From positions 1 through 64,000 of the forward strand of contig NZ_JAGQCE010000006.1 of the NCBI RefSeq assembly GCF_024345995.1: DNA of 64,000 nucleotides. Reading direction: 5' to 3'. A program made the position numbers and the translations under genes. This document shows positions 1 through 64,000 of this stretch, in pieces. The notes under the pieces were generated by a model that was not told the origin of the DNA, did no database searches, and saw only the letters and a list, made by a program, of their open reading frames with translations. Positions within the stretch are counted from its first letter, which is position 1. Every line of letters starts with the position of its first letter. This stretch comes from Synechococcus sp. Cruz-7E5. GTDB taxonomy: Bacteria; Cyanobacteriota; Cyanobacteriia; PCC-6307; Cyanobiaceae.

Positions 1-126
1 CAGGAACATTTGGCAGCTTGAAATGGCTGATTCACTGGTCGCTGTATAAATGTGTGTGCGAGCAGCCTACGCGCCTCTAGCTGGCAGCATTCGCATCGAG
101 CCTGCAGTCTGCTTTTTCAGGAGTCC

Positions 127-699
127 CTAAGTGAGCACATTGTCATAGAGGAGGAAGTCGGCCACGCTTCGGTCAGGACGACAGGTCCCCCGCAGGTCAA
201 GTGCTGCACCTTCAGGCAGAAAGCGGTCAGCCAGCAACCTCGCCGCCGATCTCCTGACCAAATACGCAAAAGCTCCCCAGAAATGTGGCTCCCAGCGCAC
301 CCAGAGGATGCGGTGCTTGAGCTGCAGGTTCAGCAAGCGCTCGGTGTGGGCAGGATTGTTCAGGCCCAGTTGAAGGATCTGCCAATCAGGAGGTGCCTTG
401 CTCAGCAATCTGTCGAGGCGAAGTCCGGGCCGAAGCAGGCAGTCGTCCTCCAGGATCAGCGCCGCATCATCCGGATCGCCGGGTTCAGCGCCAATCTCTC
501 GCAGCAGGCGAAGATGACTGGTGAGACACGCCAGCTGCCTGGGCTCGTTCAGCACAGGCAGATCATTCAAAATCGGGGGAAGATCAGCAGGTGTGCAGGC
601 CCTGAAACGAACCGGCTCAAAACCTTCTGCGGTGAGATGCACCCATAGAGCCTCCCGCCGGGTCTGCTCGGATTCAAGATTGATGAAATGGGCTTTCAT
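127..699 (-). CDS. Glycosyltransferase family 25 (LPS-type) protein, possibly 3'-truncated
   Basis: 190 aa. The N-terminus carries the GT25 signature FINLESEQTRRE (res 5-16), followed by a conserved SHLRLLREI helix and an acidic ILEDDCLL motif (DxD-like metal/nucleotide-sugar site, about res 82-89), then WGAFAYLVRRSAARLL. GT25 enzymes add galactose or glucose to lipopolysaccharide or other surface glycans. The gene is last in a minus-strand run (acyltransferase, sulfotransferase, this gene) with a 13 bp gap upstream, so it is probably co-transcribed. The frame stops at TAG (127-129) just after the ADFLLYDNVLT segment, where family members usually continue for some tens of residues; the same frame stays open for about 19 codons past the stop. 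Either the protein is naturally short or it has a recent nonsense change. Confidence 0.8.
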   Translation of the reverse strand: MKAHFINLESEQTRREALWVHLTAEGFEPVRFRACTPADLPPILNDLPVLNEPRQLACLTSHLRLLREIGAEPGDPDDAALILEDDCLLRPGLRLDRLLSKAPPDWQILQLGLNNPAHTERLLNLQLKHRILWVRWEPHFWGAFAYLVRRSAARLLADRFLPEGAALDLRGTCRPDRSVADFLLYDNVLT

Positions 700-712
700 C
701 TAAAAGGCAGTC

Positions 713-1564
713 TCATGTCTTCGCAACAGCAGGGTAACGACCAGGGAAACGCGCTTCCAGGATCGCATAAACGCTGGCCAACTGTTGATGGCCTTGGAGA
801 AGGCGGTCCGGCGTCAGTCTCAGGTCAGACTGGTCTGCATTGGGCCGCCTGTGGAAATCAGGATCGGTGAAGCGAACACCAAGAAAATTGGTGATCTGGC
901 GGATCGAGCACTCCTGAAAGAGGGATTCGTAAAATTCAATCAGGACATCGGCAGGCGCGAAGGCTGCATCAATGGCAGCAAGGGTTCTGCCGTAATCGGA
1001 GCGATAGCCGCCAGGCAAACCTCCGTCCTGGAGGGCTTCATCGTAGAGGGCCAGAGGATCGCGCCCATAGCCGGGCGACCAGGAGGCGCGGGAGTGGTGC
1101 TTGCACATCGAGAATAAACGCTCCACGGGATCGCGGATCAGGTAGATCACCCTCAGGCGGAAATGGGGCGCCAGCAGATTCCTCACCTCACGCAGCTGAT
1201 CGGCGCTGAGCCCGCAATAGGATGGGGTGATGTCACCCACAACATGGTGTTCCCTGGCCAGGGTGATGAAATGATCCCGGTAAGCCTGAAGATCCAGGCC
1301 CATCAGGCTGTAGCGAAGCACTTGGACCAGATCCCGGTTGAGCTTCTCATTCGGCCCATTCTTGTGATAGTCCTGCATCAACAGGGCCAGCCTTCTGAAC
1401 CGCATCAGCTGGGCATTGGGCTCCAGGCCGAAATAGGAATCGAGCACGTGGTACTCCTTTCGACCACCGAACTGCACGAGGCCGTTCACGCTCAGATAGT
1501 CGTGCAGCCAGGTGGTTCCCGCCTTCTGGGCACCAAGTCCTAAGAGAAATGTAGGTCGAGCCAT
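713..1564 (-). CDS. Sulfotransferase family protein
   Basis: 283 aa starting at ATG 1564, 5 bp after the stop of the acyltransferase gene; the longer open frame upstream overlaps that gene and looks non-coding. The 5'-phosphosulfate-binding loop is LGLGAQKAGTTWLHDYL close to the N-terminus, and the 3'-phosphate-binding motif is YLIRDPVERLFSMCKHH in the middle. GDITPSYCGL is also typical of Sulfotransfer_1/3 proteins. These enzymes move sulfate from PAPS to sugars or other acceptors. Neighbouring glycosyltransferases suggest a glycan acceptor, but the substrate cannot be read from the sequence. It sits in a presumed operon between the acyltransferase and the GT25 gene. Confidence 0.85.
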   Translation of the reverse strand: MARPTFLLGLGAQKAGTTWLHDYLSVNGLVQFGGRKEYHVLDSYFGLEPNAQLMRFRRLALLMQDYHKNGPNEKLNRDLVQVLRYSLMGLDLQAYRDHFITLAREHHVVGDITPSYCGLSADQLREVRNLLAPHFRLRVIYLIRDPVERLFSMCKHHSRASWSPGYGRDPLALYDEALQDGGLPGGYRSDYGRTLAAIDAAFAPADVLIEFYESLFQECSIRQITNFLGVRFTDPDFHRRPNADQSDLRLTPDRLLQGHQQLASVYAILEARFPGRYPAVAKT

Positions 1565-1569
1565 CCGTG

Positions 1570-2739
1570 TCAGCGCAGATACCTGCGCAGGCTCAGAAAT
1601 GGTTTCTCCAGCACCCACCAGGCCAGCCAGGACAACCCGATCGACACGGCCAGATAGGCCAGAAAGGGGGCCAGGCCAGGCGCTGGGCCCACGAACCAGT
1701 GGTGCAGTGGCAGATGCAACAGGTAGAGGCTGTAGCTCACCGTGGAGAGGGTCCTGATCGGCAGCACCAGGGGTGCCCAGAGCATCGTGAAGCTGAACGG
1801 CCAGAGGGCAAGCAGGAACCAGCAGCTCAGCAGGCCCGACAGTGGATAGCCCAGCACCGCCAGGCACTGCCAGCCCAGCGTTTCGGAGATCCAGCCCAGA
1901 TCCCCCTGCTGGCGCAGGACCAGGCTGAACAGCATCATCACCGCCAGGCAGGCGGCAAGATACCGCCAGGTTCCCTGACTCAGACGTTGGAACAGGGCCG
2001 GTGCCGCCGCCGCCGCCAGGGCCAACAGGGCCCCGTAGGCCAGGGAGTCGAGTTGCAGCGTCAGCACCTTCTTAAGCACCCCCCAGCTGGGGTCGGGCCC
2101 TGCGACATAACGAAGCCGCACAGCCATCGATATCACGATCACCGCCACCACCACTGCCGTGGAGATCCAGAGCACCACCCGCCGATCGGGTGGACGGCGC
2201 CACAGGCCCACAACCACCAGGCCGATCACACCGAGAATCAGATAGGACCATTCCTCGATCACCAGGCTCCAGGCCACCTCCAGCAAGCTCGGCTCCACGG
2301 AAGTGAGGCTGTGCAGAAACAGGGCATTGCGCCACACCACCTCTCCAGCCCAGCGGCCCGGCTGGAGCACCACCAGGGCGGCCAGCACCATCCAGTAAGT
2401 GGGCACCGTGCGCAGCCAGCGGCGCAACAGAAAGGTGACGGACCCCTTGCGGGAATGCCTGAGGATCACCTGCAGCACCTCCCGGCCGATCAGGTAGCCA
2501 CTCATGGCGAAGAAGATCCGTACGCCCCACCAGCCGGGGCGCAGAAAAGCGGGGTTGGCGTAAGGCCGCCAGGGTTCCGGCAGCAGATCGATGCCATGGA
2601 CCCACAACACCAGGAATGTGGCCGCGGCCCTGGCCAGCTCCAGACCCTCGATCCAGCGTGCGGGGGCAGCTGCCTGGATAGTGCGGTCGCAGGGTTGGGG
2701 CTGCTGCAGCGCCAGGGAGACCATCAGCCCTTCATCCAT
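1570..2739 (-). CDS. Acyltransferase 3 family membrane protein (OafA/YrhL-like)
   Basis: 389 aa integral membrane protein with about ten hydrophobic segments. Family features are visible in order: LELARAAATFLVLWVHG (catalytic-type His in TM1), the WGVRIFFAMSGYLIGREVL block, the RRWLRTVPTYW arginine motif, and EVAWSLVIEEWSYL. Such proteins O-acetylate or O-acylate surface polysaccharides in the inner membrane. It is the first gene of a three-gene minus-strand group (acyltransferase, sulfotransferase, GT25), consistent with decoration of a cell-surface glycan. The start is ATG at 2739; an internal ATG five codons later is possible. An open frame from upstream ends inside its first codons (stop at 2724-2726). 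Confidence 0.85.
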   Translation of the reverse strand: MDEGLMVSLALQQPQPCDRTIQAAAPARWIEGLELARAAATFLVLWVHGIDLLPEPWRPYANPAFLRPGWWGVRIFFAMSGYLIGREVLQVILRHSRKGSVTFLLRRWLRTVPTYWMVLAALVVLQPGRWAGEVVWRNALFLHSLTSVEPSLLEVAWSLVIEEWSYLILGVIGLVVVGLWRRPPDRRVVLWISTAVVVAVIVISMAVRLRYVAGPDPSWGVLKKVLTLQLDSLAYGALLALAAAAAPALFQRLSQGTWRYLAACLAVMMLFSLVLRQQGDLGWISETLGWQCLAVLGYPLSGLLSCWFLLALWPFSFTMLWAPLVLPIRTLSTVSYSLYLLHLPLHHWFVGPAPGLAPFLAYLAVSIGLSWLAWWVLEKPFLSLRRYLR

Positions 2740-3207
2740 TGCGGGCCATCCTGCATGAACCGGCCGTCTCGCAGAGAGTTCTTGGTCAGGTGAGCATGAA
2801 GGTCATATCCGCCAGGTCAGCACAGCGGAATTCATCCCTTGGCGTCCTGCAGCGGTTGCAGGGCTTCCCTGAGCACACCTGCGTCAACGCGGCAACCAGG
2901 CGAATCCGGCACAACCACAAGCAAAGTGCGTTGGTTGTCGGCATATCAGAGGCTGGGGACGAAGGCTCGAGTCTTCCTCACCAGTGCAAGTCCGGCCGGC
3001 CAGACTGGCCTCGCTGAGCTGCAGCTCCCGTCAAAGCCACGACTCCTAAATCAACTCACTGGCTCTGGCAAAGAGGTCAGGCTGGTAGCCGTCCGCGTCA
3101 ATGCCGCTCTTGTGATGCGTACGGAAAGCCACGCCAGATTGGCACCTGGTGTAAGTGATCACCTGGTCATATTGATGGAGTAGACGTCCATCGCAGGGCG
3201 CGGGCCC
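2740..3207. other. 468 bp intergenic stretch without an intact gene; possible gene debris on the minus strand
   Basis: No complete gene is visible. The stretch must hold the promoter for the acyltransferase gene. On the minus strand, a 53-codon open stretch without a start codon lies directly behind the sulfotransferase stop (3046-3207) and includes the peptide GIDADGYQPDLFARASELI. A +1 shift leads to a second frame with three in-frame stops that ends at 2724 inside the acyltransferase start. This could be a decayed gene, but the number of stops is close to chance for this base composition, so the claim is weak. No homolog was recognised. Confidence 0.35.
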
Positions 3208-3978
3208 TCACCGCATCCGCACCGTAGGCGGCTCCCAGCTGATGCCGCAGTCGCGGGCCATGGCTTGGTAGGTGGAATCCAGCTGCGCACGCAGCCGCTG
3301 CCTCACCGCCGCCGGCACCGCCAGCGCCTCACCGCCGCCGGCATTGGCCACCGCCGGCGCCGGTGGCTGCCAGGGCGCCAGCTCCAGAAACGTCAGCAGC
3401 CGGCGCCAGAGCTCCGGGCTGCCGGCAAAGAGATCTTCGCTGCGCAGCACCAGCAGCTGCTCGGGGGCAAACAGTGCCTGGTAGCGCGCCAGCTGCTGCT
3501 CGTAGCGGCTGCGGCTCACGTAGCTGTGCTCCTGGTGGCTGCGGTGGCGTCCCCCATCGGCGCGCAGCACCTGCTCGGCGCCCGCCAGCCGCTCCGGCTC
3601 GGCCGCCAGGGCCTCCTCCAGCTCCAGGGGTTCGAACCCCAGGCGCCTGGAGTGGAAGTACTGCGAGAGCGCACGGTCCACAGGGTCCCGCAGCAGCACG
3701 ATCAGACGGACCTCGGGCAGCAGGGCCTGAATCCGGCGCGGTGCCTCTGGATGGAAGATGTAGTAAGGCGTGATGTCGCCGCAGAGCGAGCCTGGCGGAG
3801 CATCAGCGAACCGGGCGGCGTACCAGGCGGGTCCGCGCTCGTGGTGCAGACTGAAATAGTGCAGTTCCTTGACCGGCGGCAGGTGAACCTGGGGATGGGA
3901 GGACAACCATCCGTGCAGCGTGGTGGTACCCCCTTTTTGCACCCCCAGCCCCAGAAAAACCGGGAGAGATCCTTCCAT
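3208..3978 (-). CDS. Sulfotransferase family protein (heparan-type)
   Basis: 256 aa. FLGLGVQKGGTTTLHGWLS (res 8-26) is the PAPS 5'-phosphosulfate loop; VKELHYFS and GDITPYYIFHP are the usual following motifs; RLIVLLRDPVDRALSQYFH is the 3'-phosphate-binding motif. The layout resembles NDST/heparan-type sulfotransferases used by bacteria on surface polysaccharides or Nod-like glycans. The gene is divergently arranged from the 4011 gene with only 32 bp between start codons, so the two probably share a compact divergent promoter region. GC content and codon use match the surrounding genes. Confidence 0.87.
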   Translation of the reverse strand: MEGSLPVFLGLGVQKGGTTTLHGWLSSHPQVHLPPVKELHYFSLHHERGPAWYAARFADAPPGSLCGDITPYYIFHPEAPRRIQALLPEVRLIVLLRDPVDRALSQYFHSRRLGFEPLELEEALAAEPERLAGAEQVLRADGGRHRSHQEHSYVSRSRYEQQLARYQALFAPEQLLVLRSEDLFAGSPELWRRLLTFLELAPWQPPAPAVANAGGGEALAVPAAVRQRLRAQLDSTYQAMARDCGISWEPPTVRMR

Positions 3979-4010
3979 ACACTCACCCCTCGGGAACGGA
4001 GCTGCGGAGC

Positions 4011-4646
4011 ATGATCATCGCCGAGCGATTCCTCTGGCTCCACCTCCCCAAGACGGGGGGCACCTCGATGAACCGCCTGTTCCGCACCTGGGCCTTTCCC
4101 GGCATCAGCATCGATCCCGACGGCGATCGCGCCAAGCACGACTCCATCGCCCTGCGTGAAGCAGGGGAGGACTGGCGGGCAGGATCGCGGCGGCGTTTCA
4201 TCACCATCCGGCGGCTGGACAGCTGGCTGTTGAGCGACTGGCAGCACAAGCGGCGGCACCTGTCCCTGCCGGATCTTGCCTTCGAGCCGGTCCAGCAGGG
4301 CCTCTTTTATTCATTGCGCCTCGGTGGGGTCTGGGTGGCCGCCGACTGGTGGCTGCGCTATTTCGAGCTGGACGAGCACGTCACCAGCCTGCGCCTGGAA
4401 CACATCGCCGACGATCTGAACCGGCACCTGCTTCCCCTGCTTCCGGCAGGCACGCGGCGGCTGCAGCCCGAGACCCTGCCCCAGGAGAATGCGGCCCCAC
4501 CGTCGGGCGCCACCACCAGCTCCCAGCTGGAGCCGATCTCCACGGCGGGCCTCTACGCCGTGAATCCACTCTGGGCCGCCTGGGAGCAGCGGGTGTACGG
4601 AACACGACCAGCCAGCTCCACCTTGCTGCGACAAGCCTCGCCATGA
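4011..4646 (+). CDS. Small sulfotransferase-like P-loop protein
   Basis: 211 aa. FLWLHLPKTGGTSMNRLF (res 7-24) is the P-loop seen in sulfotransferase family 2 and related glycan sulfotransferases (consensus PKTGGTS). The middle contains FITIRRLDSWLLSDW, a likely counterpart of the PAPS 3'-phosphate motif (R-x(n)-S). The C-terminus is short and Ser/Ala/Pro-rich. It begins 32 bp from a divergent sulfotransferase gene, and its TGA overlaps the next gene's ATG (ATGA), so translation of the two is probably coupled. Acceptor unknown; a surface glycan is likely from context. Confidence 0.72.
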   Translation: MIIAERFLWLHLPKTGGTSMNRLFRTWAFPGISIDPDGDRAKHDSIALREAGEDWRAGSRRRFITIRRLDSWLLSDWQHKRRHLSLPDLAFEPVQQGLFYSLRLGGVWVAADWWLRYFELDEHVTSLRLEHIADDLNRHLLPLLPAGTRRLQPETLPQENAAPPSGATTSSQLEPISTAGLYAVNPLWAAWEQRVYGTRPASSTLLRQASP

Positions 4647-7405
4647 GCGGATCCGGGCGCGCACCCCTGATCCTGCTGCTCGGCATGCACCGCAGTGGCA
4701 CCTCCCTGCTCGGGTCCCTGCTGCCGGCGCTGGGGGTCGCCGTGCCCGGCAAGCTCATCGATGGGGACCCGCACAACCCCGAGGGCTATTACGAGCGGGA
4801 AGACATCACGGCCCTTCAGGAGCAGCTGCTGATCGATCTGGGGCGATGGTGGCCCAGCGCGGATGGAGTACTCCCCCTGCCCGCCGGCTGGCTGGAGGCG
4901 CCCGCCACCCGCACGGTCCGGGAGAGGCTGCTGGAGATCCTCGTCAGCGAGCAGCGCCACCAGGTCGGGCCCTGGGCCGTTAAGGATCCCCGCACGAGCC
5001 TGCTGTTGCCGCTGTGGCGCGAGGTGGCCGGCCAACTGGATCTGCCCCTGCGTCTGGTGCCTGGGGTGCGCGATCCAGCCGAGGTGATGCTGTCCCTGGT
5101 GCGCCGGGACGGCCAGGCAGCAGGAATGACCCCGTGGCGGGCCCAGCAGCTCTGGTGGAAGCACAACCGGCAGGTGTTGCTTGATGGCGCGGGCCTGCCG
5201 ATGCTGCTCATCGACTACGACGCCTGGTTCGAGCCGAACGCAGCCGAGCGGCAGCTGGATCGGCTGGCCCGGTTCTGCGGGCTGGAAACGACACCCTCGC
5301 TGCAGCGGGCCGAGGCCCTGGGGCGGATCCGGCCCGAACATCGCCGCAACCTGCCGCAGGATCGCCTGCCCCTGCCCCTCCACCACCAGGTGCGCCGGCT
5401 TCACAGGCAGCTCCAGGCCCTGTCAGCCCTCCAGGGGGCGTCCGGGGAGCGGCGACGGGAGCGGCTGCGCTCGGCTCTCGCCCCATCGCAATTGGAGGTC
5501 CTCCAGCCCGAGCGCAGCCCCAGCAGCAGGCTGCGCTCGGGCTGGAGCAGGGTCTGGAGCCGGCCGGATCCCCCTGCCGGCGAGCCAGCGGTGGCCCCTG
5601 CCTTCCATCCCTGGCGCGCCGCGGCCCTGGCCTGCGCCGGGGGCGACCCCGCTGCGGGGGAAGCCCGGCTGCAGCACTGGTTGAAGCACGGACTGGGCGC
5701 CCCCGATCTGCAGCAGATCCGCCGGGCTCCGGCCGAAGGCTTCCCGGAGCGCCCCCCGGAGCGCGACCCTGGCGCCCAATGGCCGCGCCGCTGCCGGGTG
5801 GTGGCTCTGGGCAGCCATCTCAGGGACTGGACCCTGCATGCCTGGCTGCAGCACTGCCCTCTACCGGAAGGCTTCGAGCCCCTGGACCCGGATCAGGACG
5901 ACACAGGCAACGAGGCGGCGGTGGCTCTGCAGTTGCGCGAGCTGCCCAGCGGAGCCGAGAGCCTGGCGCTGGTGGCCTGGTGCGCCTTTCCCCTGGTGCT
6001 GGATCCCGACCCGGAGAGGGTCATTCTGCTCCAGCGGCTGGGAATCCAGGCCCATCCCCTGGAGCCCGGCGAGGGCGCAGCGGGCTGGCTGGGACGCGAG
6101 GGTGATCTGCAGGCAGCCAGTGCCAGGCTGGGCCTGCCGCCCCCAGGGGCGCTGCGAGCCGGCCTGGGGGCTGGCAGCGCGGGGCAGAGCACCGTGCTGC
6201 TCTGCCTCGGAACAGCTGGAGAAGCCTGGGAGCAGGAGCTGGAACCGGGGTCGGATCCATCCCTGGTCTGTCTCCCCGGCTTCGATCAGCTGGAGCTGAA
6301 AACGGTGGAGGAGGCCAGGCTGCTGGCCAGCTGGCTGGATGCGGCATCACGGCTGGGGCTCCAGCTGGTGCGCATCGATCCATGGGAGGGTGCCGACGCC
6401 TCCTTCAACGGAGAGGTCGCGGCGCGGGCTTGGAGGGCCCTGCGGCCGCCGGATCTGCCGCCGCAAGGTCCAGTCCCTGGGGCGCAGTGGCTGCCAACCC
6501 AATACTTCAGTGCTCCGTTATGCCCCTCGGAGCTGCGGGAAGAGCTGAGCTGGCGCTGGAGCGGCTGCCCGGAGCCACTCCCCCCCATCACGCCCCAGCC
6601 CGAGGCCAGCGTTCTTTGGCAGGGGGGCCGGGGTGACGTCCCCCCAAGGGCAAGCGTCTGCATCAGCCTGTTCAACTACGCCGATCGGATCCTCGAGGCC
6701 CTGGAGAGTGTTCACGGCCAGAGCGCCGCGCAGCTCGAGCTGATCGTCGTGGACGATGCCTCGAGCGATGGGGGAGCGGCGCTGGTGCGGACCTGGCTGG
6801 AAACGCACGGCGACCGCTTCAGCCGCTGCCAGCTGCTGGAACATGACCGCAACGGTGGCCTGGCGGCGGCAAGGAACACAGCCTTCGCTGCCACCGCAGC
6901 ACCCTGGTGCTTCGTTCTAGATGCCGACAACGCCCTGCATCCCCGGGCCGTGGCAGCCTGCCTCGCGGTGGCGGAAGCCTCGCCGGCGGATACCGTCGTG
7001 GTCCATCCGCTGGTGATGGTGCACCGGCACGGCCCCTCCGACCAGCTCTTGTCCAGATCACTCCTGAGCCGGATCAGCTGGCAGCGCGGATGGCTGGAAG
7101 GCGGCAATCAGATCGATGCCATGGCCCTGATCCGGCGCTCGGCCTGGGAAACGGTGGGCGGCTACACCCACATCGAGGGCGGCTGGGAGGATTACGACTT
7201 CTGGTGCCAGTTGATCGAGGCCGGATTTCACGGTGTGCTCTGTCCCCAGATTCTGGCGATCTACCGAAGCCATGATCAGTCGATGACCGCCACTTCGACC
7301 CGGCGCGGGCTCAGGCGGATCAGCCGGCTGCTTCAGCACCGTCATCCCTGGCTGGAGCTGCCATGGGCCGTCCACGACCCGTTCAAGCCGGCCATGCAGC
7401 CATGA
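4643..7405 (+). CDS. Sulfotransferase-GT2 glycosyltransferase fusion protein
   Basis: 920 aa from ATG 4643, chosen because it overlaps the upstream TGA and gives a clean P-loop start; the open frame extends further upstream only over the preceding gene. N-terminal part: LLLGMHRSGTSLLGSLL (res 11-27), then GDPHNPEGYYE and KDPRTSLLLPLW, typical of sulfotransferase-like P-loop proteins. C-terminal part (about res 665-905): a GT2 domain with SVCISLFNYADRILEALESV, LIVVDDASSDGG, FVLDADNALHP (DxD) and GGWEDYDFWCQL. The 350-400 residues between them include no domain I recognise. One chain could therefore both transfer sugar and sulfate. It is followed, with a 4 bp overlap, by a GT4 gene. Confidence 0.85.
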   Translation: MSGSGRAPLILLLGMHRSGTSLLGSLLPALGVAVPGKLIDGDPHNPEGYYEREDITALQEQLLIDLGRWWPSADGVLPLPAGWLEAPATRTVRERLLEILVSEQRHQVGPWAVKDPRTSLLLPLWREVAGQLDLPLRLVPGVRDPAEVMLSLVRRDGQAAGMTPWRAQQLWWKHNRQVLLDGAGLPMLLIDYDAWFEPNAAERQLDRLARFCGLETTPSLQRAEALGRIRPEHRRNLPQDRLPLPLHHQVRRLHRQLQALSALQGASGERRRERLRSALAPSQLEVLQPERSPSSRLRSGWSRVWSRPDPPAGEPAVAPAFHPWRAAALACAGGDPAAGEARLQHWLKHGLGAPDLQQIRRAPAEGFPERPPERDPGAQWPRRCRVVALGSHLRDWTLHAWLQHCPLPEGFEPLDPDQDDTGNEAAVALQLRELPSGAESLALVAWCAFPLVLDPDPERVILLQRLGIQAHPLEPGEGAAGWLGREGDLQAASARLGLPPPGALRAGLGAGSAGQSTVLLCLGTAGEAWEQELEPGSDPSLVCLPGFDQLELKTVEEARLLASWLDAASRLGLQLVRIDPWEGADASFNGEVAARAWRALRPPDLPPQGPVPGAQWLPTQYFSAPLCPSELREELSWRWSGCPEPLPPITPQPEASVLWQGGRGDVPPRASVCISLFNYADRILEALESVHGQSAAQLELIVVDDASSDGGAALVRTWLETHGDRFSRCQLLEHDRNGGLAAARNTAFAATAAPWCFVLDADNALHPRAVAACLAVAEASPADTVVVHPLVMVHRHGPSDQLLSRSLLSRISWQRGWLEGGNQIDAMALIRRSAWETVGGYTHIEGGWEDYDFWCQLIEAGFHGVLCPQILAIYRSHDQSMTATSTRRGLRRISRLLQHRHPWLELPWAVHDPFKPAMQP

Positions 7406-9048
7406 CGGCGATCTGGGAGCTGGAGGTGATCCAGCAGCGTGAAACGACGGTGTTCATGACAGGCTGGCTGTTCGACACCCGGAGCCGCACCGAGGAGCTG
7501 GAGCTGGAGCTGGTGGAGCCGGGAGGGCGAGTGGTAGGCAGGATTCCGCTCGCCGCTGGAAAGCCGCGACCCGATGTCAAGGCAGTACACCCGCGGTACC
7601 CGTCCAGCCTCCATTCCGGCTTCGTGGCCGTAGGCGCCTGGCCCCGCAGACCCCGATCCAGCGATCAACTGCGCATCGCCGGGCAGCTGGAGGACGGACG
7701 AGCCGTGGAGGTGACCATCGCCAGCGAACGGTGGCAAGGGGCTTTCGCGACGCAGGGCCGGTGGCATCGCCTGCTGATCGGCCTGCGCACTCTGAGGTAC
7801 TACGCCCGCCGGGCCCTGCTGCTGGTCGCCACCGGGCGCTTCGGCAGTTTGCGGGAGAAGGTCAGCCGTCAGCTGGCGGATCGGCCCCAGGCTCCACTCC
7901 CCACCCCCCCGGCCTGGCAGGCGCTGCTGAAGGGCACAGACCCGGAGGGTGGTGATCCGGAAACCCATCTGATCGTGGATCACCGCCTTGGTGGAGGCGC
8001 CAACCAGTACCGCCAGCGGCTGGTGGACGAGCATCGGGATCGAGGCGCGACGGTGCTGGTTCTGACCTTTCATCTGGCCAGCCTCAGCCCGATGCTGCTG
8101 GTGGAAACGGCCCGGAAGCGCCTGCGGTTTTCACTCGAGAGCACAAGCGAACTGCTGGACGCTCTGGCTGACCAGCCGCTTGCGAGCATCACCTACAACA
8201 CCGCCGTCTCGTTCTCCCAGGCGGAGTCGATCCCGGCTCTGCTGGTGGCGCTGAAACAACAGAGTGGCGCCAGGCTCACAGTCCTGCTGCACGACTACTT
8301 CAGCATCTGTCCCTCCCACTTTCTGCTCGACGCCGACGGGACCTTCTGCAACATCCCCGATCTGGCCACCTGCCGGCGTTGTCTGCCTCGCAATCCCCAC
8401 GGGTTCACGACCCTCTACGGCGGTGATATCGAAACCTGGAGGCAGGCCTGGGCTCCCCTGATCGGTGCTGCGGACACCATCCTCGCCTTCTCTGAAAGCT
8501 CGGCCCAGTTGCTGCGGCGGGCCTATGGGGCCGTCCTCGATGACCGAGCGATCCAGGTGCGGCCCCACACCGTGAACTATCTGCAGGCCCGCAGGATTCC
8601 ATGGCCGGCCCAGGATCAGTTCACGATCGGCATTGTGGGACAGATCGGATTCCACAAGGGTTCGGAGGTGGTGCGCCAACTGGCTGATGCCATCAAGCGC
8701 GCAGGCGGACAGGAACGCATCGTGGTGATCGGCACGCTTGAAAGCCATGCCGATCCAACCATCCTGCGGCAATCAGGTCCCTACACCCACACGGAACTTC
8801 CGGCCCTGATCGAACAGTCGGGGATCACGGTGATGCTGATTCCGTCGATCTGGCCAGAAACATTTTCCTTCGTCGCCGAAGAAGTGATGCAGCTTGATCT
8901 TCCAGTTGCCTGCTTCGACCTGGGGGCCCCGGCCGAGCGCATCAGGCGTTACGCCAAGGGCATTGTCCTGCCATCCAGAGAACCGGATTCCATCCTGGAG
9001 AACCTGCATCGACTGGCCGATGAAACCGCTTCTTCAAGGGATCCCTGA
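7402..9048 (+). CDS. GT4-type glycosyltransferase with an N-terminal beta-rich accessory region
   Basis: 548 aa starting at ATG 7402 inside the ATGA overlap with the previous gene. Residues 1-105 look like a beta-sandwich accessory region (FMTGWLFD, HSGFVAVGAW). After a linker, the glycosyltransferase part begins around DHRLGGGANQYRQRLVDEH. It contains LLHDYFSICPS, a cysteine cluster FCNIPDLATCRRC that could bind metal, FTIGIVGQIGFHKGSEVV at the start of the C-lobe, and the GT4-type nucleotide-sugar region IPSIWPETFSFVAEEVM. It probably builds a surface glycan together with the fused sulfotransferase-GT2 protein. Donor and acceptor are unknown. Confidence 0.82.
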   Translation: MTAIWELEVIQQRETTVFMTGWLFDTRSRTEELELELVEPGGRVVGRIPLAAGKPRPDVKAVHPRYPSSLHSGFVAVGAWPRRPRSSDQLRIAGQLEDGRAVEVTIASERWQGAFATQGRWHRLLIGLRTLRYYARRALLLVATGRFGSLREKVSRQLADRPQAPLPTPPAWQALLKGTDPEGGDPETHLIVDHRLGGGANQYRQRLVDEHRDRGATVLVLTFHLASLSPMLLVETARKRLRFSLESTSELLDALADQPLASITYNTAVSFSQAESIPALLVALKQQSGARLTVLLHDYFSICPSHFLLDADGTFCNIPDLATCRRCLPRNPHGFTTLYGGDIETWRQAWAPLIGAADTILAFSESSAQLLRRAYGAVLDDRAIQVRPHTVNYLQARRIPWPAQDQFTIGIVGQIGFHKGSEVVRQLADAIKRAGGQERIVVIGTLESHADPTILRQSGPYTHTELPALIEQSGITVMLIPSIWPETFSFVAEEVMQLDLPVACFDLGAPAERIRRYAKGIVLPSREPDSILENLHRLADETASSRDP

Positions 9049-9095
9049 ACAGATCCTCGCCAGTCCATCTTCCCCAGCAGCTCCCAACCTCTCAG

Positions 9096-10367
9096 GTGAT
9101 CATGATGCCTCAGAACATCCACGTCTTCACCAGTGCCGCACTGAACTATCTTCCGAAGGTGCGGATTCTGTTTCACTCACTGCGCCGACATCATCCAGAG
9201 TGGAAGCTGCATCTTCTCCTGGTCGACGAGTTACCGGCTGATCTCGATCTCAGCGATGAGCCGCTGGATGCAGTCACCCCGATTTCGGAACTGGGAATCG
9301 AGGAATGGCGCGGTTGGGCTTTTTGCCACACGATCACGGAACTGGCCACGGCCGCCAAGCCATTCATGCTGAGGCGGTTGCTTGATATCAGCGGCGAAGG
9401 GGGGAAGGTGCTCTATCTCGACCCCGACACCGTTGTCTTTTCCAGGCTGGACGACATCGCGGAGGCACTGGATGAAGCCTCGATTCTCCTGACCCCGCAT
9501 CAAACCAGACCAGAAACCACTTTGGCCGCGGTGATTGACAATGAAATCTGCAGCCTCAAGCATGGCATCTACAACCTTGGCTTCATTGCCGTTGCCAACA
9601 CACCAACGGGCCGTGATTTTGCGAAGTGGTGGAGCGATCGCACCTACTTCTTCTGCCGTGACGATATTCCCAATGGCCTCTTCACTGACCAGCGCTGGAT
9701 CGACCTGGTACCCGCGCTGTTCACCGACGTGGCGATCATGCGCTCAGGTCGCCACAATCTGGCCACATGGAACATCACTACACGCACCCTTACAACCACA
9801 CCGGATCACGCCTTTGAAGTGGATGGCGAACCTCTGGGCTTCTATCATTTCACCGGCTTCGACAGTGGCGCTCACCGGGTCATGGCCCTCAAGAATGGCG
9901 GCGACAATCCTGCCATGGCGGAACTGATTCAGTGGTACAGCGACAAAATCAAACCTCTGGCCACAGATCCCCTGACCCATCGCCGCTGGTCCTACATGGC
10001 ATTCAGCGATGGCACGGCGATCAGCCGTGATCAGCGGCTGATCTACCGCCTGCGACGGGATCTGCAGCGACGCTTCCCTGATCCATTTCTGGCGGGAGAT
10101 TATGACCAGTGGTGGGCATCCACTGCCCAGAAGGAATATCCCGATCTGTTCGTCCCCCAGCGGCAGGAGGCCGCCCGTAACAAGCTCACCGCATCCCTCA
10201 CCCCAGGGTTCTTCGGCGCGGCGGAGACAGATCAGGCACCGCTCTCTTTGCCGTCTCTGCTTCAGCAGGCCATCCGTGATCCCAGAAGCGGCCTTGCTCT
10301 GGGCCGCAAGGGATGGGAGGTGCTGCGCAACGAGGGGATTGGAGGCGTCAAGCGCCGGCTTGGTTGA
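9096..10367 (+). CDS. Glycosyltransferase, GT8-like with DPD motif
   Basis: 423 aa from GTG 9096; ATG codons at 9102 or 9105 are equally possible starts. The N-terminal Rossmann-like lobe has FTSAALNYLPKVRILFHSL and the nucleotide-sugar/metal motif VLYLDPDTVVF (res 105-115), followed by the conserved YNLGFIAV and FTDQRWIDLVPALF. FYHFTGFD is also seen in this group of bacterial glycosyltransferases. The last 100 residues are poorly conserved in composition. It lies 47 bp after the GT4 gene on the same strand and closes the plus-strand sulfotransferase/glycosyltransferase run. The next gene converges 7 bp away. Confidence 0.8.
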   Translation: MIMMPQNIHVFTSAALNYLPKVRILFHSLRRHHPEWKLHLLLVDELPADLDLSDEPLDAVTPISELGIEEWRGWAFCHTITELATAAKPFMLRRLLDISGEGGKVLYLDPDTVVFSRLDDIAEALDEASILLTPHQTRPETTLAAVIDNEICSLKHGIYNLGFIAVANTPTGRDFAKWWSDRTYFFCRDDIPNGLFTDQRWIDLVPALFTDVAIMRSGRHNLATWNITTRTLTTTPDHAFEVDGEPLGFYHFTGFDSGAHRVMALKNGGDNPAMAELIQWYSDKIKPLATDPLTHRRWSYMAFSDGTAISRDQRLIYRLRRDLQRRFPDPFLAGDYDQWWASTAQKEYPDLFVPQRQEAARNKLTASLTPGFFGAAETDQAPLSLPSLLQQAIRDPRSGLALGRKGWEVLRNEGIGGVKRRLG

Positions 10368-10374
10368 TGCCTCT

Positions 10375-11211
10375 TCAGAGCCAGCGAAACCCCCACTTCC
10401 TGAAATACAGCCAGGCACTCTGAAAATTCACCAGGGTCAGCCACCAGCTGTGGTGATTGCCCCTGCCCCAGTTGTGTTGAATTGAGGCCACGGGCAGGTG
10501 AACGCAGCGACCACGGGCCCGCATCATGCGCGTCAGGTCGGCGTCCTCAAGATAAAGAAAGAACCTCGGGTCGAATCCTCCCACTTCCAGAAAAGCCCGG
10601 GAGCGGATCAGCATGCAACAGCCGCTCAAATAGGGCACATCAAAGACCCCATTCAGATCGCTATCCACCATCACATAGTCCGCGTCATAGCGACGCAGCC
10701 AGGCTGGTTTGAGCCATTGCGGCCAGAAACGCCTGCTCAGCAAGGCCAGGAGCGTTGGATCCTGCTTGCAGAGCGCCTGCTCCTGTCCTGCAGGGTCCTC
10801 AATCCTCGGCACGGCCAGCACCACCTCAGGATGCGCCTCCAGCCACTCGCCGAGCGACTCGATGCTGCCTGAGCTCCAGCCGAGATCGGTATTGAGAGCT
10901 CCGATCAGCGGCGGCAGGCGCCCACTGGATTGCAGTGTCGCCACAGCCAGATTCACGGCTCGGCCATAACCAAGATTGTCGCTGCTCCGCAGGAACAGGT
11001 CGGCAATCGGGGAAAGACGGTCGACCGGCTCTCCAAACTTGTGGTCGTTGGCAACCACCACGACACCGATCCAGGCAGCCAGAGCCTTCAGGCAGGAAGC
11101 CAGTCTCTCGACCTCGCGGAGCGACGGGTGAAAGGCGACGATCACCAGAACCAGGCGCCGCTGAGGAAACACCCTGGGCGACTGGTCAGCGGCCGGCTGG
11201 CCCCAGCTCAT
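10375..11211 (-). CDS. GT2 family glycosyltransferase (rhamnosyltransferase-like)
   Basis: 278 aa from ATG 11211; a TTG at 11220 overlapping the ribH stop would add three residues. The chain starts with LVLVIVAFHPSLREVERL, then NLGYGRAVNLAV and the acidic motif ALNTDLGW (DxD position). It continues with YLSGCCMLIRSRAFLEVGGFDPRFFLYLEDADLTRMMRARG, the hallmark of WsbD/RfbN-like GT2 enzymes, and a final QHNWGRGNH. These transfer deoxyhexoses or other sugars in O-antigen or capsule assembly. It follows ribH on the same strand within a few bases, so it is probably in the ribH transcript, an odd functional pairing. Confidence 0.85.
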   Translation of the reverse strand: MSWGQPAADQSPRVFPQRRLVLVIVAFHPSLREVERLASCLKALAAWIGVVVVANDHKFGEPVDRLSPIADLFLRSSDNLGYGRAVNLAVATLQSSGRLPPLIGALNTDLGWSSGSIESLGEWLEAHPEVVLAVPRIEDPAGQEQALCKQDPTLLALLSRRFWPQWLKPAWLRRYDADYVMVDSDLNGVFDVPYLSGCCMLIRSRAFLEVGGFDPRFFLYLEDADLTRMMRARGRCVHLPVASIQHNWGRGNHHSWWLTLVNFQSAWLYFRKWGFRWL

Positions 11212-11216
11212 GGTGC

Positions 11217-11696
11217 TCAACCCGGCAGCGTCGCCATCAGGCTGCCCATCTCAAGCGCCTGCAGGGCATAGCTCCAGCCGAGGTTGCTCTTGATGCCCGC
11301 CCGCTCCAGGGCCTGTTGCATCGTGTCGGTGGTGAGCACACCGAAGATCACCGGCACGCCAGTGCTGCGCGACACAGCAGCCACCCCCTTGCTGACCTCT
11401 GCGCAGACGTAGTCGAAATGGGGGGTGTCCCCCTTGATCACGGCGCCCAGGGTTATAAGCACCTGATATCGGCCCGTAGCTGCCAGGCGCTGGGCCACCA
11501 GCGGAATCTCGAAACTGCCTGGCACCCAGGCCAGATCCAGCTGTTCGCTGCTGGGACTGGTGTCGATGCCGTGGCGAGAGAGAGCATCCAGGCAGGCGCT
11601 GAGCAGTTTGCCTGTGACCAGATCGTTGAAACGACCGACAACGATGGCGATGCGCAAGCCGCTGACGTCGGTGAAGCGTCCTTCGAAAACGGCCAA
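11217..11696 (-). CDS. ribH: 6,7-dimethyl-8-ribityllumazine synthase
   Basis: 159 aa, the usual size of the lumazine synthase subunit. It condenses 5-amino-6-ribitylaminouracil with 3,4-dihydroxy-2-butanone 4-phosphate in riboflavin synthesis and forms hollow oligomeric shells. Diagnostic segments are [52 protein letters not shown] (with the catalytic-type His in TPHFDYV) and [19 protein letters not shown]. It lies between psbZ upstream (22 bp) and a GT2 gene downstream on the same strand. A ribH gene next to a photosystem gene fits the demand for flavin, but this is only positional inference. Confidence 0.96.
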
Positions 11697-11718
11697 GGGC
11701 CTGGTGCGGCGGGCCTGC

Positions 11719-11907
11719 TCAGACTACGAAATAGCTCATGCCCCAGTTGAGCAGCACCAGGGCCACCCAGGCGGCACCACCCAGCAGGATCAGGCGGTTG
11801 GAGCGACCGCTGTCGTCGGTGCTGGCGTAGAGCACGGGAACCGCGACCACGAGGGCAAACGACATCACCACCAGGGCCAGAACGGTGAGGGTGTTGAGGA
11901 TCTGCAT
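11719..11907 (-). CDS. psbZ: Photosystem II reaction center protein Z
   Basis: 62 aa, matching PsbZ (Ycf9) in length and layout: two transmembrane helices (res 3-27 and about 38-58) joined by a short polar loop with the [15 protein letters not shown] segment. PsbZ is a small thylakoid-membrane subunit at the periphery of the PSII core near CP43 and helps stabilise PSII supercomplexes. The gene is divergent from mutS with about 180 bp between, which must contain its promoter, and ribH follows 22 bp downstream. It is one of the clearest signs that this is a cyanobacterial chromosome. Confidence 0.95.
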
Positions 11908-12088
11908 GGGTCCGGCGGGGGCCTGTGCGTGCTGGAAAACGATTGTTTCACGCCGTTACGGCCGATCAGGAAGGCGGCTCGCGATCCTTCACAACTTGTC
12001 GGGAGGGGCCGTCAGCGCAAGGCCCTGCGCGACTTGCTCAAGGGTCCATGCCGACCCACCTACGATCGCGCTCTGGTGCGGGCGAAGC

Positions 12089-14917
12089 GTGACGGAGGAG
12101 GCCCAGACACAGTTGTCCCTGATCGCCTCTGCGGCGGTGCAGGGGAGCCTGTTCGGCCCCAGCGAGCCATCAGCGGCCCCTGGCTCTGAAGCATCCACGC
12201 TCAACTCAGTGAGCGCTGCCCCGGCCGGAACCGAGCTGGACGACGAGGCCCTGATCGCCGAGGCCACCGCCCGCCCCCGGCGGCGCCAGGCCAGGACAGC
12301 CGATCCCAAAGCCGACGGAACAGCGCCGGTCGCCGAGGCCGAGGAGTCGGCTGAGTCCGGGGAGCCCGCCGATGCGCTGCCCCCCTGGCACCACCACAGC
12401 CTGGTGGATCCGGAGGCGCTGCCACCGGTGCTGCGCCACTACGTGGAACTGAAGGCCGCCCATCCCGAGCGGGTGCTGCTATACCGCCTCGGCGACTTCT
12501 TCGAGTGCTTCTTCGAGGACGCCATCCGGGTGTCGCGGCTGCTGGAGCTCACCCTCACCGGCAAGGAGGGAGGCAAACGGATCGGACGGGTGCCGATGGC
12601 CGGCATCCCCCACCACGCCGCCGAGCGCTACTGCGGCGAACTGGTGCGCCGCGGCCTCGCCGTGGCCCTCTGCGACCAGCTGGAGAGCACGCCGGCACCG
12701 GGCGCCCTGCTCAGGCGGGGGATCACCCGCGTTCTCACCCCCGGCACCGTGCTGGAGGAGGGGATGCTGGCGGCACGCCGCAACAACTGGCTGGCGGCCG
12801 TGGTGCTGGAGCAGGGCCAGTGGGGGCTGGCTGTGGCCGATGTGAGCACCGGCGAATTCCAGCTGATGCAGCGCCAGGGCAGTGATCAGCTGCACCAGGA
12901 TCTGCTGCAGCTGCAGCCGGCCGAGCTGCTCTGGCCCAGTGCCGAGCCCAGCGACGAACCCAGCGGGCCGGCCTGGGCGCCGGAGTCGATCCACCGCACA
13001 CCGCTGCCGCTCACCCCCTTCACCCTGCCGGAGGCACGCCGCACCCTGCTGGAGCGCTTCGAGCTGGCCAGCCTCGAGGGCCTCGGCCTGGGCGAGGCGC
13101 CCCTGGCCCTGAGGGCCGCCGGCGGCCTGGTGCGCTACCTCGATGACACCCAGCCGGCCACCGACGAGCCAGCTGAAGCCACCGCCATTGCCAGCACCAG
13201 CCGCAACACCCTGGGGCAAATCCCCCTGGATCTGCCCACCCTTCTGCAGCGCAGCGATCAGCTGGTGCTCGATGCCCAGACCCGCCGCAACCTGGAGATC
13301 ACCCAGACCCAGCGGGACGGACAGTTTCAGGGGTCCCTGCTCTGGGCCCTGGATCGCACCATGACCGCCATGGGCGCCCGGGCCCTGCGCCGCTGGCTGG
13401 AGGCCCCCCTGATGGACATCAAGGCGATCGAGGCTCGTCAGGAGGGCATCGGTGTGCTGGTGCAGCAACGGCCACTGCGGCTGGCCCTGCGCCGGTTGCT
13501 GCGGCCCATGGGCGATCTGGAGCGCCTGGCGGGCAGGGCCGGGGCCGGCAGCGCCTCGGCCCGGGATCTGGTGGCCCTAGCCGATGGACTGGAGCGCCTG
13601 CCCCGCCTCGCCGCCCTGCTGGAGTCGGTGGACGCGACCGTGTTCGGCCCCCTTCAGCAGCGCGATCCGCAGCTGGCGCAGCTGGCGGCCCTGGTGCGCC
13701 ACACGTTGGTGGTGGCACCCCCGCTCAGCCTCAACGATGGGGGCCTGATCCACGACGGCGTCGACAGCCGCCTCGATGGGCTGCGCAACCGGCTCGACGA
13801 TCAGGACCAGTGGCTGGCTGCCCAGGAGCAGGGGGAGCGCCAGCGCAGCGGCATCCCTGCCCTGCGGCTGCAGTTTCACCGCAGCTTCGGCTACTTCCTT
13901 TCAGTGAGCCGGGCCCGGGCCGAGCGGGTGCCGGAGCACTGGATCCGGCGCCAGACCCTGGCCAACGAGGAGCGTTTCGTCACCCCCGAGCTCAAGGCCC
14001 GTGAAGGCCGCATCCTGCAGTTGCGGGCCCGGGCCGCCCAGCGTGAATACGAGCTGTTCAGCCAGCTGCGCCAGCATGTGGGGGAGCTGGCTGGACCGAT
14101 CCGTCAGGCCGCCAGGCGTGTGGCCGGCCTCGATGCCCTGGCCTCGCTGGCGGAGGTGGCCGCCACCCAGGGCTACTGCCGGCCGCAGCTTGAGCACAGC
14201 CGCTGCCTGCAGGTGGAGGCGGGACGGCACCCGGTGGTGGAACAGCTGCTGGTGGAAGAGTCGTTCAGCGCCAACGATCTGCACCTGGGGGAGGAGGGGC
14301 GCCCCGACCTGGTGGTGCTCACCGGACCCAATGCCAGCGGCAAGAGCTGCTATCTGCGCCAGAACGGGCTGCTGCAGCTGATGGCTCAGATCGGCAGCTG
14401 GATCCCGGCCCGATCGGCCCGCATGGGCCTGGCCGATCGCATCTTCACCCGGGTGGGGGCCGTCGATGACCTGGCCACGGGCCAATCCACCTTCATGGTG
14501 GAGATGGCCGAGACCGCCAATATCCTTCACCACGCCACTGACCGCTCCCTGGTGCTGCTCGATGAGATCGGCCGCGGCACCGCCACCTTCGATGGCCTCT
14601 CGATCGCCTGGGCGGTGGCGGAACACCTGGCGGCGGGGCTGCGGGCCCGGGCGGTGTTCGCCACCCACTACCACGAGCTCAACGAACTGGCCTCACTGCT
14701 GCCGGGCGTCGCCAACTACCAGGTGCTGGTGGAGGAAACGGGCGATCATCTGCTGTTTCTGCATCAGGTGCGTCCGGGTGGCGCCAGCCGCAGCTACGGC
14801 ATCGAGGCGGCCCGGCTGGCAGGGGTGCCGCCCCAGGTGGTGCAGCGGGCCCGCCAGGTGCTCGGACGGATCGAGGCCAACAGCCACGTGGCGGTGGGAC
14901 TTCAGGCCGCCGCCTAG
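12089..14917 (+). CDS. mutS: DNA mismatch repair ATPase MutS
   Basis: 942 aa from GTG 12089. The frame is open further upstream, but that part is unlike MutS and lies in the psbZ-mutS spacer. The first 110 residues are an Ala/Pro/Glu-rich extension. The mismatch-binding motif follows in [15 protein letters not shown] (F-x-E at res 137-139), then connector, lever and clamp regions. The ATPase carries a Walker A loop [14 protein letters not shown] (res 746-753 core), [21 protein letters not shown] and the Walker [17 protein letters not shown], ending with [13 protein letters not shown]. MutS recognises mispairs and starts methyl-independent or MutL-dependent repair. The cyanobacterial Walker A differs from the usual GPNMAGKST. 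Confidence 0.93.
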
Positions 14918-14969
14918 GGCGTCAGAAACGATCCAGCCAGGCCCGGCGGAACGTCGATCGCCAGCCCCC

Positions 14970-16001
14970 TCAGTCCCCCCCGTACGACTTCTCCTCCACC
15001 AGGGCAGAACCGCTGCATTGATTGATGCGGCGCTTGAGGGCGGCCCGCACATCGTTGAGGCGATAGACCGATCGCGCCAGGGCGACAAATTCGGCGTCGA
15101 AGCGGCCGACCCGCTCCTGGGCGCGGATCGCCTCCTCCACATCCCAGAGCTCCCGGTTCACCCCCTCGAGCTGTCGGCCCAGCTCCGCCACGACGCCCTC
15201 GCCATCCCCCAGGCCCAGCTGCTGGGCCACGGCCTGGAGCTGATCGAACTCGGCGCACACATGACGGGCGCGCTCGGGCTCGACGATTCGTTCGCGCTTG
15301 ATCGCCAGGATGGTGAGCTTGTCGATCAGCTCCCCCACGGCCACAGGCACCAGAGGCCGCGGGGCCCCACGCTGCCGATCCAGCCAGGCCCGGCGGAGCA
15401 GGGCGTTGCAGGTGGCTCCCACCAGGCCAGCGCCGCCCTTGCTGCCCTCGAGCCGGATCTGGGGCAGATCACTGGCGGCCAGGCGCCGCTTGCTCTCGGC
15501 CACCCCCACGAAGCCCACCGGCATGCCGATCACCAGGGCCGGCTGACTGGCGCCGCCGGGCTGATCGAGCAGGCGCTCCAGTGCGGTGGGGGCACTGCCG
15601 ATCAGCACCACCGCCCCGGGGCAGGCCGCCAGGGCCGCCGCCATGCCCTCGGCCGTACGCGTGCCGCCCGGCGGCGCAACGGCCGGCGCCCATTCGAGAA
15701 TGCTGCGCACCGGGTTGGCGAAGGTGCGCCGGCTCATCGGTGTGACGGCCGCAGCCGCCATGGCCGTGTCGGTGAGGATCACCGATCCGGCGGCCAGGGC
15801 CTGCAGTCCCCGGGCGCAGGCCTCGGCGCTGAAGCGCAGGTCGGCCGCGATCGCCAGATCACCGCTGCTGTGCACCAGGCGCTCAAGCACCTCCTGCTGC
15901 ACCGGATCCAGATCGGTGGGGCCCAGCCACTGGCGGATACGCCTCACACTTTCACTGAAGATCGGATGATCCAGATCCAAGCCAGGCCGCCCCATGCCCA
16001 T
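14970..16001 (-). CDS. cobH: Precorrin-8X methylmutase fused to a C-terminal DUF6165-like domain
   Basis: 343 aa. Residues about 8-210 are CobH/Cbi[14 protein letters not shown], catalytic-type His44 in RLVHSSGD, the [13 protein letters not shown] block, the [17 protein letters not shown] segment and [10 protein letters not shown]. The enzyme moves the C11 methyl to C12 to give hydrogenobyrinic or cobyrinic acid in cobamide synthesis. Residues about 218-343 form a second, charged helical domain beginning [22 protein letters not shown] and including [13 protein letters not shown], resembling DUF6165. Stand-alone CobH is about 210 aa, so this is a fusion. ATG 16001 is used here; ATG 15995 is equally good and lies in the same CATG as the divergent holA start. 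Confidence 0.88.
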
Positions 16002-16962
16002 CCATCTCTACTGGGGTGACGACGAGGCCGCCAGGACCCGGGCGATCGAAGACCTGATCAACAGGGAAGTGGATCCGGCCTGGCACAGCATCAACCTCAC
16101 CCGCCTCGACGGCTCCGACTCCGCCCAGGCGTCGCAGGCCCTGAGTGAGGCACGCACGCCGCCCTTCGGCGGCGGTTCCCGGCTGGTGCTGCTGCAGCGC
16201 AGTCCCTTCACCAGCGCTTGCTCGGCTGAGCTGGCCAGCCAGCTGGACGCCTGCCTTGACCTGATTCCCGAGAGCTGCCACCTGGTGCTGGTGGGCAGCG
16301 GCAAACCCGATGCCCGCCTGCGCACCACCAAGGCCCTGAGACAACGGGCCCTGGAAAAGAGTTTTCAGCTGCCATCGGCCTGGGATGGAGCCGGCCTTGT
16401 GGAGCTGGTGGCGCGCACGGCGCGGGAGCTGGGGGTGACCCTGGCGGCGGGAGCCGCCGAAGCCCTGGCGGAGGCGATCGGCAGCGACAGTGCCCGGTTG
16501 AGCAGCGAGCTGGAGAAGCTGGCGCTTTACAGCGGCAAGGCACCGGTGCAGGTCGCGGCGGTGATGGCCCTTGTGGGCGGCCACAGCACCACTGCCCTGG
16601 CCGTGGGGGATGCCCTGCTTGAGGGGAACGCCGGTGAGGCCATCGCCCTGGTCGACGACCTGCTGCAGGCGGGGGAGCCGGCCCTGCGGCTGGTGGCCTC
16701 GCTCACCAGCCAGGTCCGGGGCTGGCTGTGGGTCTGCCTGCTGGAGAGCCGGGGCGAGCAGGACGTGACCGTGATCGCCAAGGCGGCCGGCATCGGCAAC
16801 CCCAAGCGGATTTACGTGATGCGCCGGCAGATCCGCGGGCGGAGCCCAGCGCGCCTGCTGACGATGCTGGCCCAGGTGCTGGAGGTGGAGGCCGCCCTCA
16901 AACGGGGCACCGAGGCCGGTGAGGCCTTTCGCGATGGGCTGCTGCTGGCCACCGCCCGATAA
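15994..16962 (+). CDS. holA: DNA polymerase III subunit delta
   Basis: 322 aa, right for the clamp-loader delta subunit. [21 protein letters not shown] is the typical N-terminus, followed by SEARTPPFGGGSRLVLLQRS, the DARLRTTKALRQRA segment, AAGAAEALAEAIGSDSARLSSELEKLALY and the C-terminal collar domain (LVASLTSQVRGWLWV). Delta opens the beta sliding clamp as part of the gamma/tau complex whose DnaX subunit is also encoded in this window. Its ATG overlaps the divergent cobH start region, so its promoter must lie inside cobH or be shared. lysC begins 31 bp downstream on the same strand. Confidence 0.92.
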   Translation: MPIHLYWGDDEAARTRAIEDLINREVDPAWHSINLTRLDGSDSAQASQALSEARTPPFGGGSRLVLLQRSPFTSACSAELASQLDACLDLIPESCHLVLVGSGKPDARLRTTKALRQRALEKSFQLPSAWDGAGLVELVARTARELGVTLAAGAAEALAEAIGSDSARLSSELEKLALYSGKAPVQVAAVMALVGGHSTTALAVGDALLEGNAGEAIALVDDLLQAGEPALRLVASLTSQVRGWLWVCLLESRGEQDVTVIAKAAGIGNPKRIYVMRRQIRGRSPARLLTMLAQVLEVEAALKRGTEAGEAFRDGLLLATAR

Positions 16963-16993
16963 TCGCGGCATCCCATCACATCTCCCGAGCGGA

Positions 16994-18799
16994 ATGGCCC
17001 TGCTGGTTCAGAAATTCGGGGGAACCTCCGTCGGCAGCGTGGAGCGGATCCAGGCGGTGGCGCGGCGGATCGCCGCCAGCCGGGAGCAGGGCCACGACCT
17101 GGTGATCGTGGTCTCGGCGATGGGCCACACCACTGATGAGCTCACCTCCCTGGCGAGGGCGCTCTGCCCTGAGCCTCCCCAGCGGGAGATGGACATGCTG
17201 CTGGCCACGGGCGAGCAGGTCTCGATCGCCCTGCTGGCCATGGCCCTGCACAGCCTCGGCGTGCCGGCCGTCTCGATGACGGGGGCCCAGGTGGGCATCG
17301 TGACCGAGTCAGCCCACGGCCGCGCCCGCATCCTTGAAGTTCGCACCGAGCGGCTGCGCAAACGGCTCGAGGATGGCCAGGTGGTGGTGGTAGCCGGCTT
17401 CCAGGGCACCAGCAGTGGCAGTGCCGGCACACCTGAGATCACCACCCTGGGCCGAGGCGGCTCCGACACCTCCGCCGTGGCCCTTGCCGCCGCCCTGGGG
17501 GCCGACGCCTGCGAGATCTTCACCGATGTGCCCGGGGTGCTCACCACCGACCCGCGCCAGGTGAGCGATGCCCAGCTGATGGAGGAGGTGAGCTGCAACG
17601 AGATGCTTGAGCTGGCCAGCCTCGGTGCGGCGGTGCTGCATCCCCGGGCCGTCGAGATCGCCCGCAACTACGGCGTGCCCCTGGTGGTGCGCTCCAGTTG
17701 GAGCGATGCGCCCGGCACCCGGCTCACCAGCGGCATGCCCCGGCCGATCGGCAGCGAGGGACTGGAACTGGGCCGCCCGGTGGACGGGGCGGAACTGGAG
17801 AGCCAGCAGGCGGTGCTGGCCCTCACCCGGGTGCCCGATCACCCCGGGGTGGCCGCCCTGCTGTTCGAGGCCCTCTCAGCAGCCCAGCTGAATGTGGATC
17901 TGATCGTGCAGGCCACCCACGTCGGCGCCAGCAACGACATCGCCTTCACCCTCTCGGAGAGCCAGCTGGACGCCGCCCGGGAAGTCTGCCGGGGCCTTTT
18001 GCAGACGCTGGGGGTGGAGGACGGCGCCCTGAGCACCCAGGCGGGGCTGGCCAAACTCAGCATTTCCGGAGCCGGGATCATGGGGCGGCCCGGCATCGCC
18101 GCACGCCTGTTCGACACCCTGGCCCGCTACGGCATCAACCTGCGCATGATCGCCACCAGCGAAGTGAAGGTGAGCTGCCTGGTGGAGGGAAGCCAGGGAG
18201 CTCGGGCCCTGCGCGCCGCCGCCGAGGTGTTCGAACTGCAGGAGCACCAACTGCACCAGAACCCGCTCCCATGCAACGTTAATGATCCGGCGGTGCGCGG
18301 GGTGGCCCTCGACCGCGACCAGGCCCAGGTGGTGGTCCGCCAGGTGCCCGATCGTCCCGGCACCGCCGCAGCCGTCTGCCGTGCCCTGGCCGATGCCGGC
18401 ATCAGCCTCGACACCATCGTCCAGTCGGAGCGCACCCATGGCTCAGCCCCCCAGCTCAGACGTGACATGAGCTTCACCCTGCGCCGCGACGACCTCAACC
18501 GAGCCCGGCAGGCCCTGCAACCGGTGCTTGCCCCCTGGCCGGAGGCACGCTTCGAAGAAGGCCTGGCCATAGCCCGGGTCAGCGCCGTGGGCGCCGGCAT
18601 GCCCTGCACTCCCGGCACTGCCGCCCGCATGTTCCGGGCCTTGTCGGAGGCCGGGGTGAACATCGAAATGATCGCCACCAGCGAGATCCGCACCAGCTGT
18701 GTGGTGGCGGAAGCCGATGGGGTCAGGGCCCTGCAGGCGGTTCATGCCTGCTTCCAGTTGGGCGGCAGCACCGCCGCTGCCGTGGAGGCCATGGCCTAG
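16994..18799 (+). CDS. lysC: Aspartate kinase with duplicated ACT regulatory domains
   Basis: 601 aa from ATG 16994. The kinase domain opens with LLVQKFGGTSVGSVERI (KFGGTSV at res 7-13) and contains LLATGEQVSIALLAMAL, AGFQGTSS and TTLGRGGSDTSAVALA. Cyanobacterial enzymes are longer than the 400-450 aa of most bacteria because the ACT region is repeated. Here ACT-like units are seen from about res 270 on, including VALTRVPDHPGVAALLF, KLSISGAGIMGRPGIAARLF, VVVRQVPDRPGTAAAVCRAL and ISAVGAGM-type repeats near the end. It phosphorylates aspartate for lysine, threonine and methionine, and is probably feedback-inhibited through the ACT domains. dapA and asd of the same pathway lie at 35-37 kb. Confidence 0.95.
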   Translation: MALLVQKFGGTSVGSVERIQAVARRIAASREQGHDLVIVVSAMGHTTDELTSLARALCPEPPQREMDMLLATGEQVSIALLAMALHSLGVPAVSMTGAQVGIVTESAHGRARILEVRTERLRKRLEDGQVVVVAGFQGTSSGSAGTPEITTLGRGGSDTSAVALAAALGADACEIFTDVPGVLTTDPRQVSDAQLMEEVSCNEMLELASLGAAVLHPRAVEIARNYGVPLVVRSSWSDAPGTRLTSGMPRPIGSEGLELGRPVDGAELESQQAVLALTRVPDHPGVAALLFEALSAAQLNVDLIVQATHVGASNDIAFTLSESQLDAAREVCRGLLQTLGVEDGALSTQAGLAKLSISGAGIMGRPGIAARLFDTLARYGINLRMIATSEVKVSCLVEGSQGARALRAAAEVFELQEHQLHQNPLPCNVNDPAVRGVALDRDQAQVVVRQVPDRPGTAAAVCRALADAGISLDTIVQSERTHGSAPQLRRDMSFTLRRDDLNRARQALQPVLAPWPEARFEEGLAIARVSAVGAGMPCTPGTAARMFRALSEAGVNIEMIATSEIRTSCVVAEADGVRALQAVHACFQLGGSTAAAVEAMA

Positions 18800-20133
18800 T
18801 GCACTGGCTCCGCCACCGCCGCTGGCTGGCCCTGGCCGCGGGACTCGATGCCCTCGGCGTCAGCCTGTTGGCGGCCTGGATCGACCGGGAGCGGGATGGC
18901 TTTCTCGAGAATCAACTGCCCCTGCTGGTGATGCTGGTGGCGATCTATCTCAGCCTCGGCTGGCTGTTCGGATCGTTCACCCTGGTCAAGATGCGGCGTC
19001 TGCGCTGGAGCCAGCTGGTGGTGCGCCTGGCTATCACCAGTTCGGCCACCACGGCCAGCGGTGCCGTGCTGGGCTGGCTGTTGCGCACGGCCCCCGAGGT
19101 GACCCTGCTGCACCGCGGCAGCCTGCTGCCCCTGTTCGCCCTGGCGGCGCTCTGGAGTGGTGGGGTGCGGCTGCTGTTGCGCCAGCTGGCCCACGCCACC
19201 CGCCAGGATCATTGGGAGATCGTCAGCCTGCCCGCGGAGCAGGAGGCGATCCGCAGGGAATGGGAACGGATCGGTGCGATCAAGGCTCCCCCCATCCATG
19301 CGTTCAGCCAGGACATGACCCAGCTGGTGGCTGGACCGACGGGCAATGAGAGCAGTGGTCTTGCTCTCAGCCAGGGGGTTCTCGACCAGCCCGACGGGCT
19401 CGACATCTGCGTCTGGGCCTTGGGGGAGGATCGACCCGTCACCTCCCTGGCCCTGGCGGCCGAGCAGGAGCTGCAGCGGATCCCGCCCCGCTGGGTGGTG
19501 GATCGGTGGCTGCTGTTCTCCGATCGCGGCGATCAGCGCAGTGGCGGCTTCGAGCGCCAGCTCAAGCGCTATGCCGATGTGATGGTGAGCCTGCTGCTGC
19601 TGCTGATCTGCACCCCGGTGCTGGCCTTTGCGGCGGTGCTGATCCGCCTGAACGATGGGGGGCCTGTGCTCTACCGGCAGTGGCGCACTGGCCTGCAGGG
19701 GAAGCGCTTCGAGGTGATCAAACTGCGCACGATGGTCCCCGATGCGGAGGACGAGGGGGAGGCGATCTGGTCGGGGCCGAACGACGGACGCATCACGCCG
19801 GTGGGCCAGTGGCTGCGGCGCACCCGCCTCGATGAGCTGCCCCAGCTGATCAATGTGCTGCGGGGAGAGATGAGCCTGATCGGCCCGAGGCCGGAGCGCC
19901 CCGAGCTGGAGACGGACCTTGAGCGGCGCATTCCCAATTACCGGCTACGGCACTGGATCCGGCCGGGCCTGAGCGGCTGGGCCCAGGTGAATATGCCTTA
20001 CAGCTCCACCATGGAGGACGCTGAACTGAAGCTGAGCTACGACCTCTTTTACCTGCGCAACAGCAGTGTCTGGCTGGATCTGCTGATCCTTTTCAAGACG
20101 ATCAAGATTGTGCTCAAGGCCGCCGGACGTTGA
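18799..20133 (+). CDS. Polyprenyl-phosphate sugar transferase (exopolysaccharide priming enzyme)
   Basis: 444 aa from GTG 18799, which overlaps the lysC stop in TAGTG. The N-terminal half has several hydrophobic helices and a soluble loop; the C-terminal half is the Bac_transf domain: ERQLKRYADVMVSLLLLLI, LYRQWRTGLQGKRFEVIKLRTM, TRLDELPQLINVLRGEMSLIGPRPERPE and RPGLSGWAQVN. Such proteins load the first sugar phosphate onto undecaprenyl phosphate in exopolysaccharide or capsule synthesis. It is translationally linked to lysC, but its role fits the glycosyltransferases in the minus-strand cluster behind it. Confidence 0.92.
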   Translation: MHWLRHRRWLALAAGLDALGVSLLAAWIDRERDGFLENQLPLLVMLVAIYLSLGWLFGSFTLVKMRRLRWSQLVVRLAITSSATTASGAVLGWLLRTAPEVTLLHRGSLLPLFALAALWSGGVRLLLRQLAHATRQDHWEIVSLPAEQEAIRREWERIGAIKAPPIHAFSQDMTQLVAGPTGNESSGLALSQGVLDQPDGLDICVWALGEDRPVTSLALAAEQELQRIPPRWVVDRWLLFSDRGDQRSGGFERQLKRYADVMVSLLLLLICTPVLAFAAVLIRLNDGGPVLYRQWRTGLQGKRFEVIKLRTMVPDAEDEGEAIWSGPNDGRITPVGQWLRRTRLDELPQLINVLRGEMSLIGPRPERPELETDLERRIPNYRLRHWIRPGLSGWAQVNMPYSSTMEDAELKLSYDLFYLRNSSVWLDLLILFKTIKIVLKAAGR

Positions 20134-20184
20134 GATCCTGGGCGTGGCCAACCAGCATCTGATCACAGACAAAGAGGTCAGAGC

Positions 20185-21621
20185 TCACTGCAACGAAAAA
20201 GTTGGCAGAAAGTTCGCAACGGTGCAGAGTTCAATATCTATGGCTCCAACATCGGTGAAATCCTGATTCGTCTCTCTTGTTCGCTCAATGAATCGAGCCG
20301 TTCTATCCCGCTGCTTTGTCAACCTCAGCAAGCGGTCAGTCCAGTGAGCTCGGGGCAGGTCAGGCGTGAGGCCCTGAAGGCCAAGGAACCAGGGAATGAG
20401 TGAACTGATGAGCTCAAGCGAACCAGACGATCGACGCGGGAATGAAGGCATGGAAATTCTGATCGACCGAATAAAGTCATGCTGCGACTCGGTGAGCAGC
20501 AGAGGCTCGACCAACCTAATAAGATCTACTCCAGTTGCACTCAAAGCCGCAAGAAAACGAACAGGATGACTACTGTATGAATCGATGCAATTAGATGGCT
20601 GTATACTTTTCAAGAGAATGCATTGTCGCATCTTCTCAATGTCAGTGCGGCCAAGCGAATAGTCATTGTGGCAATCATACCAGCGGCCTCGCTCATACCG
20701 AACTGGGCAGAGATACATTGGATTCACCAACTCAGAAGCAGCAGCATGATCGCCACAAATCACTGGCACCCCCGCAAAGCTTGCCTCAACAAGAACCCGG
20801 CCAAGGGTCTCCAGATTGGAGGTGCTTGGGAAGAGGAGCACATCGATCTGAGCCAGAAAGTCCCAGATCTCACCGTGAGCGCAAGCAGGGAAATAGCGAA
20901 ACACATCGGAAAAACCAAGAGCCTCTTCCAACGTTCGAGCAACCAACCGTGGATGACAACTGGGCGAATGGACATGCCCGCAGGCAAAGAGCCGAAAGCG
21001 ACGGCCGATCGATGACGGAGACGTTGCATGGAGCTCAATCAGCAACCGAATGAGATCCGGAAAGTTCTTGTCTTCCGAAATGCGCCCAAGATAACCAAGA
21101 GTAAGATCTGATTCTGGCCTTATTGTGTGCTGCCGCCAAACACTCTGGCGCTCCGGGAAACAGGCCGACAATGGATAGCACAATAGCGTGGGGTATAATG
21201 CAGTTCTTGGGAAAAGCGCCTCATAGACACCACGAGCATAAAAACTAGAAACCAGAAGAGTATCATCACTTCTCAGCAAAGAATGGCAGAGATACTCCTG
21301 GAATAGATAGCTACTCCACAGAGCCGTGCGCACATCCCTGATAATACGAAATGCAAGCCGGAAGCGCTCCCGCAGATAAAAATAATAATGGGCATGAGGC
21401 CCCACATTGCTAACTACGCAATCAGTGCTGCCTAATATCTCAATTGCATAGGAGTCATCGGCAAGCAGCCTGTTAAAATCATGAAAACGAACATCCAAGC
21501 CAGTGCCTGGCCGATGCTTCAACAGCCAGGCAATGCTCTCGTGAGCCAGATTGACGCCATCACGCTGGGAAAGTGCTGGGTCGGTGTGGTAGTCATGAAG
21601 GGTAATTCTGATGGTTTTCAG
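20185..21621 (-). CDS. GT4-type glycosyltransferase with a probable CTG start
   Basis: 478 aa if read from CTG 21621; a TTG at 21522 gives 445 aa. The CTG is preferred because it overlaps the upstream TGA as CTGA, and the extra residues (KTIRITLHDYHTDPALSQRD) look like a genuine glycosyltransferase N-terminus. No ATG, GTG or TTG occurs earlier in the frame. The C-lobe has LTLGYLGRISEDKNFPDLIR and the nucleotide-sugar site LLFPSTSNLETLGRVLVEAS followed by FAGVPVICGDHAAASELV. GC content is clearly lower than the neighbouring core genes, suggesting transfer. It is the last gene of the minus-strand cluster behind uvrB, and its acceptor may be the product made by the upstream CphA-like proteins. 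Confidence 0.8.
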   Translation of the reverse strand: MKTIRITLHDYHTDPALSQRDGVNLAHESIAWLLKHRPGTGLDVRFHDFNRLLADDSYAIEILGSTDCVVSNVGPHAHYYFYLRERFRLAFRIIRDVRTALWSSYLFQEYLCHSLLRSDDTLLVSSFYARGVYEALFPRTALYPTLLCYPLSACFPERQSVWRQHTIRPESDLTLGYLGRISEDKNFPDLIRLLIELHATSPSSIGRRFRLFACGHVHSPSCHPRLVARTLEEALGFSDVFRYFPACAHGEIWDFLAQIDVLLFPSTSNLETLGRVLVEASFAGVPVICGDHAAASELVNPMYLCPVRYERGRWYDCHNDYSLGRTDIEKMRQCILLKSIQPSNCIDSYSSHPVRFLAALSATGVDLIRLVEPLLLTESQHDFIRSIRISMPSFPRRSSGSLELISSLIPWFLGLQGLTPDLPRAHWTDRLLRLTKQRDRTARFIERTRETNQDFTDVGAIDIELCTVANFLPTFSLQ

Positions 21622-23231
21622 ATCAAACTCTCCCCATCCATATTCTCATCCAATGGCAGACCTGCCAAAGTCAGAATCGTTGCCGGCACATCCTCAAGTC
21701 GACCAGATCGCAGGGAGGTGCCCGGCTGAATGGCCGGACCAAGAACTAAAAGAAGACTACTGACCTCCGTGCCATGCATCACATGCCCGCCTGAGCGGAA
21801 GAAGGGAAGAGGCCCGATCCGTCCAAACTCCTCGCACTCCAATGCATCGGCCGGAGGACCTGACTCACTCCATCGCACGACCAGATCGGGCGGCACATCA
21901 GGCCTTTGCAATGGCGTGTCACGCATGATCAGCGCATCATGAACCAAGGGCCGACCCGTGCGTGGGTTGACACAACCCAACAGCAGGTTACGCAACTCCA
22001 ACAGTATGTGACCAAACTCCGCCGGATTGATGAGGCCATGGGCTTCCCGCCCACACACGTTCAGACGCACATAGCCATCGGACACGCTGGGGAGCGCGAA
22101 GGCGCGCATCCGGGGCCAGAGATTCTTATACCAGTTGGCCGGATTCCAACTGAGCGGATCTGCCTCAGCTTCCTGCTCAAACGGGCTGGCGATCCGAGCC
22201 TTTGCTGCCTCCGCAACGGTTGTCCAGACCTCGGCCTTCCAGTGCTTGGCGTAGTCCAAGCGCGGGGAGGGGAGCGGCGATCCGGCCGAGAAGACTGATC
22301 CAATCGCCTGCTGACCAGGGAAAGCCCAGCGATAGAGCAGCTCAGGCAGAAGAGCCATGGTTGGCACATCCATCCGATTGGAAACCGTATGGTCAATGGT
22401 ATAGACAACAAATGATGCCTTTCGATCGGCCAACGCATGCAGCTTGGCGATAGAGCTGTCGATTTCACGATAGATCTCCCCGAAAGTCGAGCTGCCCTTG
22501 TCAGAATCAGGGCCAAGGGGATGGTCATGGCACAAGTGCCAGAGCATATGGTTGGCTGTATGGCATTCTGAGTAAAGCGCAAGGAAGAGATCCCAGCGAT
22601 CTGCTTGCAGAAGGTCCGCACAGATCGCCGTACGACGGCGGATCGATTCAAGCAGTTGCCTCTTCAAACGCAGCAGGTCCTGCTCGACGTAAAGACTGGG
22701 AAGCGGAACTGAGCGCTCCGCCAGACCTGAGATCGGATCAATCACCGACTGGAGGCCATCCTCGAATCGAGGATTTAGTCCATGCATGGCCTCAAGCTTC
22801 GCCAACAGCCCCTCGGGCTGGCTCATGGGTGCGCAGGCATTGAGCTCACTACCCCAGCCGGTGATTTGAACGCCATTGAGCCGACGAGCGATCGGTGCCG
22901 GCAGATCGAACACACAGATGTGGTTAGAAAGGTAACCGGAATAGAACAGAGGTGTTGAACCAAGTTTTTGATGTACAGACAGATTGGCATAGCAATATGT
23001 TTCGGCATCGAAGCTGGATCCTGGATTCTGCAAAGACTGGCCAGAAAGGAAAACATCCCAACAGGATTCGTTGCGAAACAGTTTGGTGTGCGTGCATGTG
23101 CCGATCGCGCCTTGCTCGCGCATCCTGGCCAGAAAGGGGAGATCTCCATCATCCATTGCAGCCAGAAGCAGATCGGCATTCGGAGCATCGATTCCCAGTG
23201 CAATGACCGGGTGATTTCCTGTAACCGCCAT
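21618..23231 (-). CDS. Alkaline phosphatase superfamily (type I phosphodiesterase-like) protein
   Basis: 537 aa from ATG 23231; the open frame upstream overlaps the previous gene and looks non-coding. The start VIALGIDAPNADLLLAAM resembles the metal-binding GIDG(A)-type opening of the nucleotide pyrophosphatase/phosphodiesterase group. The nucleophile region would be TKLFRNESCWDVFLSGQS, then SECHTANHMLWHLCHDH (metal His/Asp), VVYTIDHTVSNRMDV in place of the common SDHG, and a late SGGHVMHG histidine motif. It could hydrolyse or transfer a phosphate, phosphonate or sulfate ester. It sits 34 bp behind the CphA-like ATP-grasp gene and its stop overlaps the GT start. Function in this setting is unknown. 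Confidence 0.78.
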   Translation of the reverse strand: MAVTGNHPVIALGIDAPNADLLLAAMDDGDLPFLARMREQGAIGTCTHTKLFRNESCWDVFLSGQSLQNPGSSFDAETYCYANLSVHQKLGSTPLFYSGYLSNHICVFDLPAPIARRLNGVQITGWGSELNACAPMSQPEGLLAKLEAMHGLNPRFEDGLQSVIDPISGLAERSVPLPSLYVEQDLLRLKRQLLESIRRRTAICADLLQADRWDLFLALYSECHTANHMLWHLCHDHPLGPDSDKGSSTFGEIYREIDSSIAKLHALADRKASFVVYTIDHTVSNRMDVPTMALLPELLYRWAFPGQQAIGSVFSAGSPLPSPRLDYAKHWKAEVWTTVAEAAKARIASPFEQEAEADPLSWNPANWYKNLWPRMRAFALPSVSDGYVRLNVCGREAHGLINPAEFGHILLELRNLLLGCVNPRTGRPLVHDALIMRDTPLQRPDVPPDLVVRWSESGPPADALECEEFGRIGPLPFFRSGGHVMHGTEVSSLLLVLGPAIQPGTSLRSGRLEDVPATILTLAGLPLDENMDGESLI

Positions 23232-23265
23232 TGAACCGCAGCAATCGGATGGTTGAGGAGAAAGG

Positions 23266-25146
23266 CTAGGCTGGGGTGATCCTTGCACTATCACGGCTGC
23301 GCAGAACCTCAACGTGGGGCTTGATCAGCTGCAGGAGCCGTCTGACGGTGTCGCTCTCCTCCGCCGCCGATCCAAGCAGGGTGCCCGTGGTCAATCCAGC
23401 AGCCGGAAGGCCGCGCTGCAGAATTTCAGTAACGCTCATCACAATCAGGCCTGATCTCAAGACCTGATCATGAATCATGACCTGAGCGGCAGAGAAGCCG
23501 TTGGAAGGCTGACAAGCCAACAACTTTCCATCAATCCATACACCATCCGCAGTTGCCAGCCCATTGCAGTTCAGACGCTTCGCTAACAGATGGGCTTGCC
23601 CATGCAGGACTCCAGACTCCATTCCTTCAGGGACAACCAGAAGATGCAGCTCAACAGGACCTGCAGCCTGAACCATTGACGCCATGATTTCATGATAGAT
23701 CATGGGAGTGTCACGAATACCGATCTGAGGTTGTGCGTTCACTTCGCAGATGACGCCACCACAGCATTTCCAAGACGCTTTAATGTCGGGAATGATCAGA
23801 TCAACCCCTGCGATATCAAGACGGAAGATTCGTACAACCTGAAGAGCGAGGTCCAGATTATCAGGGTGGACCTGCTCATGGTGGACCAAGACATGGGAGC
23901 CACCGGCTGAAATGTTGGCTTTTCCACGCAGACGCACAACACGGCCAGCCTCTGGAATCGAATCGGAATTCAGACCCTGGTAGCCCAGATGCATAAGCGC
24001 CTCAGCATCGAGCTCGAGGCGCATCTTTCCTGACATTCGCAAGATCTTCTGATTCCTCTCCGTTGACTGCTCCCTGGCAACGAGCTCGGCAACGGTCATC
24101 CTGTCATCGCCAACCACTCCACCTGGAACTCGGTGCATGATCTTGACGACACGACCATGAGCCACCGTAAAGCGATAGTCATCTCCAATGATAAACTTCT
24201 CAACGAGAATTTTGCTTGATAACTTTGCTGCTTCACGATATGCCATCCCAACGGATTGAGCATCCCTCAATCCAGCAAAGACCCCACGGCCCTGCTCCTG
24301 GTCCGCTGGCTTGATCACCACTGGAAAACCCAGATCGCCAGCCAGTCGAATGGCCTCTTCCTCTGAGCGGCAAACCCTGTGGGTGGGTGCCGGTAGCCCA
24401 TGGTGCTTAAGGAACATGGCTGTCCGCTCCTTGTCCTTGGCCAGAGCCACGGACATGAAGGGCGCATGATCCGTCAGTGAACTGTCGATCCAGCGCGTCG
24501 AGACACCATGACCAATTGCCATGATGTTGCTGTCGATCCGGGTGGCTGGCAGGGCGAGATCGTGGGCTGCCTTTGCAAAATAAAAGTTGTTGGTCCCCTT
24601 CAGGCCGAAGGCACTCAGGTGGCTGATCAACTGATCCCTGCTCCGGCGAATCTCATCTCCGCGATTGCTCACGGCGGCAGGAGATCGCGCAAAGGCATTG
24701 ATCAGGGATTCCAGCCAGCGCAGAGTGTCGACAGAAGCCCTTGGAAAGGAGTAAGGAAGGATGAGATCATGGACCTCCATGGGGCCATCCCTGCTTTCGG
24801 ACCTTGCAAGAGTCGAATGACAGGGAGCAAAGACGGGAAGATTGGCCCGCTGCTGAAGCTCAAGATGGGTCGTCAGAAGCACATCGAGCAGATTCAGCGA
24901 AAGGGACTCGCACCGCTCGTGCTCAGGACTGGAGACAGGCTCAACGATGCTGCAGAGAAAGTCTGTGACTTGATCCGCTTCCTCTGGAAGGTGGCGGCGG
25001 ATCTCGATCCTCGCTTTGAGGATCGGCTGACAGATGCCGAATCCCATGCCTTGATAGGCCCGGAACTGGCTAGAAAAACGAACCAGGGGCACTTTGTCGT
25101 CTGGTGGCTGAGATCGATTGAACTGTTCGGCTGTAGGGAGCGACAC
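23266..25146 (-). CDS. Cyanophycin-synthetase-like ATP-grasp protein without a visible Mur ligase P-loop
   Basis: 626 aa. Residues about 195-490 match the ATP-grasp half of cyanophycin synthetase: TRIDSNIMAIGHGVSTRWI, SSLTDHAPFMSVALAKDKERT, FPVVIKPADQEQGRGVF, ILVEKFIIGDDYRF, LRGKANISAGGSHVLVHHE, DIAGVDLIIPDI and GGVICEVNAQPQIGIRD. These supply ATP- and metal-binding Lys, Asp, Glu and Asn residues. The last 130 residues show no GxxGKT/S loop, so the second ligase site of CphA1 seems absent, as in CphA2-type proteins. The first 190 residues are unassigned. It follows the full-length CphA-like gene with a 3 bp gap. GC is lower than in core genes. It probably forms an amide bond using ATP; substrate unknown. 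Confidence 0.82.
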   Translation of the reverse strand: MSLPTAEQFNRSQPPDDKVPLVRFSSQFRAYQGMGFGICQPILKARIEIRRHLPEEADQVTDFLCSIVEPVSSPEHERCESLSLNLLDVLLTTHLELQQRANLPVFAPCHSTLARSESRDGPMEVHDLILPYSFPRASVDTLRWLESLINAFARSPAAVSNRGDEIRRSRDQLISHLSAFGLKGTNNFYFAKAAHDLALPATRIDSNIMAIGHGVSTRWIDSSLTDHAPFMSVALAKDKERTAMFLKHHGLPAPTHRVCRSEEEAIRLAGDLGFPVVIKPADQEQGRGVFAGLRDAQSVGMAYREAAKLSSKILVEKFIIGDDYRFTVAHGRVVKIMHRVPGGVVGDDRMTVAELVAREQSTERNQKILRMSGKMRLELDAEALMHLGYQGLNSDSIPEAGRVVRLRGKANISAGGSHVLVHHEQVHPDNLDLALQVVRIFRLDIAGVDLIIPDIKASWKCCGGVICEVNAQPQIGIRDTPMIYHEIMASMVQAAGPVELHLLVVPEGMESGVLHGQAHLLAKRLNCNGLATADGVWIDGKLLACQPSNGFSAAQVMIHDQVLRSGLIVMSVTEILQRGLPAAGLTTGTLLGSAAEESDTVRRLLQLIKPHVEVLRSRDSARITPA

Positions 25147-25149
25147 GTC

Positions 25150-27735
25150 TCAGGCCTCCAGGTGGCTCGACCTTCCGATGGGTTCCGTACGGAGTGACTC
25201 CAGAATGATGGTCTTGGCCGTATGGACCTCAAGGGCATGGACCAGAACGGCATCACCAGGAGCAGCTTCATCAAGGAACGCGGGAATGGCTGCATGGACC
25301 TCGCCGACATAGCGGAGGTCCACGGTCGGATCGGCAGCGCGGCCAGCCGCGAGAACCATGGCAGCGACCTCATCCTCGACACGCCCAGCAAGCTTTTCGC
25401 CTCGGGCGATCCGGACCACGTCGAACAGACGGCAGGCTTCCGCTGCCATGCTGCACAGCCAGCGATCGGGGGCACTGAAGCCCACCCGAAGCAGGATACG
25501 AGTTCGGGAATTCTGCGCTGATCGGAGCGACTCCAGCAGCACCGCCAAAGCCTGGAGCGCCTCAGGCGACCCCGCCCAACTCAGCAGAACGGATCTCGAC
25601 GCCGCCTCGATCCTTTCGGCCCGGCCTGGATTGAGACTGGCATCAAAGCCAAGAATCTGCTCCCGGATCAGATCCGGAGCCACACCCATCCGCTCGGCCA
25701 TCACCGCCACGAATGCCGCTGAGATCACGGTCCCACGACACAGGCCTCCCCAGGCTGCTCGAATGTCGGCGGCCGGGATCATGCAGAGCTGGGTATCACC
25801 GCGACAAAGCACCACCACACCATCCGGCCCATCACTCCACAAAGCCGCCAGTCCTCCGGCCGCGAGATGGTCGAGGAGCAGCCCATGGGGCGGCATGGAG
25901 CCGACCAGGCAATGCTCACAGGCGGCCTGGCGGTCGTAGACCCCCCGCAACAGGGGATCGTCAGCATTGAGTACCAGGGCACGGGTGGCGGCGCGGGCCA
26001 CCAGAGACTTGATCTGGAGCAAATCCTCCCGCGACGACACACCGTCCTCACCGAGGTGGGCGTCAAGGATGTTGAGAATCGCGCCGACATCGGCCTCGAA
26101 CAACCGCAACCCACCCTTGAGCAATCCTCCTCGGGACACTTCACCCACCACGGCCTCGACGCGAGGATCCTGGAGAAACCGGCGGATGGTGCCGCCATGG
26201 GCTGAATCCTCCTGGTTGACGATCAGATCATCCAGTTGAGAACCCGAGGTGGAGCCGAAGGCCACCCGTCGCCGGGTGCCGCGCATCACATGGGCCAGCA
26301 TGCGGGTAGTGGTGGTCTTGCCGATGCTGCCTGTCACCAGAGCTGTCGGGATTCGTGCCGCCTCCGGCCCTCCGGTCCAGCGGAGAACCAACCTGCGGCA
26401 GAGATCCGAACTTGGATCTGCCACCAGATGGGGGCGGAGGCCCGGTGAGAGGTTGGCTTCGAGGACTCGAAGCCCCCCCTCGGTCCAGGACCTGCCGACA
26501 TCCAAGGCCATAACGTCAAGGCCAAGGACATCCGTGCCAAGCAGGGAGGCGACATCCAGAGCAAGACGACGGTTGTCAGCGTGGAGCCGATCCGTCACGT
26601 CCGTGGCCCCACCCCCCTGAGAGATGTTGGCGGTGCGGGAGAGTTGTACCCGCCGGCCAGCAGTGGGAACGGACGCCAGGGTCAGTCCCTGCCGCGCCAG
26701 TTCCGCCTCCAGACGTTCATCCAGGGGAATCCGGTTCATCAATCGCTCATAGGCCACACCGCGCCGGGGATCGTCATTGACGGACCTGATCAGTTCATCC
26801 AGGCAACGGAGCCCATCCCCACAGACTTCAGCGGGATGACGGCGGGCTACTGCCATGACCTCGCCGTCACAGATCAGGAGACGATGATCATGGCCAGGCA
26901 ACACCTCTTGCACCAGTTGGGTCGATCCGTCACCTGCATTGACCTGCCAGGCCCGCTCGAGTGCGTCACGTTGATCCAACCCAACCCAGACGCCCTTGCC
27001 CTTGCCCCCCTCGGCCGGCTTGAGCACAACCGGCCAGCCGAGCTCATCAGCCGCCTTCATGGCTTGATTCCTCGTGCGGGCGATCCGTTGCCGGGGGAGG
27101 GGAAAACCATGACCAGCAAGGACTTGATGCAAGGCTTCCTTGCCGTGGAACAGCTTGGAGAACAGACTGGTGCGGTCGGTCAGGGTTTCATGCAGCAGGC
27201 GCCGCCGCGCACCATGTCCGAGTTGAAGGAACTGCTGGCCGGCCCTTTCGATGCGGAAAAAGGGCACACCAACAGCACAAGCGGCTCGTGCCAAATGGGC
27301 ATGGGTCTGATTCCAGCGACGGCTGTGGAAAGCACGGCAGAGCTCGACATCCTCCGACGACGGACTGGTGCCACGGAAGGCGCCGTCGAACCAGCGGCAG
27401 AGGAACTGGCCAGCCAATCCTGCCCCAGGGCCATCATCGATGGGCAGCCAGAGCCTGAGCTCCGTTGCCGTCGCCGTCAGAATCCGTGATTCAGCCGGCT
27501 CTAGCCGGCAGGGCTCGGTCAGCGCCATCAGCAGCCGCGACATCACGACGGGCAGAGCCCCCCGGAGATCGACGCCGGCCAACACCGACAGGAACGGAAA
27601 GCCCTGGATCCAGTGGAACAGGGCTTCGGGCTTGGGCGAAGCGTTTCCCGGGAGATCAACGAAGTGGAGGACAGCACCGCTGGTGGGACCCATCAGATTG
27701 AGACCCTCAAGCAACTGGCAGCCGCACACTCTCAC
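25150..27735 (-). CDS. Divergent full-length cyanophycin-synthetase-like protein (ATP-grasp plus Mur ligase)
   Basis: 861 aa from GTG 27735, 1 bp after the uvrB stop. The start MRVCGCQLLEGLNLMGP parallels CphA. Residues 160-190 carry the QLGHGARRRLLHETLTDRTS motif. The ATP-grasp core (about 198-455) has WPVVLKPAEGGKGKGVWVGL, RTANISQGGG and RVLEANLSPGLRPH. From about 463 a Mur ligase domain begins: ALVTGSIGKTTTTRMLAHVM (variant of TGTNGKTTT), GEVSRGGLLKGGLR, AILNILDAHLGEDG and ALVLNADDPLLRG. CphA1 builds multi-L-arginyl-poly-L-aspartate with these two sites. This protein is divergent and paired with a second ATP-grasp protein, so its polymer may not be cyanophycin. Residues binding Asp and Arg cannot be judged here. 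Confidence 0.85.
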   Translation of the reverse strand: MRVCGCQLLEGLNLMGPTSGAVLHFVDLPGNASPKPEALFHWIQGFPFLSVLAGVDLRGALPVVMSRLLMALTEPCRLEPAESRILTATATELRLWLPIDDGPGAGLAGQFLCRWFDGAFRGTSPSSEDVELCRAFHSRRWNQTHAHLARAACAVGVPFFRIERAGQQFLQLGHGARRRLLHETLTDRTSLFSKLFHGKEALHQVLAGHGFPLPRQRIARTRNQAMKAADELGWPVVLKPAEGGKGKGVWVGLDQRDALERAWQVNAGDGSTQLVQEVLPGHDHRLLICDGEVMAVARRHPAEVCGDGLRCLDELIRSVNDDPRRGVAYERLMNRIPLDERLEAELARQGLTLASVPTAGRRVQLSRTANISQGGGATDVTDRLHADNRRLALDVASLLGTDVLGLDVMALDVGRSWTEGGLRVLEANLSPGLRPHLVADPSSDLCRRLVLRWTGGPEAARIPTALVTGSIGKTTTTRMLAHVMRGTRRRVAFGSTSGSQLDDLIVNQEDSAHGGTIRRFLQDPRVEAVVGEVSRGGLLKGGLRLFEADVGAILNILDAHLGEDGVSSREDLLQIKSLVARAATRALVLNADDPLLRGVYDRQAACEHCLVGSMPPHGLLLDHLAAGGLAALWSDGPDGVVVLCRGDTQLCMIPAADIRAAWGGLCRGTVISAAFVAVMAERMGVAPDLIREQILGFDASLNPGRAERIEAASRSVLLSWAGSPEALQALAVLLESLRSAQNSRTRILLRVGFSAPDRWLCSMAAEACRLFDVVRIARGEKLAGRVEDEVAAMVLAAGRAADPTVDLRYVGEVHAAIPAFLDEAAPGDAVLVHALEVHTAKTIILESLRTEPIGRSSHLEA

Positions 27736-27736
27736 C

Positions 27737-29743
27737 TCATGCCCTCCCCACCAGCTTCTGACGCAGCTTCTTGATGCGATCGCGCAGGTTGGCAGCTTCT
27801 TCGAACTCCAGGTTCCTGGCGGCTGCTTTCATCTTGTCCTCCAGCTCCAGGATCAGCTCAGGCAGCGCATCGAGGGGCACCATCGCGAACGAGGCCTGCT
27901 CAGCCTCGGGTTGTGGCCCATCATCCTGAGCTCGTCTGGACACTTCCAGGAAGCTGAGGATGGCATTGCCAGCGCGCTTGCCTGCCGGGCTGGGGGTGAT
28001 GCCGTGGGTCTCGTTATAGGTCTGCTGGATAGCCCGGCGCCGTTCGGTTTCGGAGATGGCACGGGCCATCGAGTCGGTGAGGTTATCGGCATAGAGGAGT
28101 GCCATCCCGTCCACATGACGGGCCGCCCGACCGATGGTCTGGATCAAGGAGCGCTCCGCCCGCAGGAATCCCTCCTTGTCGGCATCAAGAATCGCCACCA
28201 GGGACACCTCCGGCAGATCCAGTCCTTCCCGCAGCAGATTCACCCCCACCAGGGCATCAAAGTCGCCGTTGCGCAGATCCTGGATGATTTCGATCCGCTC
28301 GATCGAATGGATCTCCGAGTGCAGATAGCGCACCCGGACGCCATTTTCAGCCAGGTAATCGGTTAGGTCTTCGGCCATTCGTTTGGTGAGAGTGGTGATC
28401 AGCGTGCGCTCATCCCGCTCCGCCCGCAGCCGGATTTCACCGAGCAGGTCATCCACCTGGCCCTCGGTGGGGCGCACCTCCACCACCGGATCGAGCACAC
28501 CGGTGGGGCGGATCACCTGCTGGGTCACATGGCCGTGGCTCTGCTCGATTTCCCACGTCCCTGGCGTAGCTGACACGAAGATGGTCTGGCGGGCCTTCGA
28601 CCAGAACTCCTCGGCCTTGAGCGGACGGTTGTCGGCGGCACTGGGCAGCCGGAACCCATGCTCCACCAGCACCTGCTTGCGGGCCTGGTCGCCGTTGTAC
28701 ATCGCATGGAGCTGGGAGCAGGTGACGTGGCTCTCATCCACCACCAGCAACCAGTCGTCGGGGAAATAGTCGATCAGGCACTCGGGCGGTGTACCGGCCT
28801 GGCGGCCCGCCAGGTGGCGGGCGTAGTTCTCGACGCCATTGCAATAGCCCACCTGCTGCAACATTTCCAGGTCGTAGGTGGTGCGCTGCTCCAGCCGCTG
28901 GGCCTCCAGCAGGCGGCCTTGGCCCTGAAGGTGCTCCAGGCGCTGGTGCAGTTCCTCGCGGATCGCCGCGATCGCTGAATCGAGCCTGTCCTTGGGGGTG
29001 ACGAAGTGCTTGGCAGGATAGATATTTATAGTTTCCAAACTCTGCAGGATTTCGCCGGTGGTCGGATCGACATAGCGAATCGCCTCCACTTCATCGCCAA
29101 AGAGTTCGATGCGCACCAGCCGGTCTTCGTAGGCGGGGCCGATCTCGAGCACATCCCCCTTCACCCGGAAGCGGCCACGCCCGACTTCGATGTCGTTGCG
29201 GGAATACTGGTTGTTCACCAGCTCGCGCAGGGAACCGCGCAGGTTAAGAGGCTCACCCACCTGAAAGCGCACCGCAGCCTTGAGATATTCCGAGGGAATA
29301 CCGAGGCCGTAGATGCAACTGATCGAAGCCACAACGATTACATCCTGGCGCTCGAACAACGAGCGGGTGGCGGAGTGCCGCAGCATGTCGATCTCTTCGT
29401 TGATCGAAGCCGTTTTGGCGATGTAGGTATCTGAGACCGGAACATAGGCCTCCGGCTGGTAGTAGTCGTAGTAGGAGATGAAATATTCGACAGCGTTGTT
29501 AGGGAAGAACTCCCGCAACTCATTGCAGAGCTGGGCCGCGAGAGTCTTGTTGTGGGCCAGCACCAGAGCCGGACGACCGGTGCGGGCAATCACGTTGGCA
29601 ATGGTGAAAGTCTTGCCGGTGCCCGTGGCACCCAGCAGGGTCTGGTATCGCTCACCCCCATCAACACCGTCCACCAGGGCTTCGATGGCCGTTGGTTGGT
29701 CGCCCTTGGGCTCGTAGGGAGCCTGGAGCTCAAAGCGCGCCAT
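27737..29743 (-). CDS. uvrB: Excinuclease ABC subunit B
   Basis: 668 aa from ATG 29743, near the 673 aa of the E. coli protein; the open frame upstream is unlike UvrB. Visible features: [20 protein letters not shown], Walker [17 protein letters not shown], the beta-hairpin [12 protein letters not shown], the [14 protein letters not shown] Walker B box, the helicase C-lobe ending [14 protein letters not shown], and the C-terminal UvrC-contact helix [29 protein letters not shown]. UvrB loads onto damaged DNA with UvrA and recruits UvrC in nucleotide excision repair. The CphA-like gene starts one base after its stop, so the unusual cluster is probably transcribed from the uvrB promoter, at least in part. 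Confidence 0.96.
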
Positions 29744-29882
29744 GGCCGCTGGTTCCAGGTGGCCCCTGGATAAAGACAAAATTGATCCTAGGAATAAGCC
29801 CCTACTTGTGCCCGCCTGCAACACGGTCGGCTAACCGCATCAACCTCGGCAAACAACCAGCTGCGGCAGGCCCTCAGATCAC

Positions 29883-30314
29883 TCAGCCAACGCCGACTGC
29901 CGCGGAGAGAGCGGCCGACGCTCGAGTGAAGCTCACATCAAGGCCAAGCCAGCCCAGGATCAAGGTGCTGAGCACGCTGTAAACGATGGCACCGAGGGCC
30001 GCGCTGATCAGACCGTTCTTGAGCCGGAAGCCCTGGATCAACCAGGCCGCCAGGGCAAACAGCACGATCGTGATCACCCAGTTGTAGACAGCGGTGATCG
30101 GTGTCACCATGCCGCCCAGGCTGGTGAGGGCCCAGGGCAGCGCCAGCACCAGCCTCAATGGCCAGATCAGCAGCGTTCCCAGCAGGCCGATCACCGCTGC
30201 TGAGAGCAGGGCGGTGCCAAAACTGTTGAATTCGACTCCGAGGGGCAAGACTCCCACGAACAACAGCACAAGAGCCCGGATGGGCCATTGCAGGAGCCAG
30301 AGGAACGGGCCCAT
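29883..30314 (-). CDS. Phage holin family (4-TM) membrane protein
   Basis: 143 aa from ATG 30314; a GTG at 30326 would add four residues. Four hydrophobic helices fill nearly the whole chain (about res 5-24, 32-58, 64-92, 102-125), with GTLLIWPLRLVLALPWALTS and TPITAVYNWVITIVLFALAAW between them. This matches the small PF04020-type 'phage holin' membrane family that is common in cyanobacterial chromosomes and not linked to a prophage here. It lies 139 bp upstream of uvrB on the same strand and behind a palindrome that separates it from the ycf23 gene. Function unknown. Confidence 0.8.
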   Translation of the reverse strand: MGPFLWLLQWPIRALVLLFVGVLPLGVEFNSFGTALLSAAVIGLLGTLLIWPLRLVLALPWALTSLGGMVTPITAVYNWVITIVLFALAAWLIQGFRLKNGLISAALGAIVYSVLSTLILGWLGLDVSFTRASAALSAAVGVG

Positions 30315-30352
30315 ATCAGAAATCACGGCGTCGGGGTCACGCTAATCAAAGC

Positions 30353-30376
30353 CCCCTGACTTGGCCAAGTCAGGGG
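30353..30376. terminator. 24 bp perfect palindrome between the ycf23 and holin-family genes
   Basis: The left arm CCCCTGACTTGG is followed immediately by its exact reverse complement, so the RNA would form a 10 bp stem with a GGCC loop. It lies 37 bp after the ycf23 stop and before the next gene on the same strand. A terminator for ycf23 is the simplest reading, though there is no good T-run on either side. It could instead be a protein-binding operator upstream of the holin-family/uvrB genes. Confidence 0.5.
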
Positions 30377-30413
30377 TGTTGAACCGTCACAAGCAGGCGG
30401 TGTACTCGTGTCC

Positions 30414-31169
30414 TCAGGCGACCGACACCCGCGCCGGGGCAAGAGATTCACGCAGGCCGCGCACCACCGCCACCATGGCGAGTTCGTCATCAAGCCTGTT
30501 CACTGCCGAGCCCACACCCACCCCATGGGCACCGGCAGCGATGGCCAGGGGCAGGGTGACGGCCGACAGTCCGGAGGCGCAGAGCACCGGCAACTCAACC
30601 GCCCGGCTGATGGAGTGGGCAGCCGCCAGGGTGGGCGCTGCTTTCTCAATCAGGCCAAGGGCCCCGGGACTGAAAGGACGGGCGCTGGTGCCGCCTTCGG
30701 TCTGGATCAGGTCGGCGCCGGCAGCGGCCAGATCAATGGCCAGCTGCTGCTGTTGATCAAGGGGGAGCCCATGGGGCACCGTGACCGAGAGCACCACTTC
30801 CGGCAACAGCTCCCTGGTGTGCCGGGTCAGAGCGAGCACCTCCTCGGCGCCGAAGATCCGACCTTCGGGGTAGAACGAATCGAAATTGCCGATCTCCACC
30901 ATCGCGGCGCCAGCGGCCACAGCGGCGGGGAACAGCTCCGGATCGACGGCCGAGACGCAGACCGGCAGGCCGGAGGCCGTAGCAGCCAGGCGCACAAGAT
31001 CGGGATCGCAGGCCACATCGAGCAGGTCGGCGCCACCGGCTCCGGCCGCCCGGCTGATCCGCTCCACGCTGGCCGCCTCGAAGTTGCGCAAGCCGGCGAT
31101 CACCTTCAACAGCCGCCGGGAGTGAAGCGCCGCTTGCAGGGGAGCAGGCAGGCTGGTGAGGCGCGACAT
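30414..31169 (-). CDS. ycf23: DUF561 (Ycf23) TIM-barrel protein
   Basis: 251 aa from ATG 31169; ATG 31184 would add five residues. The chain begins LQAALHSRRLLKVIAGLRNFEAASVERI and contains GADLLDVACDPDLVRLA, LPVCVSAVDPELF, AAMVEIGNFDSFYPEGRIF, LSVTVPHGLPLDQQQQLA and GADLIQTEGG, a repeating beta-alpha pattern of a TIM barrel. Ycf23/DUF561 is conserved in cyanobacteria and some plastids, and its reaction is unknown. It is divergent from tilS with 9-24 bp between the starts, so the promoters must overlap the coding regions or be very compact. Confidence 0.88.
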   Translation of the reverse strand: MSRLTSLPAPLQAALHSRRLLKVIAGLRNFEAASVERISRAAGAGGADLLDVACDPDLVRLAATASGLPVCVSAVDPELFPAAVAAGAAMVEIGNFDSFYPEGRIFGAEEVLALTRHTRELLPEVVLSVTVPHGLPLDQQQQLAIDLAAAGADLIQTEGGTSARPFSPGALGLIEKAAPTLAAAHSISRAVELPVLCASGLSAVTLPLAIAAGAHGVGVGSAVNRLDDELAMVAVVRGLRESLAPARVSVA

Positions 31170-31193
31170 CGGCGAGCGGGGCATATAGCAACG

Positions 31194-32276
31194 ATTCTCC
31201 CATGGGGTCCCCTGCAGCACCGGCTGCACCGGCGTCTGCTGGCGGACCCCCAGCTCCTGCCCAGGGGCAGCCGCCTGCTGCTGGCCATCTCCGGTGGCCA
31301 GGACTCGATGGCCCTGACGGCCCTGCTGCTGGAGCTGCGACGCCTGCACGACTGGGAGCTTCACCTCTGGCACGGCAACCACGGCTGGCGAGAGGAAGCC
31401 GCCGATCAGGCCGCTGAGCTGGCGGCCTGGGCCGGCGGCCTGGGCCTGCCGATGTGGGTGGAGAACGCCCCCGCTGGGCCTGCCGCCCCCACCGCCGGCC
31501 AGGAAGAGGCTGGGCGCCGCTGGCGCTACGAGCGGTTGAACCAGCAGGCCCTGAGCCTGGACTGCCCCCGCGTCGTGACTGGCCATACCGGCAGCGACCG
31601 GGCGGAGACCCTGTTGTTCAACCTGGCCAGGGGTTGTGGGCTGCGGGGGCTGTGCAGCCTGCGAGCACGCCGTCCCCTCAGCGGCAGCATCGATTTGGTG
31701 CGTCCCTTGCTCGGCTTCTCGCGAGCAGAGACCGCAGCCTTCTGTAAGCAGCAGCGCCTGCCTTTGTGGCTGGATCCCAGCAATACCGATCTCCGCTTCA
31801 GCCGCAACCGGCTGCGCCTGGAGGTGCTGCCGGTGCTCGAGCAGCTCCATCCCGGGGCCTGGCGTCGTCTGAGCGCCACGGCCGAACGCCTGGAAGCCAG
31901 CGAGGGCATCACCGAGGAGCTGGCCCTGCTGGCCCTCGCGGCCCTGCAGGCGCCGGCTGCCCTCCCGGCTGCAGGCCAGTCAGAGCTCGGACCAGGGCTT
32001 CAACGCGAACGGCTGAGCGAGCTCTCCGCCAGCTGTCAGGAGCGGCTGCTCGATCTCTGGCTGGAGCGCAGCGCCGGGGTGCGGCTGGGGGCCCGGAACC
32101 TTGAATCCCTACGCCGCCGGTTGCAGCTGAGCCAGGGGCCTGGCAGCCTGGAATTGCCCGGAGGCAGGAGCCTCCTCTGGGACCGGCAGAGCCTGCGGCT
32201 GCAACCGGTCCCGAGCGAGCACGCGGATCCATCCGGCCCTGCCGAACCCGGTGCGGCCTCAGCCCCCTCCAACTGA
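31194..32276 (+). CDS. tilS: tRNA(Ile)-lysidine synthase
   Basis: 360 aa if begun at ATT 31194; a CTG at 31212 is the next option. No ATG, GTG or TTG is found in frame between 31134 and the conserved part, and the TTG at 31134 lies antisense to ycf23 and gives unlikely residues. The ATT reading gives LPWGPLQHRLHRRLL, which fits cyanobacterial TilS openings. The PP-loop is LLLAISGGQDSMALTALLL; HGNHGWREEA, VVTGHTGSDRAETLLFNLARG and DPSNTDLRFSRNRLRLEVLPVL are family hallmarks. TilS puts lysine on C34 of tRNA-Ile(CAU). The stop overlaps the next start (TGATG), so the two are coupled. Confidence 0.86.
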   Translation: MLPWGPLQHRLHRRLLADPQLLPRGSRLLLAISGGQDSMALTALLLELRRLHDWELHLWHGNHGWREEAADQAAELAAWAGGLGLPMWVENAPAGPAAPTAGQEEAGRRWRYERLNQQALSLDCPRVVTGHTGSDRAETLLFNLARGCGLRGLCSLRARRPLSGSIDLVRPLLGFSRAETAAFCKQQRLPLWLDPSNTDLRFSRNRLRLEVLPVLEQLHPGAWRRLSATAERLEASEGITEELALLALAALQAPAALPAAGQSELGPGLQRERLSELSASCQERLLDLWLERSAGVRLGARNLESLRRRLQLSQGPGSLELPGGRSLLWDRQSLRLQPVPSEHADPSGPAEPGAASAPSN

Positions 32277-32839
32277 TGACCTCCAGCGGCTTCGATCAGG
32301 CTTACAAGAGCGTGGAGCTGGCCTACAGCCAGGGGCGCTTCGCCGAAGCCCTGCAGGAGGGGCAGGACCTGCTGGAGAAAACACCACTTGAGGCCAGTGA
32401 TCCCCACAGCCTGCGACTGAAACTGCTGCTGGGGCACATTCACTTCTACGGACTGCGCCAGCCCGAAGACGCCGGCGAGCTGTACCGCCAGGTGCAGACC
32501 ACCGCCGCCAAGGGGAGCACATACAACGACCTGGCCGCGGAGGGACTGGCACTCTGCGAGCAGAGCCGACCCGTGCCCAGCGAGGCGGCAGCCATGCCCT
32601 GGGCCACGGATCTGGCATCGATGGGGTCAGCCCCCCTGAGCCTGGCCCCGGCTCCTCCGGACAGCGGCCTCGAAGACGAGAGCAGCGTGGACGGGACACC
32701 CCAGGCCGTGGAAGCTGTGCGGGTGGAAGTGCTGGCCGAACCGGCCAGCTCCAGCCGCGATGTCCCAGGCGAACGCCGTTTCAGCCCAGAAGAGGAGGCT
32801 GAGCTGGCCAAGGGTCTGCTGCGGGTGGTGCTGGGCTGA
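32276..32839 (+). CDS. Conserved cyanobacterial TPR-like protein
   Basis: 187 aa. The first 95 residues look like a pair of TPR-type helical repeats (FDQAYKSVELAYSQGRFAEALQEGQ, LLGHIHFYGLRQPEDAGELYRQV). After that come an acidic Pro/Ala/Ser-rich linker and a charged end FSPEEEAELAKGLLRVVLG. There is no signal peptide. The ATG overlaps the tilS stop, and the next gene (rnj) converges 31 bp downstream. A protein-interaction role is likely, but no specific function is recognised. Confidence 0.7.
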   Translation: MTSSGFDQAYKSVELAYSQGRFAEALQEGQDLLEKTPLEASDPHSLRLKLLLGHIHFYGLRQPEDAGELYRQVQTTAAKGSTYNDLAAEGLALCEQSRPVPSEAAAMPWATDLASMGSAPLSLAPAPPDSGLEDESSVDGTPQAVEAVRVEVLAEPASSSRDVPGERRFSPEEEAELAKGLLRVVLG

Positions 32840-32870
32840 GCGGCAGCGTGGCCGCCCAGCCCGCTGCCGC

Positions 32871-34883
32871 TCAGCTGGCGGCGGTGGAGCGACGACGACG
32901 CACCCGGTTGGCGGGCATCTCCGGTTCCTCCCGCTTGGCCTCTGCGACCTGCACAGCGGGTGCGCTTACGGGGGTCATGACGGCGACAGGCGTCGCGGCC
33001 ACGGCCGCGACAGCACCGGAAGCCTGTACCCGCTGGGGAGCAGGTGCGTGGTTGCGGATCACAGGTTCACGTCCTGAACTTTCCCGGCGAGCGCCGCGGG
33101 GGGCTGGACGGCTGTCGGGCTCGGCATCAGCACGGCCCTTGTAGGCCGGGGTGCCCGCCGGAGCTGGCTGCACCAGGCAGATGATCAAGGGTTCCACCTG
33201 CAGTTCGCGCCGCAAGCGGCGCTGGAGGCCCACCTCGATTTCCCTCTGAACGCCCACCCAATCGACCTCGGGGGCCGTGCCACCGGTGTTGCGGGCCAGC
33301 TGATTCCAGCGGTTCTCCAGAACCCAGCCGATCTCCCGCTCGGCCCAGACCGAGAGCCGGCGGGCATCAGCGGTGGTGACCACACCGCGCAGGTTGACCC
33401 GCGGCGGGGCGCCCATCACGCCATCGGTACTGATCACGGTCAGCAGGGTGATCACCCCGTCTTCGGCCAGTTGCTGACGTTCCTTGAGCACACGGTTGTC
33501 GACGATGCCGTTGCGGGAGGCATCCAGCAGTTCGATGCCGGCCTTGACCGGATCCCCCTTGTGAATGGTCGTGGGGGTGAGCTCCACCACATCACCGTTG
33601 TCGATGATCAGCATGTTGTCGGCGGGAATTCCCATCGACTGGGCCGTGCGCGAGTGGCACACGAGCATGCGGTGCTCCCCGTGGACAGGGACGAAGAACT
33701 TGGGCCGGGTGAGCGCCAGCATCAGCTTGTGGTCTTCCTGGCAGCCATGGCCAGACACGTGGATGCCTTCGCCTTTGCCATAGACCACCTTGGCCCCCAT
33801 CATCATCAACCGGTCGATGGTGTTCACCACCGAAATGGTGTTGCCGGGGATCGGGCTGGCGGAGAAGATGATCGTGTCGGTGGATTTCACCTGCACCTGG
33901 GGGTGCTCTCCACGGGAAATGCGGCTGAGGGCGGCGAGCGGTTCACCCTGGCTGCCGGTCATCAGCAGAAGCGTTTCACGATCGGGAAGATCGCGAATCT
34001 GCTTGATCGGCACAAACAGCTCGTCAGGGCAGCGGATGTAGCCAAGCTCACGCGCTTTGGCGATCACGTTGAGCATGGAGCGGCCAAGCAGACCAACCTT
34101 GCGGCCATGCTTCATCGCCAGCTCCAGGATCATCGAAACCCGGTGGACGGAACTGGCAAACGTGGTGACGATCACCCGGCCTTCGGAATTGGCGAAGTGA
34201 CGATCGAGATTGGGGAACACCGACCGCTCGGGCGGGGTGAATCCGGGCACCTCGGCATTGGTGGAATCGCTGAACAGGCAGAGCACTCCCTGCTCGCCGT
34301 AGTGGGCCATCCGCTGGATGTCGAAGTATTCACCATCGACAGGGGTGTGATCAAACTTGAAATCGCCGGTAAAGATCACCACACCCACGGGGGTGGTGAT
34401 CGCCAGGCTGAAGCTGTCGGCGATCGAGTGGGTGTTACGGATGAACTCCACCTGGAAGTGCTGGCCCACCTTGACCACATCCCGGGGGCTCACCGTCTGG
34501 ATCACGGTGCGATCGGTGACGGCAGCCTCTTCCATCTTCCCCTGAAGCATCGACATGGCCAGCCGCGGGCCGTAGATCACGGGGATGCTGAAGTTCTTGA
34601 GGTGGTGGGGAATGCCGCCGATGTGATCTTCGTGACCATGGGTCACGATCATGCCGCGGATGCGCTTCTGGTTTTCACGCAGATAGCTGGTGTCGGGCAG
34701 CACCACGTTGACTCCGTGCATGCCATCGCTGGGGAAGGCCAGGCCGGCATCCACCAGCATCAGCTCATCGCCGTATTCAAAAACACAGGTGTTCTTGCCG
34801 ATCTCATGAAGCCCGCCGAGGGGAATCACCCGCAGGGCGGGCTGTTTGTTGGCGGGGGAGGTCTTGTTGTTGCTTGAGCTCAT
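32871..34883 (-). CDS. rnj: Ribonuclease J
   Basis: 670 aa. Metallo-beta-lactamase/beta-CASP core: RVIPLGGLHEIGKNTCVFEY, the zinc motif THGHEDHIGG (res 82-87 core), FIRNTHSIADSFSLAI, FTGDFKFDHTPVDG, LLMTGSQGEPLAAL and the C-terminal beta-CASP His segment PVHGEHRML. It is a 5'-3' exonuclease and endonuclease acting in RNA decay and maturation, partnering RNase E in cyanobacteria. The last ~110 residues form a low-complexity tail rich in Pro, Ala, Arg and Glu that ends in a basic run. The gene faces the TPR-like gene and is preceded by dapA on the same strand, with a hairpin in the 98 bp between. Confidence 0.95.
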   Translation of the reverse strand: MSSSNNKTSPANKQPALRVIPLGGLHEIGKNTCVFEYGDELMLVDAGLAFPSDGMHGVNVVLPDTSYLRENQKRIRGMIVTHGHEDHIGGIPHHLKNFSIPVIYGPRLAMSMLQGKMEEAAVTDRTVIQTVSPRDVVKVGQHFQVEFIRNTHSIADSFSLAITTPVGVVIFTGDFKFDHTPVDGEYFDIQRMAHYGEQGVLCLFSDSTNAEVPGFTPPERSVFPNLDRHFANSEGRVIVTTFASSVHRVSMILELAMKHGRKVGLLGRSMLNVIAKARELGYIRCPDELFVPIKQIRDLPDRETLLLMTGSQGEPLAALSRISRGEHPQVQVKSTDTIIFSASPIPGNTISVVNTIDRLMMMGAKVVYGKGEGIHVSGHGCQEDHKLMLALTRPKFFVPVHGEHRMLVCHSRTAQSMGIPADNMLIIDNGDVVELTPTTIHKGDPVKAGIELLDASRNGIVDNRVLKERQQLAEDGVITLLTVISTDGVMGAPPRVNLRGVVTTADARRLSVWAEREIGWVLENRWNQLARNTGGTAPEVDWVGVQREIEVGLQRRLRRELQVEPLIICLVQPAPAGTPAYKGRADAEPDSRPAPRGARRESSGREPVIRNHAPAPQRVQASGAVAAVAATPVAVMTPVSAPAVQVAEAKREEPEMPANRVRRRRSTAAS

Positions 34884-34945
34884 GGGGTGGGTAACGAAGG
34901 GGTGCAGAACAGAGGAACGGGATCAGGGTGTTGCTGGTGCGAGAA

Positions 34946-34968
34946 CTCCAGGCCGCACTGCGCTGGAG
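34946..34968 (-). terminator. Candidate hairpin between dapA and rnj
   Basis: CTCCAG (34946-34951) is the exact reverse complement of CTGGAG (34963-34968) with an 11 nt loop; one or two flanking bases extend the stem. It lies 14 bp past the dapA stop and 63 bp before the rnj start, both on the minus strand. It may be a weak terminator or attenuator for the asd-dapA transcript. There is no strong T-run. Confidence 0.35.
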
Positions 34969-34981
34969 CTAAGCCATGGCG

Positions 34982-35905
34982 TCAGGTAGGACGCAGGGCA
35001 GCCAGGGCGGAGGTCAATCGGGCACGGACGTCGCTGTCGGCGGAGACCAGCGGAAGACGGGGGGACCCCACGGGCCAGCCCTCCAGTTCAAGGGCGGCTT
35101 TGACGGGAATGGGATTGGTGGTGGCGAACAGGGCCCGGCAAAGGGGCAGCAGGCGTTCGTGCAGGGCCAGAGCCGCAGCCAGCTCACCGGCGAGGAAGGA
35201 CGAGATCATGCGCTGGATCTCGCGCCCCACCAGATGGCTGGCCACGCTCACCACGCCGACAGCACCCACCGCCAGCATCGGCAGGGTCAGGGCATCGTCG
35301 CCGCTGTAGATCGCCAGCCGGTCGCCGCAGAGCAGCCGCAGCTGGCTGACTTCATCGGTGCTGCCACTGGCGGCCTTGTAGCTGACCACGTTGGGGAGGT
35401 CGAGCAGGCGGGCCGTGGTGCGGGGCTCAAGGCTGCAGCCGGTGCGGCCGGGGATGTTGTAAAGCATCACCGGCAGGCCTGGGGCCGCCTGGGCGATCGC
35501 ACGGAAATGGGCTTCCAGCCCATCCTGGGGCGGCTTGTTGTAGTACGGGACTACCACCAGGGCCCCATCGGCGCCTTCCTCGGCCGCCCGCTCGATCGCT
35601 TCGATCGCCTCGGTCGTGCAGTTGCTGCCTGTGCCGGCGAGCACCAGGGCTCGGCCCTCGACGGCCCGCTTCACCGCCTCGAACAGCTCGTGCTGTTCCT
35701 GCCAGCTCAGGGTGGGAGATTCACCGGTGGTGCCGCACAGCACCAGTCCATCTGAGCCGTTGTCCACCAGGTGAGCAGCCAGGCGAGCAGCCAGATCGAG
35801 GTCAACCGAGCCATCAGGGCTGAACGGAGTGACCATCGCGGTGAGCAATCGACCGAAGGGCGGTTGCGGCTGACTCGCGACGCTCTGTTGAGCCGTGGTA
35901 CTCAA
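34982..35905 (-). CDS. dapA: 4-hydroxy-tetrahydrodipicolinate synthase
   Basis: 307 aa. It condenses pyruvate with aspartate-semialdehyde in the lysine/diaminopimelate branch. The TIM barrel shows [32 protein letters not shown] (Thr-Thr of the catalytic triad), [29 protein letters not shown] (catalytic Tyr149) and the Schiff-base lysine in [11 protein letters not shown] (Lys177). The ATG overlaps the end of asd by 4 bp, so the two are translationally coupled. asd makes its substrate and lysC at 17 kb makes the step before. Confidence 0.95.
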
Positions 35906-37005
35906 ACGGCACCTCCGACACTGGAAGCGGATGGGACACCCGCCGTCTGGGTGGCGGCCTCTCGCCAGGCCGGATCCAGCAGCAACTCGGCGATCTGCAC
36001 GGCGTTGAGGGCCGCCCCCTTGCGGATCTGATCACCACAGAGCCAGAGCTCGAGGGCGTTGGGATCGCTGATGTCCTGGCGAATGCGTCCCACCGCCACC
36101 GGATCCCGGCCGGTTACATCGGTGGGCATCGGAAAGCGATTGGCGGCGAAATCCTCCAGCAGCTCCACCCCTGGTGCCTGCGCCAGCAGGGCCCTGGCCT
36201 CCTCGACGGGGAAGGGTTGCTCGAACTCGATGTTCACCGCCTCGGAGTGGGCCCGCAGCACCGGCACCCGCACACAGGTGGCCGAGAGCCGCAGCTCCGG
36301 CAGAGCCATGATCTTGCGGGTTTCGTGCAGCATCTTGAGCTCCTCCTCGCAGTAGCCGCTGGGCTGCAGAGGAGAGTTGTGCAGGAAGAGATTGAAGGCC
36401 AGGGAGTGGGGCAGCACCTCGCTCACCGGCTCGCCCCCGTCCAGCACGGTGCGGCTGAGCTTCCGTAATTCCTCCATCGCCCGGGCCCCTGCACCGCTGG
36501 CCGACTGATAAGTGCTCACCACCACGCGGCGGATCGGACGGCGAGCCTGGAGGGGTGCCAGGGCCAGGGTGAGCAGGATCGTGGTGCAGTTGGGGTTGGC
36601 GATGATCCCCCGGTGGCCCAGGGCCGCCTGGGGGTTCACCTCCGGCACCACCAACGGCACCTCGGGATCGAGGCGGAAGGCACTGGAATTATCGATGACA
36701 ACTGCGCCAGCTGCCGCCGCCACCGGCGCCCAGCGCCGTGAGATCGAGCCGCCGGCCGAGGCCAGAACCACATCCACGCCCTCAAAGGCGGCGGCGTCGA
36801 CAGCCTCGATGGGGAGCTCGCGCCCTTGCCACACCAGCCGGCGTCCAGCTGAGCGGGGGGAGGCCAGCAGCCGCAGTTCACCGACCGGAAAGCGGCGCTC
36901 AGCCAGCAGAGCCAGCAGCTCCTGTCCAACGGCGCCAGTGGCACCGAGCACAGCCACCGTCAGGGGACGGCTGGGGAGTGGGTGAAAGGAGGAGGTGCTT
37001 GACAA
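35902..37005 (-). CDS. asd: Aspartate-semialdehyde dehydrogenase
   Basis: 367 aa from TTG 37005, chosen because it gives a short leader before the Rossmann start [20 protein letters not shown]; a TTG at 37059 and a GTG within the VAVLGATG segment are alternatives, and no ATG fits. The active-site Cys is in [26 protein letters not shown] and the [13 protein letters not shown] segment hold other conserved residues. It reduces aspartyl phosphate to the semialdehyde using NADPH. The dapA start lies inside its stop region (4 bp overlap). A stable inverted repeat lies in its presumed leader at 37047-37099. Confidence 0.93.
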
Positions 37006-37408
37006 CGGCAGTAGAGGGGTGAATGCACTGGTCGTGAAGGCTGGACCCGTAGCTCGCAAAGGGGTACGACCCGGGCTCGGCTTGCGGCGGACGCTACGGC
37101 CTGAACAGAGGTGAACCTGATGGGCAGGGCTGAGCCTTCAGGCAAGAACTGGAGGGGAGAGGAAAGGGTTGCAGAGGAACAGGAAAACTTCGAGAGCCTG
37201 AGCCAGCGTCTCGCTCCGTGGGGCGGAGGGAGCTGAGCACGGAGGACCTGAGGCTCGGAATGGAACCAGTTGGTCCTGGTGGATATCAACGACCACATGT
37301 CGTTGAGCACACAATACGCGGCCTGGGTCTCAGGCGGGTCCGCTGGAGGGGCTGGAGCACGAGTTCATAGGATCAGGGGCTGCATCGCCGCGGCCCGGCC
37401 GTTTCGCC
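37006..37408. other. 403 bp divergent intergenic region between asd and tig
   Basis: No supported protein gene. It must contain the divergent promoters of asd (minus) and tig (plus). A strong nested inverted repeat occupies 37047-37099, and the rest shows purine-rich stretches (around 37140-37175) without an obvious open frame. I checked for tmRNA, RNase P RNA and SRP RNA signature sequences by eye and saw none. An unrecognised small RNA is possible. Confidence 0.5.
37047..37099. promoter_or_regulatory. Nested inverted repeat upstream of asd
   Basis: CCGTAGC (37047-37053) pairs exactly with GCTACGG (37093-37099). Inside it CGCAA (37055-37059) pairs with TTGCG (37082-37086), and inside that GGGT (37062-37065) pairs with ACCC (37069-37072). 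Three stacked perfect arms in 53 bp suggest a structured leader RNA or an operator. The position, 42 bp upstream of the likely asd start, fits control of the lysine/threonine branch. No known riboswitch class was recognised. Confidence 0.4.
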
Positions 37409-38761
37409 ATGAGCTCCGCCCTGAAGGTCAAGACCAGCCCCCGCCCCGGCAGCCGGCTGGCGCTGGAGGTGGACGTCCCAGGCGGCCGCTCCCAGGCCAG
37501 CTACGAGGCCGCCGTGGTGAAGCTGAGCCGCAGTGTGCGCCTGCCTGGATTCCGCCAGGGCAAGGTGCCCCGGCCGGTGCTGCTCCAGCAGATCGGCCCG
37601 CTGCGAATTCGCGCCACCGCCCTCGAAGACCTGGTGGACAGCGTCTGGCGTGATGCCCTGGAGCAGGAGAAGATCGAGCCTCTCAGCAGCCCCGAGCTGA
37701 GCGGTGGCTTCGAGGCCCTGCTGGAGCGCTTCAGCCCCGGTGAAGACCTCACCCTCACCCTCGAGCTGGATGTGCAACCCACCCCCAGTCTCAAGGCCAC
37801 CAAAGGACTCACGGCCGAAGCTGAGCTGATCAGCTATGAACCCGCACGGGTCGATGAGATGCTCGAGCAATCGCGCCGCCAGCTGGCCACCCTGGTGCCG
37901 GTGGAGGATCGACCCGCCGCCACTGGCGACGTGGCGGTGGTGGCCTTCAGCGGCAGCTTCGTCGACACCGGAGCGGCGATCGAGGGCGGCAGCTCCGATG
38001 CCATGGAGGTGGAGCTCGAGGAGAAGCGAATGATTCCCGGCTTCGTGGCGGGCATCCTCGGCATGGTCGTGGGCGAGGAGCGCGAGGTGAACTGCCGCTT
38101 CCCCGACGACTACCCCCAGGAGGAGGCTCAGGGCCGCGAGGCCAGCTTCAGCATCACCCTCAAGGAACTCAAGGCGCGCGAACTCCCCGCCCTCGATGAC
38201 GCCTTCGCCAAGGAGGCCAGTGACAAGGACACCCTCGAGGAGCTCAGAGCCGATCTTGAGACCCGCCTGCGTGAGGACGCCGAGCGGCGGGCCCGCAGCA
38301 GCCGCCACGACGCCCTGCTGGCGGCACTGGTTGAGCAGCTGGAGGTCGACCTGCCCGAGACCCTGATCCAGCAGGAGATCCGCTCGCTGATCGAGCAGAC
38401 CGCCTCCCAGATCGCCCAGCAGGGGATGGATGTGAAGAAGCTGTTCAGCCCTGACCTGGTGCGCAGCCTGATGGACAGCTCCCGCCCGGAGGCCGAGCAA
38501 CGGCTGCGGCGCAGCTTCGCTCTCAAGGCCCTGGCCGAAGCCGAAGGCATCCGCCCGGAGGCCGCGGCGATCGAAGCCAAGGTCAAGGAGGTCAGTCAGG
38601 GTCTGAGCGACACCAGTTCGATCGATCCGCTGCGCCTGCGCGAAGCCGTGGCCGAGGATCTCCTGCGCGAGAGCCTGCTGGAGTGGCTCGAGGCCAACAG
38701 CACTGTCACCGAGAAAGCCCCTGAGGTCGAGACTGCTGACGGCGCCGACGACCAGGCCTGA
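37409..38761 (+). CDS. tig: Trigger factor
   Basis: 450 aa. The ribosome-binding N-domain ends with [23 protein letters not shown] (the GFRxGKxP signature). A FKBP-like PPIase region follows ([43 protein letters not shown]), then the long helical C-domain ([24 protein letters not shown] and [28 protein letters not shown]). The acidic end is extended compared with E. coli (432 aa). It binds nascent chains at the ribosome exit tunnel. tig, clpP and clpX lie in that order on the plus strand, the same folding-and-proteolysis grouping known from many bacteria. Confidence 0.95.
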
Positions 38762-38808
38762 GGCGGCCATAGATTGACGGTCTGTCCCGTTTCCCCTGCC
38801 CCAGCCGC

Positions 38809-39450
38809 GTGATCGAAGCCATTCGCTCCCATCCGATCCACAACAGCTGGCAGGCCTCGCCAGGCGTGCTGCCCACGGTGGTGGAGCAGTCGGGGCGCGG
38901 CGAGAGGGCTTTCGATATCTATTCGCGCCTGTTGCGGGAGCGGATCATCTTCCTGGGCACCGGTATCGACGATCAGGTAGCCGACTCCCTGGTGGCCCAG
39001 CTCCTGTTCCTGGAAGCGGAAGATCCCGAGAAGGACATCCAGATCTACGTCAACTCACCGGGCGGCTCCGTCACGGCCGGGCTGGCGATCTACGACACCA
39101 TGCAGCAGGTGGCTCCTGACGTGGTGACCATCTGTTATGGCCTGGCGGCCAGCATGGGGGCGTTCCTGCTCTCGGGTGGCGCCAAGGGAAAGCGCATGGC
39201 ACTGCCCAGCGCGCGGATCATGATCCACCAGCCCCTCGGAGGCGCCCAGGGACAGGCTGTCGACATCGAGATCCAGGCGAAGGAGATCCTCTTCCTCAAG
39301 GACACCCTCAACGGTCTGATGGCGGAGCACACCGGTCAGCCGCTCGAGAAGATTGCCGAAGACACCGACCGGGACTACTTTTTGTCTCCCCCCGAAGCCG
39401 TCAGCTACGGATTGATCGATCGTGTCGTGGATGACACGACTCCGGTTTGA
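38809..39450 (+). CDS. clpP: ATP-dependent Clp protease proteolytic subunit
   Basis: 213 aa from GTG 38809. It has [19 protein letters not shown], the nucleophile Ser115 in [11 protein letters not shown], His140 in [12 protein letters not shown] and Asp189 in [19 protein letters not shown], so the Ser-His-Asp triad is complete. The N-terminal leader (about 25 residues before [12 protein letters not shown]) may be processed. It forms the tetradecameric protease core used by ClpX and ClpC. Cyanobacteria have several ClpP paralogs; linkage to tig and clpX points to the clpX partner form. It lies 47 bp after tig and 89 bp before clpX. Confidence 0.95.
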
Positions 39451-39539
39451 TCCTTAAGGTCTGCTGACGAACCACGGGTTCCGGCCGATCCTGGAATTCC
39501 GGCCCCTGCCCTACCCCCTGACCAGGACGCCCCAGCCCG

Positions 39540-40880
<1,341 letters not shown>

Positions 40881-40963
40881 ACGGCAATCCACCCCTGACC
40901 GTCCTTGATCCACCCGCCAGCCCGGCGGCAGGGTGAAGCGGTTCTGCCCCGCGATCACGGCCC

Positions 40964-41644
40964 ATGGCAGCCGCCGACCATCTCCAGGTACCCCGGCAGC
41001 ACGGGCTGTTCAACCACCACGGCATCGACCTGGGGGATGGCAGCGTGGCCCATTACCTGGAAGGCAGGGCGATCCTGCGCTCACCCCTCGAAGACTTCAG
41101 CCGCGGTGAAGCCGTGGCGGTGGTCGGCTACGACCCCACCGAGGTCTCTCCGGCGGGCACGACCCTGCGCCGGGCCATGGGCCGGCTGGGGGAGCAGCGT
41201 TACAACCTGATCTTCAACAACTGCGAGCACTTCGCGATCTGGTGCAAGACCGGTCGTCACCGCAGTGCCCAGGTGGACAGCTGGCTGCACACCGGCAGCC
41301 TCGGAGCCCTGATGCTGGGCCAGCTGGTGCCGGCGGCCCTGATCACCGGCGTGCGCCTGCTGCTGCGGCAGGGGCTCAACCTGGATGGGGAGCAGCTGGA
41401 GAAGGGCCGGACACTGGCAGTTCAGAGCCTGGAGCAGCTCGATGGCCTGCGCCTGAAGCTGCAGCAGAAGCTGGAGACGGAGCTGGCCCGTGCAGAGGCC
41501 CGCTGGGGGGAAGGCCGAGACGGCGCATCGGAGTCGTTCGCCAAGCTGCGCCTGGCAGCCCAGAACCTGGCCGATCAGCTTGAGGAGGTGGAGGAGATGG
41601 AGGACCGTCTGGAGCGCCTGCTGGCCCCGAAACCGGCTGAGTAG
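40964..41644 (+). CDS. LRAT/NC-domain protein
   Basis: 226 aa. The N-terminal 110 residues are an LRAT (lecithin:retinol acyltransferase-like, NlpC/P60-related) domain: HGLFNHHGIDLGDGSVAHY with the catalytic-type His, and RYNLIFNNCEHFAIWCKTG with the NCEHF cysteine motif. A hydrophobic stretch follows (ALMLGQLVPAALITGVRLLL), then a long coiled-coil-like tail. Such proteins can be acyltransferases or thioesterases at membranes. It lies between clpX and dnaX, 83 bp after clpX; the link with either is not obvious. Chemical activity here is inferred from the His and Cys motifs only. Confidence 0.82.
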   Translation: MAAADHLQVPRQHGLFNHHGIDLGDGSVAHYLEGRAILRSPLEDFSRGEAVAVVGYDPTEVSPAGTTLRRAMGRLGEQRYNLIFNNCEHFAIWCKTGRHRSAQVDSWLHTGSLGALMLGQLVPAALITGVRLLLRQGLNLDGEQLEKGRTLAVQSLEQLDGLRLKLQQKLETELARAEARWGEGRDGASESFAKLRLAAQNLADQLEEVEEMEDRLERLLAPKPAE

Positions 41645-41678
41645 CCTCATGGGCCAGGCCGTCCGGGGAGCAGCCTCC

Positions 41679-43454
41679 ATGACCCAGGCCCGTGCCTATC
41701 TGCCCCTGCCTCAGAAGTACAGGCCCCAACGCTTCGACCAGTTGGTGGGACAGGAGGCGATCGCCTCCACCCTCACCAGTGCCCTGCTCCAGAACCGGAT
41801 CGCTCCGGCCTACCTGTTCAGCGGGCCCCGGGGCACGGGCAAGACCTCCAGCGCCCGGATCCTGGCGCGATCGCTCAATTGCCTGACGGCAGCCGGACCC
41901 ACCCCCGAACCCTGCGGCACCTGTGAGCTCTGCCGCTCGATCACCGCCGGCAACGCCCTCGATGTGATCGAGATCGATGCCGCCTCCAACACGGGCGTCG
42001 ACAACATCCGGGAACTGATCGAGCGCTCCCGCTTCGCTCCGGTGCAGGCCCGCTGGAAGGTTTACGTGATCGATGAGTGCCACATGCTCTCGACCGCCGC
42101 CTTCAACGCGCTGCTCAAGACCCTGGAGGAACCACCGCCGCGGGTGGTGTTCGTGCTTGCCACCACTGATCCCCAGCGGGTGCTGCCCACGATCCTCTCC
42201 CGCTGCCAGCGCTTCGACTTCCGCCGCATTCCATTGCAGGCCCTGGAGGATCACCTGCGCTTCATCGCCAGCGAGGAGGAGATCGGCATCACCCCCGAGG
42301 CCCTGCACGTGGTGGCACTTCGGGCCCAGGGGGGGCTGCGCGATGCCGAAAGCCTGCTTGATCAGCTCAGCCTGCTGAGGGCGCCGATCGAGGCGACGGC
42401 GGTGTGGGACCTGCTCGGTGCAGTGCCTGAGCAGGAGCTGCTGGAGCTGGTGACCGCCATGGGAGAGGCCGATCCCCTGGGCATTCTCGAGACCTGCCGG
42501 CGCCTGCTCGAGCGGGGGCGGGAGCCCGGAGCCCTGTTGCAGGGTCTGGCCAGCCTGCTGCGGGATCTGGTGCTGGCCGGGGTGGCCCCGGACCGGCTGG
42601 AGCTCACAGCGGTCAGCGCCCAGCTGCAACCGCTGTTGCCCGAGCAGGCCCACCGCATCGGCAAGGCGCGGCTGCTCAGCTGGCAGGCCCAGCTCAAGGG
42701 CAGCGAACAGCAGCTGCGCCAGAGCGCCCAACCCAGGCTCTGGCTGGAGGTGCTGCTGCTGGGGTTGCTGGCGGAGCCAGCGTCGGCAGGGGGCGGTGGC
42801 CCGGTGCGGCCTGTCTCCGCGTCAGCGGCAACCAGCACCGCAACATCGGCGGCGTTGCCTCAGGAGCCGAAGGCAACACCAACACCAACGCCAAAGCCAA
42901 AAACTGCCGAACCACCGCCAGCAGAGCCCCGGTCGACCCCAGCGCCAGGCCCGGAACACCAGGATCTAGGGGAGCTCTGGCAGCAGATCCTCTCCAGCCT
43001 GGAGCTGCCCTCCACCCGCATGCTGCTCTCCCAGCAGGCCTCCCTGCTGCGCCTCGATCAGCAGCGGGCCGTGGTGCGGGTCAGCGGCAAGTGGATCGCC
43101 ATGGTGCAGAGTCGGCTGCCCCTGCTGGAGTCGGCGCTGCACCAGGCTCTGGGCGCCCCCCGCCAGGTGCTGCTGGAAGCCTCCGACCAGCCCGCCAGCC
43201 CGACTGTCGCCCCACCAGTAGTGGCCAGGCCCGCTATGGAAGCTCCAGTAGCACCAGCTGTGGTGCCAGGTCCTTCAGTATCCGCGCCAGCGGCGACTTC
43301 CCAGGCGATGGCCACAGCCCAGACACCATCGCCTGGGCCCATCAAGGCCGGGCCAGGCCCATCGGCTGATCGACCTGAACCCCAACCTCTCGATGACCAG
43401 GCGCGCCGCCTGGCCGATTTCTTCAACGGCGAGGTGGTGAATCTGGAGGACTGA
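41679..43454 (+). CDS. dnaX: DNA polymerase III subunits gamma/tau
   Basis: 591 aa from ATG 41679; ATG 41649 is a longer alternative. KYRPQRFDQLVGQEAI opens the AAA+ domain. Walker A is FSGPRGTGKTSSARIL (res 49-56 core), the zinc site has Cys68, Cys79, Cys82 and Cys85 (CGTCELC), Walker B is VYVIDECHMLSTAAFNALLKTLEE, and the sensor 1 segment is PTILSRCQRFDFRR. It is the motor of the clamp loader with holA's delta. A Pro/Thr/Ala-rich linker near res 400-425 separates the C-terminal domain. No intein is present, unlike some cyanobacterial dnaX genes. Confidence 0.94.
   Translation: MTQARAYLPLPQKYRPQRFDQLVGQEAIASTLTSALLQNRIAPAYLFSGPRGTGKTSSARILARSLNCLTAAGPTPEPCGTCELCRSITAGNALDVIEIDAASNTGVDNIRELIERSRFAPVQARWKVYVIDECHMLSTAAFNALLKTLEEPPPRVVFVLATTDPQRVLPTILSRCQRFDFRRIPLQALEDHLRFIASEEEIGITPEALHVVALRAQGGLRDAESLLDQLSLLRAPIEATAVWDLLGAVPEQELLELVTAMGEADPLGILETCRRLLERGREPGALLQGLASLLRDLVLAGVAPDRLELTAVSAQLQPLLPEQAHRIGKARLLSWQAQLKGSEQQLRQSAQPRLWLEVLLLGLLAEPASAGGGGPVRPVSASAATSTATSAALPQEPKATPTPTPKPKTAEPPPAEPRSTPAPGPEHQDLGELWQQILSSLELPSTRMLLSQQASLLRLDQQRAVVRVSGKWIAMVQSRLPLLESALHQALGAPRQVLLEASDQPASPTVAPPVVARPAMEAPVAPAVVPGPSVSAPAATSQAMATAQTPSPGPIKAGPGPSADRPEPQPLDDQARRLADFFNGEVVNLED
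41757..41764. repeat. HIP1 octamer (GCGATCGC), one of several copies
   Basis: The cyanobacterial HIP1 palindrome occurs at 41757-41764, and also at 4133, 9634, 15847, 28968, 35493, 40674, 52908 and 55797 (start positions found by eye; the list may be incomplete). Nine in 64 kb is more than the two or so expected from base composition. HIP1 is a methylation-linked motif abundant in many cyanobacterial genomes. Confidence 0.75.
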
Positions 43455-43464
43455 GCCAGGACTC

Positions 43465-43479
43465 CTCAGGAGACCTGAG
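43465..43479. terminator. Small hairpin between convergent dnaX and mgdA
   Basis: CTCAGG (43465-43470) and CCTGAG (43474-43479) form a 6 bp stem with a 3 nt loop in the 11 bp gap and the first codons beyond the mgdA stop. Its position at the meeting point of two convergent genes suggests a bidirectional terminator. The T-run is missing. Confidence 0.35.
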
Positions 43480-44893
43480 TGGAGGGATCAGGCAGCTGAT
43501 CAGCCAGGGGGTCGATGGCGAGCGAGAGATCGTCGGCGCTGCTTTCGGTGCCAGCTTCGCTGCCGAGGTGCTGGGTCTTGGCCCAGACCAGGCGCTTGGG
43601 CAGCAGGGCCATGCGCAGGGTGACCCAGGGGATGACCACGAACCAGTGCATGAGGTAAGCAATCCCGAGCGCGGCCGCCAGGGGATTCATCGCCGGCAGA
43701 GCAGGGCCTTCGCTGGGGCGGCGGCAGCCAGCCACGATGGCTGCGCCGGACAGGCCCAGGGCCACTATCGACAAGGGCCAGACCGTGGGGGCGGTGCGGG
43801 TGACCAAGGCGGTGAGCAGGTCGACGACCGAGACCATCGGCAGTACGTACTGCAGCAGGAAGAAGTTGGTGAGGTCGAACTTCTGGGCAGGGTTGAGGCG
43901 CTCCGAGAGCAGCCCCGGCCAGTAGTCAAAGAAGCGCTGCAGGCCACCTTCCGCCCAGCGCTGACGTTGGCGCCAGAGGGCTTGAACGGTGAGTACCGCC
44001 TCTTCCTCCACAGGGGGATCCCAGAGCACGCCCACGGGCTCACCGGCCAGCAACAGCCGAAAACTGAGGTCGAGATCATCGGTGACGGTGTCCTCGTTGA
44101 ACCCGCCGGCCCGGGTGATCGCCTCCCGGCGCAGCAACTGGCCGTTGCCCCGCAATTCCGCCACCCCGCCGCCGGCCAGCCGGCCCTCCTGCACCAGCGC
44201 ATCGAGGGCCATTTCCATCGCCTGGGCGCGGGTGAGCAGGTTGCAGCCAGCATTCACCACAGCTTTGCGGAGCTGCATCGCCGACCAACCGCCCTGCTCC
44301 GCCAAGGGGATCAGCCGCTCGAGCAGGTCCTCCTGCAGGCCGGCGTCGGCGTCGAGCACCAACATCCAGCTTCCTTCGAGCTGCTCAAGCACGGCATTGA
44401 GGGCCCCCGACTTGCCGCCACCGGCATGGCGTGGCCGCCGCAGCACCCGCAGCATCGGCGTGCTGGCCTCAAGCGCCTTCAGCAGCTCGGGTGTGCGGTC
44501 CTCGCTGCCGTCGTCGACCACCCAGAGGCGCAGAACCCCATGGCGGTACCTAAGACGGCTGACCCGCTCCACCAGACGGCCGACCACAGCCTGCTCATCA
44601 CGGGCCGCCACCACCACATCCACCGCTGGCCAGGGCCCCGGCCAGGAACCCTCCCCGCTGGCGGCCTCGAGGCCGGGGCCGTCGGCTGAGCTCTGCGCCC
44701 GGTTGCGGTGCCAGAGCTGTCCGAGCACGTTGCGCACTAAATACGCGCCCAGCAGAAGGGTGAGACTGGCTGCAGGCAGAAGGTTGCGGGGCGGCTCCAG
44801 CCAGTGGGGCGCCACCCCGGCCCAACTGCAGAGCACGACAAACAGGGCGGCTTTGCCGCGACGGCCCCTAGGGCTGGAACCGGTGGGTGTCAT
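43466..44893 (-). CDS. mgdA: Monoglucosyldiacylglycerol synthase-type GT2 glucosyltransferase
   Basis: 475 aa from ATG 44893 (MTPTGSSPRGRRGKAAL). It has hydrophobic helices at both ends and a cytoplasmic GT2 domain: RLWVVDDGSEDRTPELL, GGGKSGALNAVL, LVLDADAGLQ, VAELRGNGQLLRREAI, VTDDLDLSFRLLL and the QRQRWAEGG motif. The order and wording of these motifs match the Synechocystis Sll1377-type enzyme that makes glucosyldiacylglycerol, the precursor of galactolipids in cyanobacteria. Other processive GT2 enzymes share parts of the motif set, so the lipid substrate is an inference. It faces dnaX and lies 55 bp downstream of the SpoIID gene. Confidence 0.85.
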   Translation of the reverse strand: MTPTGSSPRGRRGKAALFVVLCSWAGVAPHWLEPPRNLLPAASLTLLLGAYLVRNVLGQLWHRNRAQSSADGPGLEAASGEGSWPGPWPAVDVVVAARDEQAVVGRLVERVSRLRYRHGVLRLWVVDDGSEDRTPELLKALEASTPMLRVLRRPRHAGGGKSGALNAVLEQLEGSWMLVLDADAGLQEDLLERLIPLAEQGGWSAMQLRKAVVNAGCNLLTRAQAMEMALDALVQEGRLAGGGVAELRGNGQLLRREAITRAGGFNEDTVTDDLDLSFRLLLAGEPVGVLWDPPVEEEAVLTVQALWRQRQRWAEGGLQRFFDYWPGLLSERLNPAQKFDLTNFFLLQYVLPMVSVVDLLTALVTRTAPTVWPLSIVALGLSGAAIVAGCRRPSEGPALPAMNPLAAALGIAYLMHWFVVIPWVTLRMALLPKRLVWAKTQHLGSEAGTESSADDLSLAIDPLADQLPDPSTQVS

Positions 44894-44948
44894 GGCAACT
44901 CCGTCATGGCAACCGCGCCGGCGTGGCTGGTCCGCGTCGGATCGAACT

Positions 44949-46508
44949 CTAAAGGCCACCACTCAGGGCTTCGAGAGTCACCAGCTCGGTGCCCGGGTAG
45001 TAATGAGCCAGGATCCTGTTCTGGCTCCAGCCTCGACCGCCCAGATCGATGGCCCCCTGCTGGGATAGGCCGGCGCCATGGCCGAAGCCACCACCGGTGA
45101 AGCTCCAGCGGCCGGGCCCGTCGGGCTTGACCACAAACAGGGTGCTCGGCAGTTGACGAAACGTTCGGCGGATCGCGTCACGGCGCAGCACCCGCTGGCC
45201 GCTGCTGCCCACCAGCGAGAGGGCCAGCACCCGGCCGCTGGGACCGCGCTCGAGCACCTTGATCTCCCGGGGCTCTCCGACGCCGCCGGGGCCCTTCTCC
45301 AATGACTGGCGGGTGCGGGCGCTATCCAGCTGCCGGGTCCAGCGAAACAGCGGATGGTCGGCTCCATAGGCGGCGCCCCCCTGACGCAGCAGCTGCGGCA
45401 AGGAGGCGTCGGGCAGCGGCACCCCGAAGCGCTTGGCAAAGGCCGGCGGCCCATCTGGGCGGGCCTGGAGGTAAGGCAGGGGCGGCCCGCTCCAGACCTC
45501 CTCGAATCCCGCCGAGATACCACCGTTGCTCGCGTGGTACACCGCGTGAATGGGCTGACCCTGCCAGCTCAGCACCTGCCCGCGGGTGGCCTCCACGGCA
45601 CGGCGCACGGCGGCGCCGGCCTGGCGTGGATCGGCATACACCTGGCACTGGGTGTCGGAGCAGAGGTGATACCCGTCAACGTCGTAGCGATGGCTGTTGC
45701 GCAGGGCCCAGGTGCGGGCGAGGACCGCCTGGACCGCAAGGGCCGCCGCTGGGGAGCCGGCACCGATCTCGTGGGGAACCACTCCCAGCAGGTAGCGCTC
45801 CAGGGGCACCTGCTCGATCAGGCTCCAACCGCCATAGGCATTGGCCTGCAATTGGAACGGACCTTGGAACACACCCTTGCCCCAGCGCAGGCCCTGGGGA
45901 GCCTTCAGGCGCAGGGGGCCCTCCAGCGCAACCACACTGCCGTCGGCCGTCGTGGCCTCCAGCTCCAGACGGGTTGTCTCCTCCCGCGTCCAGGCTCTGG
46001 CCTGGAACCCCTCGGGGGCAGCCGTGCGGGCAGGCGCCCAAACCTCCCACTCAGCCGGATGGGCGATCACTGGCTCCACTCCAAGCTGGCGCCAGGCCAC
46101 GGCCGCCTGATCCGCCGTTTCGAAACTGGGGAAGGGACCCAGCACGGTGCGCTCCAGCAGCAGGGGCTCCTGCAGGGGCCGCTGCCGCCAACGCAGACTC
46201 AGGCTTGAGCCCTGGAGTTTGCGACCACCGGCGTCCTCCAGCTCGAGGCTGCCGGCAGCGGCCTTCAGCAGCAGGGGAGGCGCCTTGGCGGCAGCCACCC
46301 CGGGAGCCGGCCCCAGCCGGGCACCCACGGCAACCCAGAGCACCGGCGCGGTGCGCTCGATGGCGGGGCGAGGGGAGGTGGGCCAGTGCAGGGCAGCCGC
46401 CGGCATGGCACGGCAGCCCGGGGCCAGCAGCAGGGAGCCCCCGATGCCCATGGCGAAGGGCACCAGACGCGGCAGGGCGCACACTGAGAGCAGAGCGGGG
46501 AATCGCAT
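44949..46508 (-). CDS. SpoIID/LytB domain secreted protein
   Basis: 519 aa from ATG 46508; the open frame reaches 46562. The start RFPALLSVCALPRLV followed by LLLAPGCRA looks like a signal or lipoprotein-type leader. SpoIID/LytB motifs lie in the second half: LERYLLGVVPHEIGAGSPAAALAVQAVLARTW, SDTQCQVYADPRQAG, IHAVYHASNGGISAGFEEVW and FGHGAGLSQQGAIDLGGRGW. In sporulators SpoIID cleaves peptidoglycan glycan strands; in cyanobacteria a cell-wall lytic role is likely but not shown. It is divergent from rpmI with 93 bp between. Confidence 0.87.
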   Translation of the reverse strand: MRFPALLSVCALPRLVPFAMGIGGSLLLAPGCRAMPAAALHWPTSPRPAIERTAPVLWVAVGARLGPAPGVAAAKAPPLLLKAAAGSLELEDAGGRKLQGSSLSLRWRQRPLQEPLLLERTVLGPFPSFETADQAAVAWRQLGVEPVIAHPAEWEVWAPARTAAPEGFQARAWTREETTRLELEATTADGSVVALEGPLRLKAPQGLRWGKGVFQGPFQLQANAYGGWSLIEQVPLERYLLGVVPHEIGAGSPAAALAVQAVLARTWALRNSHRYDVDGYHLCSDTQCQVYADPRQAGAAVRRAVEATRGQVLSWQGQPIHAVYHASNGGISAGFEEVWSGPPLPYLQARPDGPPAFAKRFGVPLPDASLPQLLRQGGAAYGADHPLFRWTRQLDSARTRQSLEKGPGGVGEPREIKVLERGPSGRVLALSLVGSSGQRVLRRDAIRRTFRQLPSTLFVVKPDGPGRWSFTGGGFGHGAGLSQQGAIDLGGRGWSQNRILAHYYPGTELVTLEALSGGL

Positions 46509-46546
46509 CGAAAAACCGTACGACCGAGCGGATGATCCTGGAGGAG

Positions 46547-46576
46547 TTGGCGGAAGGGACATCTACGTCGTACTTT
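46547..46576 (+). promoter_or_regulatory. Candidate promoter of rpmI-rplT
   Basis: TTGGCG (46547-46552) and TACTTT (46571-46576) are separated by 18 bp and would place a start about 18 bp before the rpmI ATG. It is the best sigma-70-like match in the 93 bp divergent spacer, but neither box is a full consensus. Confidence 0.35.
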
Positions 46577-46601
46577 GGTTGTTTGTGAACGGGCGCCAGA
46601 C

Positions 46602-46802
46602 ATGCCGAAGCTCAAGACCCGCCGAGCAGCTGCCAAGCGGTTCAAGGTGACCGGCAGTGGCAAGTTCATGCGTCGGCGCGCCTTCCACAACCACCTGCTC
46701 GATCACAAGAGCCCCAAGCGCAAGCGCTATCTCGGCACCATGGCGGTCGTCGATGAGCGCGATGCAGACAACGTGAGCCGCATGCTCCCCTACGCAGGCT
46801 GA
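46602..46802 (+). CDS. rpmI: 50S ribosomal protein L35
   Basis: 66 aa, the usual bL35 size, from ATG 46602 ([17 protein letters not shown]). The chain is strongly basic with [25 protein letters not shown], the family core. It packs in the large ribosomal subunit near the 23S rRNA and bL20. rplT follows 55 bp downstream, with a GC hairpin between. Confidence 0.97.
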
Positions 46803-46803
46803 G

Positions 46804-46820
46804 GCCGGCCGAAAGCCGGC
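46804..46820 (+). terminator. Hairpin in the rpmI-rplT spacer
   Basis: GCCGGC (46804-46809), loop CGAAA, GCCGGC (46815-46820). A 6 bp all-GC stem directly behind the rpmI stop codon. It may act as a partial terminator, a processing site, or a fold in the rplT leader where L20 autoregulation is known in other bacteria. Confidence 0.4.
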
Positions 46821-46857
46821 ACCATCTTGAATTCAACTGTTCAACTGAGAGATTTTC

Positions 46858-47205
46858 ATGGCCCGCGTCAAGAGGGGCAATGTCGCCCGTAAACGCCGCA
46901 ACAAGGTTCTCCGTTTAGCCCGCGGCTTCCAGGGCAGCAACGGCAGCCTCTTCCGCACCGCGAATCAACGGGTGATGAAGGCCCTGTGCAATGCCTACCG
47001 CGACCGTCGTCGTCGCAAGCGCGATTTCCGTCGTCTCTGGATTGCCCGGATCAACGCCGCCGCCCGCCTCAACGGCCTGAGCTACAGCCGCCTGATCGGA
47101 GGTCTCAAGCGCTCCGATGTGCAGCTGAACCGCAAGATGCTTGCCCAGCTCGCCCTGGCTGATCCAGCCAGCTTCAGCGACGTGGTGGGCGCCGCCCGCG
47201 CCTGA
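46858..47205 (+). CDS. rplT: 50S ribosomal protein L20
   Basis: 115 aa. [20 protein letters not shown] is the typical basic N-terminal tail; the globular part has [36 protein letters not shown]. bL20 is required early in 50S assembly. It follows rpmI in the usual pair. A TPR gene begins 48 bp downstream. Confidence 0.97.
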
Positions 47206-47253
47206 TCCCAGCCCCCGCACCAACTCCGCCCATAGCCCACACCCGCAGGCCCG

Positions 47254-47859
47254 ATGGACCTTCTCCTTCCACAGGCCTATCTGATCGGCCTGATCGTTCT
47301 GCTGGGTGGGGCCGCCGTGGTGATCGGTCTGCAGGTCTGGCGTGTGCGCGCTGATGAAGTTCGTCTGGCCAAGCTGGAGATCCAGGTCAAGGAAGACTCA
47401 AAGGATTCCGCCACGCTCTACGAGCTGGCCTCGGTGCAGCTGCGCAAACGGCTCTACGACCAGGCGGTAGATACGCTCAAACTGGCCTTGAAGCGCTCGG
47501 ATGGCGAACCGGGAGAAGCGAAAGCTCTCATCCAGAACGCTCTTGGCTTTGCCCTTGCCGCCCAGGGCAACCATGCAGCTGCCATTCGTCACTACAAATC
47601 GGCCCTGCAGGCCAAAGCCGATTACCCCGTGGCCCTGAACAACCTGGGCTATGCCCTTGAGCGTCAATCGTTGCCCGTAGAGGCCCGCATTGCCTACAGC
47701 CAGGCCCTCGCCCTCGATCCCAGTAACAAGACCACAAGCAAGCGTCTGAAGCTGCTCGACCGTCGTTTCCCTGCCGATCCGGCTGAACCGGTCGGCCCTG
47801 CCAAGGGGATGGGTCCAAAGGCCGGATCCACTGGAAACAAAACCGGCCCAGGCTCTTAG
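47254..47859 (+). CDS. Membrane-anchored TPR protein, Ycf37-like
   Basis: 201 aa. One N-terminal transmembrane helix (res 9-29, YLIGLIVLLGGAAVVIGLQVW) is followed by at least three TPR-like repeats: SATLYELASVQLRKRLYDQAVDTLKLAL, ALGFALAAQGNHAAAIRHYKSAL and NLGYALERQSLPVEARIAYSQAL. The tail is Pro/Gly/Lys-rich. This layout matches Ycf37, a thylakoid protein involved in photosystem I assembly, but other anchored TPR proteins look alike. It is downstream of rplT on the same strand. Confidence 0.72.
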   Translation: MDLLLPQAYLIGLIVLLGGAAVVIGLQVWRVRADEVRLAKLEIQVKEDSKDSATLYELASVQLRKRLYDQAVDTLKLALKRSDGEPGEAKALIQNALGFALAAQGNHAAAIRHYKSALQAKADYPVALNNLGYALERQSLPVEARIAYSQALALDPSNKTTSKRLKLLDRRFPADPAEPVGPAKGMGPKAGSTGNKTGPGS

Positions 47860-47955
47860 GGCTCTACTGAGAACGGTGTCTGAGAAGGCGCCTTTGGGCC
47901 GAAGCATGCGACCTGAAACCGGCAGCATGCCCTGACCCTGGCGATCAGCCTCTGG

Positions 47956-48528
47956 TCACCACAACCCTCGAACAGGTGCTCCCCCGGAAGGACTTGCTGC
48001 AGATGGGGCTACCGTCTGAGCAACCGGGCGCAGATCAAAGCGACCGCCGGGATTGGTCAGCCGCGGCGCTACCCAGCCCGCCAGCTCAAGCCCCTGCACA
48101 CCGCTGATCTCCCCACCCGATTCCATGCCGCCGACCTCGCAGTCGCAGAGCATCAGCAGGTCGAGCTGATCGGATTTGGCGTTGAGGTTGCCCTGCACCG
48201 CCACGGTGGTCTCTCCCAGCTGCATCTCACCGCGCAGGTCGACCATCTGGCCCATGGGGGTGGCCTCCGCCAGGCGCAGCTGCACCGGCAGGGGTTCGCC
48301 GCCAGCGAAGGAGCGGTAGACGCCCGACCAAACCCTGGGCAGGTCGCGGGCCAGATCGATGGCCCGACCCGTGGGATCGAAGGTTTCCACGGGCCCGAGC
48401 TCGGCCTCGAACACCTGCGCCGCTGCAGAGGGCGGGGCGCCGAACGGCACCACACTTCCCACCGGCAGGGGATTCATGGCCAGCTGGGGGTCGGCGGCAG
48501 CCAGCAACAGCGGCAGAAGCAGCGGCAT
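47956..48528 (-). CDS. Secreted conserved hypothetical protein
   Basis: 190 aa. The first ~13 residues ([13 protein letters not shown]) are a short hydrophobic leader. The body resembles a beta-rich extracytoplasmic domain: [41 protein letters not shown] and [11 protein letters not shown] with two close cysteines. No family function is recognised. It converges with the TPR gene and is divergent from thiG with 125 bp between the starts. Confidence 0.6.
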
Positions 48529-48653
48529 CGAAATGGTTCAGGGCTCGTGAGCGCAGGCTAAGGGCGGAGACGCCATCAGGCGGTGCAAAACAGCCGCCGG
48601 GGTCACCGTTCGCGGTAGTTTCGCGGCATGGCCTGGGCTTCGACGACATCCCG

Positions 48654-49472
48654 ATGGACAGCGAAAGCCTGGTGATCGCGGGACGGCCTTTCCGCAGCCG
48701 CCTGATGACCGGTACCGGCAAGTATCCGAGCCTGGCGGCGATGAAAGCCAGCCTGGCGGCCAGTTCCTGCGAGATCGTCACCGTGGCGGTGCGCCGGGTG
48801 CAGTCGCTGGCAGCTGGGCATGAGGGCCTGATCGAGGCGATCGACTGGAGCCGCCACTGGATGCTCCCCAACACCGCCGGATGCGCCACCGCCGAGGAAG
48901 CGGTGCGGGTGGCGCGGCTCGGACGGGAGCTGGCGCGCCTGGCCGGCCAGGAGGACAACAACTTCGTGAAGCTTGAGGTGATTCCGGACAGCAGGCACCT
49001 GCTGCCGGATCCGATCGGCACCCTCCAGGCCGCTGAGGCCCTGGTGAGGGAGGGCTTCGTGGTGCTCCCCTACATCAACGCCGATCCGATGCTGGCGCGG
49101 CGGTTGGAGGAGGCCGGTTGCGCCACGGTGATGCCGCTGGGCTCTCCGATCGGCTCTGGCCAGGGGATCCGCAACGCCGCCAACATCGCCCTGATCATCG
49201 AGAGCGCCCGCGTTCCTGTGGTGGTGGACGCCGGCATCGGTGTTCCCAGCGAGGCGGCCCAGGCCATGGAGATGGGAGCGGACGCCCTGCTGATCAACAG
49301 CGCCATCGCGATGGCGGGCAATCCGGCGGCCATGGCCCGAGCCATGGCAATGGCCACTGAGGCGGGCCGCAGCGCTTACCTGGCCGGGCGGCTGCCGATG
49401 CGCCCCGAGGCCAGCGCCAGCTCACCGCAGCAGGGAATGGTCGGTACATCCGCTCAGGCCCAGGTCCCGTAA
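48654..49472 (+). CDS. thiG: Thiazole synthase
   Basis: 272 aa. [20 protein letters not shown] is the family start. [12 protein letters not shown] and [21 protein letters not shown] follow, and the Schiff-base lysine is in [18 protein letters not shown] (Lys106). [18 protein letters not shown] and [31 protein letters not shown] bind the phosphate. It makes the thiamine thiazole ring from deoxyxylulose phosphate, ThiS-thiocarboxylate and dehydroglycine. The C-terminus is extended by about 15 poorly conserved residues. A small psb34-like gene follows 69 bp downstream. Confidence 0.95.
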
Positions 49473-49541
49473 CAGTCCTTCTCAGGGCTGGGCCAAGCCG
49501 GCCTGCGCTGGGTAACTTGCGGCTTCCCCTGCGCCCCAGCC

Positions 49542-49709
49542 ATGTCAGTCACCGAGGAAGACGGCGGCAAGCTCAATGCCTTCGCCAGGGAGCCCCGCAT
49601 GGAGGTGATCGAGACGGGGACAGGGCGTAGCCGCTCGACCATCCTGCTGCTGCTGGGGGGCGTGATCCTGGTGCTGCTGATGCTGGCGGTGGCGGCGGCG
49701 ATCAGCTGA
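49542..49709 (+). CDS. psb34: Psb34-like (Ssl1498-family) photosystem II assembly protein
   Basis: 55 aa, encoded between thiG and sqdB. The N-terminal half reads TEEDGGKLNAFAREPRMEVI, very close to the conserved DGG-LN-FA-EP pattern of the Ssl1498/Psb34 family. The C-terminal half (about res 32-53) is a single hydrophobic helix (STILLLLGGVILVLLMLAV). Psb34 binds the PSII core complex during assembly and exchanges with Hlip proteins. The 55 aa length, one helix and adjacent lipid genes fit, but the assignment rests on the N-terminal pattern. Confidence 0.78.
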   Translation: MSVTEEDGGKLNAFAREPRMEVIETGTGRSRSTILLLLGGVILVLLMLAVAAAIS

Positions 49710-49802
49710 GCTCCTGGATCCTGGCTCTCTGCCGGGGGGGGGTCGGAACGCCTGTAGTAGCTTGCCCCCAGGAGCATCGGCTCGTTCAGCAGGAGTTCAG
49801 AC

Positions 49803-50999
49803 GTGAAGGTTCTCGTTCTCGGCGGCGACGGCTTCTGCGGCTGGCCCTGCTGCGTGAACATGGCCCAGGCCGGCCACGACGTTGTCATGGTCGACAACCT
49901 CAGCCGGCGCAAGATCGACGTGGATCTGGGGGTGGAATCACTGACCCCGATCGCCACGGTGCACGACCGCCTGCGGGCATGGGAAGAAACGGGCGGCCGT
50001 GCCATCCGCTTCGTGCACCTCGACATCGCCCAGGATTACCACCTGCTGCTGGAGCTGCTGCGCAGCGAGCGCCCGGAAGCCGTGGTCCATTTCGCCGAGC
50101 AGAGGGCAGCGCCCTACTCGATGAAGTCGAGCACCACCAAGCGCTACACGGTCGATAACAACGTCAACGGCACCCATAACCTGCTCTGCGCCATCGTTGA
50201 AAGTGGCCTCGACATCCACATCGTGCACCTGGGCACCATGGGTGTGTACGGCTATGGGTCCCATCGGGGCGCCACGATTCCCGAGGGCTACCTCACGGTG
50301 GAAGTGCCCCAGGCCGACGGCAGCCGCTTCCGAGAGAAGATCCTGCACCCTACGGATCCTGGCAGCGTCTACCACATGACCAAGACGCTGGATCAGTTGC
50401 TCTTTTACTACTACAACAAGAACGACGGCATCCGTGTCACCGACCTGCACCAGGGCATTGTCTGGGGCACCAACACCGATCTCACCGACCGGGACCCCCG
50501 CCTGGTGAACCGCTTCGACTATGACGGCGATTACGGCACGGTGCTCAACCGCTTCCTGATGCAGGCCGCGATCGGCTATCCCCTCACCGTGCACGGCACG
50601 GGCGGCCAGACCCGCGCCTTCATCCACATCCGTGATTCGGTCAAGTGCGTGGAGCTGGCGATCGACCACCCCCCCGCCTCCGGGGAAAAGGTGCGGATCT
50701 ACAACCAGATGACCGAAAGCCACAAGGTCAAGGATCTGGCCGAGAAGGTGGCGGCCGTCACCGGTGCCCAGGTGAGCCACCTGCCCAACCCGCGCAAGGA
50801 GGCGATCGAGAATGATCTGATCGTTGACAACCGCTGCCTGATCGAGCTGGGCCTCAAGCCCACCACCCTTGAGGACGGCCTGCTCAGCGAAGTGGTCGAC
50901 GTGGCCAGGCGCTGGGCCGACCGCTGCGACCGCTCCCGCATCCCCTGCGTGTCCTCCTGGACCACCACTCAGGCAGCGGCCCTCAAGGCCGTCGTCTGA
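49803..50999 (+). CDS. sqdB: UDP-sulfoquinovose synthase
   Basis: 398 aa from GTG 49803. NAD-binding loop VLVLGGDGFCGWPCCVN (res 4-20), DNLSRRKID, VVHFAEQRAAPYSMKS, the catalytic HLGTMGVYGYG (Thr) and YHMTKTLDQLLFYYY (Tyr-x3-Lys), then VWGTNTDL and the TRAFIHIRDSVKC motif. It converts UDP-glucose and sulfite to UDP-sulfoquinovose, the head-group donor for the thylakoid sulfolipid SQDG. sqdX, the next enzyme, starts 36 bp downstream, so they form an operon. A GC-rich inverted repeat lies in the leader (49710-49717 with 49768-49775). Confidence 0.97.
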   Translation: MKVLVLGGDGFCGWPCCVNMAQAGHDVVMVDNLSRRKIDVDLGVESLTPIATVHDRLRAWEETGGRAIRFVHLDIAQDYHLLLELLRSERPEAVVHFAEQRAAPYSMKSSTTKRYTVDNNVNGTHNLLCAIVESGLDIHIVHLGTMGVYGYGSHRGATIPEGYLTVEVPQADGSRFREKILHPTDPGSVYHMTKTLDQLLFYYYNKNDGIRVTDLHQGIVWGTNTDLTDRDPRLVNRFDYDGDYGTVLNRFLMQAAIGYPLTVHGTGGQTRAFIHIRDSVKCVELAIDHPPASGEKVRIYNQMTESHKVKDLAEKVAAVTGAQVSHLPNPRKEAIENDLIVDNRCLIELGLKPTTLEDGLLSEVVDVARRWADRCDRSRIPCVSSWTTTQAAALKAVV

Positions 51000-51035
51000 G
51001 CTGATGGCCAGGACCATGCCCCGACGGCAGCGCCC

Positions 51036-52169
51036 GTGAAGATCGCACTGTTCACCGAAACCTTCCTCCCAAAGGTCGACGGCATCGTCACGCGTCTCAC
51101 CAAGACCGTGGAACACCTGGTGCGCGCCGGGGATGAGGTGCTGCTGTTCTGCCCGGAGGGTGCCCCCTCTCTGTTTATGGGAGCCCGGGTGATCGGCGTA
51201 CCGGCCCTGCCCCTGCCGCTCTACCCGGAGCTGAAACTCGCCCTGCCCCGTCCGGCCGTGGCAGAGGCCCTGGAGGCCTTCCAGCCGGATGTGGTGCACG
51301 TGGTCAACCCGGCGGTGCTGGGCCTGGGAGGCATCTGGATGGCGCGAACCCGCCAGATCCCCCTGGTGGCCAGCTATCACACCCACCTGCCCAAGTACCT
51401 CGAGCACTACGGCATGGGCGTGTTCGAGCCCTTGCTCTGGGAGCTGCTCAAGGCCGCCCACAACCAGGCCGTGCTCAATCTCTGCACCTCCTCGGTGATG
51501 GTGGAGGAGCTGAGCCAGCGGGGCATCCAGCACACCGCCCTCTGGCAGCGGGGCGTCGACACGGAGATGTTCCGGCCTGAGCTGCGCTCGGTCGCCATGC
51601 GGCGGCGCCTGATGGGCCGCCACCCCGAGAGCGACAGCCTGCTGCTCTACGTGGGTCGGCTTTCGGCCGAGAAGCAGATTGAGCGGATCCGGCCCGTGCT
51701 CGACGCCCTGCCCCAGGCCCGGCTGGCTCTGGTGGGAGACGGCCCGCACCGTGCCCAGCTGGAGAAGGTGTTCGAGGGGACCGCCACCACCTTCGTGGGC
51801 TATCTGGGCGGCGAGGAGCTGGCCGGCGCCTATGCCAGTGCCGATGCTTTCCTCTTCCCCTCCAGCACCGAAACCCTGGGGCTGGTGCTGCTGGAAGCGA
51901 TGGCGGCGGGCTGCCCCGTGGTGGGCGCCAATCGGGGCGGCATCCCCGACATCGTCACCGATGGGGTCAACGGCTGCCTGTACGACCCCGATGACGACGC
52001 CTCGCTCACTGCCGCCACCATGCGGCTGCTGGCAAGTCCCGAGCGGCGTGAGCAGCTGCGGCAGGCGGCCCGCCATGAAGCCGAGCGCTGGGGCTGGGCG
52101 GGAGCCACCGCCCAGCTGCGCCGCTTCTATCGCGATGTGGCCGGTGCCAACCTTCAGCTGGCGGCCTGA
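51036..52169 (+). CDS. sqdX: Sulfoquinovosyldiacylglycerol synthase (GT4)
   Basis: 377 aa from GTG 51036. IALFTETFLPKVDGIVTRL is the typical SqdX/GT4 start, then VVHVVNPAVLGLGGIWMA, SYHTHLPKYLEHYG, LYVGRLSAEKQIERIR, LVGDGPHRAQLEKVF and the donor site FLFPSSTETLGLVLLEAM. It transfers sulfoquinovose from UDP-SQ to diacylglycerol. The last 16 bp overlap the end of the convergent mrdA gene. Confidence 0.95.
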   Translation: MKIALFTETFLPKVDGIVTRLTKTVEHLVRAGDEVLLFCPEGAPSLFMGARVIGVPALPLPLYPELKLALPRPAVAEALEAFQPDVVHVVNPAVLGLGGIWMARTRQIPLVASYHTHLPKYLEHYGMGVFEPLLWELLKAAHNQAVLNLCTSSVMVEELSQRGIQHTALWQRGVDTEMFRPELRSVAMRRRLMGRHPESDSLLLYVGRLSAEKQIERIRPVLDALPQARLALVGDGPHRAQLEKVFEGTATTFVGYLGGEELAGAYASADAFLFPSSTETLGLVLLEAMAAGCPVVGANRGGIPDIVTDGVNGCLYDPDDDASLTAATMRLLASPERREQLRQAARHEAERWGWAGATAQLRRFYRDVAGANLQLAA

Positions 52170-53905
52170 GCCGGCTTGAACCAGGTGGCCAGCAGGGCCT
52201 TCACCATCGGCACGGCGATGGTGCCGCCGTAGCCGCCACTGTTCTCGCCGAAGGCAATGATCACCAGATCGGGCTTGCCAGCCGGGGCATAGCCGCCGAA
52301 CCAGGCGTGATCCGGCCGCGGGGGGTCTTCGGCGGTGCCGGTCTTGCCGGCCACCGCTGGCAGACTGGGATCGTTGAGCGTGGTGGCCGTGCCGTTGGTG
52401 ACCACCTCGCGCAGACCCTGGCGCAGCACCTGGAGGGTGGTGGGCTTGAGGCCGATCCAGGTCCGGGGGGTGTCCCGCTCCACCAGGTGGGGAGTGACCA
52501 GCCAGCCGCCATTGGCCACGGCCGCGTAGAGGCGGGCCATCTGCAACGGCGTCACCGAAACCGCCCCCTGACCGATCGACGAGGTGATCGTGTCGACCGA
52601 GGTCCAGGGCTCCCCCAGCACCTCCTTCTTCCAGGCCTTGTCCCCCAGCAGCCCAGGACTCTCCTCATCCCGCAGCTCAATACCGGTATAGCTGCCGTAG
52701 CCAAGGCGGCGCGCCGCCTTGAACAGCTCCTCGGATCCCACCTTCAGGCCCAGCCGGTAGAAGAAGCTGTTGCTGCTCACCGCCAGGGCGAAGGGAAAAC
52801 CGATGCTGCCGAAGCTGCCGTGGTCGGCGTAGCACTGGCCGTCGTAGCAGAAGGACCCGGAGGTGGGAATGGTGGAGGTGGGACCATAGCGGCCTGATTC
52901 GAGACCGGCGATCGCGCTGATCAGCTTGAAGGTGCTGGCGGGGGGAAAGGCCCGCATCGCCCGGTTGAGCATGGGCGCTTCCGGGCGATTGAGATTGTTC
53001 CACTGGGCCGTGGTGGGGCCGGTGGAGAAGATGTTTGGGTCGAAGTTGGGGCGGCTCGCCATGGCGCGGATGGCGCCGGTGCGGGGATCCATGGCCACGA
53101 TCGCCCCTTTGGCCACGCCATCGAGGGCCTTCTCGGCGGTGCGCTGCAACTCCAGATCCAGGGTCAGGCGCAGGTCCTTGCCAGCGCGGGCCTGCTTGTC
53201 GCCCAGCACCCGCTGCACCTGCCCTGCGGCATTCACCTCCAGTTGCTGGCCGCCCCACTCGCCCCGCAGGTGGGATTCGTAGACCTGCTCCAGCCCGGTG
53301 CGCCCGATGCGGTCCTGGACCCGATACCCCTTGTCGGCCAGGCGGGCGAATTCCTCCTCGGTGATGCCACTGGTGTAGCCGAGCACGTGGGCGGCCAGGG
53401 GGCCACCGGGGTACGAGCGCAGGTAGTCGACATCCACCTCGGCGCCATCGAGATTTCCCGCCTGCTCCCGGAAGCGCAACACCTGAACACTGCTCAGGGA
53501 ACTGGCCAGCTCGATCCGATAGCCATCACCCTGGAGCCCCTCCTTGTAGTTCTGCTCCAACTGCTGCACCGGCAGCGCCAGCAGCGTCGCCAGCTTCTCG
53601 CGCAGGGCCGGCCAGCGTTCCTTCGGCACCAGCCGAGGCTGCAGATAGAGGTTGTATGTGAGGCGGCTGGTGGCCAGCACCTCCCCATGGCGATCGAGCA
53701 GGCGGCCGCGGACCGGGTGACGGGGCACCAGGCGGATGCGGTTCTGGTCAGCCCGCAGGCGGTTTTCAGCGCCCTGGGCCAACTGCAGCCAGGCCAGGCG
53801 GGCTCCCATCGCCGAAGCCGCCAGCAGCACAACCGCCAGCAACCAGGCCGGCTGATGGCTCATCCCCGACTGCCGATGTGAACCGGGCTGGAATCCAGTG
53901 GCCAT
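52154..53905 (-). CDS. mrdA: Penicillin-binding protein 2 (peptidoglycan D,D-transpeptidase)
   Basis: 583 aa. One N-terminal transmembrane helix (about res 17-36) follows a short cytoplasmic stretch. The dimerisation domain has RHPVRGRLLDRHGEVLA and GITEEEFARLADKGYRVQDRIGRTGLE. The transpeptidase domain has the SxxK motif in FPPASTFKLISA, SxN in VSSNSFFYRLG and KTG in VAGKTGTAEDP. PBP2 is the elongation-specific transpeptidase working with RodA. The ATG 53905 gives the homologous leader. It is preceded at 4 bp by a small conserved gene on the same strand and overlaps sqdX at the 3' ends. Confidence 0.95.
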   Translation of the reverse strand: MATGFQPGSHRQSGMSHQPAWLLAVVLLAASAMGARLAWLQLAQGAENRLRADQNRIRLVPRHPVRGRLLDRHGEVLATSRLTYNLYLQPRLVPKERWPALREKLATLLALPVQQLEQNYKEGLQGDGYRIELASSLSSVQVLRFREQAGNLDGAEVDVDYLRSYPGGPLAAHVLGYTSGITEEEFARLADKGYRVQDRIGRTGLEQVYESHLRGEWGGQQLEVNAAGQVQRVLGDKQARAGKDLRLTLDLELQRTAEKALDGVAKGAIVAMDPRTGAIRAMASRPNFDPNIFSTGPTTAQWNNLNRPEAPMLNRAMRAFPPASTFKLISAIAGLESGRYGPTSTIPTSGSFCYDGQCYADHGSFGSIGFPFALAVSSNSFFYRLGLKVGSEELFKAARRLGYGSYTGIELRDEESPGLLGDKAWKKEVLGEPWTSVDTITSSIGQGAVSVTPLQMARLYAAVANGGWLVTPHLVERDTPRTWIGLKPTTLQVLRQGLREVVTNGTATTLNDPSLPAVAGKTGTAEDPPRPDHAWFGGYAPAGKPDLVIIAFGENSGGYGGTIAVPMVKALLATWFKPAQAAS

Positions 53906-53909
53906 CGCC

Positions 53910-54299
53910 TCAGGCCCCGAGGCGACGCTCGAGTTCCTCCAGGCAACCGGAGATGCGCGCCAGGGTTTCCTGCAATGCCCGCCGCTCCTCAGGCCCGCCG
54001 GGTGATGGGGGTGGAGGGACGCTCAGATCAGTGGGGGAGTCGGCGGGCACGTCGCGCACCTCCACCTTCACCACGGGGTTGCCCAGCCCTGGTTGCACCT
54101 GGTCGAGACTCGCGCGCACGGCCTTGGCAGCCGCATCCCCCTCCTGACGCAGCTGTGCCAGAGGATCATCCGTGGCGGTGAAAGCCTCAACCACCTGGCG
54201 AGGTCCACCCCGACGAGCCCGGTCGACCACAGCGATGCCCACCGGAAGCAGGTCTTCCATCAGGGTGAGCCTCAGGGCATCAAACGGATCGGCAGCCAT
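53910..54299 (-). CDS. Conserved cyanobacterial hypothetical protein
   Basis: 129 aa from ATG 54299 (MAADPFDALRLTLMEDLLPVG). It begins with an amphipathic helix, then GIAVVDRARRGGPRQVVEAF and an acidic, Pro-rich middle. It ends in a coiled-coil-like LQETLARISGCLEELERRL. No catalytic motif or membrane segment is evident. It sits 4 bp upstream of mrdA and 83 bp downstream of the next hypothetical gene, so it may belong to the cell-wall operon. Function unknown. Confidence 0.7.
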   Translation of the reverse strand: MAADPFDALRLTLMEDLLPVGIAVVDRARRGGPRQVVEAFTATDDPLAQLRQEGDAAAKAVRASLDQVQPGLGNPVVKVEVRDVPADSPTDLSVPPPPSPGGPEERRALQETLARISGCLEELERRLGA

Positions 54300-54382
54300 G
54301 GCAGGACTCCTGAAGCAAACGCCGCTGGCAAGCACCATCGGACCGTTTTCACAGTCTGACTCCCAGGAGAGCTTCGGCGGGT

Positions 54383-54991
54383 TCAGGGGGTGCGCTGGAT
54401 CCCAGGCTCGAGAATCACCGCCCGGCAGAACTCGCGCGATCCCAGCCACCACCCACCCACCACGGCCAGAGCGACGGCGGCGGTGAACGGCAGCAGGGCC
54501 TGGCGGGTCATGTCAAGACTGAACCACTCGCCCCAGCCGCGCAGGGCACGCTCACGATCAAACCGACGCCGTTCCCGCTGCTCCAGCTTCTGGCGGCGCT
54601 GCAGGGATTTCTCAACCCAGCGCTCGAAGGCCCGCTTCTTGGTGACCGCCATCTTGCGCTCCACCTCCAGCAGATGGCCGGCGCTGAGATCGGGATGGAA
54701 AGTGCTGATCAGCTCCAGGCTCTTGATGAACATCTCCACGGCGCCATCCTTGACCTGGCATTCACCGTCACTGAGTTCCTCCCAGTGCACTTCCGGATAG
54801 AAACGGCCACGGTTGGCCAGAATCTGCTCCTCCGGCAGCTGACCTGGTTCCCGCAGCCAGCGGTCGGTGTTGGCATCGAAGCGACGCCAGTAGAGAAAGG
54901 GATTGAGGTAGATGGTTTTTCCACCCAGCAGGATGCTGTCCTGCTGCAGGCGACGCTGCACCTGGGGATCCTGCTGGGTGACGGCGGTCAA
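54383..54991 (-). CDS. Conserved cyanobacterial membrane-anchored hypothetical protein
   Basis: 202 aa from TTG 54991. The N-terminal part has LLGGKTIYLNPFLYWRRFDANTD and RGRFYPEVHWEELSDGE; the middle is a basic helix (KKRAFERWVEKSLQRRQKLEQRERRRFDRERAL). One transmembrane helix lies near the C-terminus (about res 162-182, ALLPFTAAVALAVVGGWWL). It is probably anchored with its N-terminal domain in the cytoplasm. Function unknown. guaA ends 88 bp upstream on the same strand. Confidence 0.7.
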   Translation of the reverse strand: MTAVTQQDPQVQRRLQQDSILLGGKTIYLNPFLYWRRFDANTDRWLREPGQLPEEQILANRGRFYPEVHWEELSDGECQVKDGAVEMFIKSLELISTFHPDLSAGHLLEVERKMAVTKKRAFERWVEKSLQRRQKLEQRERRRFDRERALRGWGEWFSLDMTRQALLPFTAAVALAVVGGWWLGSREFCRAVILEPGIQRTP

Positions 54992-55079
54992 GGGAAACAG
55001 GCTGGGAGCCGATGGTATCGAACGCCGACCGGAGAGGCCAGAGCCCGGCCAACACTCAACCTGCTGTCCAAGACCAGGC

Positions 55080-56678
55080 CTATTCCCACTCGATCGTGCC
55101 GGGGGGCTTGCTGGTGATGTCGAGCACGACGCGGTTCACCCCCTGCACCTCATTGACGATCCGGTTGGAGATCCGCTCCAGCAGGTCGTAGGGCAGGCGG
55201 GACCAGTCGGCGGTCATGCCGTCTTCGCTGGAGACGCATCGCAGCACGATCGGATAGGCATAGGTGCGCTTGTCGCCCATCACGCCGACGCTGCGCACCG
55301 GCAGCAGCACCGCAAAGGCCTGCCAGATCTCGTGATAAAGCCCAGCCGCCTGCACCTCCTCACGCACCACCAGATCGGCATCGCGCAGGATGTTCAGCTT
55401 CTCGGCACTGACCTCCCCGAGGATGCGGATCGCCAGTCCTGGCCCGGGGAAAGGATGGCGGCGCACGATCTCCTCGGGCAGGCCGAGGCTGCGGCCCACC
55501 TTGCGAACTTCGTCCTTGAACAGGCGCCGCAGGGGCTCCACCAGCTTGAACTGCAGATCCTTGGGCAGCCCGCCCACGTTGTGGTGGCTTTTGATCTTCA
55601 CGGCCACCCGCTCACCGGTCCTGGGGTCGACATTGGTGCCGGCTGATTCGATCACATCGGGGTAGAGAGTGCCCTGGGCGAGATAATCGAAGGGCCCAAG
55701 CCGCTTGCTTTCCTCCTCGAACACACGAATGAATTCAGCTCCGATGATCTTGCGCTTCTGCTCCGGATCGGTGATGCCGTCGAGCTTGGCAAGAAAGCGA
55801 TCGCGGGCGTTGATGTATTCAACGCGAATGTGAAACTGGGTGTCGAAGAACTCGGTAAGGAACTCCGGCTCCCCCTTGCGCATGAATCCCTGGTCGATGA
55901 ACATGCAGGTGAGCTGATCACCGATGGCCCGATGCAGCAGGAAAGCCAGCGTGGAGGAATCGACCCCGCCCGAAAGCGCCAACAGCACCCGCTTGTCCCC
56001 CACCCGCTCCCGCACGTCTGCAAGCGCTTCATCGATGAAGGCTGCTGTGGTCCAATCAGGTTCACAGCCGCAGATGTGATAAACGAAGTTGCGAATCATC
56101 GCCATCCCACCATGGGAATGCACCACTTCAGGGTGGAACTGCACCCCGTACAGACGCCGCTGGTGATCAGCCACCGCCGCTTCCGGAGTGTTGTCGGTGT
56201 GAGCCAGGCGACTGAAGCCAGGCGGCAGGGCCTTTACCGAATCCCCGTGGCTCATCCACATCGTCGAGCCTTGCTCAACGTTGGTGAGCAGATCGATCGG
56301 GTCATCCACATAGAGGGGCGCCTTGCCGTACTCGCCCCGGCCGGCAGCCTCCACCTGGCCGCCGAGCTGCTGCACCATCAACTGCATGCCATAGCAAACC
56401 CCCAGCACCGGGATCCCCAAGCTCCAGATGGCTGGATCGCACAGGGGCGCCCCCTCGTCGTACACCGAGCTGGGACCGCCGCTGAGGATGATTCCCTTCG
56501 GGTCCAGGCGCCTGATCTCCTCCACGCTGGTGGCATAACCCAGCACCAGGGAATACACCTCGGTTTCCCGCACCCGACGGGCAATCAACTCGGAGTACTG
56601 GGAGCCGAAATCGAGGATGACGATCGCCGGCAGGCGTGAGCTCTCAGGCTGCTCGGTCGAGGGGGACGGGTGGGACAT
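55080..56678 (-). CDS. guaA: GMP synthase (glutamine-hydrolysing)
   Basis: 532 aa from ATG 56678; the open frame reaches a little further upstream. The class I glutamine amidotransferase domain has [18 protein letters not shown], the nucleophile Cys95 in [11 protein letters not shown], and the [12 protein letters not shown] His/Glu. The synthetase half has the PP-loop [17 protein letters not shown] and the C-terminal [12 protein letters not shown] and [16 protein letters not shown] ending. It turns XMP into GMP. cbiD lies 35 bp upstream on the same strand, so the two may be co-transcribed. Confidence 0.97.
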
Positions 56679-56713
56679 AACGACCGAATAACGGCCTGCC
56701 AGGCCTTTTGGGC

Positions 56714-57886
56714 TCACCCTAGGTCGTGCCGGAAAGCCTCCAGCAGCTCCACTCCGCAGGGGCCCGCCACCCGCAGCTGCCGTTGCCGATCGAAGAGCGC
56801 CGCTCCGATCCTGGTGCGGAAACGGCCGTAGCGGGCCAGGTAGGCCTGGCTGCGGGTCTCGATCGCCAGGGCCAGCCGCGCCTCGATCCGGGCCGCCAGC
56901 GGCCCATCGAGCTCCTGCAATCGCGCCAGAGCGGCCTCCACTGTGGGCGCCGCGAACAGCCGCTCCAGCTCAGGGCCAGCCATCCCCTCAAGGGCCGCCA
57001 GGGCCGTGAGCACTTCGGCGCGACCATCGGCCAGGTGGTGGTGAGTGTGGAAGATTCCGCCCGCCAGCTTGATCAGCTTGCCGTGATAGCCGAAGAGCAG
57101 CAGCCGCTCGACACCGGCTTCGGCCGCCGCCACGATCAATGGCCCCAGCCAGTTGCCGGCCTTGAGCAACAGGCCAGCATGCAGGCCGAGTCGTGGAGCC
57201 AGATCAAGCCCATTCTCGCCGATCACCAGCACGAGATCACCGGGGTGGGGCGATTGCGGCCACTGGCGCAAGGTCTCGAGGCACTCATCGAGCCGATCAG
57301 GGGCGGCGCTGCGCTGCACCACGGCCTGGGTGCCGATCAGGGCCAGTCCGTCGACCACCCCGAAGGCTTCGTTGCTGGTGCGGCCTGCCAGCTCCCGGCC
57401 CCGGGGGAAGACCAGCTGGAGCCGCAGTCCGCGGCCTGCTGGCAGCAGGGGCAGAAGGTTGACCTCCAGCAGCCGACGGGCATAGGCGGAGAGGCAAAGG
57501 TCCCGGCTTCCGGCCCGCACCCCCAACCCCTCCCCCGCCTCCAGGAGCAAGCGCTGGGATGGCTCTGCCTCCTGCGCCGGAGCCCACCAGCTCGCCCGCA
57601 CCCACACCAATAAGCCCCGGGTGAGATCCAGACCATCGCCCGGATCGCAGCGGGCCATGCCAAGGGCCTGGCCATGGCCGAGGGCGGCGGCAGCCTCCAC
57701 CGGCACCAGCTCAACGCCGGGCGGCTCCAGCAGCTCCAGCGGCTGGGCCTCCCCGGAGCCCCTGAGCTCAGCATCAGGGAGGGCAAGGCCCTCAGCCTCC
57801 AGCAGCGTCTCCAGAGCCGCACGGGCGGCGGCCGCCACCCAGACCGGCAGGGTGAAGGGCGTCAGGTTGGTAATCGGCAGGGGCAT
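56714..57886 (-). CDS. cbiD: Cobalt-precorrin-5B C1-methyltransferase
   Basis: 390 aa. The start [19 protein letters not shown] is the family opening. Later segments are [48 protein letters not shown] and the highly conserved [25 protein letters not shown]. CbiD methylates C1 in the anaerobic (cobalt-early) cobamide pathway. The other corrin gene here is the cobH fusion at 15 kb. It is divergent from the aminotransferase gene with 98 bp between, and followed by guaA. Confidence 0.92.
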
Positions 57887-57984
57887 GGCTGCGGTGTTGG
57901 TCGGGGAGTTGTGCCGGGGTGGGGGGACCTTGGTTTTTTAAGGTGATGGATTGGGCCGCCGCGCCCGTCCCCCCAGCGCCCACC

Positions 57985-59136
57985 ATGCAGGACAAGCTCA
58001 CCCTGATGATCCCCGGCCCCACTCCGGTGCCGGAGACCGTCCTGCTGGCCATGAGCCGCCACCCGATCGGCCATCGCAGCGGTGAATTCCAGTCGATCGT
58101 GAAGCACACCACCGCGCAGCTCAAGTGGCTGCACCAGACGAGCGGTGATGTGCTGGCCCTCACCGGCAGCGGCACCGCCGCGATGGAGGCCGGCATCATC
58201 AATGTGTTGAGCCGGGGCGACAAGGTTCTCTGCGGGGACAACGGCAAGTTCGGCGAGCGCTGGGTGAAGGTGGCCAGGGCCTACGGCCTGGAGGTGGAGG
58301 TGATCCGCGCCGACTGGGGCCAGCCCCTTGATCCGGAGGCCTTCCGCCTGGCCCTCGCAGCCGACAGCGATAAGAAGATCCGCGCGGTGATCCTCACCCA
58401 CTCGGAAACCTCCACCGGGGTGATCAACGACCTGGAGACGATCGCCCGTCATGTCCATGCCCATGGCCAGGCTCTGGTTGTGGCTGACTGCGTCACCAGC
58501 CTGGGGGCCTGCCCGGTGCCGGTGGATGCCTGGGGCCTGGATGTGGTGGGCTCAGGCTCCCAGAAGGGATACATGATGCCGCCGGGCCTGGCCTTCGTGG
58601 CGATGAGCGAGCGCGCCTGGGAAGCGCACAAGCGCTCCGATCTGCCCAAGTTCTACCTGGACCTGGGCAAGTACCGGAAATCAGCCGCTGCCGACAGCAA
58701 TCCATTCACGCCTCCGGTGACGCTGTATTACGCCCTGGAAGCAGCCCTGGGAATGATGGAACAGGAAGGACTGGACGCCATTTTCGCTCGCCATGCCCGG
58801 CTGCAGCGGGCCACCCAGGCGGCCATGCGCGCCATCGGCCTGCCTCTCTACGCCGCTGAGGGCCACGGCAGCCCGGCGATCACAGCGGTGGCCCCCGAGG
58901 GTCTGGACGCCGAGGTCCTGCGCAAGGCGATCAAGGAGCGCTACGACATCCTGCTGGCGGGCGGCCAGGATCACCTCAAGGGCAAGGTTTTCCGCATCGG
59001 CCACCTGGGCTTCGTCTGCGATCGCGACGTCCTAACCGTGGTGGCCGCCATCGAGGCGACCCTGCAGGAGCTGGGCGCTACCCGGCAGCCGGTGGGGGCT
59101 GGCCTTGCCGCGGCGGCCCGGGAACTGACGATCTGA
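57985..59136 (+). CDS. Serine/alanine-glyoxylate aminotransferase family protein
   Basis: 383 aa from ATG 57985. KLTLMIPGPTPVPETVLLAMSRHPIGHRSGEF is the class V aminotransferase start. LTGSGTAAMEAGI, HSETSTGVINDLE, ADCVTSLGACPVPVDAWGLD and the PLP lysine in GSGSQKGYMMPPGLA follow, then the RIGHLGFVCDRDVL segment near the end. It would transaminate glyoxylate with serine or alanine in photorespiratory glycolate recycling. Related enzymes include the soluble hydrogenase small subunit name still used in cyanobacterial annotation. A perfect hairpin lies 9 bp behind the stop. Confidence 0.93.
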   Translation: MQDKLTLMIPGPTPVPETVLLAMSRHPIGHRSGEFQSIVKHTTAQLKWLHQTSGDVLALTGSGTAAMEAGIINVLSRGDKVLCGDNGKFGERWVKVARAYGLEVEVIRADWGQPLDPEAFRLALAADSDKKIRAVILTHSETSTGVINDLETIARHVHAHGQALVVADCVTSLGACPVPVDAWGLDVVGSGSQKGYMMPPGLAFVAMSERAWEAHKRSDLPKFYLDLGKYRKSAAADSNPFTPPVTLYYALEAALGMMEQEGLDAIFARHARLQRATQAAMRAIGLPLYAAEGHGSPAITAVAPEGLDAEVLRKAIKERYDILLAGGQDHLKGKVFRIGHLGFVCDRDVLTVVAAIEATLQELGATRQPVGAGLAAAARELTI

Positions 59137-59145
59137 GGCACAGAC

Positions 59146-59173
59146 GGACTGCTGGGGCTTGGCTCAGCAGTCC
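59146..59173 (+). terminator. Terminator hairpin behind the aminotransferase gene
   Basis: GGACTGCTG (59146-59154) is the exact complement of CAGCAGTCC (59165-59173) with a 10 nt loop, starting 9 bp after the stop codon. The 9 bp stem is followed by ATTT, a short T-run. It also overlaps the promoter region of the tRNA gene. Confidence 0.65.
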
Positions 59174-59177
59174 ATTT

Positions 59178-59185
59178 GCTAAGAT
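59178..59185 (+). promoter_or_regulatory. Extended -10 promoter of tRNA-Gly
   Basis: TGCTAAGAT fits the extended -10 pattern TGnTAnnnT. The TAAGAT box (59180-59185) ends 8 bp before the tRNA 5' end. A weak -35-like TTGGCT lies at 59159-59164 with a 15 bp spacer. Confidence 0.5.
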
Positions 59186-59193
59186 GAAAAAAT

Positions 59194-59265
59194 GCGGGTG
59201 TAATTCAGTGGTAGAATGTCAGCTTCCCAAGCTGAACGTCGCCGGTTCGAGTCCGGTCACCCGCT
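59194..59265 (+). tRNA. tRNA-Gly (CCC)
   Basis: 72 nt cloverleaf. Acceptor arm GCGGGTG pairs with CACCCGC (59258-59264); discriminator T. The anticodon stem TCAGC/GCTGA (59219-59223 and 59231-59235) encloses loop TTCCCAA with anticodon CCC at 59226-59228, reading GGG. The T arm contains GGTTCGAGTCC. CCA is not encoded. It is a single tRNA between an aminotransferase gene and small hypotheticals. Confidence 0.95.
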
Positions 59266-59298
59266 TGCGCAAAGAAGAAATTCATCAGCTTCACCCTC

Positions 59299-59490
59299 TC
59301 AGGATCTGGGCTTGATCACCTGGAGAATCTGAGGCCCGATGCTGCCGGCACGCCGCTCGCAATCCAGAGACTTCAGAACAGCCTTGGCCGCTTCAACAAC
59401 ATCACCACGCAGGGCTGCAGCCTCAGCATGGGATTCATGCTTGGCCGCATCCCGCAGGAACTGGCTTCGTTGCTCTGATCCCTGTGACAT
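59299..59490 (-). CDS. Small conserved picocyanobacterial protein
   Basis: 63 aa from ATG 59490 (MSQGSEQRSQFLRDAAKHES). It is a charged, helical, soluble chain with SHAEAAALRGDVVEAAKAVLKSLDCERRAGSIGPQ. There is no signal peptide or motif. The frame extends slightly further upstream but the ATG fits best. It lies 33 bp downstream of the tRNA on the opposite strand. Function unknown. Confidence 0.6.
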   Translation of the reverse strand: MSQGSEQRSQFLRDAAKHESHAEAAALRGDVVEAAKAVLKSLDCERRAGSIGPQILQVIKPRS

Positions 59491-59616
59491 GGCGATCGAA
59501 GATCGCGTTTGAACCGCAAGCACAACAACAAATCAATCTTCGGCCACTTTAACGGATGAGCGAGAAGTTGACTTGAAAGAGAGATGAATGCAGACAGGTT
59601 GGGACGAACTCAGGTG

Positions 59617-59790
59617 TCAGGTGCCTGGCTCTTCACCCAGATCACCGAGGACATCGATCTGGGACCGCAGCTGGTCGGCCCGACTGGTGTCACCACGGCT
59701 GATGGCGATGGCCAAGGCAAATTCCAGCTTCTCGAGCTGGTGGCCACCTTCGATGTAGCCAGGACGGTGGATGGAAGAATGGGGTGGCAT
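59617..59790 (-). CDS. Small conserved hypothetical protein
   Basis: 57 aa from ATG 59790, with a purine-rich GGGGGG just upstream; ATG 59838 (73 aa) or 59856 are longer options. The chain PPHSSIHRPGYIEGGHQLEKLE continues into an amphipathic helix ALAIAISRGDTSRADQLRSQI, of the type seen in small picocyanobacterial proteins. It ends EEPGT. The 126 bp and 127 bp flanking gaps show no other gene. Function unknown. Confidence 0.55.
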   Translation of the reverse strand: MPPHSSIHRPGYIEGGHQLEKLEFALAIAISRGDTSRADQLRSQIDVLGDLGEEPGT

Positions 59791-59917
59791 AGACCCCCCG
59801 TTACGGGGCAGGGGGCAGGCCGGATAAATGCTGGCCATGGTTGTTTTTCTTTTCATTCTGCCACTCAGGACAAGGCCACTGCCAGCTTGAGTGATAAGGA
59901 CACGCCAGGAATTTGGC

Positions 59918-60208
59918 TCAGGCGGCCAGATCCAGCTCCTGCGGCGGGGCAGGCTTGAGCCCCGCTGGAGCGGACATAGGGGCTGACGTCTCGAGCAGTT
60001 GGCGGCAGTCCCGCAGCAGCACCTCCACATTGGAGAGCGCCTGCAGTTGATCGGACTGCGGCTGCTGGTCATCCTCCAGCGCCATCTCCAGCAGGCCAAG
60101 CCGTTGCTCCAGATGCACCAGCCGGTGCGACAAGGCCGCCACCGTCTGGGCGAGATCTTCGGCCGTGCGGGTGATGCGGAACGACACCGATTCAGGGGCC
60201 ATGGCCAT
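59918..60208 (-). CDS. Small coiled-coil conserved hypothetical protein
   Basis: 96 aa from ATG 60208; ATG 60202 is the next choice, and the frame is open to 60253. It opens PESVSFRITRTAEDLAQTVAAL and carries a leucine-rich coiled-coil stretch HRLVHLEQRLGLLEMALEDD, then LQALSNVEVLLRDCRQLLE. The end is Pro/Ala-rich. No signal peptide. It is divergent from the AbrB-family gene. Function unknown. Confidence 0.6.
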   Translation of the reverse strand: MAMAPESVSFRITRTAEDLAQTVAALSHRLVHLEQRLGLLEMALEDDQQPQSDQLQALSNVEVLLRDCRQLLETSAPMSAPAGLKPAPPQELDLAA

Positions 60209-60294
60209 CGAGCCAAGAAGGCCGATCACAACACAGAACCGCCCAACGCTCAAGCCATCTCCCAGACTGAGGCGTCCTGGCGTCTCGTGCGGGC

Positions 60295-60816
60295 ATGTCC
60301 AGCCTGGCCACTCTGGCGATCTACATCCTGGCCGGTCTGGGCGGTGGCTTGCTTGCCCTGCGGACGGGAATTCCGGCGGCGCCCCTGGCGGGCGCCCTGC
60401 TCGGCGCGAGCCTGGTGAGCATGAGCGGGCACTGGGATGCGGCCCACTGGCCCCCTGGGACCCGCACGGGCCTGGAGATCGCGATCGGCACCGTGATCGG
60501 CACCGGCCTCACCAGTGCAGCGCTGACGGAACTGCGGCACCTGTGGCGGCCGGCGATCCTGATCACCGTCACCCTGGTGGCCACAGGCCTGGTGGTCGGC
60601 CTCTGGAGCAGCCGGCTGCTGGGTGTGGATCCGATCATCACCCTGCTGGGGGCCGCCCCTGGCGGCATCAGCGGCATGAGTCTGGTGGGCGCTGAATTCG
60701 GTGTCGGTGCCGCCGTTGCGGCCCTGCACGCGGTCCGGCTGATCACGGTGCTGCTGGTGCTGCCGATGGTGATCAGGTTTGTCCTGTCATTCACAGCTGG
60801 TCATTCCTCCAGTTGA
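60295..60816 (+). CDS. AbrB-family (PF05145) membrane protein
   Basis: 173 aa. Five or so transmembrane helices fill the chain. It starts LATLAIYILAGLGGGLLALRTGIPAAPLAGALLGA and has the conserved GAAPGGISGMSLVGAEFGVGAAVAALHAVRLITVLLVLP near the C-terminus. The family (AbrB duplicated membrane region, also called ammonia-monooxygenase-like) is usually about 350 aa with two such units; this protein is one unit long, as in other picocyanobacteria. Function unknown. Confidence 0.8.
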   Translation: MSSLATLAIYILAGLGGGLLALRTGIPAAPLAGALLGASLVSMSGHWDAAHWPPGTRTGLEIAIGTVIGTGLTSAALTELRHLWRPAILITVTLVATGLVVGLWSSRLLGVDPIITLLGAAPGGISGMSLVGAEFGVGAAVAALHAVRLITVLLVLPMVIRFVLSFTAGHSSS

Positions 60817-60897
60817 CGAGCCCGAGGGCCGCCCCCTCGACAGTTCGGAGTCGACCGATACGTTGGTGCCCGATGCCTGGCTCCACGCTCCGATTAA

Positions 60898-61401
60898 ATG
60901 CTCTCCCGTCTCCTCTGCCCCCGACCGACTGCAACGGAGCCCAAGAGGGGCCCCAGGCTGAAGTGGGCTCTGCGGCGGATCCTGGCGCCCTCCCTGGTGC
61001 TTATGGCCAGCCCGCTGCCTTTGCTGAGCCAGCCTGTGCTGCTGGCCCAGGTCAGCCAGCCGGACCCCAGCAATCCCGCCAACAAGGGCGCCGAGGTGTA
61101 TTGCTTCATGCGCAAGGCCGGCAATGACCACGAGGTGAGCTGGAGCGCCGCCTACGCCCTGATCAAACGCCAGAGCGCCAGTCTGTTCAAGACCTCTCCT
61201 GAACATGCCGCCGTGATGATCACCGAGGCAGTGGTCAAGTCCCCCGATGCCTTCCCCGACTGCGGCCGCTTCCTCGGAGCCCTCTACGGCAGTGAAAAGC
61301 CCGCACCGCTCAGAACCGACATCCCCGCGAGCGGCAGCACCGGCCCTATTGCCATCCCCAGCGGCGGCGGAACCACACGCCATGACCGCTATTCCTACTG
61401 A
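60898..61401 (+). CDS. Secreted DUF6554-type protein
   Basis: 167 aa. A basic N-terminus is followed by a hydrophobic signal (LVLMASPLPLLSQPVLLA, about res 33-50). The conserved domain reads GAEVYCFMRKAGNDHEVSWSAAYALIKRQSASLFKTSPEHAAVMITEAVV and DCGRFLGALYGSEKP. This matches a cyanobacterial secreted family of unknown role (DUF6554). Two cysteines (CFMRK, DCGRF) could form a disulfide. Its last 20 bp overlap the next gene. Confidence 0.78.
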   Translation: MLSRLLCPRPTATEPKRGPRLKWALRRILAPSLVLMASPLPLLSQPVLLAQVSQPDPSNPANKGAEVYCFMRKAGNDHEVSWSAAYALIKRQSASLFKTSPEHAAVMITEAVVKSPDAFPDCGRFLGALYGSEKPAPLRTDIPASGSTGPIAIPSGGGTTRHDRYSY

Positions 61402-61813
61402 TTTCCTTCGCGAGGAACCCCATCGGGCCCTGTGGTGCACCGCCCTGGCGCTGACCCTGGCCCTGGGCGGTTGTGCGGCGGCGGCACCCCCGACCTCGGA
61501 CTCTCCACGGCTGCGCCAGGACGAGTGCCTCGATGAGGTCAAGGTGGATCGGCTGGATGAGGCCCTGGAGAACTGCGACAAGGTGGTGAACGCTTTCCCG
61601 CTCGAGGCCCGTCCCCTCAGCGACCGTTTTGTGATCCACACCCTCAGGGGTGAGCAGACCAGGGCCTGCCAGGACATCGAGAGGGCAGCGGAGCTGCTCA
61701 AGGCCACCAGCAACGGCGAACCGGCGAAGGATGCCGAAGATCCCCAACTGGTCACCGACATTGGTGTGCGCCAGGAAAGCTGCCGTGACATACCGGCCGC
61801 CGCGGCCCCCTGA
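61382..61813 (+). CDS. Probable lipoprotein of unknown function
   Basis: 143 aa from ATG 61382, inside the end of the preceding secreted-protein gene. The N-terminus has WCTALALTLALGGCAAA, a lipobox-like LGGC at about res 30. The mature part is acidic with spaced cysteines (DECLD, NCDKVV, RACQDI, ESCRDI), four in all, suggesting disulfides. TPR-like spacing (LDEALENCDKVVNAFPLEARPLSDR) is possible. It converges with the helicase gene at 1 bp. Confidence 0.65.
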   Translation: MTAIPTDFLREEPHRALWCTALALTLALGGCAAAAPPTSDSPRLRQDECLDEVKVDRLDEALENCDKVVNAFPLEARPLSDRFVIHTLRGEQTRACQDIERAAELLKATSNGEPAKDAEDPQLVTDIGVRQESCRDIPAAAAP

Positions 61814-61814
61814 C

Positions 61815-63431
61815 TCACCAGGCCTCCAGCAACTGGCGCACCATCGCCGGCAGGGCCTGGCGGCGCAGGATCGCCTGACGTCCCCCCAGGGCCAGGGCAA
61901 TCCGCTCGGCCTTGCTGGCAATCAGCCCATCCACCAGCTGATCGGCCACGCCCAGCTGCAGCCAGTGAGTGGTGAGGGGCCCGGTCATGCCGATGCGATG
62001 GGCACGGTCCTCCGCCTGCTCGGTGTCGCCCGGGGTCCAGGGCCTCTCCAGCAGGACCACGTGGCTGGCACGGTGCAGGGTGAAGCCGAGGCCCGCCACC
62101 GCAAAGGTGGCCACCAGCAGGGGCACCCGGCCCGCCTGGAAGGACTCCACCTGGCGCTGCCGCTGCGGCGGCCTTAGCCGGCCTGTGAGCACGGCACCAC
62201 CCAGGTTCGCGGCCAGCCGCTCGGCAGGGGCCACGAAAGCCGTGAACACCACCACCGCCGCGCCGCCTGCAAGCAGCTCCGTCACCAGAGCCTGGGCTGC
62301 CGGCAGTTTGTATGCAGCTCCGATCTGCCTGAGGGCCGTGAGCATCGCCAGGGATTCCGCATCGCGGCGCACCTCGCCGCGGGCGGCCCGCAGGCGGTAG
62401 TGCTCCACACGCTGCTGCAATTCATGCTCGAACCCCTGGGCCTGGCTGGGATCGAGTGTCACGGGGCAGATCAGGCGGCGCTTTGGGGGGAGGTCGAGGC
62501 AATCCTGCTTGCGCCTGTGCAGCACCAGTGGCTGAATCAGACGGTGCAGATCCTCCAGGCGTTCAGCGCCGTTGGCCTGCCAGTGGCGGCGCCCGCCGCT
62601 TTCGCGCCAATGGCCCTGGCAGTAGGTCTGCTCAAAGCTGAGCTGATCCCGCCCGAGGGGGTGATCGATCGCCGCCAGCAGGGGGAACAGCTGCGATGGG
62701 CGGCCGTTCTTCATCGGGGTGCCGCTCAGAAGCCAGATCGCCCGCAGGCGCGGATGACGGGCCAGGCGCAGCAGCGCCCGGGTGCGCAATGCCCCCAGAT
62801 TCTGCGCGAAGTGGGCCTCATCCACGATCAGGACGGTGCCGGCGGGGGGCAGCTCCACTGGCAGCAGCGCCCAGCTGAACAGCTCCACGGCCAGTTCCAG
62901 GGCCAGGGACTCCTGCCGCCAGAGATCGTGAAGACCCACCGGGGCCACCACGGCAATGCGGCAGTCGGCGCAGCGAGACAGGGACCGTGCCGCCACCAGA
63001 GCTGTGAGGGTCTTGCCGAGACCCATCGCATGGGCCAGCACCGCCCCACGGCGAGCAAGCAGCCAGCGAGCCGCCGTACGTTGGTGGCCGAAAAGCTGCC
63101 GCCCATCCGGCAAGGGATCATCCAGCTGGGCCGCGGCCACCAGCTGACGGTGCGGCGGCAGGGGGGGCAGGGGCTGGCGCAGCCAGGCCATCCACTGGGC
63201 CAGGTCGGGCTCGATCGCGAAGCGACCCGCCAGCAGTGCCTCCAGCTGACCTGCTGCCTCCAGCGGAAACTCCCAGCCAGGGCGCTGGGGCCGCCAGCGG
63301 CCCGCCGGCCTGATCCTGCGCAGCTGAGCCTGAGTGACCGGATCAAACGGCGAAATCACCTCGATCAGGCCGCAGGATCCAAGCCGCAGCTGGCAGCGTG
63401 ACGGCGTCCCTCGCGTGGCTCCCAGGGACAC
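61815..63431 (-). CDS. SNF2-family DNA helicase (SMARCAL1-like)
   Basis: 538 aa from GTG 63431. Residues 28-78 (SPFDPVTQAQLRRIRPAGRW and RPGWEFPLE) resemble a HARP-type DNA-binding repeat. The SNF2 core has GHQRTAARWLLARR, Walker A AHAMGLGKTLTA (Gly137-Thr141), DEAH box LIVDEAHFAQN (res 204-207), LLSGTPMKNGRPSQLFPLL and motif VI QAEDRAHRIGMTG. SMARCAL1-like enzymes anneal or remodel DNA ends and forks. The partner and target are unknown. It is divergent from the HNH gene with 132 bp between. Confidence 0.88.
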   Translation of the reverse strand: MSLGATRGTPSRCQLRLGSCGLIEVISPFDPVTQAQLRRIRPAGRWRPQRPGWEFPLEAAGQLEALLAGRFAIEPDLAQWMAWLRQPLPPLPPHRQLVAAAQLDDPLPDGRQLFGHQRTAARWLLARRGAVLAHAMGLGKTLTALVAARSLSRCADCRIAVVAPVGLHDLWRQESLALELAVELFSWALLPVELPPAGTVLIVDEAHFAQNLGALRTRALLRLARHPRLRAIWLLSGTPMKNGRPSQLFPLLAAIDHPLGRDQLSFEQTYCQGHWRESGGRRHWQANGAERLEDLHRLIQPLVLHRRKQDCLDLPPKRRLICPVTLDPSQAQGFEHELQQRVEHYRLRAARGEVRRDAESLAMLTALRQIGAAYKLPAAQALVTELLAGGAAVVVFTAFVAPAERLAANLGGAVLTGRLRPPQRQRQVESFQAGRVPLLVATFAVAGLGFTLHRASHVVLLERPWTPGDTEQAEDRAHRIGMTGPLTTHWLQLGVADQLVDGLIASKAERIALALGGRQAILRRQALPAMVRQLLEAW

Positions 63432-63563
63432 CGCCGCGCTTCATGGATGCGAAGTCTAGTCAGACTGCCACCGTGAACCAGCCTTGGCGATCAGCTTGGG
63501 GAATTGAAGTCGTCGACACATTGACAGAACAGAAGCCATGGGCAAACTGTCCGCAACCGAGGC

Positions 63564-63980
63564 ATGGGAATGCAGGTCAGGGATGCGGTCTTCCTTGAGG
63601 ATCTCTGCCCCAAGTTGCGTGTAAGGCGCTGGAGACAATCCCTGCACAAACAGACCCAACATCGCTGTATTTACTGCGGCAGTCGTTCCGAATCGATTGA
63701 TCATCTGCTGCCACGCTGCCGCGGCGGTCTGAGCGTGACCGAAAACTGCGTTCCCGCCTGCCTGGCCTGCAACGGCCACAAAAGCGACGCCGATGCCTTC
63801 GACTGGTACCGGCGTCAGCGCTTTTACGACCCACGCCGGGCAATGGCGATCCGGGCCTGGATGGATGGTGACCTGCGTCTGGCCGTACGCCTGCTGCAGT
63901 GGGCCACTCCCGAACCAGCGGCAGCAATCCAGGGCTCGGTCCTGCCCCAGGGCCCGACCATGACCCTGCAGGCTGCCTGA
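63564..63980 (+). CDS. HNH endonuclease
   Basis: 138 aa from ATG 63564; ATG 63570 is also possible. The HNH core is CIYCGSRSESIDHLLPRCRGGLSVTENCVPACLACNGHKSD, with two CxxC zinc pairs and the DH and N residues of the nuclease site. AMAIRAWMDGDLRLAVRLLQW follows. Small HNH proteins of this type are conserved in picocyanobacteria and are not necessarily restriction enzymes. It lies next to an SNF2 helicase gene on the other strand. Confidence 0.88.
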   Translation: MGMQVRDAVFLEDLCPKLRVRRWRQSLHKQTQHRCIYCGSRSESIDHLLPRCRGGLSVTENCVPACLACNGHKSDADAFDWYRRQRFYDPRRAMAIRAWMDGDLRLAVRLLQWATPEPAAAIQGSVLPQGPTMTLQAA

Positions 63981-64000
63981 AGCCAAGAGGCAGTCCATAA

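Follow-up and report, generated by a model that had tools for sequence, protein, structure and literature searches.

Organisation of the gene set

The window, namely the whole 64,000-nucleotide stretch of Synechococcus sp. Cruz-7E5 DNA that was analyzed, contains all four genes of the set on its minus strand, next to a housekeeping gene. The features considered are:

20185..21621, minus strand: GT4-type glycosyltransferase (GT), 478 aa, its probable CTG start overlapping the AP stop (CTGA)
21618..23231, minus strand: alkaline-phosphatase-superfamily protein (AP), 537 aa, with Asn at the inferred nucleophile position
23266..25146, minus strand: CphA2-like ATP-grasp ligase (A-type partner ligase), 626 aa, without a Mur_ligase_M match
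25150..27735, minus strand: CphA*, divergent cyanophycin-synthetase-like ligase, 861 aa, GTG start, comprising an N region, an ATP-grasp region (G) and a Mur-ligase region (M)
27737..29824, minus strand: uvrB, the housekeeping neighbour, 1 nt upstream of CphA* and probably outside the pathway

A sequence-only reading of this DNA had described the four genes as closely spaced, and this is confirmed, with spacings of 3, 34 and -4 nt (CphA*/ligase, ligase/AP and AP/GT, respectively), once an ATG start is adopted for AP and a CTG start for GT. The AP start is the ATG common to the window and to genome G007. As the GT reading frame is conserved upstream of the listed TTG, translation probably starts from the CTG at 21621, within the AP stop; in both genomes, this candidate start is preceded by GGGGAG. 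A polyprenyl glycosylphosphotransferase gene adjoins the set in the window and in G007, and the locus in genome G112 has no match to it.

The four proteins are 82/75/72/74% identical to those of G007, with dN/dS of about 0.16-0.23, indicating purifying selection, and the four-gene set is thus not due to chance. GC3 is 0.51-0.60 in GT, AP and the partner ligase, as compared to 0.67-0.87 in 26 other ORFs of the window, while CphA* (0.70) lies inside the latter range. None of the four genes encodes an exporter or a precursor, and the spaces between them are too small for the precursor gene that a graspetide or RiPP would call for. An anti-phage system is not supported, the four window proteins giving no PADLOC hit at 0.01.

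Distribution and variation of tailoring genes

Our genome scans, in which the best 2 and best 3 candidates per genome were scored, covered 400 genomes, 251 of which have at least 90% completeness and at most 5% contamination. CphA* and the partner-ligase group co-occur in the same 8 of these 400 genomes (hypergeometric value for 8 of 8, 6.6e-17, which ignores kinship). It should be noted that the ligase profile, A2, was built from the ligases of seven of its eight top-scoring genomes, whose recovery is, therefore, not independent; what it shows is that no further genome of the 400 has a near relative.

The sequence-only reading had expected the four families to occur together, with neighbours conserved beside the ligases. 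Such conserved neighbours are indeed seen in other genomes, although the expectation holds only in part: AP and GT4 accompany the ligases in three genomes (type A), whereas in the other five (type B) a P450 and a TauD-family oxygenase are found instead. In agreement, AP is present at 65% identity or above in 3 of the 400 genomes, and none of the five remaining family genomes with CphA* gave an AP match. In G112, the partner ligase, AP and GT4 are kept, CphA* is a remnant covering residues 630-856 only, and five transposase- or integrase-type genes surround the set. This remnant, together with the P450 and TauD genes of the five type B genomes, argues against a single fixed pathway. In G002 and G031, CphA* and the partner ligase are found at separate loci, and CphA* of Synechococcus sp. 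1G10 is overlapped at its stop by a CapA-like gene (PGA_cap). A 544-aa ORF beside PGA_cap in locus L070 and the ORFs at 9411-9818 and 12024-13292 of locus L204 were set aside, as they look like wrong-frame artefacts of GC-rich DNA.

We also considered five proteobacterial genomes that were chosen because they carry a CphA-like gene. Ligases of the A or B type occur in two of the five, A. palmeri and a Novosphingobium MAG, and the remainder (two Ruegeria and a Rhodocyclaceae genome) gave weaker ligase matches only (up to 333 bits, in frames of at least 828 aa). In the Novosphingobium MAG, ligase, GT2 and AP genes form an overlapping operon (8- and 4-nt overlaps).

Position of the ligases in G-domain trees

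In the trees, CphA* forms a clade of its own (8 rows, 100/100), and both CphA* and the 626-aa ligase branch outside the sampled group of 21 CphA1 and 5 CphA2, as the sequence-only reading had anticipated. This CphA1 and CphA2 group, from which CphA* is absent, is supported at 99/96 in an earlier tree and at 98/98 in the final tree, where the 21 CphA1 are 13 cyanobacterial rows and 8 annotated ones of other phyla. Five rows with long branches (L076, L104, L116 and two of L120) were removed from both trees, and eight cyanobacterial CphA1 rows were left out of the final one. The five CphA2 rows group at 100/100, apart from the window partner ligase. Three more CphA-like rows labelled CphA1 (Ruegeria, Novosphingobium) likewise fall outside the CphA1 and CphA2 group, and a tree forcing all 24 CphA1-labelled rows together was not rejected (AU p 0.063).

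Before proteobacterial rows were added, seven cyanobacterial A- and B-type ligases formed one group (96/87). That exact seven-ligase group is rejected (AU p 0.0013), because the added rows fall inside it, and the A- and B-type ligases are sister groups only when these rows are included (99/95 in the earlier tree, 100/94 in the final one). The Novosphingobium ligase lies inside the A-type group (98/97 and 99/98, respectively), while, deeper in the tree, CphA* joins two other picocyanobacterial ligases with weak support (94/59 and 90/74).

Domains and active-site residues

CphA* contains the RimK-type ATP-grasp and Mur_ligase_M Pfam domains, cyanophycin-synthetase models cover its residues 144-846, and its best matches in a search of solved structures are all named cyanophycin synthase. 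Nonetheless, it scores 472.1 bits against NCBIfam TIGR02068, below the curated cut-off of 850, as compared to 1041.4 for the control L106. Its AlphaFold model is of low confidence (pLDDT 51.8).

Residue roles were assigned after PMC9427784 and PMC9262961. The aspartate-site residues R309, R323, N394, S396 and R458 are retained in 8/8 CphA*, as are K499, T500 and H586 of the M domain. In the same M domain, N497 is replaced by I/V/L and D585 by N/A in all eight rows, and the lid His by D/G in seven, with a gap in the remaining one; N497, D585 and the lid Asp/His are invariant in 29/29 CphA1. As D585 and H586 are given in PMC9262961 as an inactivating mutation pair in CphA1, the CphA* M domain may be inactive.

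The N-domain zinc motif HxxEH, the primer-making site, which is complete in 83% of CphA1 according to PMC9262961, is missing from 8/8 CphA*. Among our rows, the full Cx19HxxEH is found in 19 of 21 cyanobacterial CphA1, and HxxEH in 6 of the 8 annotated non-cyanobacterial ones. Position 267 is K in all eight CphA*, as in 5/5 CphA2, and position 215 is K/R/Q in all eight, being E in only 4 of the 8 annotated non-cyanobacterial CphA1; neither H267K, common to CphA2, nor E215, variable in CphA1, thus argues alone against cyanophycin chemistry. Adding these eight non-cyanobacterial CphA1 strengthened the tree and M-domain points and lowered the weight of E215 and H267.

The window partner ligase is an ATP-grasp protein, with PRK14016 as its best NCBIfam model. 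It presents M/E at K499/T500 and G at R458, so that both the Mur P-loop and R458 are lost, as in CphA2. A CEVNAQPQ stretch is invariant in the seven aligned cyanobacterial A- and B-type rows.

Cyanophycinase, the usual partner that the sequence-only reading had found missing here, gave no match in any of the eight CphA* family genomes, one of which has a CphA* remnant and two of which are incomplete (G370, 85%; G395, 64%). Cyanophycinase is found in 98.7% of 79 cyanobacterial CphA1 genomes, and a recognised cyanophycinase in only 2.8% of beta-proteobacterial ones (PMC10206079). Its absence is, therefore, telling by the cyanobacterial norm only.

The AP-superfamily protein and the glycosyltransferase

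The window AP scores 21.6 bits against Pfam Phosphodiest, just below the cut-off of 23, while its Novosphingobium homologue, 35% identical over 537 positions, scores 51.5 bits and groups with the three type A APs (98/99). A search of solved structures with AP gave no hit at E 1, and its AlphaFold model is of low confidence (pLDDT 31.1). We placed the putative nucleophile position by a motif in which the residue is usually Thr or Ser. At this position, Asn is found in 3/3 type A AP, Thr in Novosphingobium and some homologues, and Ala or Val elsewhere. This Asn weighs against the proposal that AP processes phosphate and, as the usual Thr appears to be replaced, AP might alternatively be a binding or scaffold protein.

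AP-family genes elsewhere adjoin glycosyltransferase and polysaccharide genes, including those of Wzy and a flippase (three loci), and the AP-GT link is, therefore, weak when taken alone. The window GT scores 51.5 bits against Glycos_transf_1 (cut-off 26.4). A glycosyltransferase near an A-type ligase recurs in Novosphingobium (L204, L205) and Allochromatium (A. palmeri L202), which favors the suggestion of a glycosylated product. The nearest glycosyltransferase in L205 resembles PMT_2 (25.6 bits, as compared to a cut-off of 26.1), and a polysaccharide pyruvyl transferase domain occurs in one GT2 gene of this locus.

Interpretation

The altered constant active-site positions, the lack of a cyanophycinase match and the presence of GT and an AP-like protein together point to a probably different, sugar-decorated amide product. 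On these sequence data, we tentatively read the set as a horizontally acquired biosynthetic operon whose product would be a glycosylated amide (isopeptide), based on aspartate and distinct from cyanophycin, a reading that falls a little short of an even chance. We infer all of the substrates and the order of steps as follows. The CphA* G domain would extend the growing chain at its C-terminus by aspartate or a near analogue of it, and the M domain, if active, would couple the side-chain carboxylate to an amine that is not arginine. Another amide bond would be formed by the partner ligase, whose altered carboxylate site would, as in CphA2, accommodate a larger acceptor. GT4 would then attach a sugar, and AP would handle a phosphorylated or sugar-phosphate intermediate, or serve in the binding or scaffold role considered above.

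It is unlikely, but should be considered, that conjugation runs in the reverse direction, with a glycan, or the lipid- or phosphate-linked form from which it is made, receiving amino acids from the ligases to give an amide-decorated surface polysaccharide, GT4 and AP then serving glycan synthesis. The glycosyltransferase genes beside A-type ligases in L204, L205 and L202, the Wzy, flippase and glycosyltransferase genes beside AP homologues, and the glycosylphosphotransferase gene next to the set in the window and G007 would all fit this direction. However, that last gene has no match at G112, CphA* retains its aspartate site, and in type B relatives the partners of these ligases are P450 and TauD genes.

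AP and GT4 might also be passengers from a polysaccharide locus that by chance share one mobile cassette with the ligase pair. Low GC3 of GT, AP and ligase, the five transposase- or integrase-type genes at G112 and the occurrence of AP near glycosyltransferase genes elsewhere agree with such an origin, which we nonetheless regard as improbable: in Novosphingobium, overlaps join ligase, GT2 and AP into one operon, with ligase and AP grouping with those of the window; G112 has kept AP and GT4 beside the ligase despite the broken CphA*; and, should the CTG start be correct, AP and GT4 overlap by 4 nt.

A fast-evolving cyanophycin system, with CphA* as CphA1, the second ligase as CphA2 and either cyanophycin or a form of it containing a different basic amino acid as product, would account for the identical domain order, the retained Asp site, the CphA2-like losses of R458 and the Mur P-loop, the states of positions 267 and 215 and the names of the solved-structure matches, but is very improbable given the placement of both ligases outside the CphA1 and CphA2 group, the sub-threshold TIGR02068 score, the changes at M-domain positions invariant in CphA1 and the cyanophycinase result (0/8). 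An ordinary cyanophycin locus is ruled out by the trees, the residues and the lack of a cyanophycinase match.

Extending the reading of a glycosylated isopeptide product beyond the window, one may envisage, with more doubt, a family of specialised amide-product pathways common to picocyanobacteria and proteobacteria, in which a conserved cyanophycin-like ligase pair would work with exchangeable tailoring enzymes (GT and AP, or P450 and a TauD-type oxygenase) to give aspartyl isopeptides or poly-amino acids that are glycosylated or oxidised and belong to a hitherto unknown class. To our knowledge, work on cyanophycin synthetases has treated them as producers of a single storage polymer. A lineage with an unchanged aspartate site, alterations at otherwise constant M-domain positions, no degradation enzyme detected and exchangeable tailoring genes would mean, if this is true, that the enzyme type has been reused for other amide products, and biopolymer work would gain new ligase specificities. 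The pairing of two ligases provides a concrete, testable gene set.

Comparison with known systems

The open-access PMC literature, searched mostly by listings, yielded no account of these ligases within an operon of this kind. CphA* resembles CphA1 (TIGR02068) in its N-G-M order, ATP-grasp, Mur P-loop Lys, R309, R323, N394, S396 and R458, but differs in its separate clade, its score (472 as compared to 850 bits), the lack of HxxEH, the changed N497, D585 and lid Asp/His, and the lack of a cyanophycinase match. CphA2, which polymerises beta-Asp-Arg dipeptides (PMC9262961), shares with the second ligase the absence of both R458 and the Mur P-loop, while the latter has a separate group, the CEVNAQPQ stretch (7 cyanobacterial A-/B-type rows) and other operon partners. 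With CapB/CapA poly-gamma-glutamate synthesis (PMC11915815), the likeness lies in a Mur-type amide ligase and in PGA_cap at CphA* in Synechococcus sp. 1G10, whereas the window set has an AP-superfamily gene in place of a CapA-like gene. Haloarchaeal glutaminylglycan, presented in the same source as poly-gamma-glutamate carrying oligosaccharides, would be likened to the proposed product by concept only, as a glycosylated poly-amino acid.

Organization and conservation of the gene set

The four minus-strand genes lie in a host genome of 3.16 Mb and are flanked by uvrB on one side and by a convergent sugar-transferase gene on the other:

27735-25150, minus strand, CphA*, a divergent cyanophycin-synthetase-like ligase
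25146-23266, minus strand, second ATP-grasp ligase (partner ligase)
23231-21618, minus strand, alkaline-phosphatase-superfamily (AP) protein, with an ATG start conserved in Cyanobium sp. CZS48M (G007)
21621-20185, minus strand, GT4 glycosyltransferase (GT), with an inferred CTG start

As the GT reading frame is conserved 5' of its listed TTG, a CTG start that overlaps the AP stop as CTGA is suggested, and GGGGAG is found upstream of this candidate start in both the window and G007. With the conserved ATG of AP and this CTG, the spacings are 3, 34 and -4 nt, thus reproducing those of the sequence-only reading, which had proposed a four-gene pathway to a non-standard amide product.

The cluster is real and conserved. 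G007 contains all four genes in the same genomic place, with protein identities of 82, 75, 72 and 74% and dN/dS of about 0.16-0.23, and the adjoining uvrB is 96% identical. In the window, GC3 is 0.51 for GT, 0.60 for AP, 0.59 for the partner ligase and 0.70 for CphA*, as compared to 0.67-0.87 for 26 other ORFs; the G007 values are 0.53, 0.54, 0.63 and 0.71, respectively, with 0.79 for uvrB. The GT, AP and partner-ligase genes are thus read as putatively acquired DNA, while CphA* is not clearly outside the range of the other window ORFs. In G112, a genome of the same family with another genus code, the ligase, AP and GT4 are present at 66-67% identity in a neighbourhood unlike that of the window, with five transposase- or integrase-type genes, and only residues 630-856 of CphA* are left. 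The partner ligase was found in one of the four genomes of that genus code. The remnant (L097:12357-13538) runs into sequence that matches BREX BrxC domain 4, and the surrounding transposase genes are of the IS481, rve, Mu and IS110 types.

Distribution and two cluster types

At E 1e-30, CphA* matched 12 of 400 Cyanobiaceae genomes. Seven of these have it at 44% identity at least, in alignments that span residues 8-680 or more, and G112 adds its remnant; the other four matches are a true CphA1 (G063) and ligases of other groups (G030, G176 and G188). A partner-ligase profile scored 887-956 bits in seven genomes, G112 among them, from whose ligases it had been built, and gave 270 bits for the next match among the 400 genomes. 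Together with a fragment at a contig edge in G395 (248 bits over 204 positions; it shares 66.5% identity with the ligase of G370), the carriers of the partner ligase are the same eight genomes as those of CphA*. Among 291 genomes drawn from the class, only the window scored above 291 bits, and the frames among the matches listed were mostly CphA1-sized; in one genus code, two of 42 genomes passed E 1e-90. Searching the host genome with the partner ligase returned only this ligase and CphA*. AP was found at 65% identity or more in three of the 400 family genomes, with four weak matches besides.

The window, G007 and G112 carry the type-A set, with AP and GT4. Five genomes, namely Synechococcus sp. 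1G10 (G002), G031, G284, G370 and G395, carry CphA* at 43-49% identity and a type-B set, in which the partner ligase is joined by a 164-180-aa orphan (called in three of the five), a P450 and a TauD-family oxygenase, the last represented in G284 by a piece of 150 aa. CphA* directly follows this set in G284, G370 and G395 and is found at a separate place in G002 and G031.

Related loci are found in proteobacteria. CphA* of Allochromatium palmeri is 66% identical to the 1G10 copy and 43% to that of the window; its contig also has an A-type ligase, adjoined by an HpcH-like gene and a GT2, and a B-type ligase of this species is accompanied by a P450 and a 164-like frame. One operon of the Novosphingobium MAG HKST-UBA127 comprises an A-type ligase, a GT2 and AP, with overlaps of 8 and 4 nt. 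A second A-type ligase of this MAG adjoins a gene that resembles PMT_2 (25.6 bits against a cut-off of 26.1), with GT2 genes farther away, and a third is close to a contig end.

Phylogenetic grouping

CphA* forms one clade (100/100) in all three G-domain trees, as do, separately, five CphA2 (100/100), and the 21 cyanobacterial CphA1 of the first two trees group together (99/95, 100/99). In the third tree, which included eight annotated CphA1 from other phyla (six with an annotated cyanophycinase in the fetched flanks), 21 CphA1 (13 cyanobacterial and these eight) and five CphA2 unite to the exclusion of CphA* (98/98). Ruegeria and Novosphingobium contribute three CphA-like rows that are likewise outside. 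A-type ligases (window, G007, G112, A. palmeri and three of Novosphingobium; 98/97 and 99/98) and B-type ligases (four cyanobacterial and one of A. palmeri; 97/88 and 99/90) are sister groups (99/95 and 100/94). In the AP tree, where it is the sole proteobacterial row, the Novosphingobium AP clusters with those of the three type-A sets (98/99), with 16 other cyanobacterial APs apart. The ligase and AP of the window thus both group with one Novosphingobium operon.

The window AP has a weak Pfam match, and at three loci of other cyanobacteria this family is near glycosyltransferase, O-antigen-ligase or flippase genes. The position that we take to be the nucleophile, from its motif and the alignment, is Asn in the three type-A proteins, Thr in Novosphingobium and Thr, Ala or Val elsewhere.

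Other CphA-like genes were noted. In 1G10, the final base of the CphA* stop codon is also the first of a CapA-like PGA_cap gene (L070:15086-16156), which scores 60 bits with the lasso-peptide epimerase MslH model, far under the cut-off of 700. More picocyanobacterial CphA2-like ligases (L071:6651-9361, L075:1272-3997, L101:7863-10495 and L102:7744-10412), which are separate ligase groups in trees, overlap or adjoin methyltransferase-like genes, called by Pfam for L071 and for the L070 homologue of the L101/L102 gene, and by homology for L075, L101 and L102. Another CphA2-like ligase (L105:7469-11127, G188) follows an FAD-dependent oxidoreductase gene matching the Pyr_redox_3 and Lys_Orn_oxgnase models. 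In two Ruegeria species, a capsule assembly Wzi gene lies some 1.4 kb from a CphA-like gene (L114:13794-15122 and L115:14025-15353) that the trees place outside the CphA1 group, and a Microvirga ossetica plasmid (NZ_CP016620.1:355185-356186) has a CphA-like ATP-grasp match inside a gene annotated as CapA family.

Active-site residues

Residue roles follow PMC9427784 and PMC9262961, where E215 contacts the Arg side chain of the polymer. All eight CphA* retain the aspartate-site residues R309, R323, N394, S396 and R458, and CphA* would thus probably still add aspartate. At E215 they have K (two), R (three) or Q (three), while the eight annotated CphA1 of other phyla have E in four and D, G, T and N once each; at H267, all eight have K, as do all five CphA2. 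The HxxEH motif was not found in the N domain of any of the eight. The M domain retains K499, T500 and H586; N497 is replaced by I, V or L, D585 by N (six) or A (two), and the lid His by D (five) or G (two), with one gap; N497, D585 and the lid His are invariant in 29 of 29 CphA1. This domain may either use another amine or be inactive. The partner ligase retains R309, R323 and N394 and gave no Mur_ligase_M match; R458 is lost, being G in all seven A-type and A or S in all five B-type ligases. It probably accepts a larger acceptor.

Comparison with the cyanophycin system

According to Sharon and Schmeing (PMC10206079), of 79 cyanobacterial genomes with CphA1, 98.7% have a cyanophycinase, as against only 2.8% in beta-proteobacteria, and the two genes cluster in 81% of genomes holding both. 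Among 18 genomes that we searched, TIGR02069 (cyanophycinase) matched in G063 only, just upstream of a CphA1 scoring 1041 bits, and in none of the eight CphA* genomes. Our best inference for the product is a glycosylated aspartyl amide, either a polymer or a small molecule, rather than cyanophycin. The cluster is unlike the cyanophycin system in its grouping, its M-domain residues and its genomic context.
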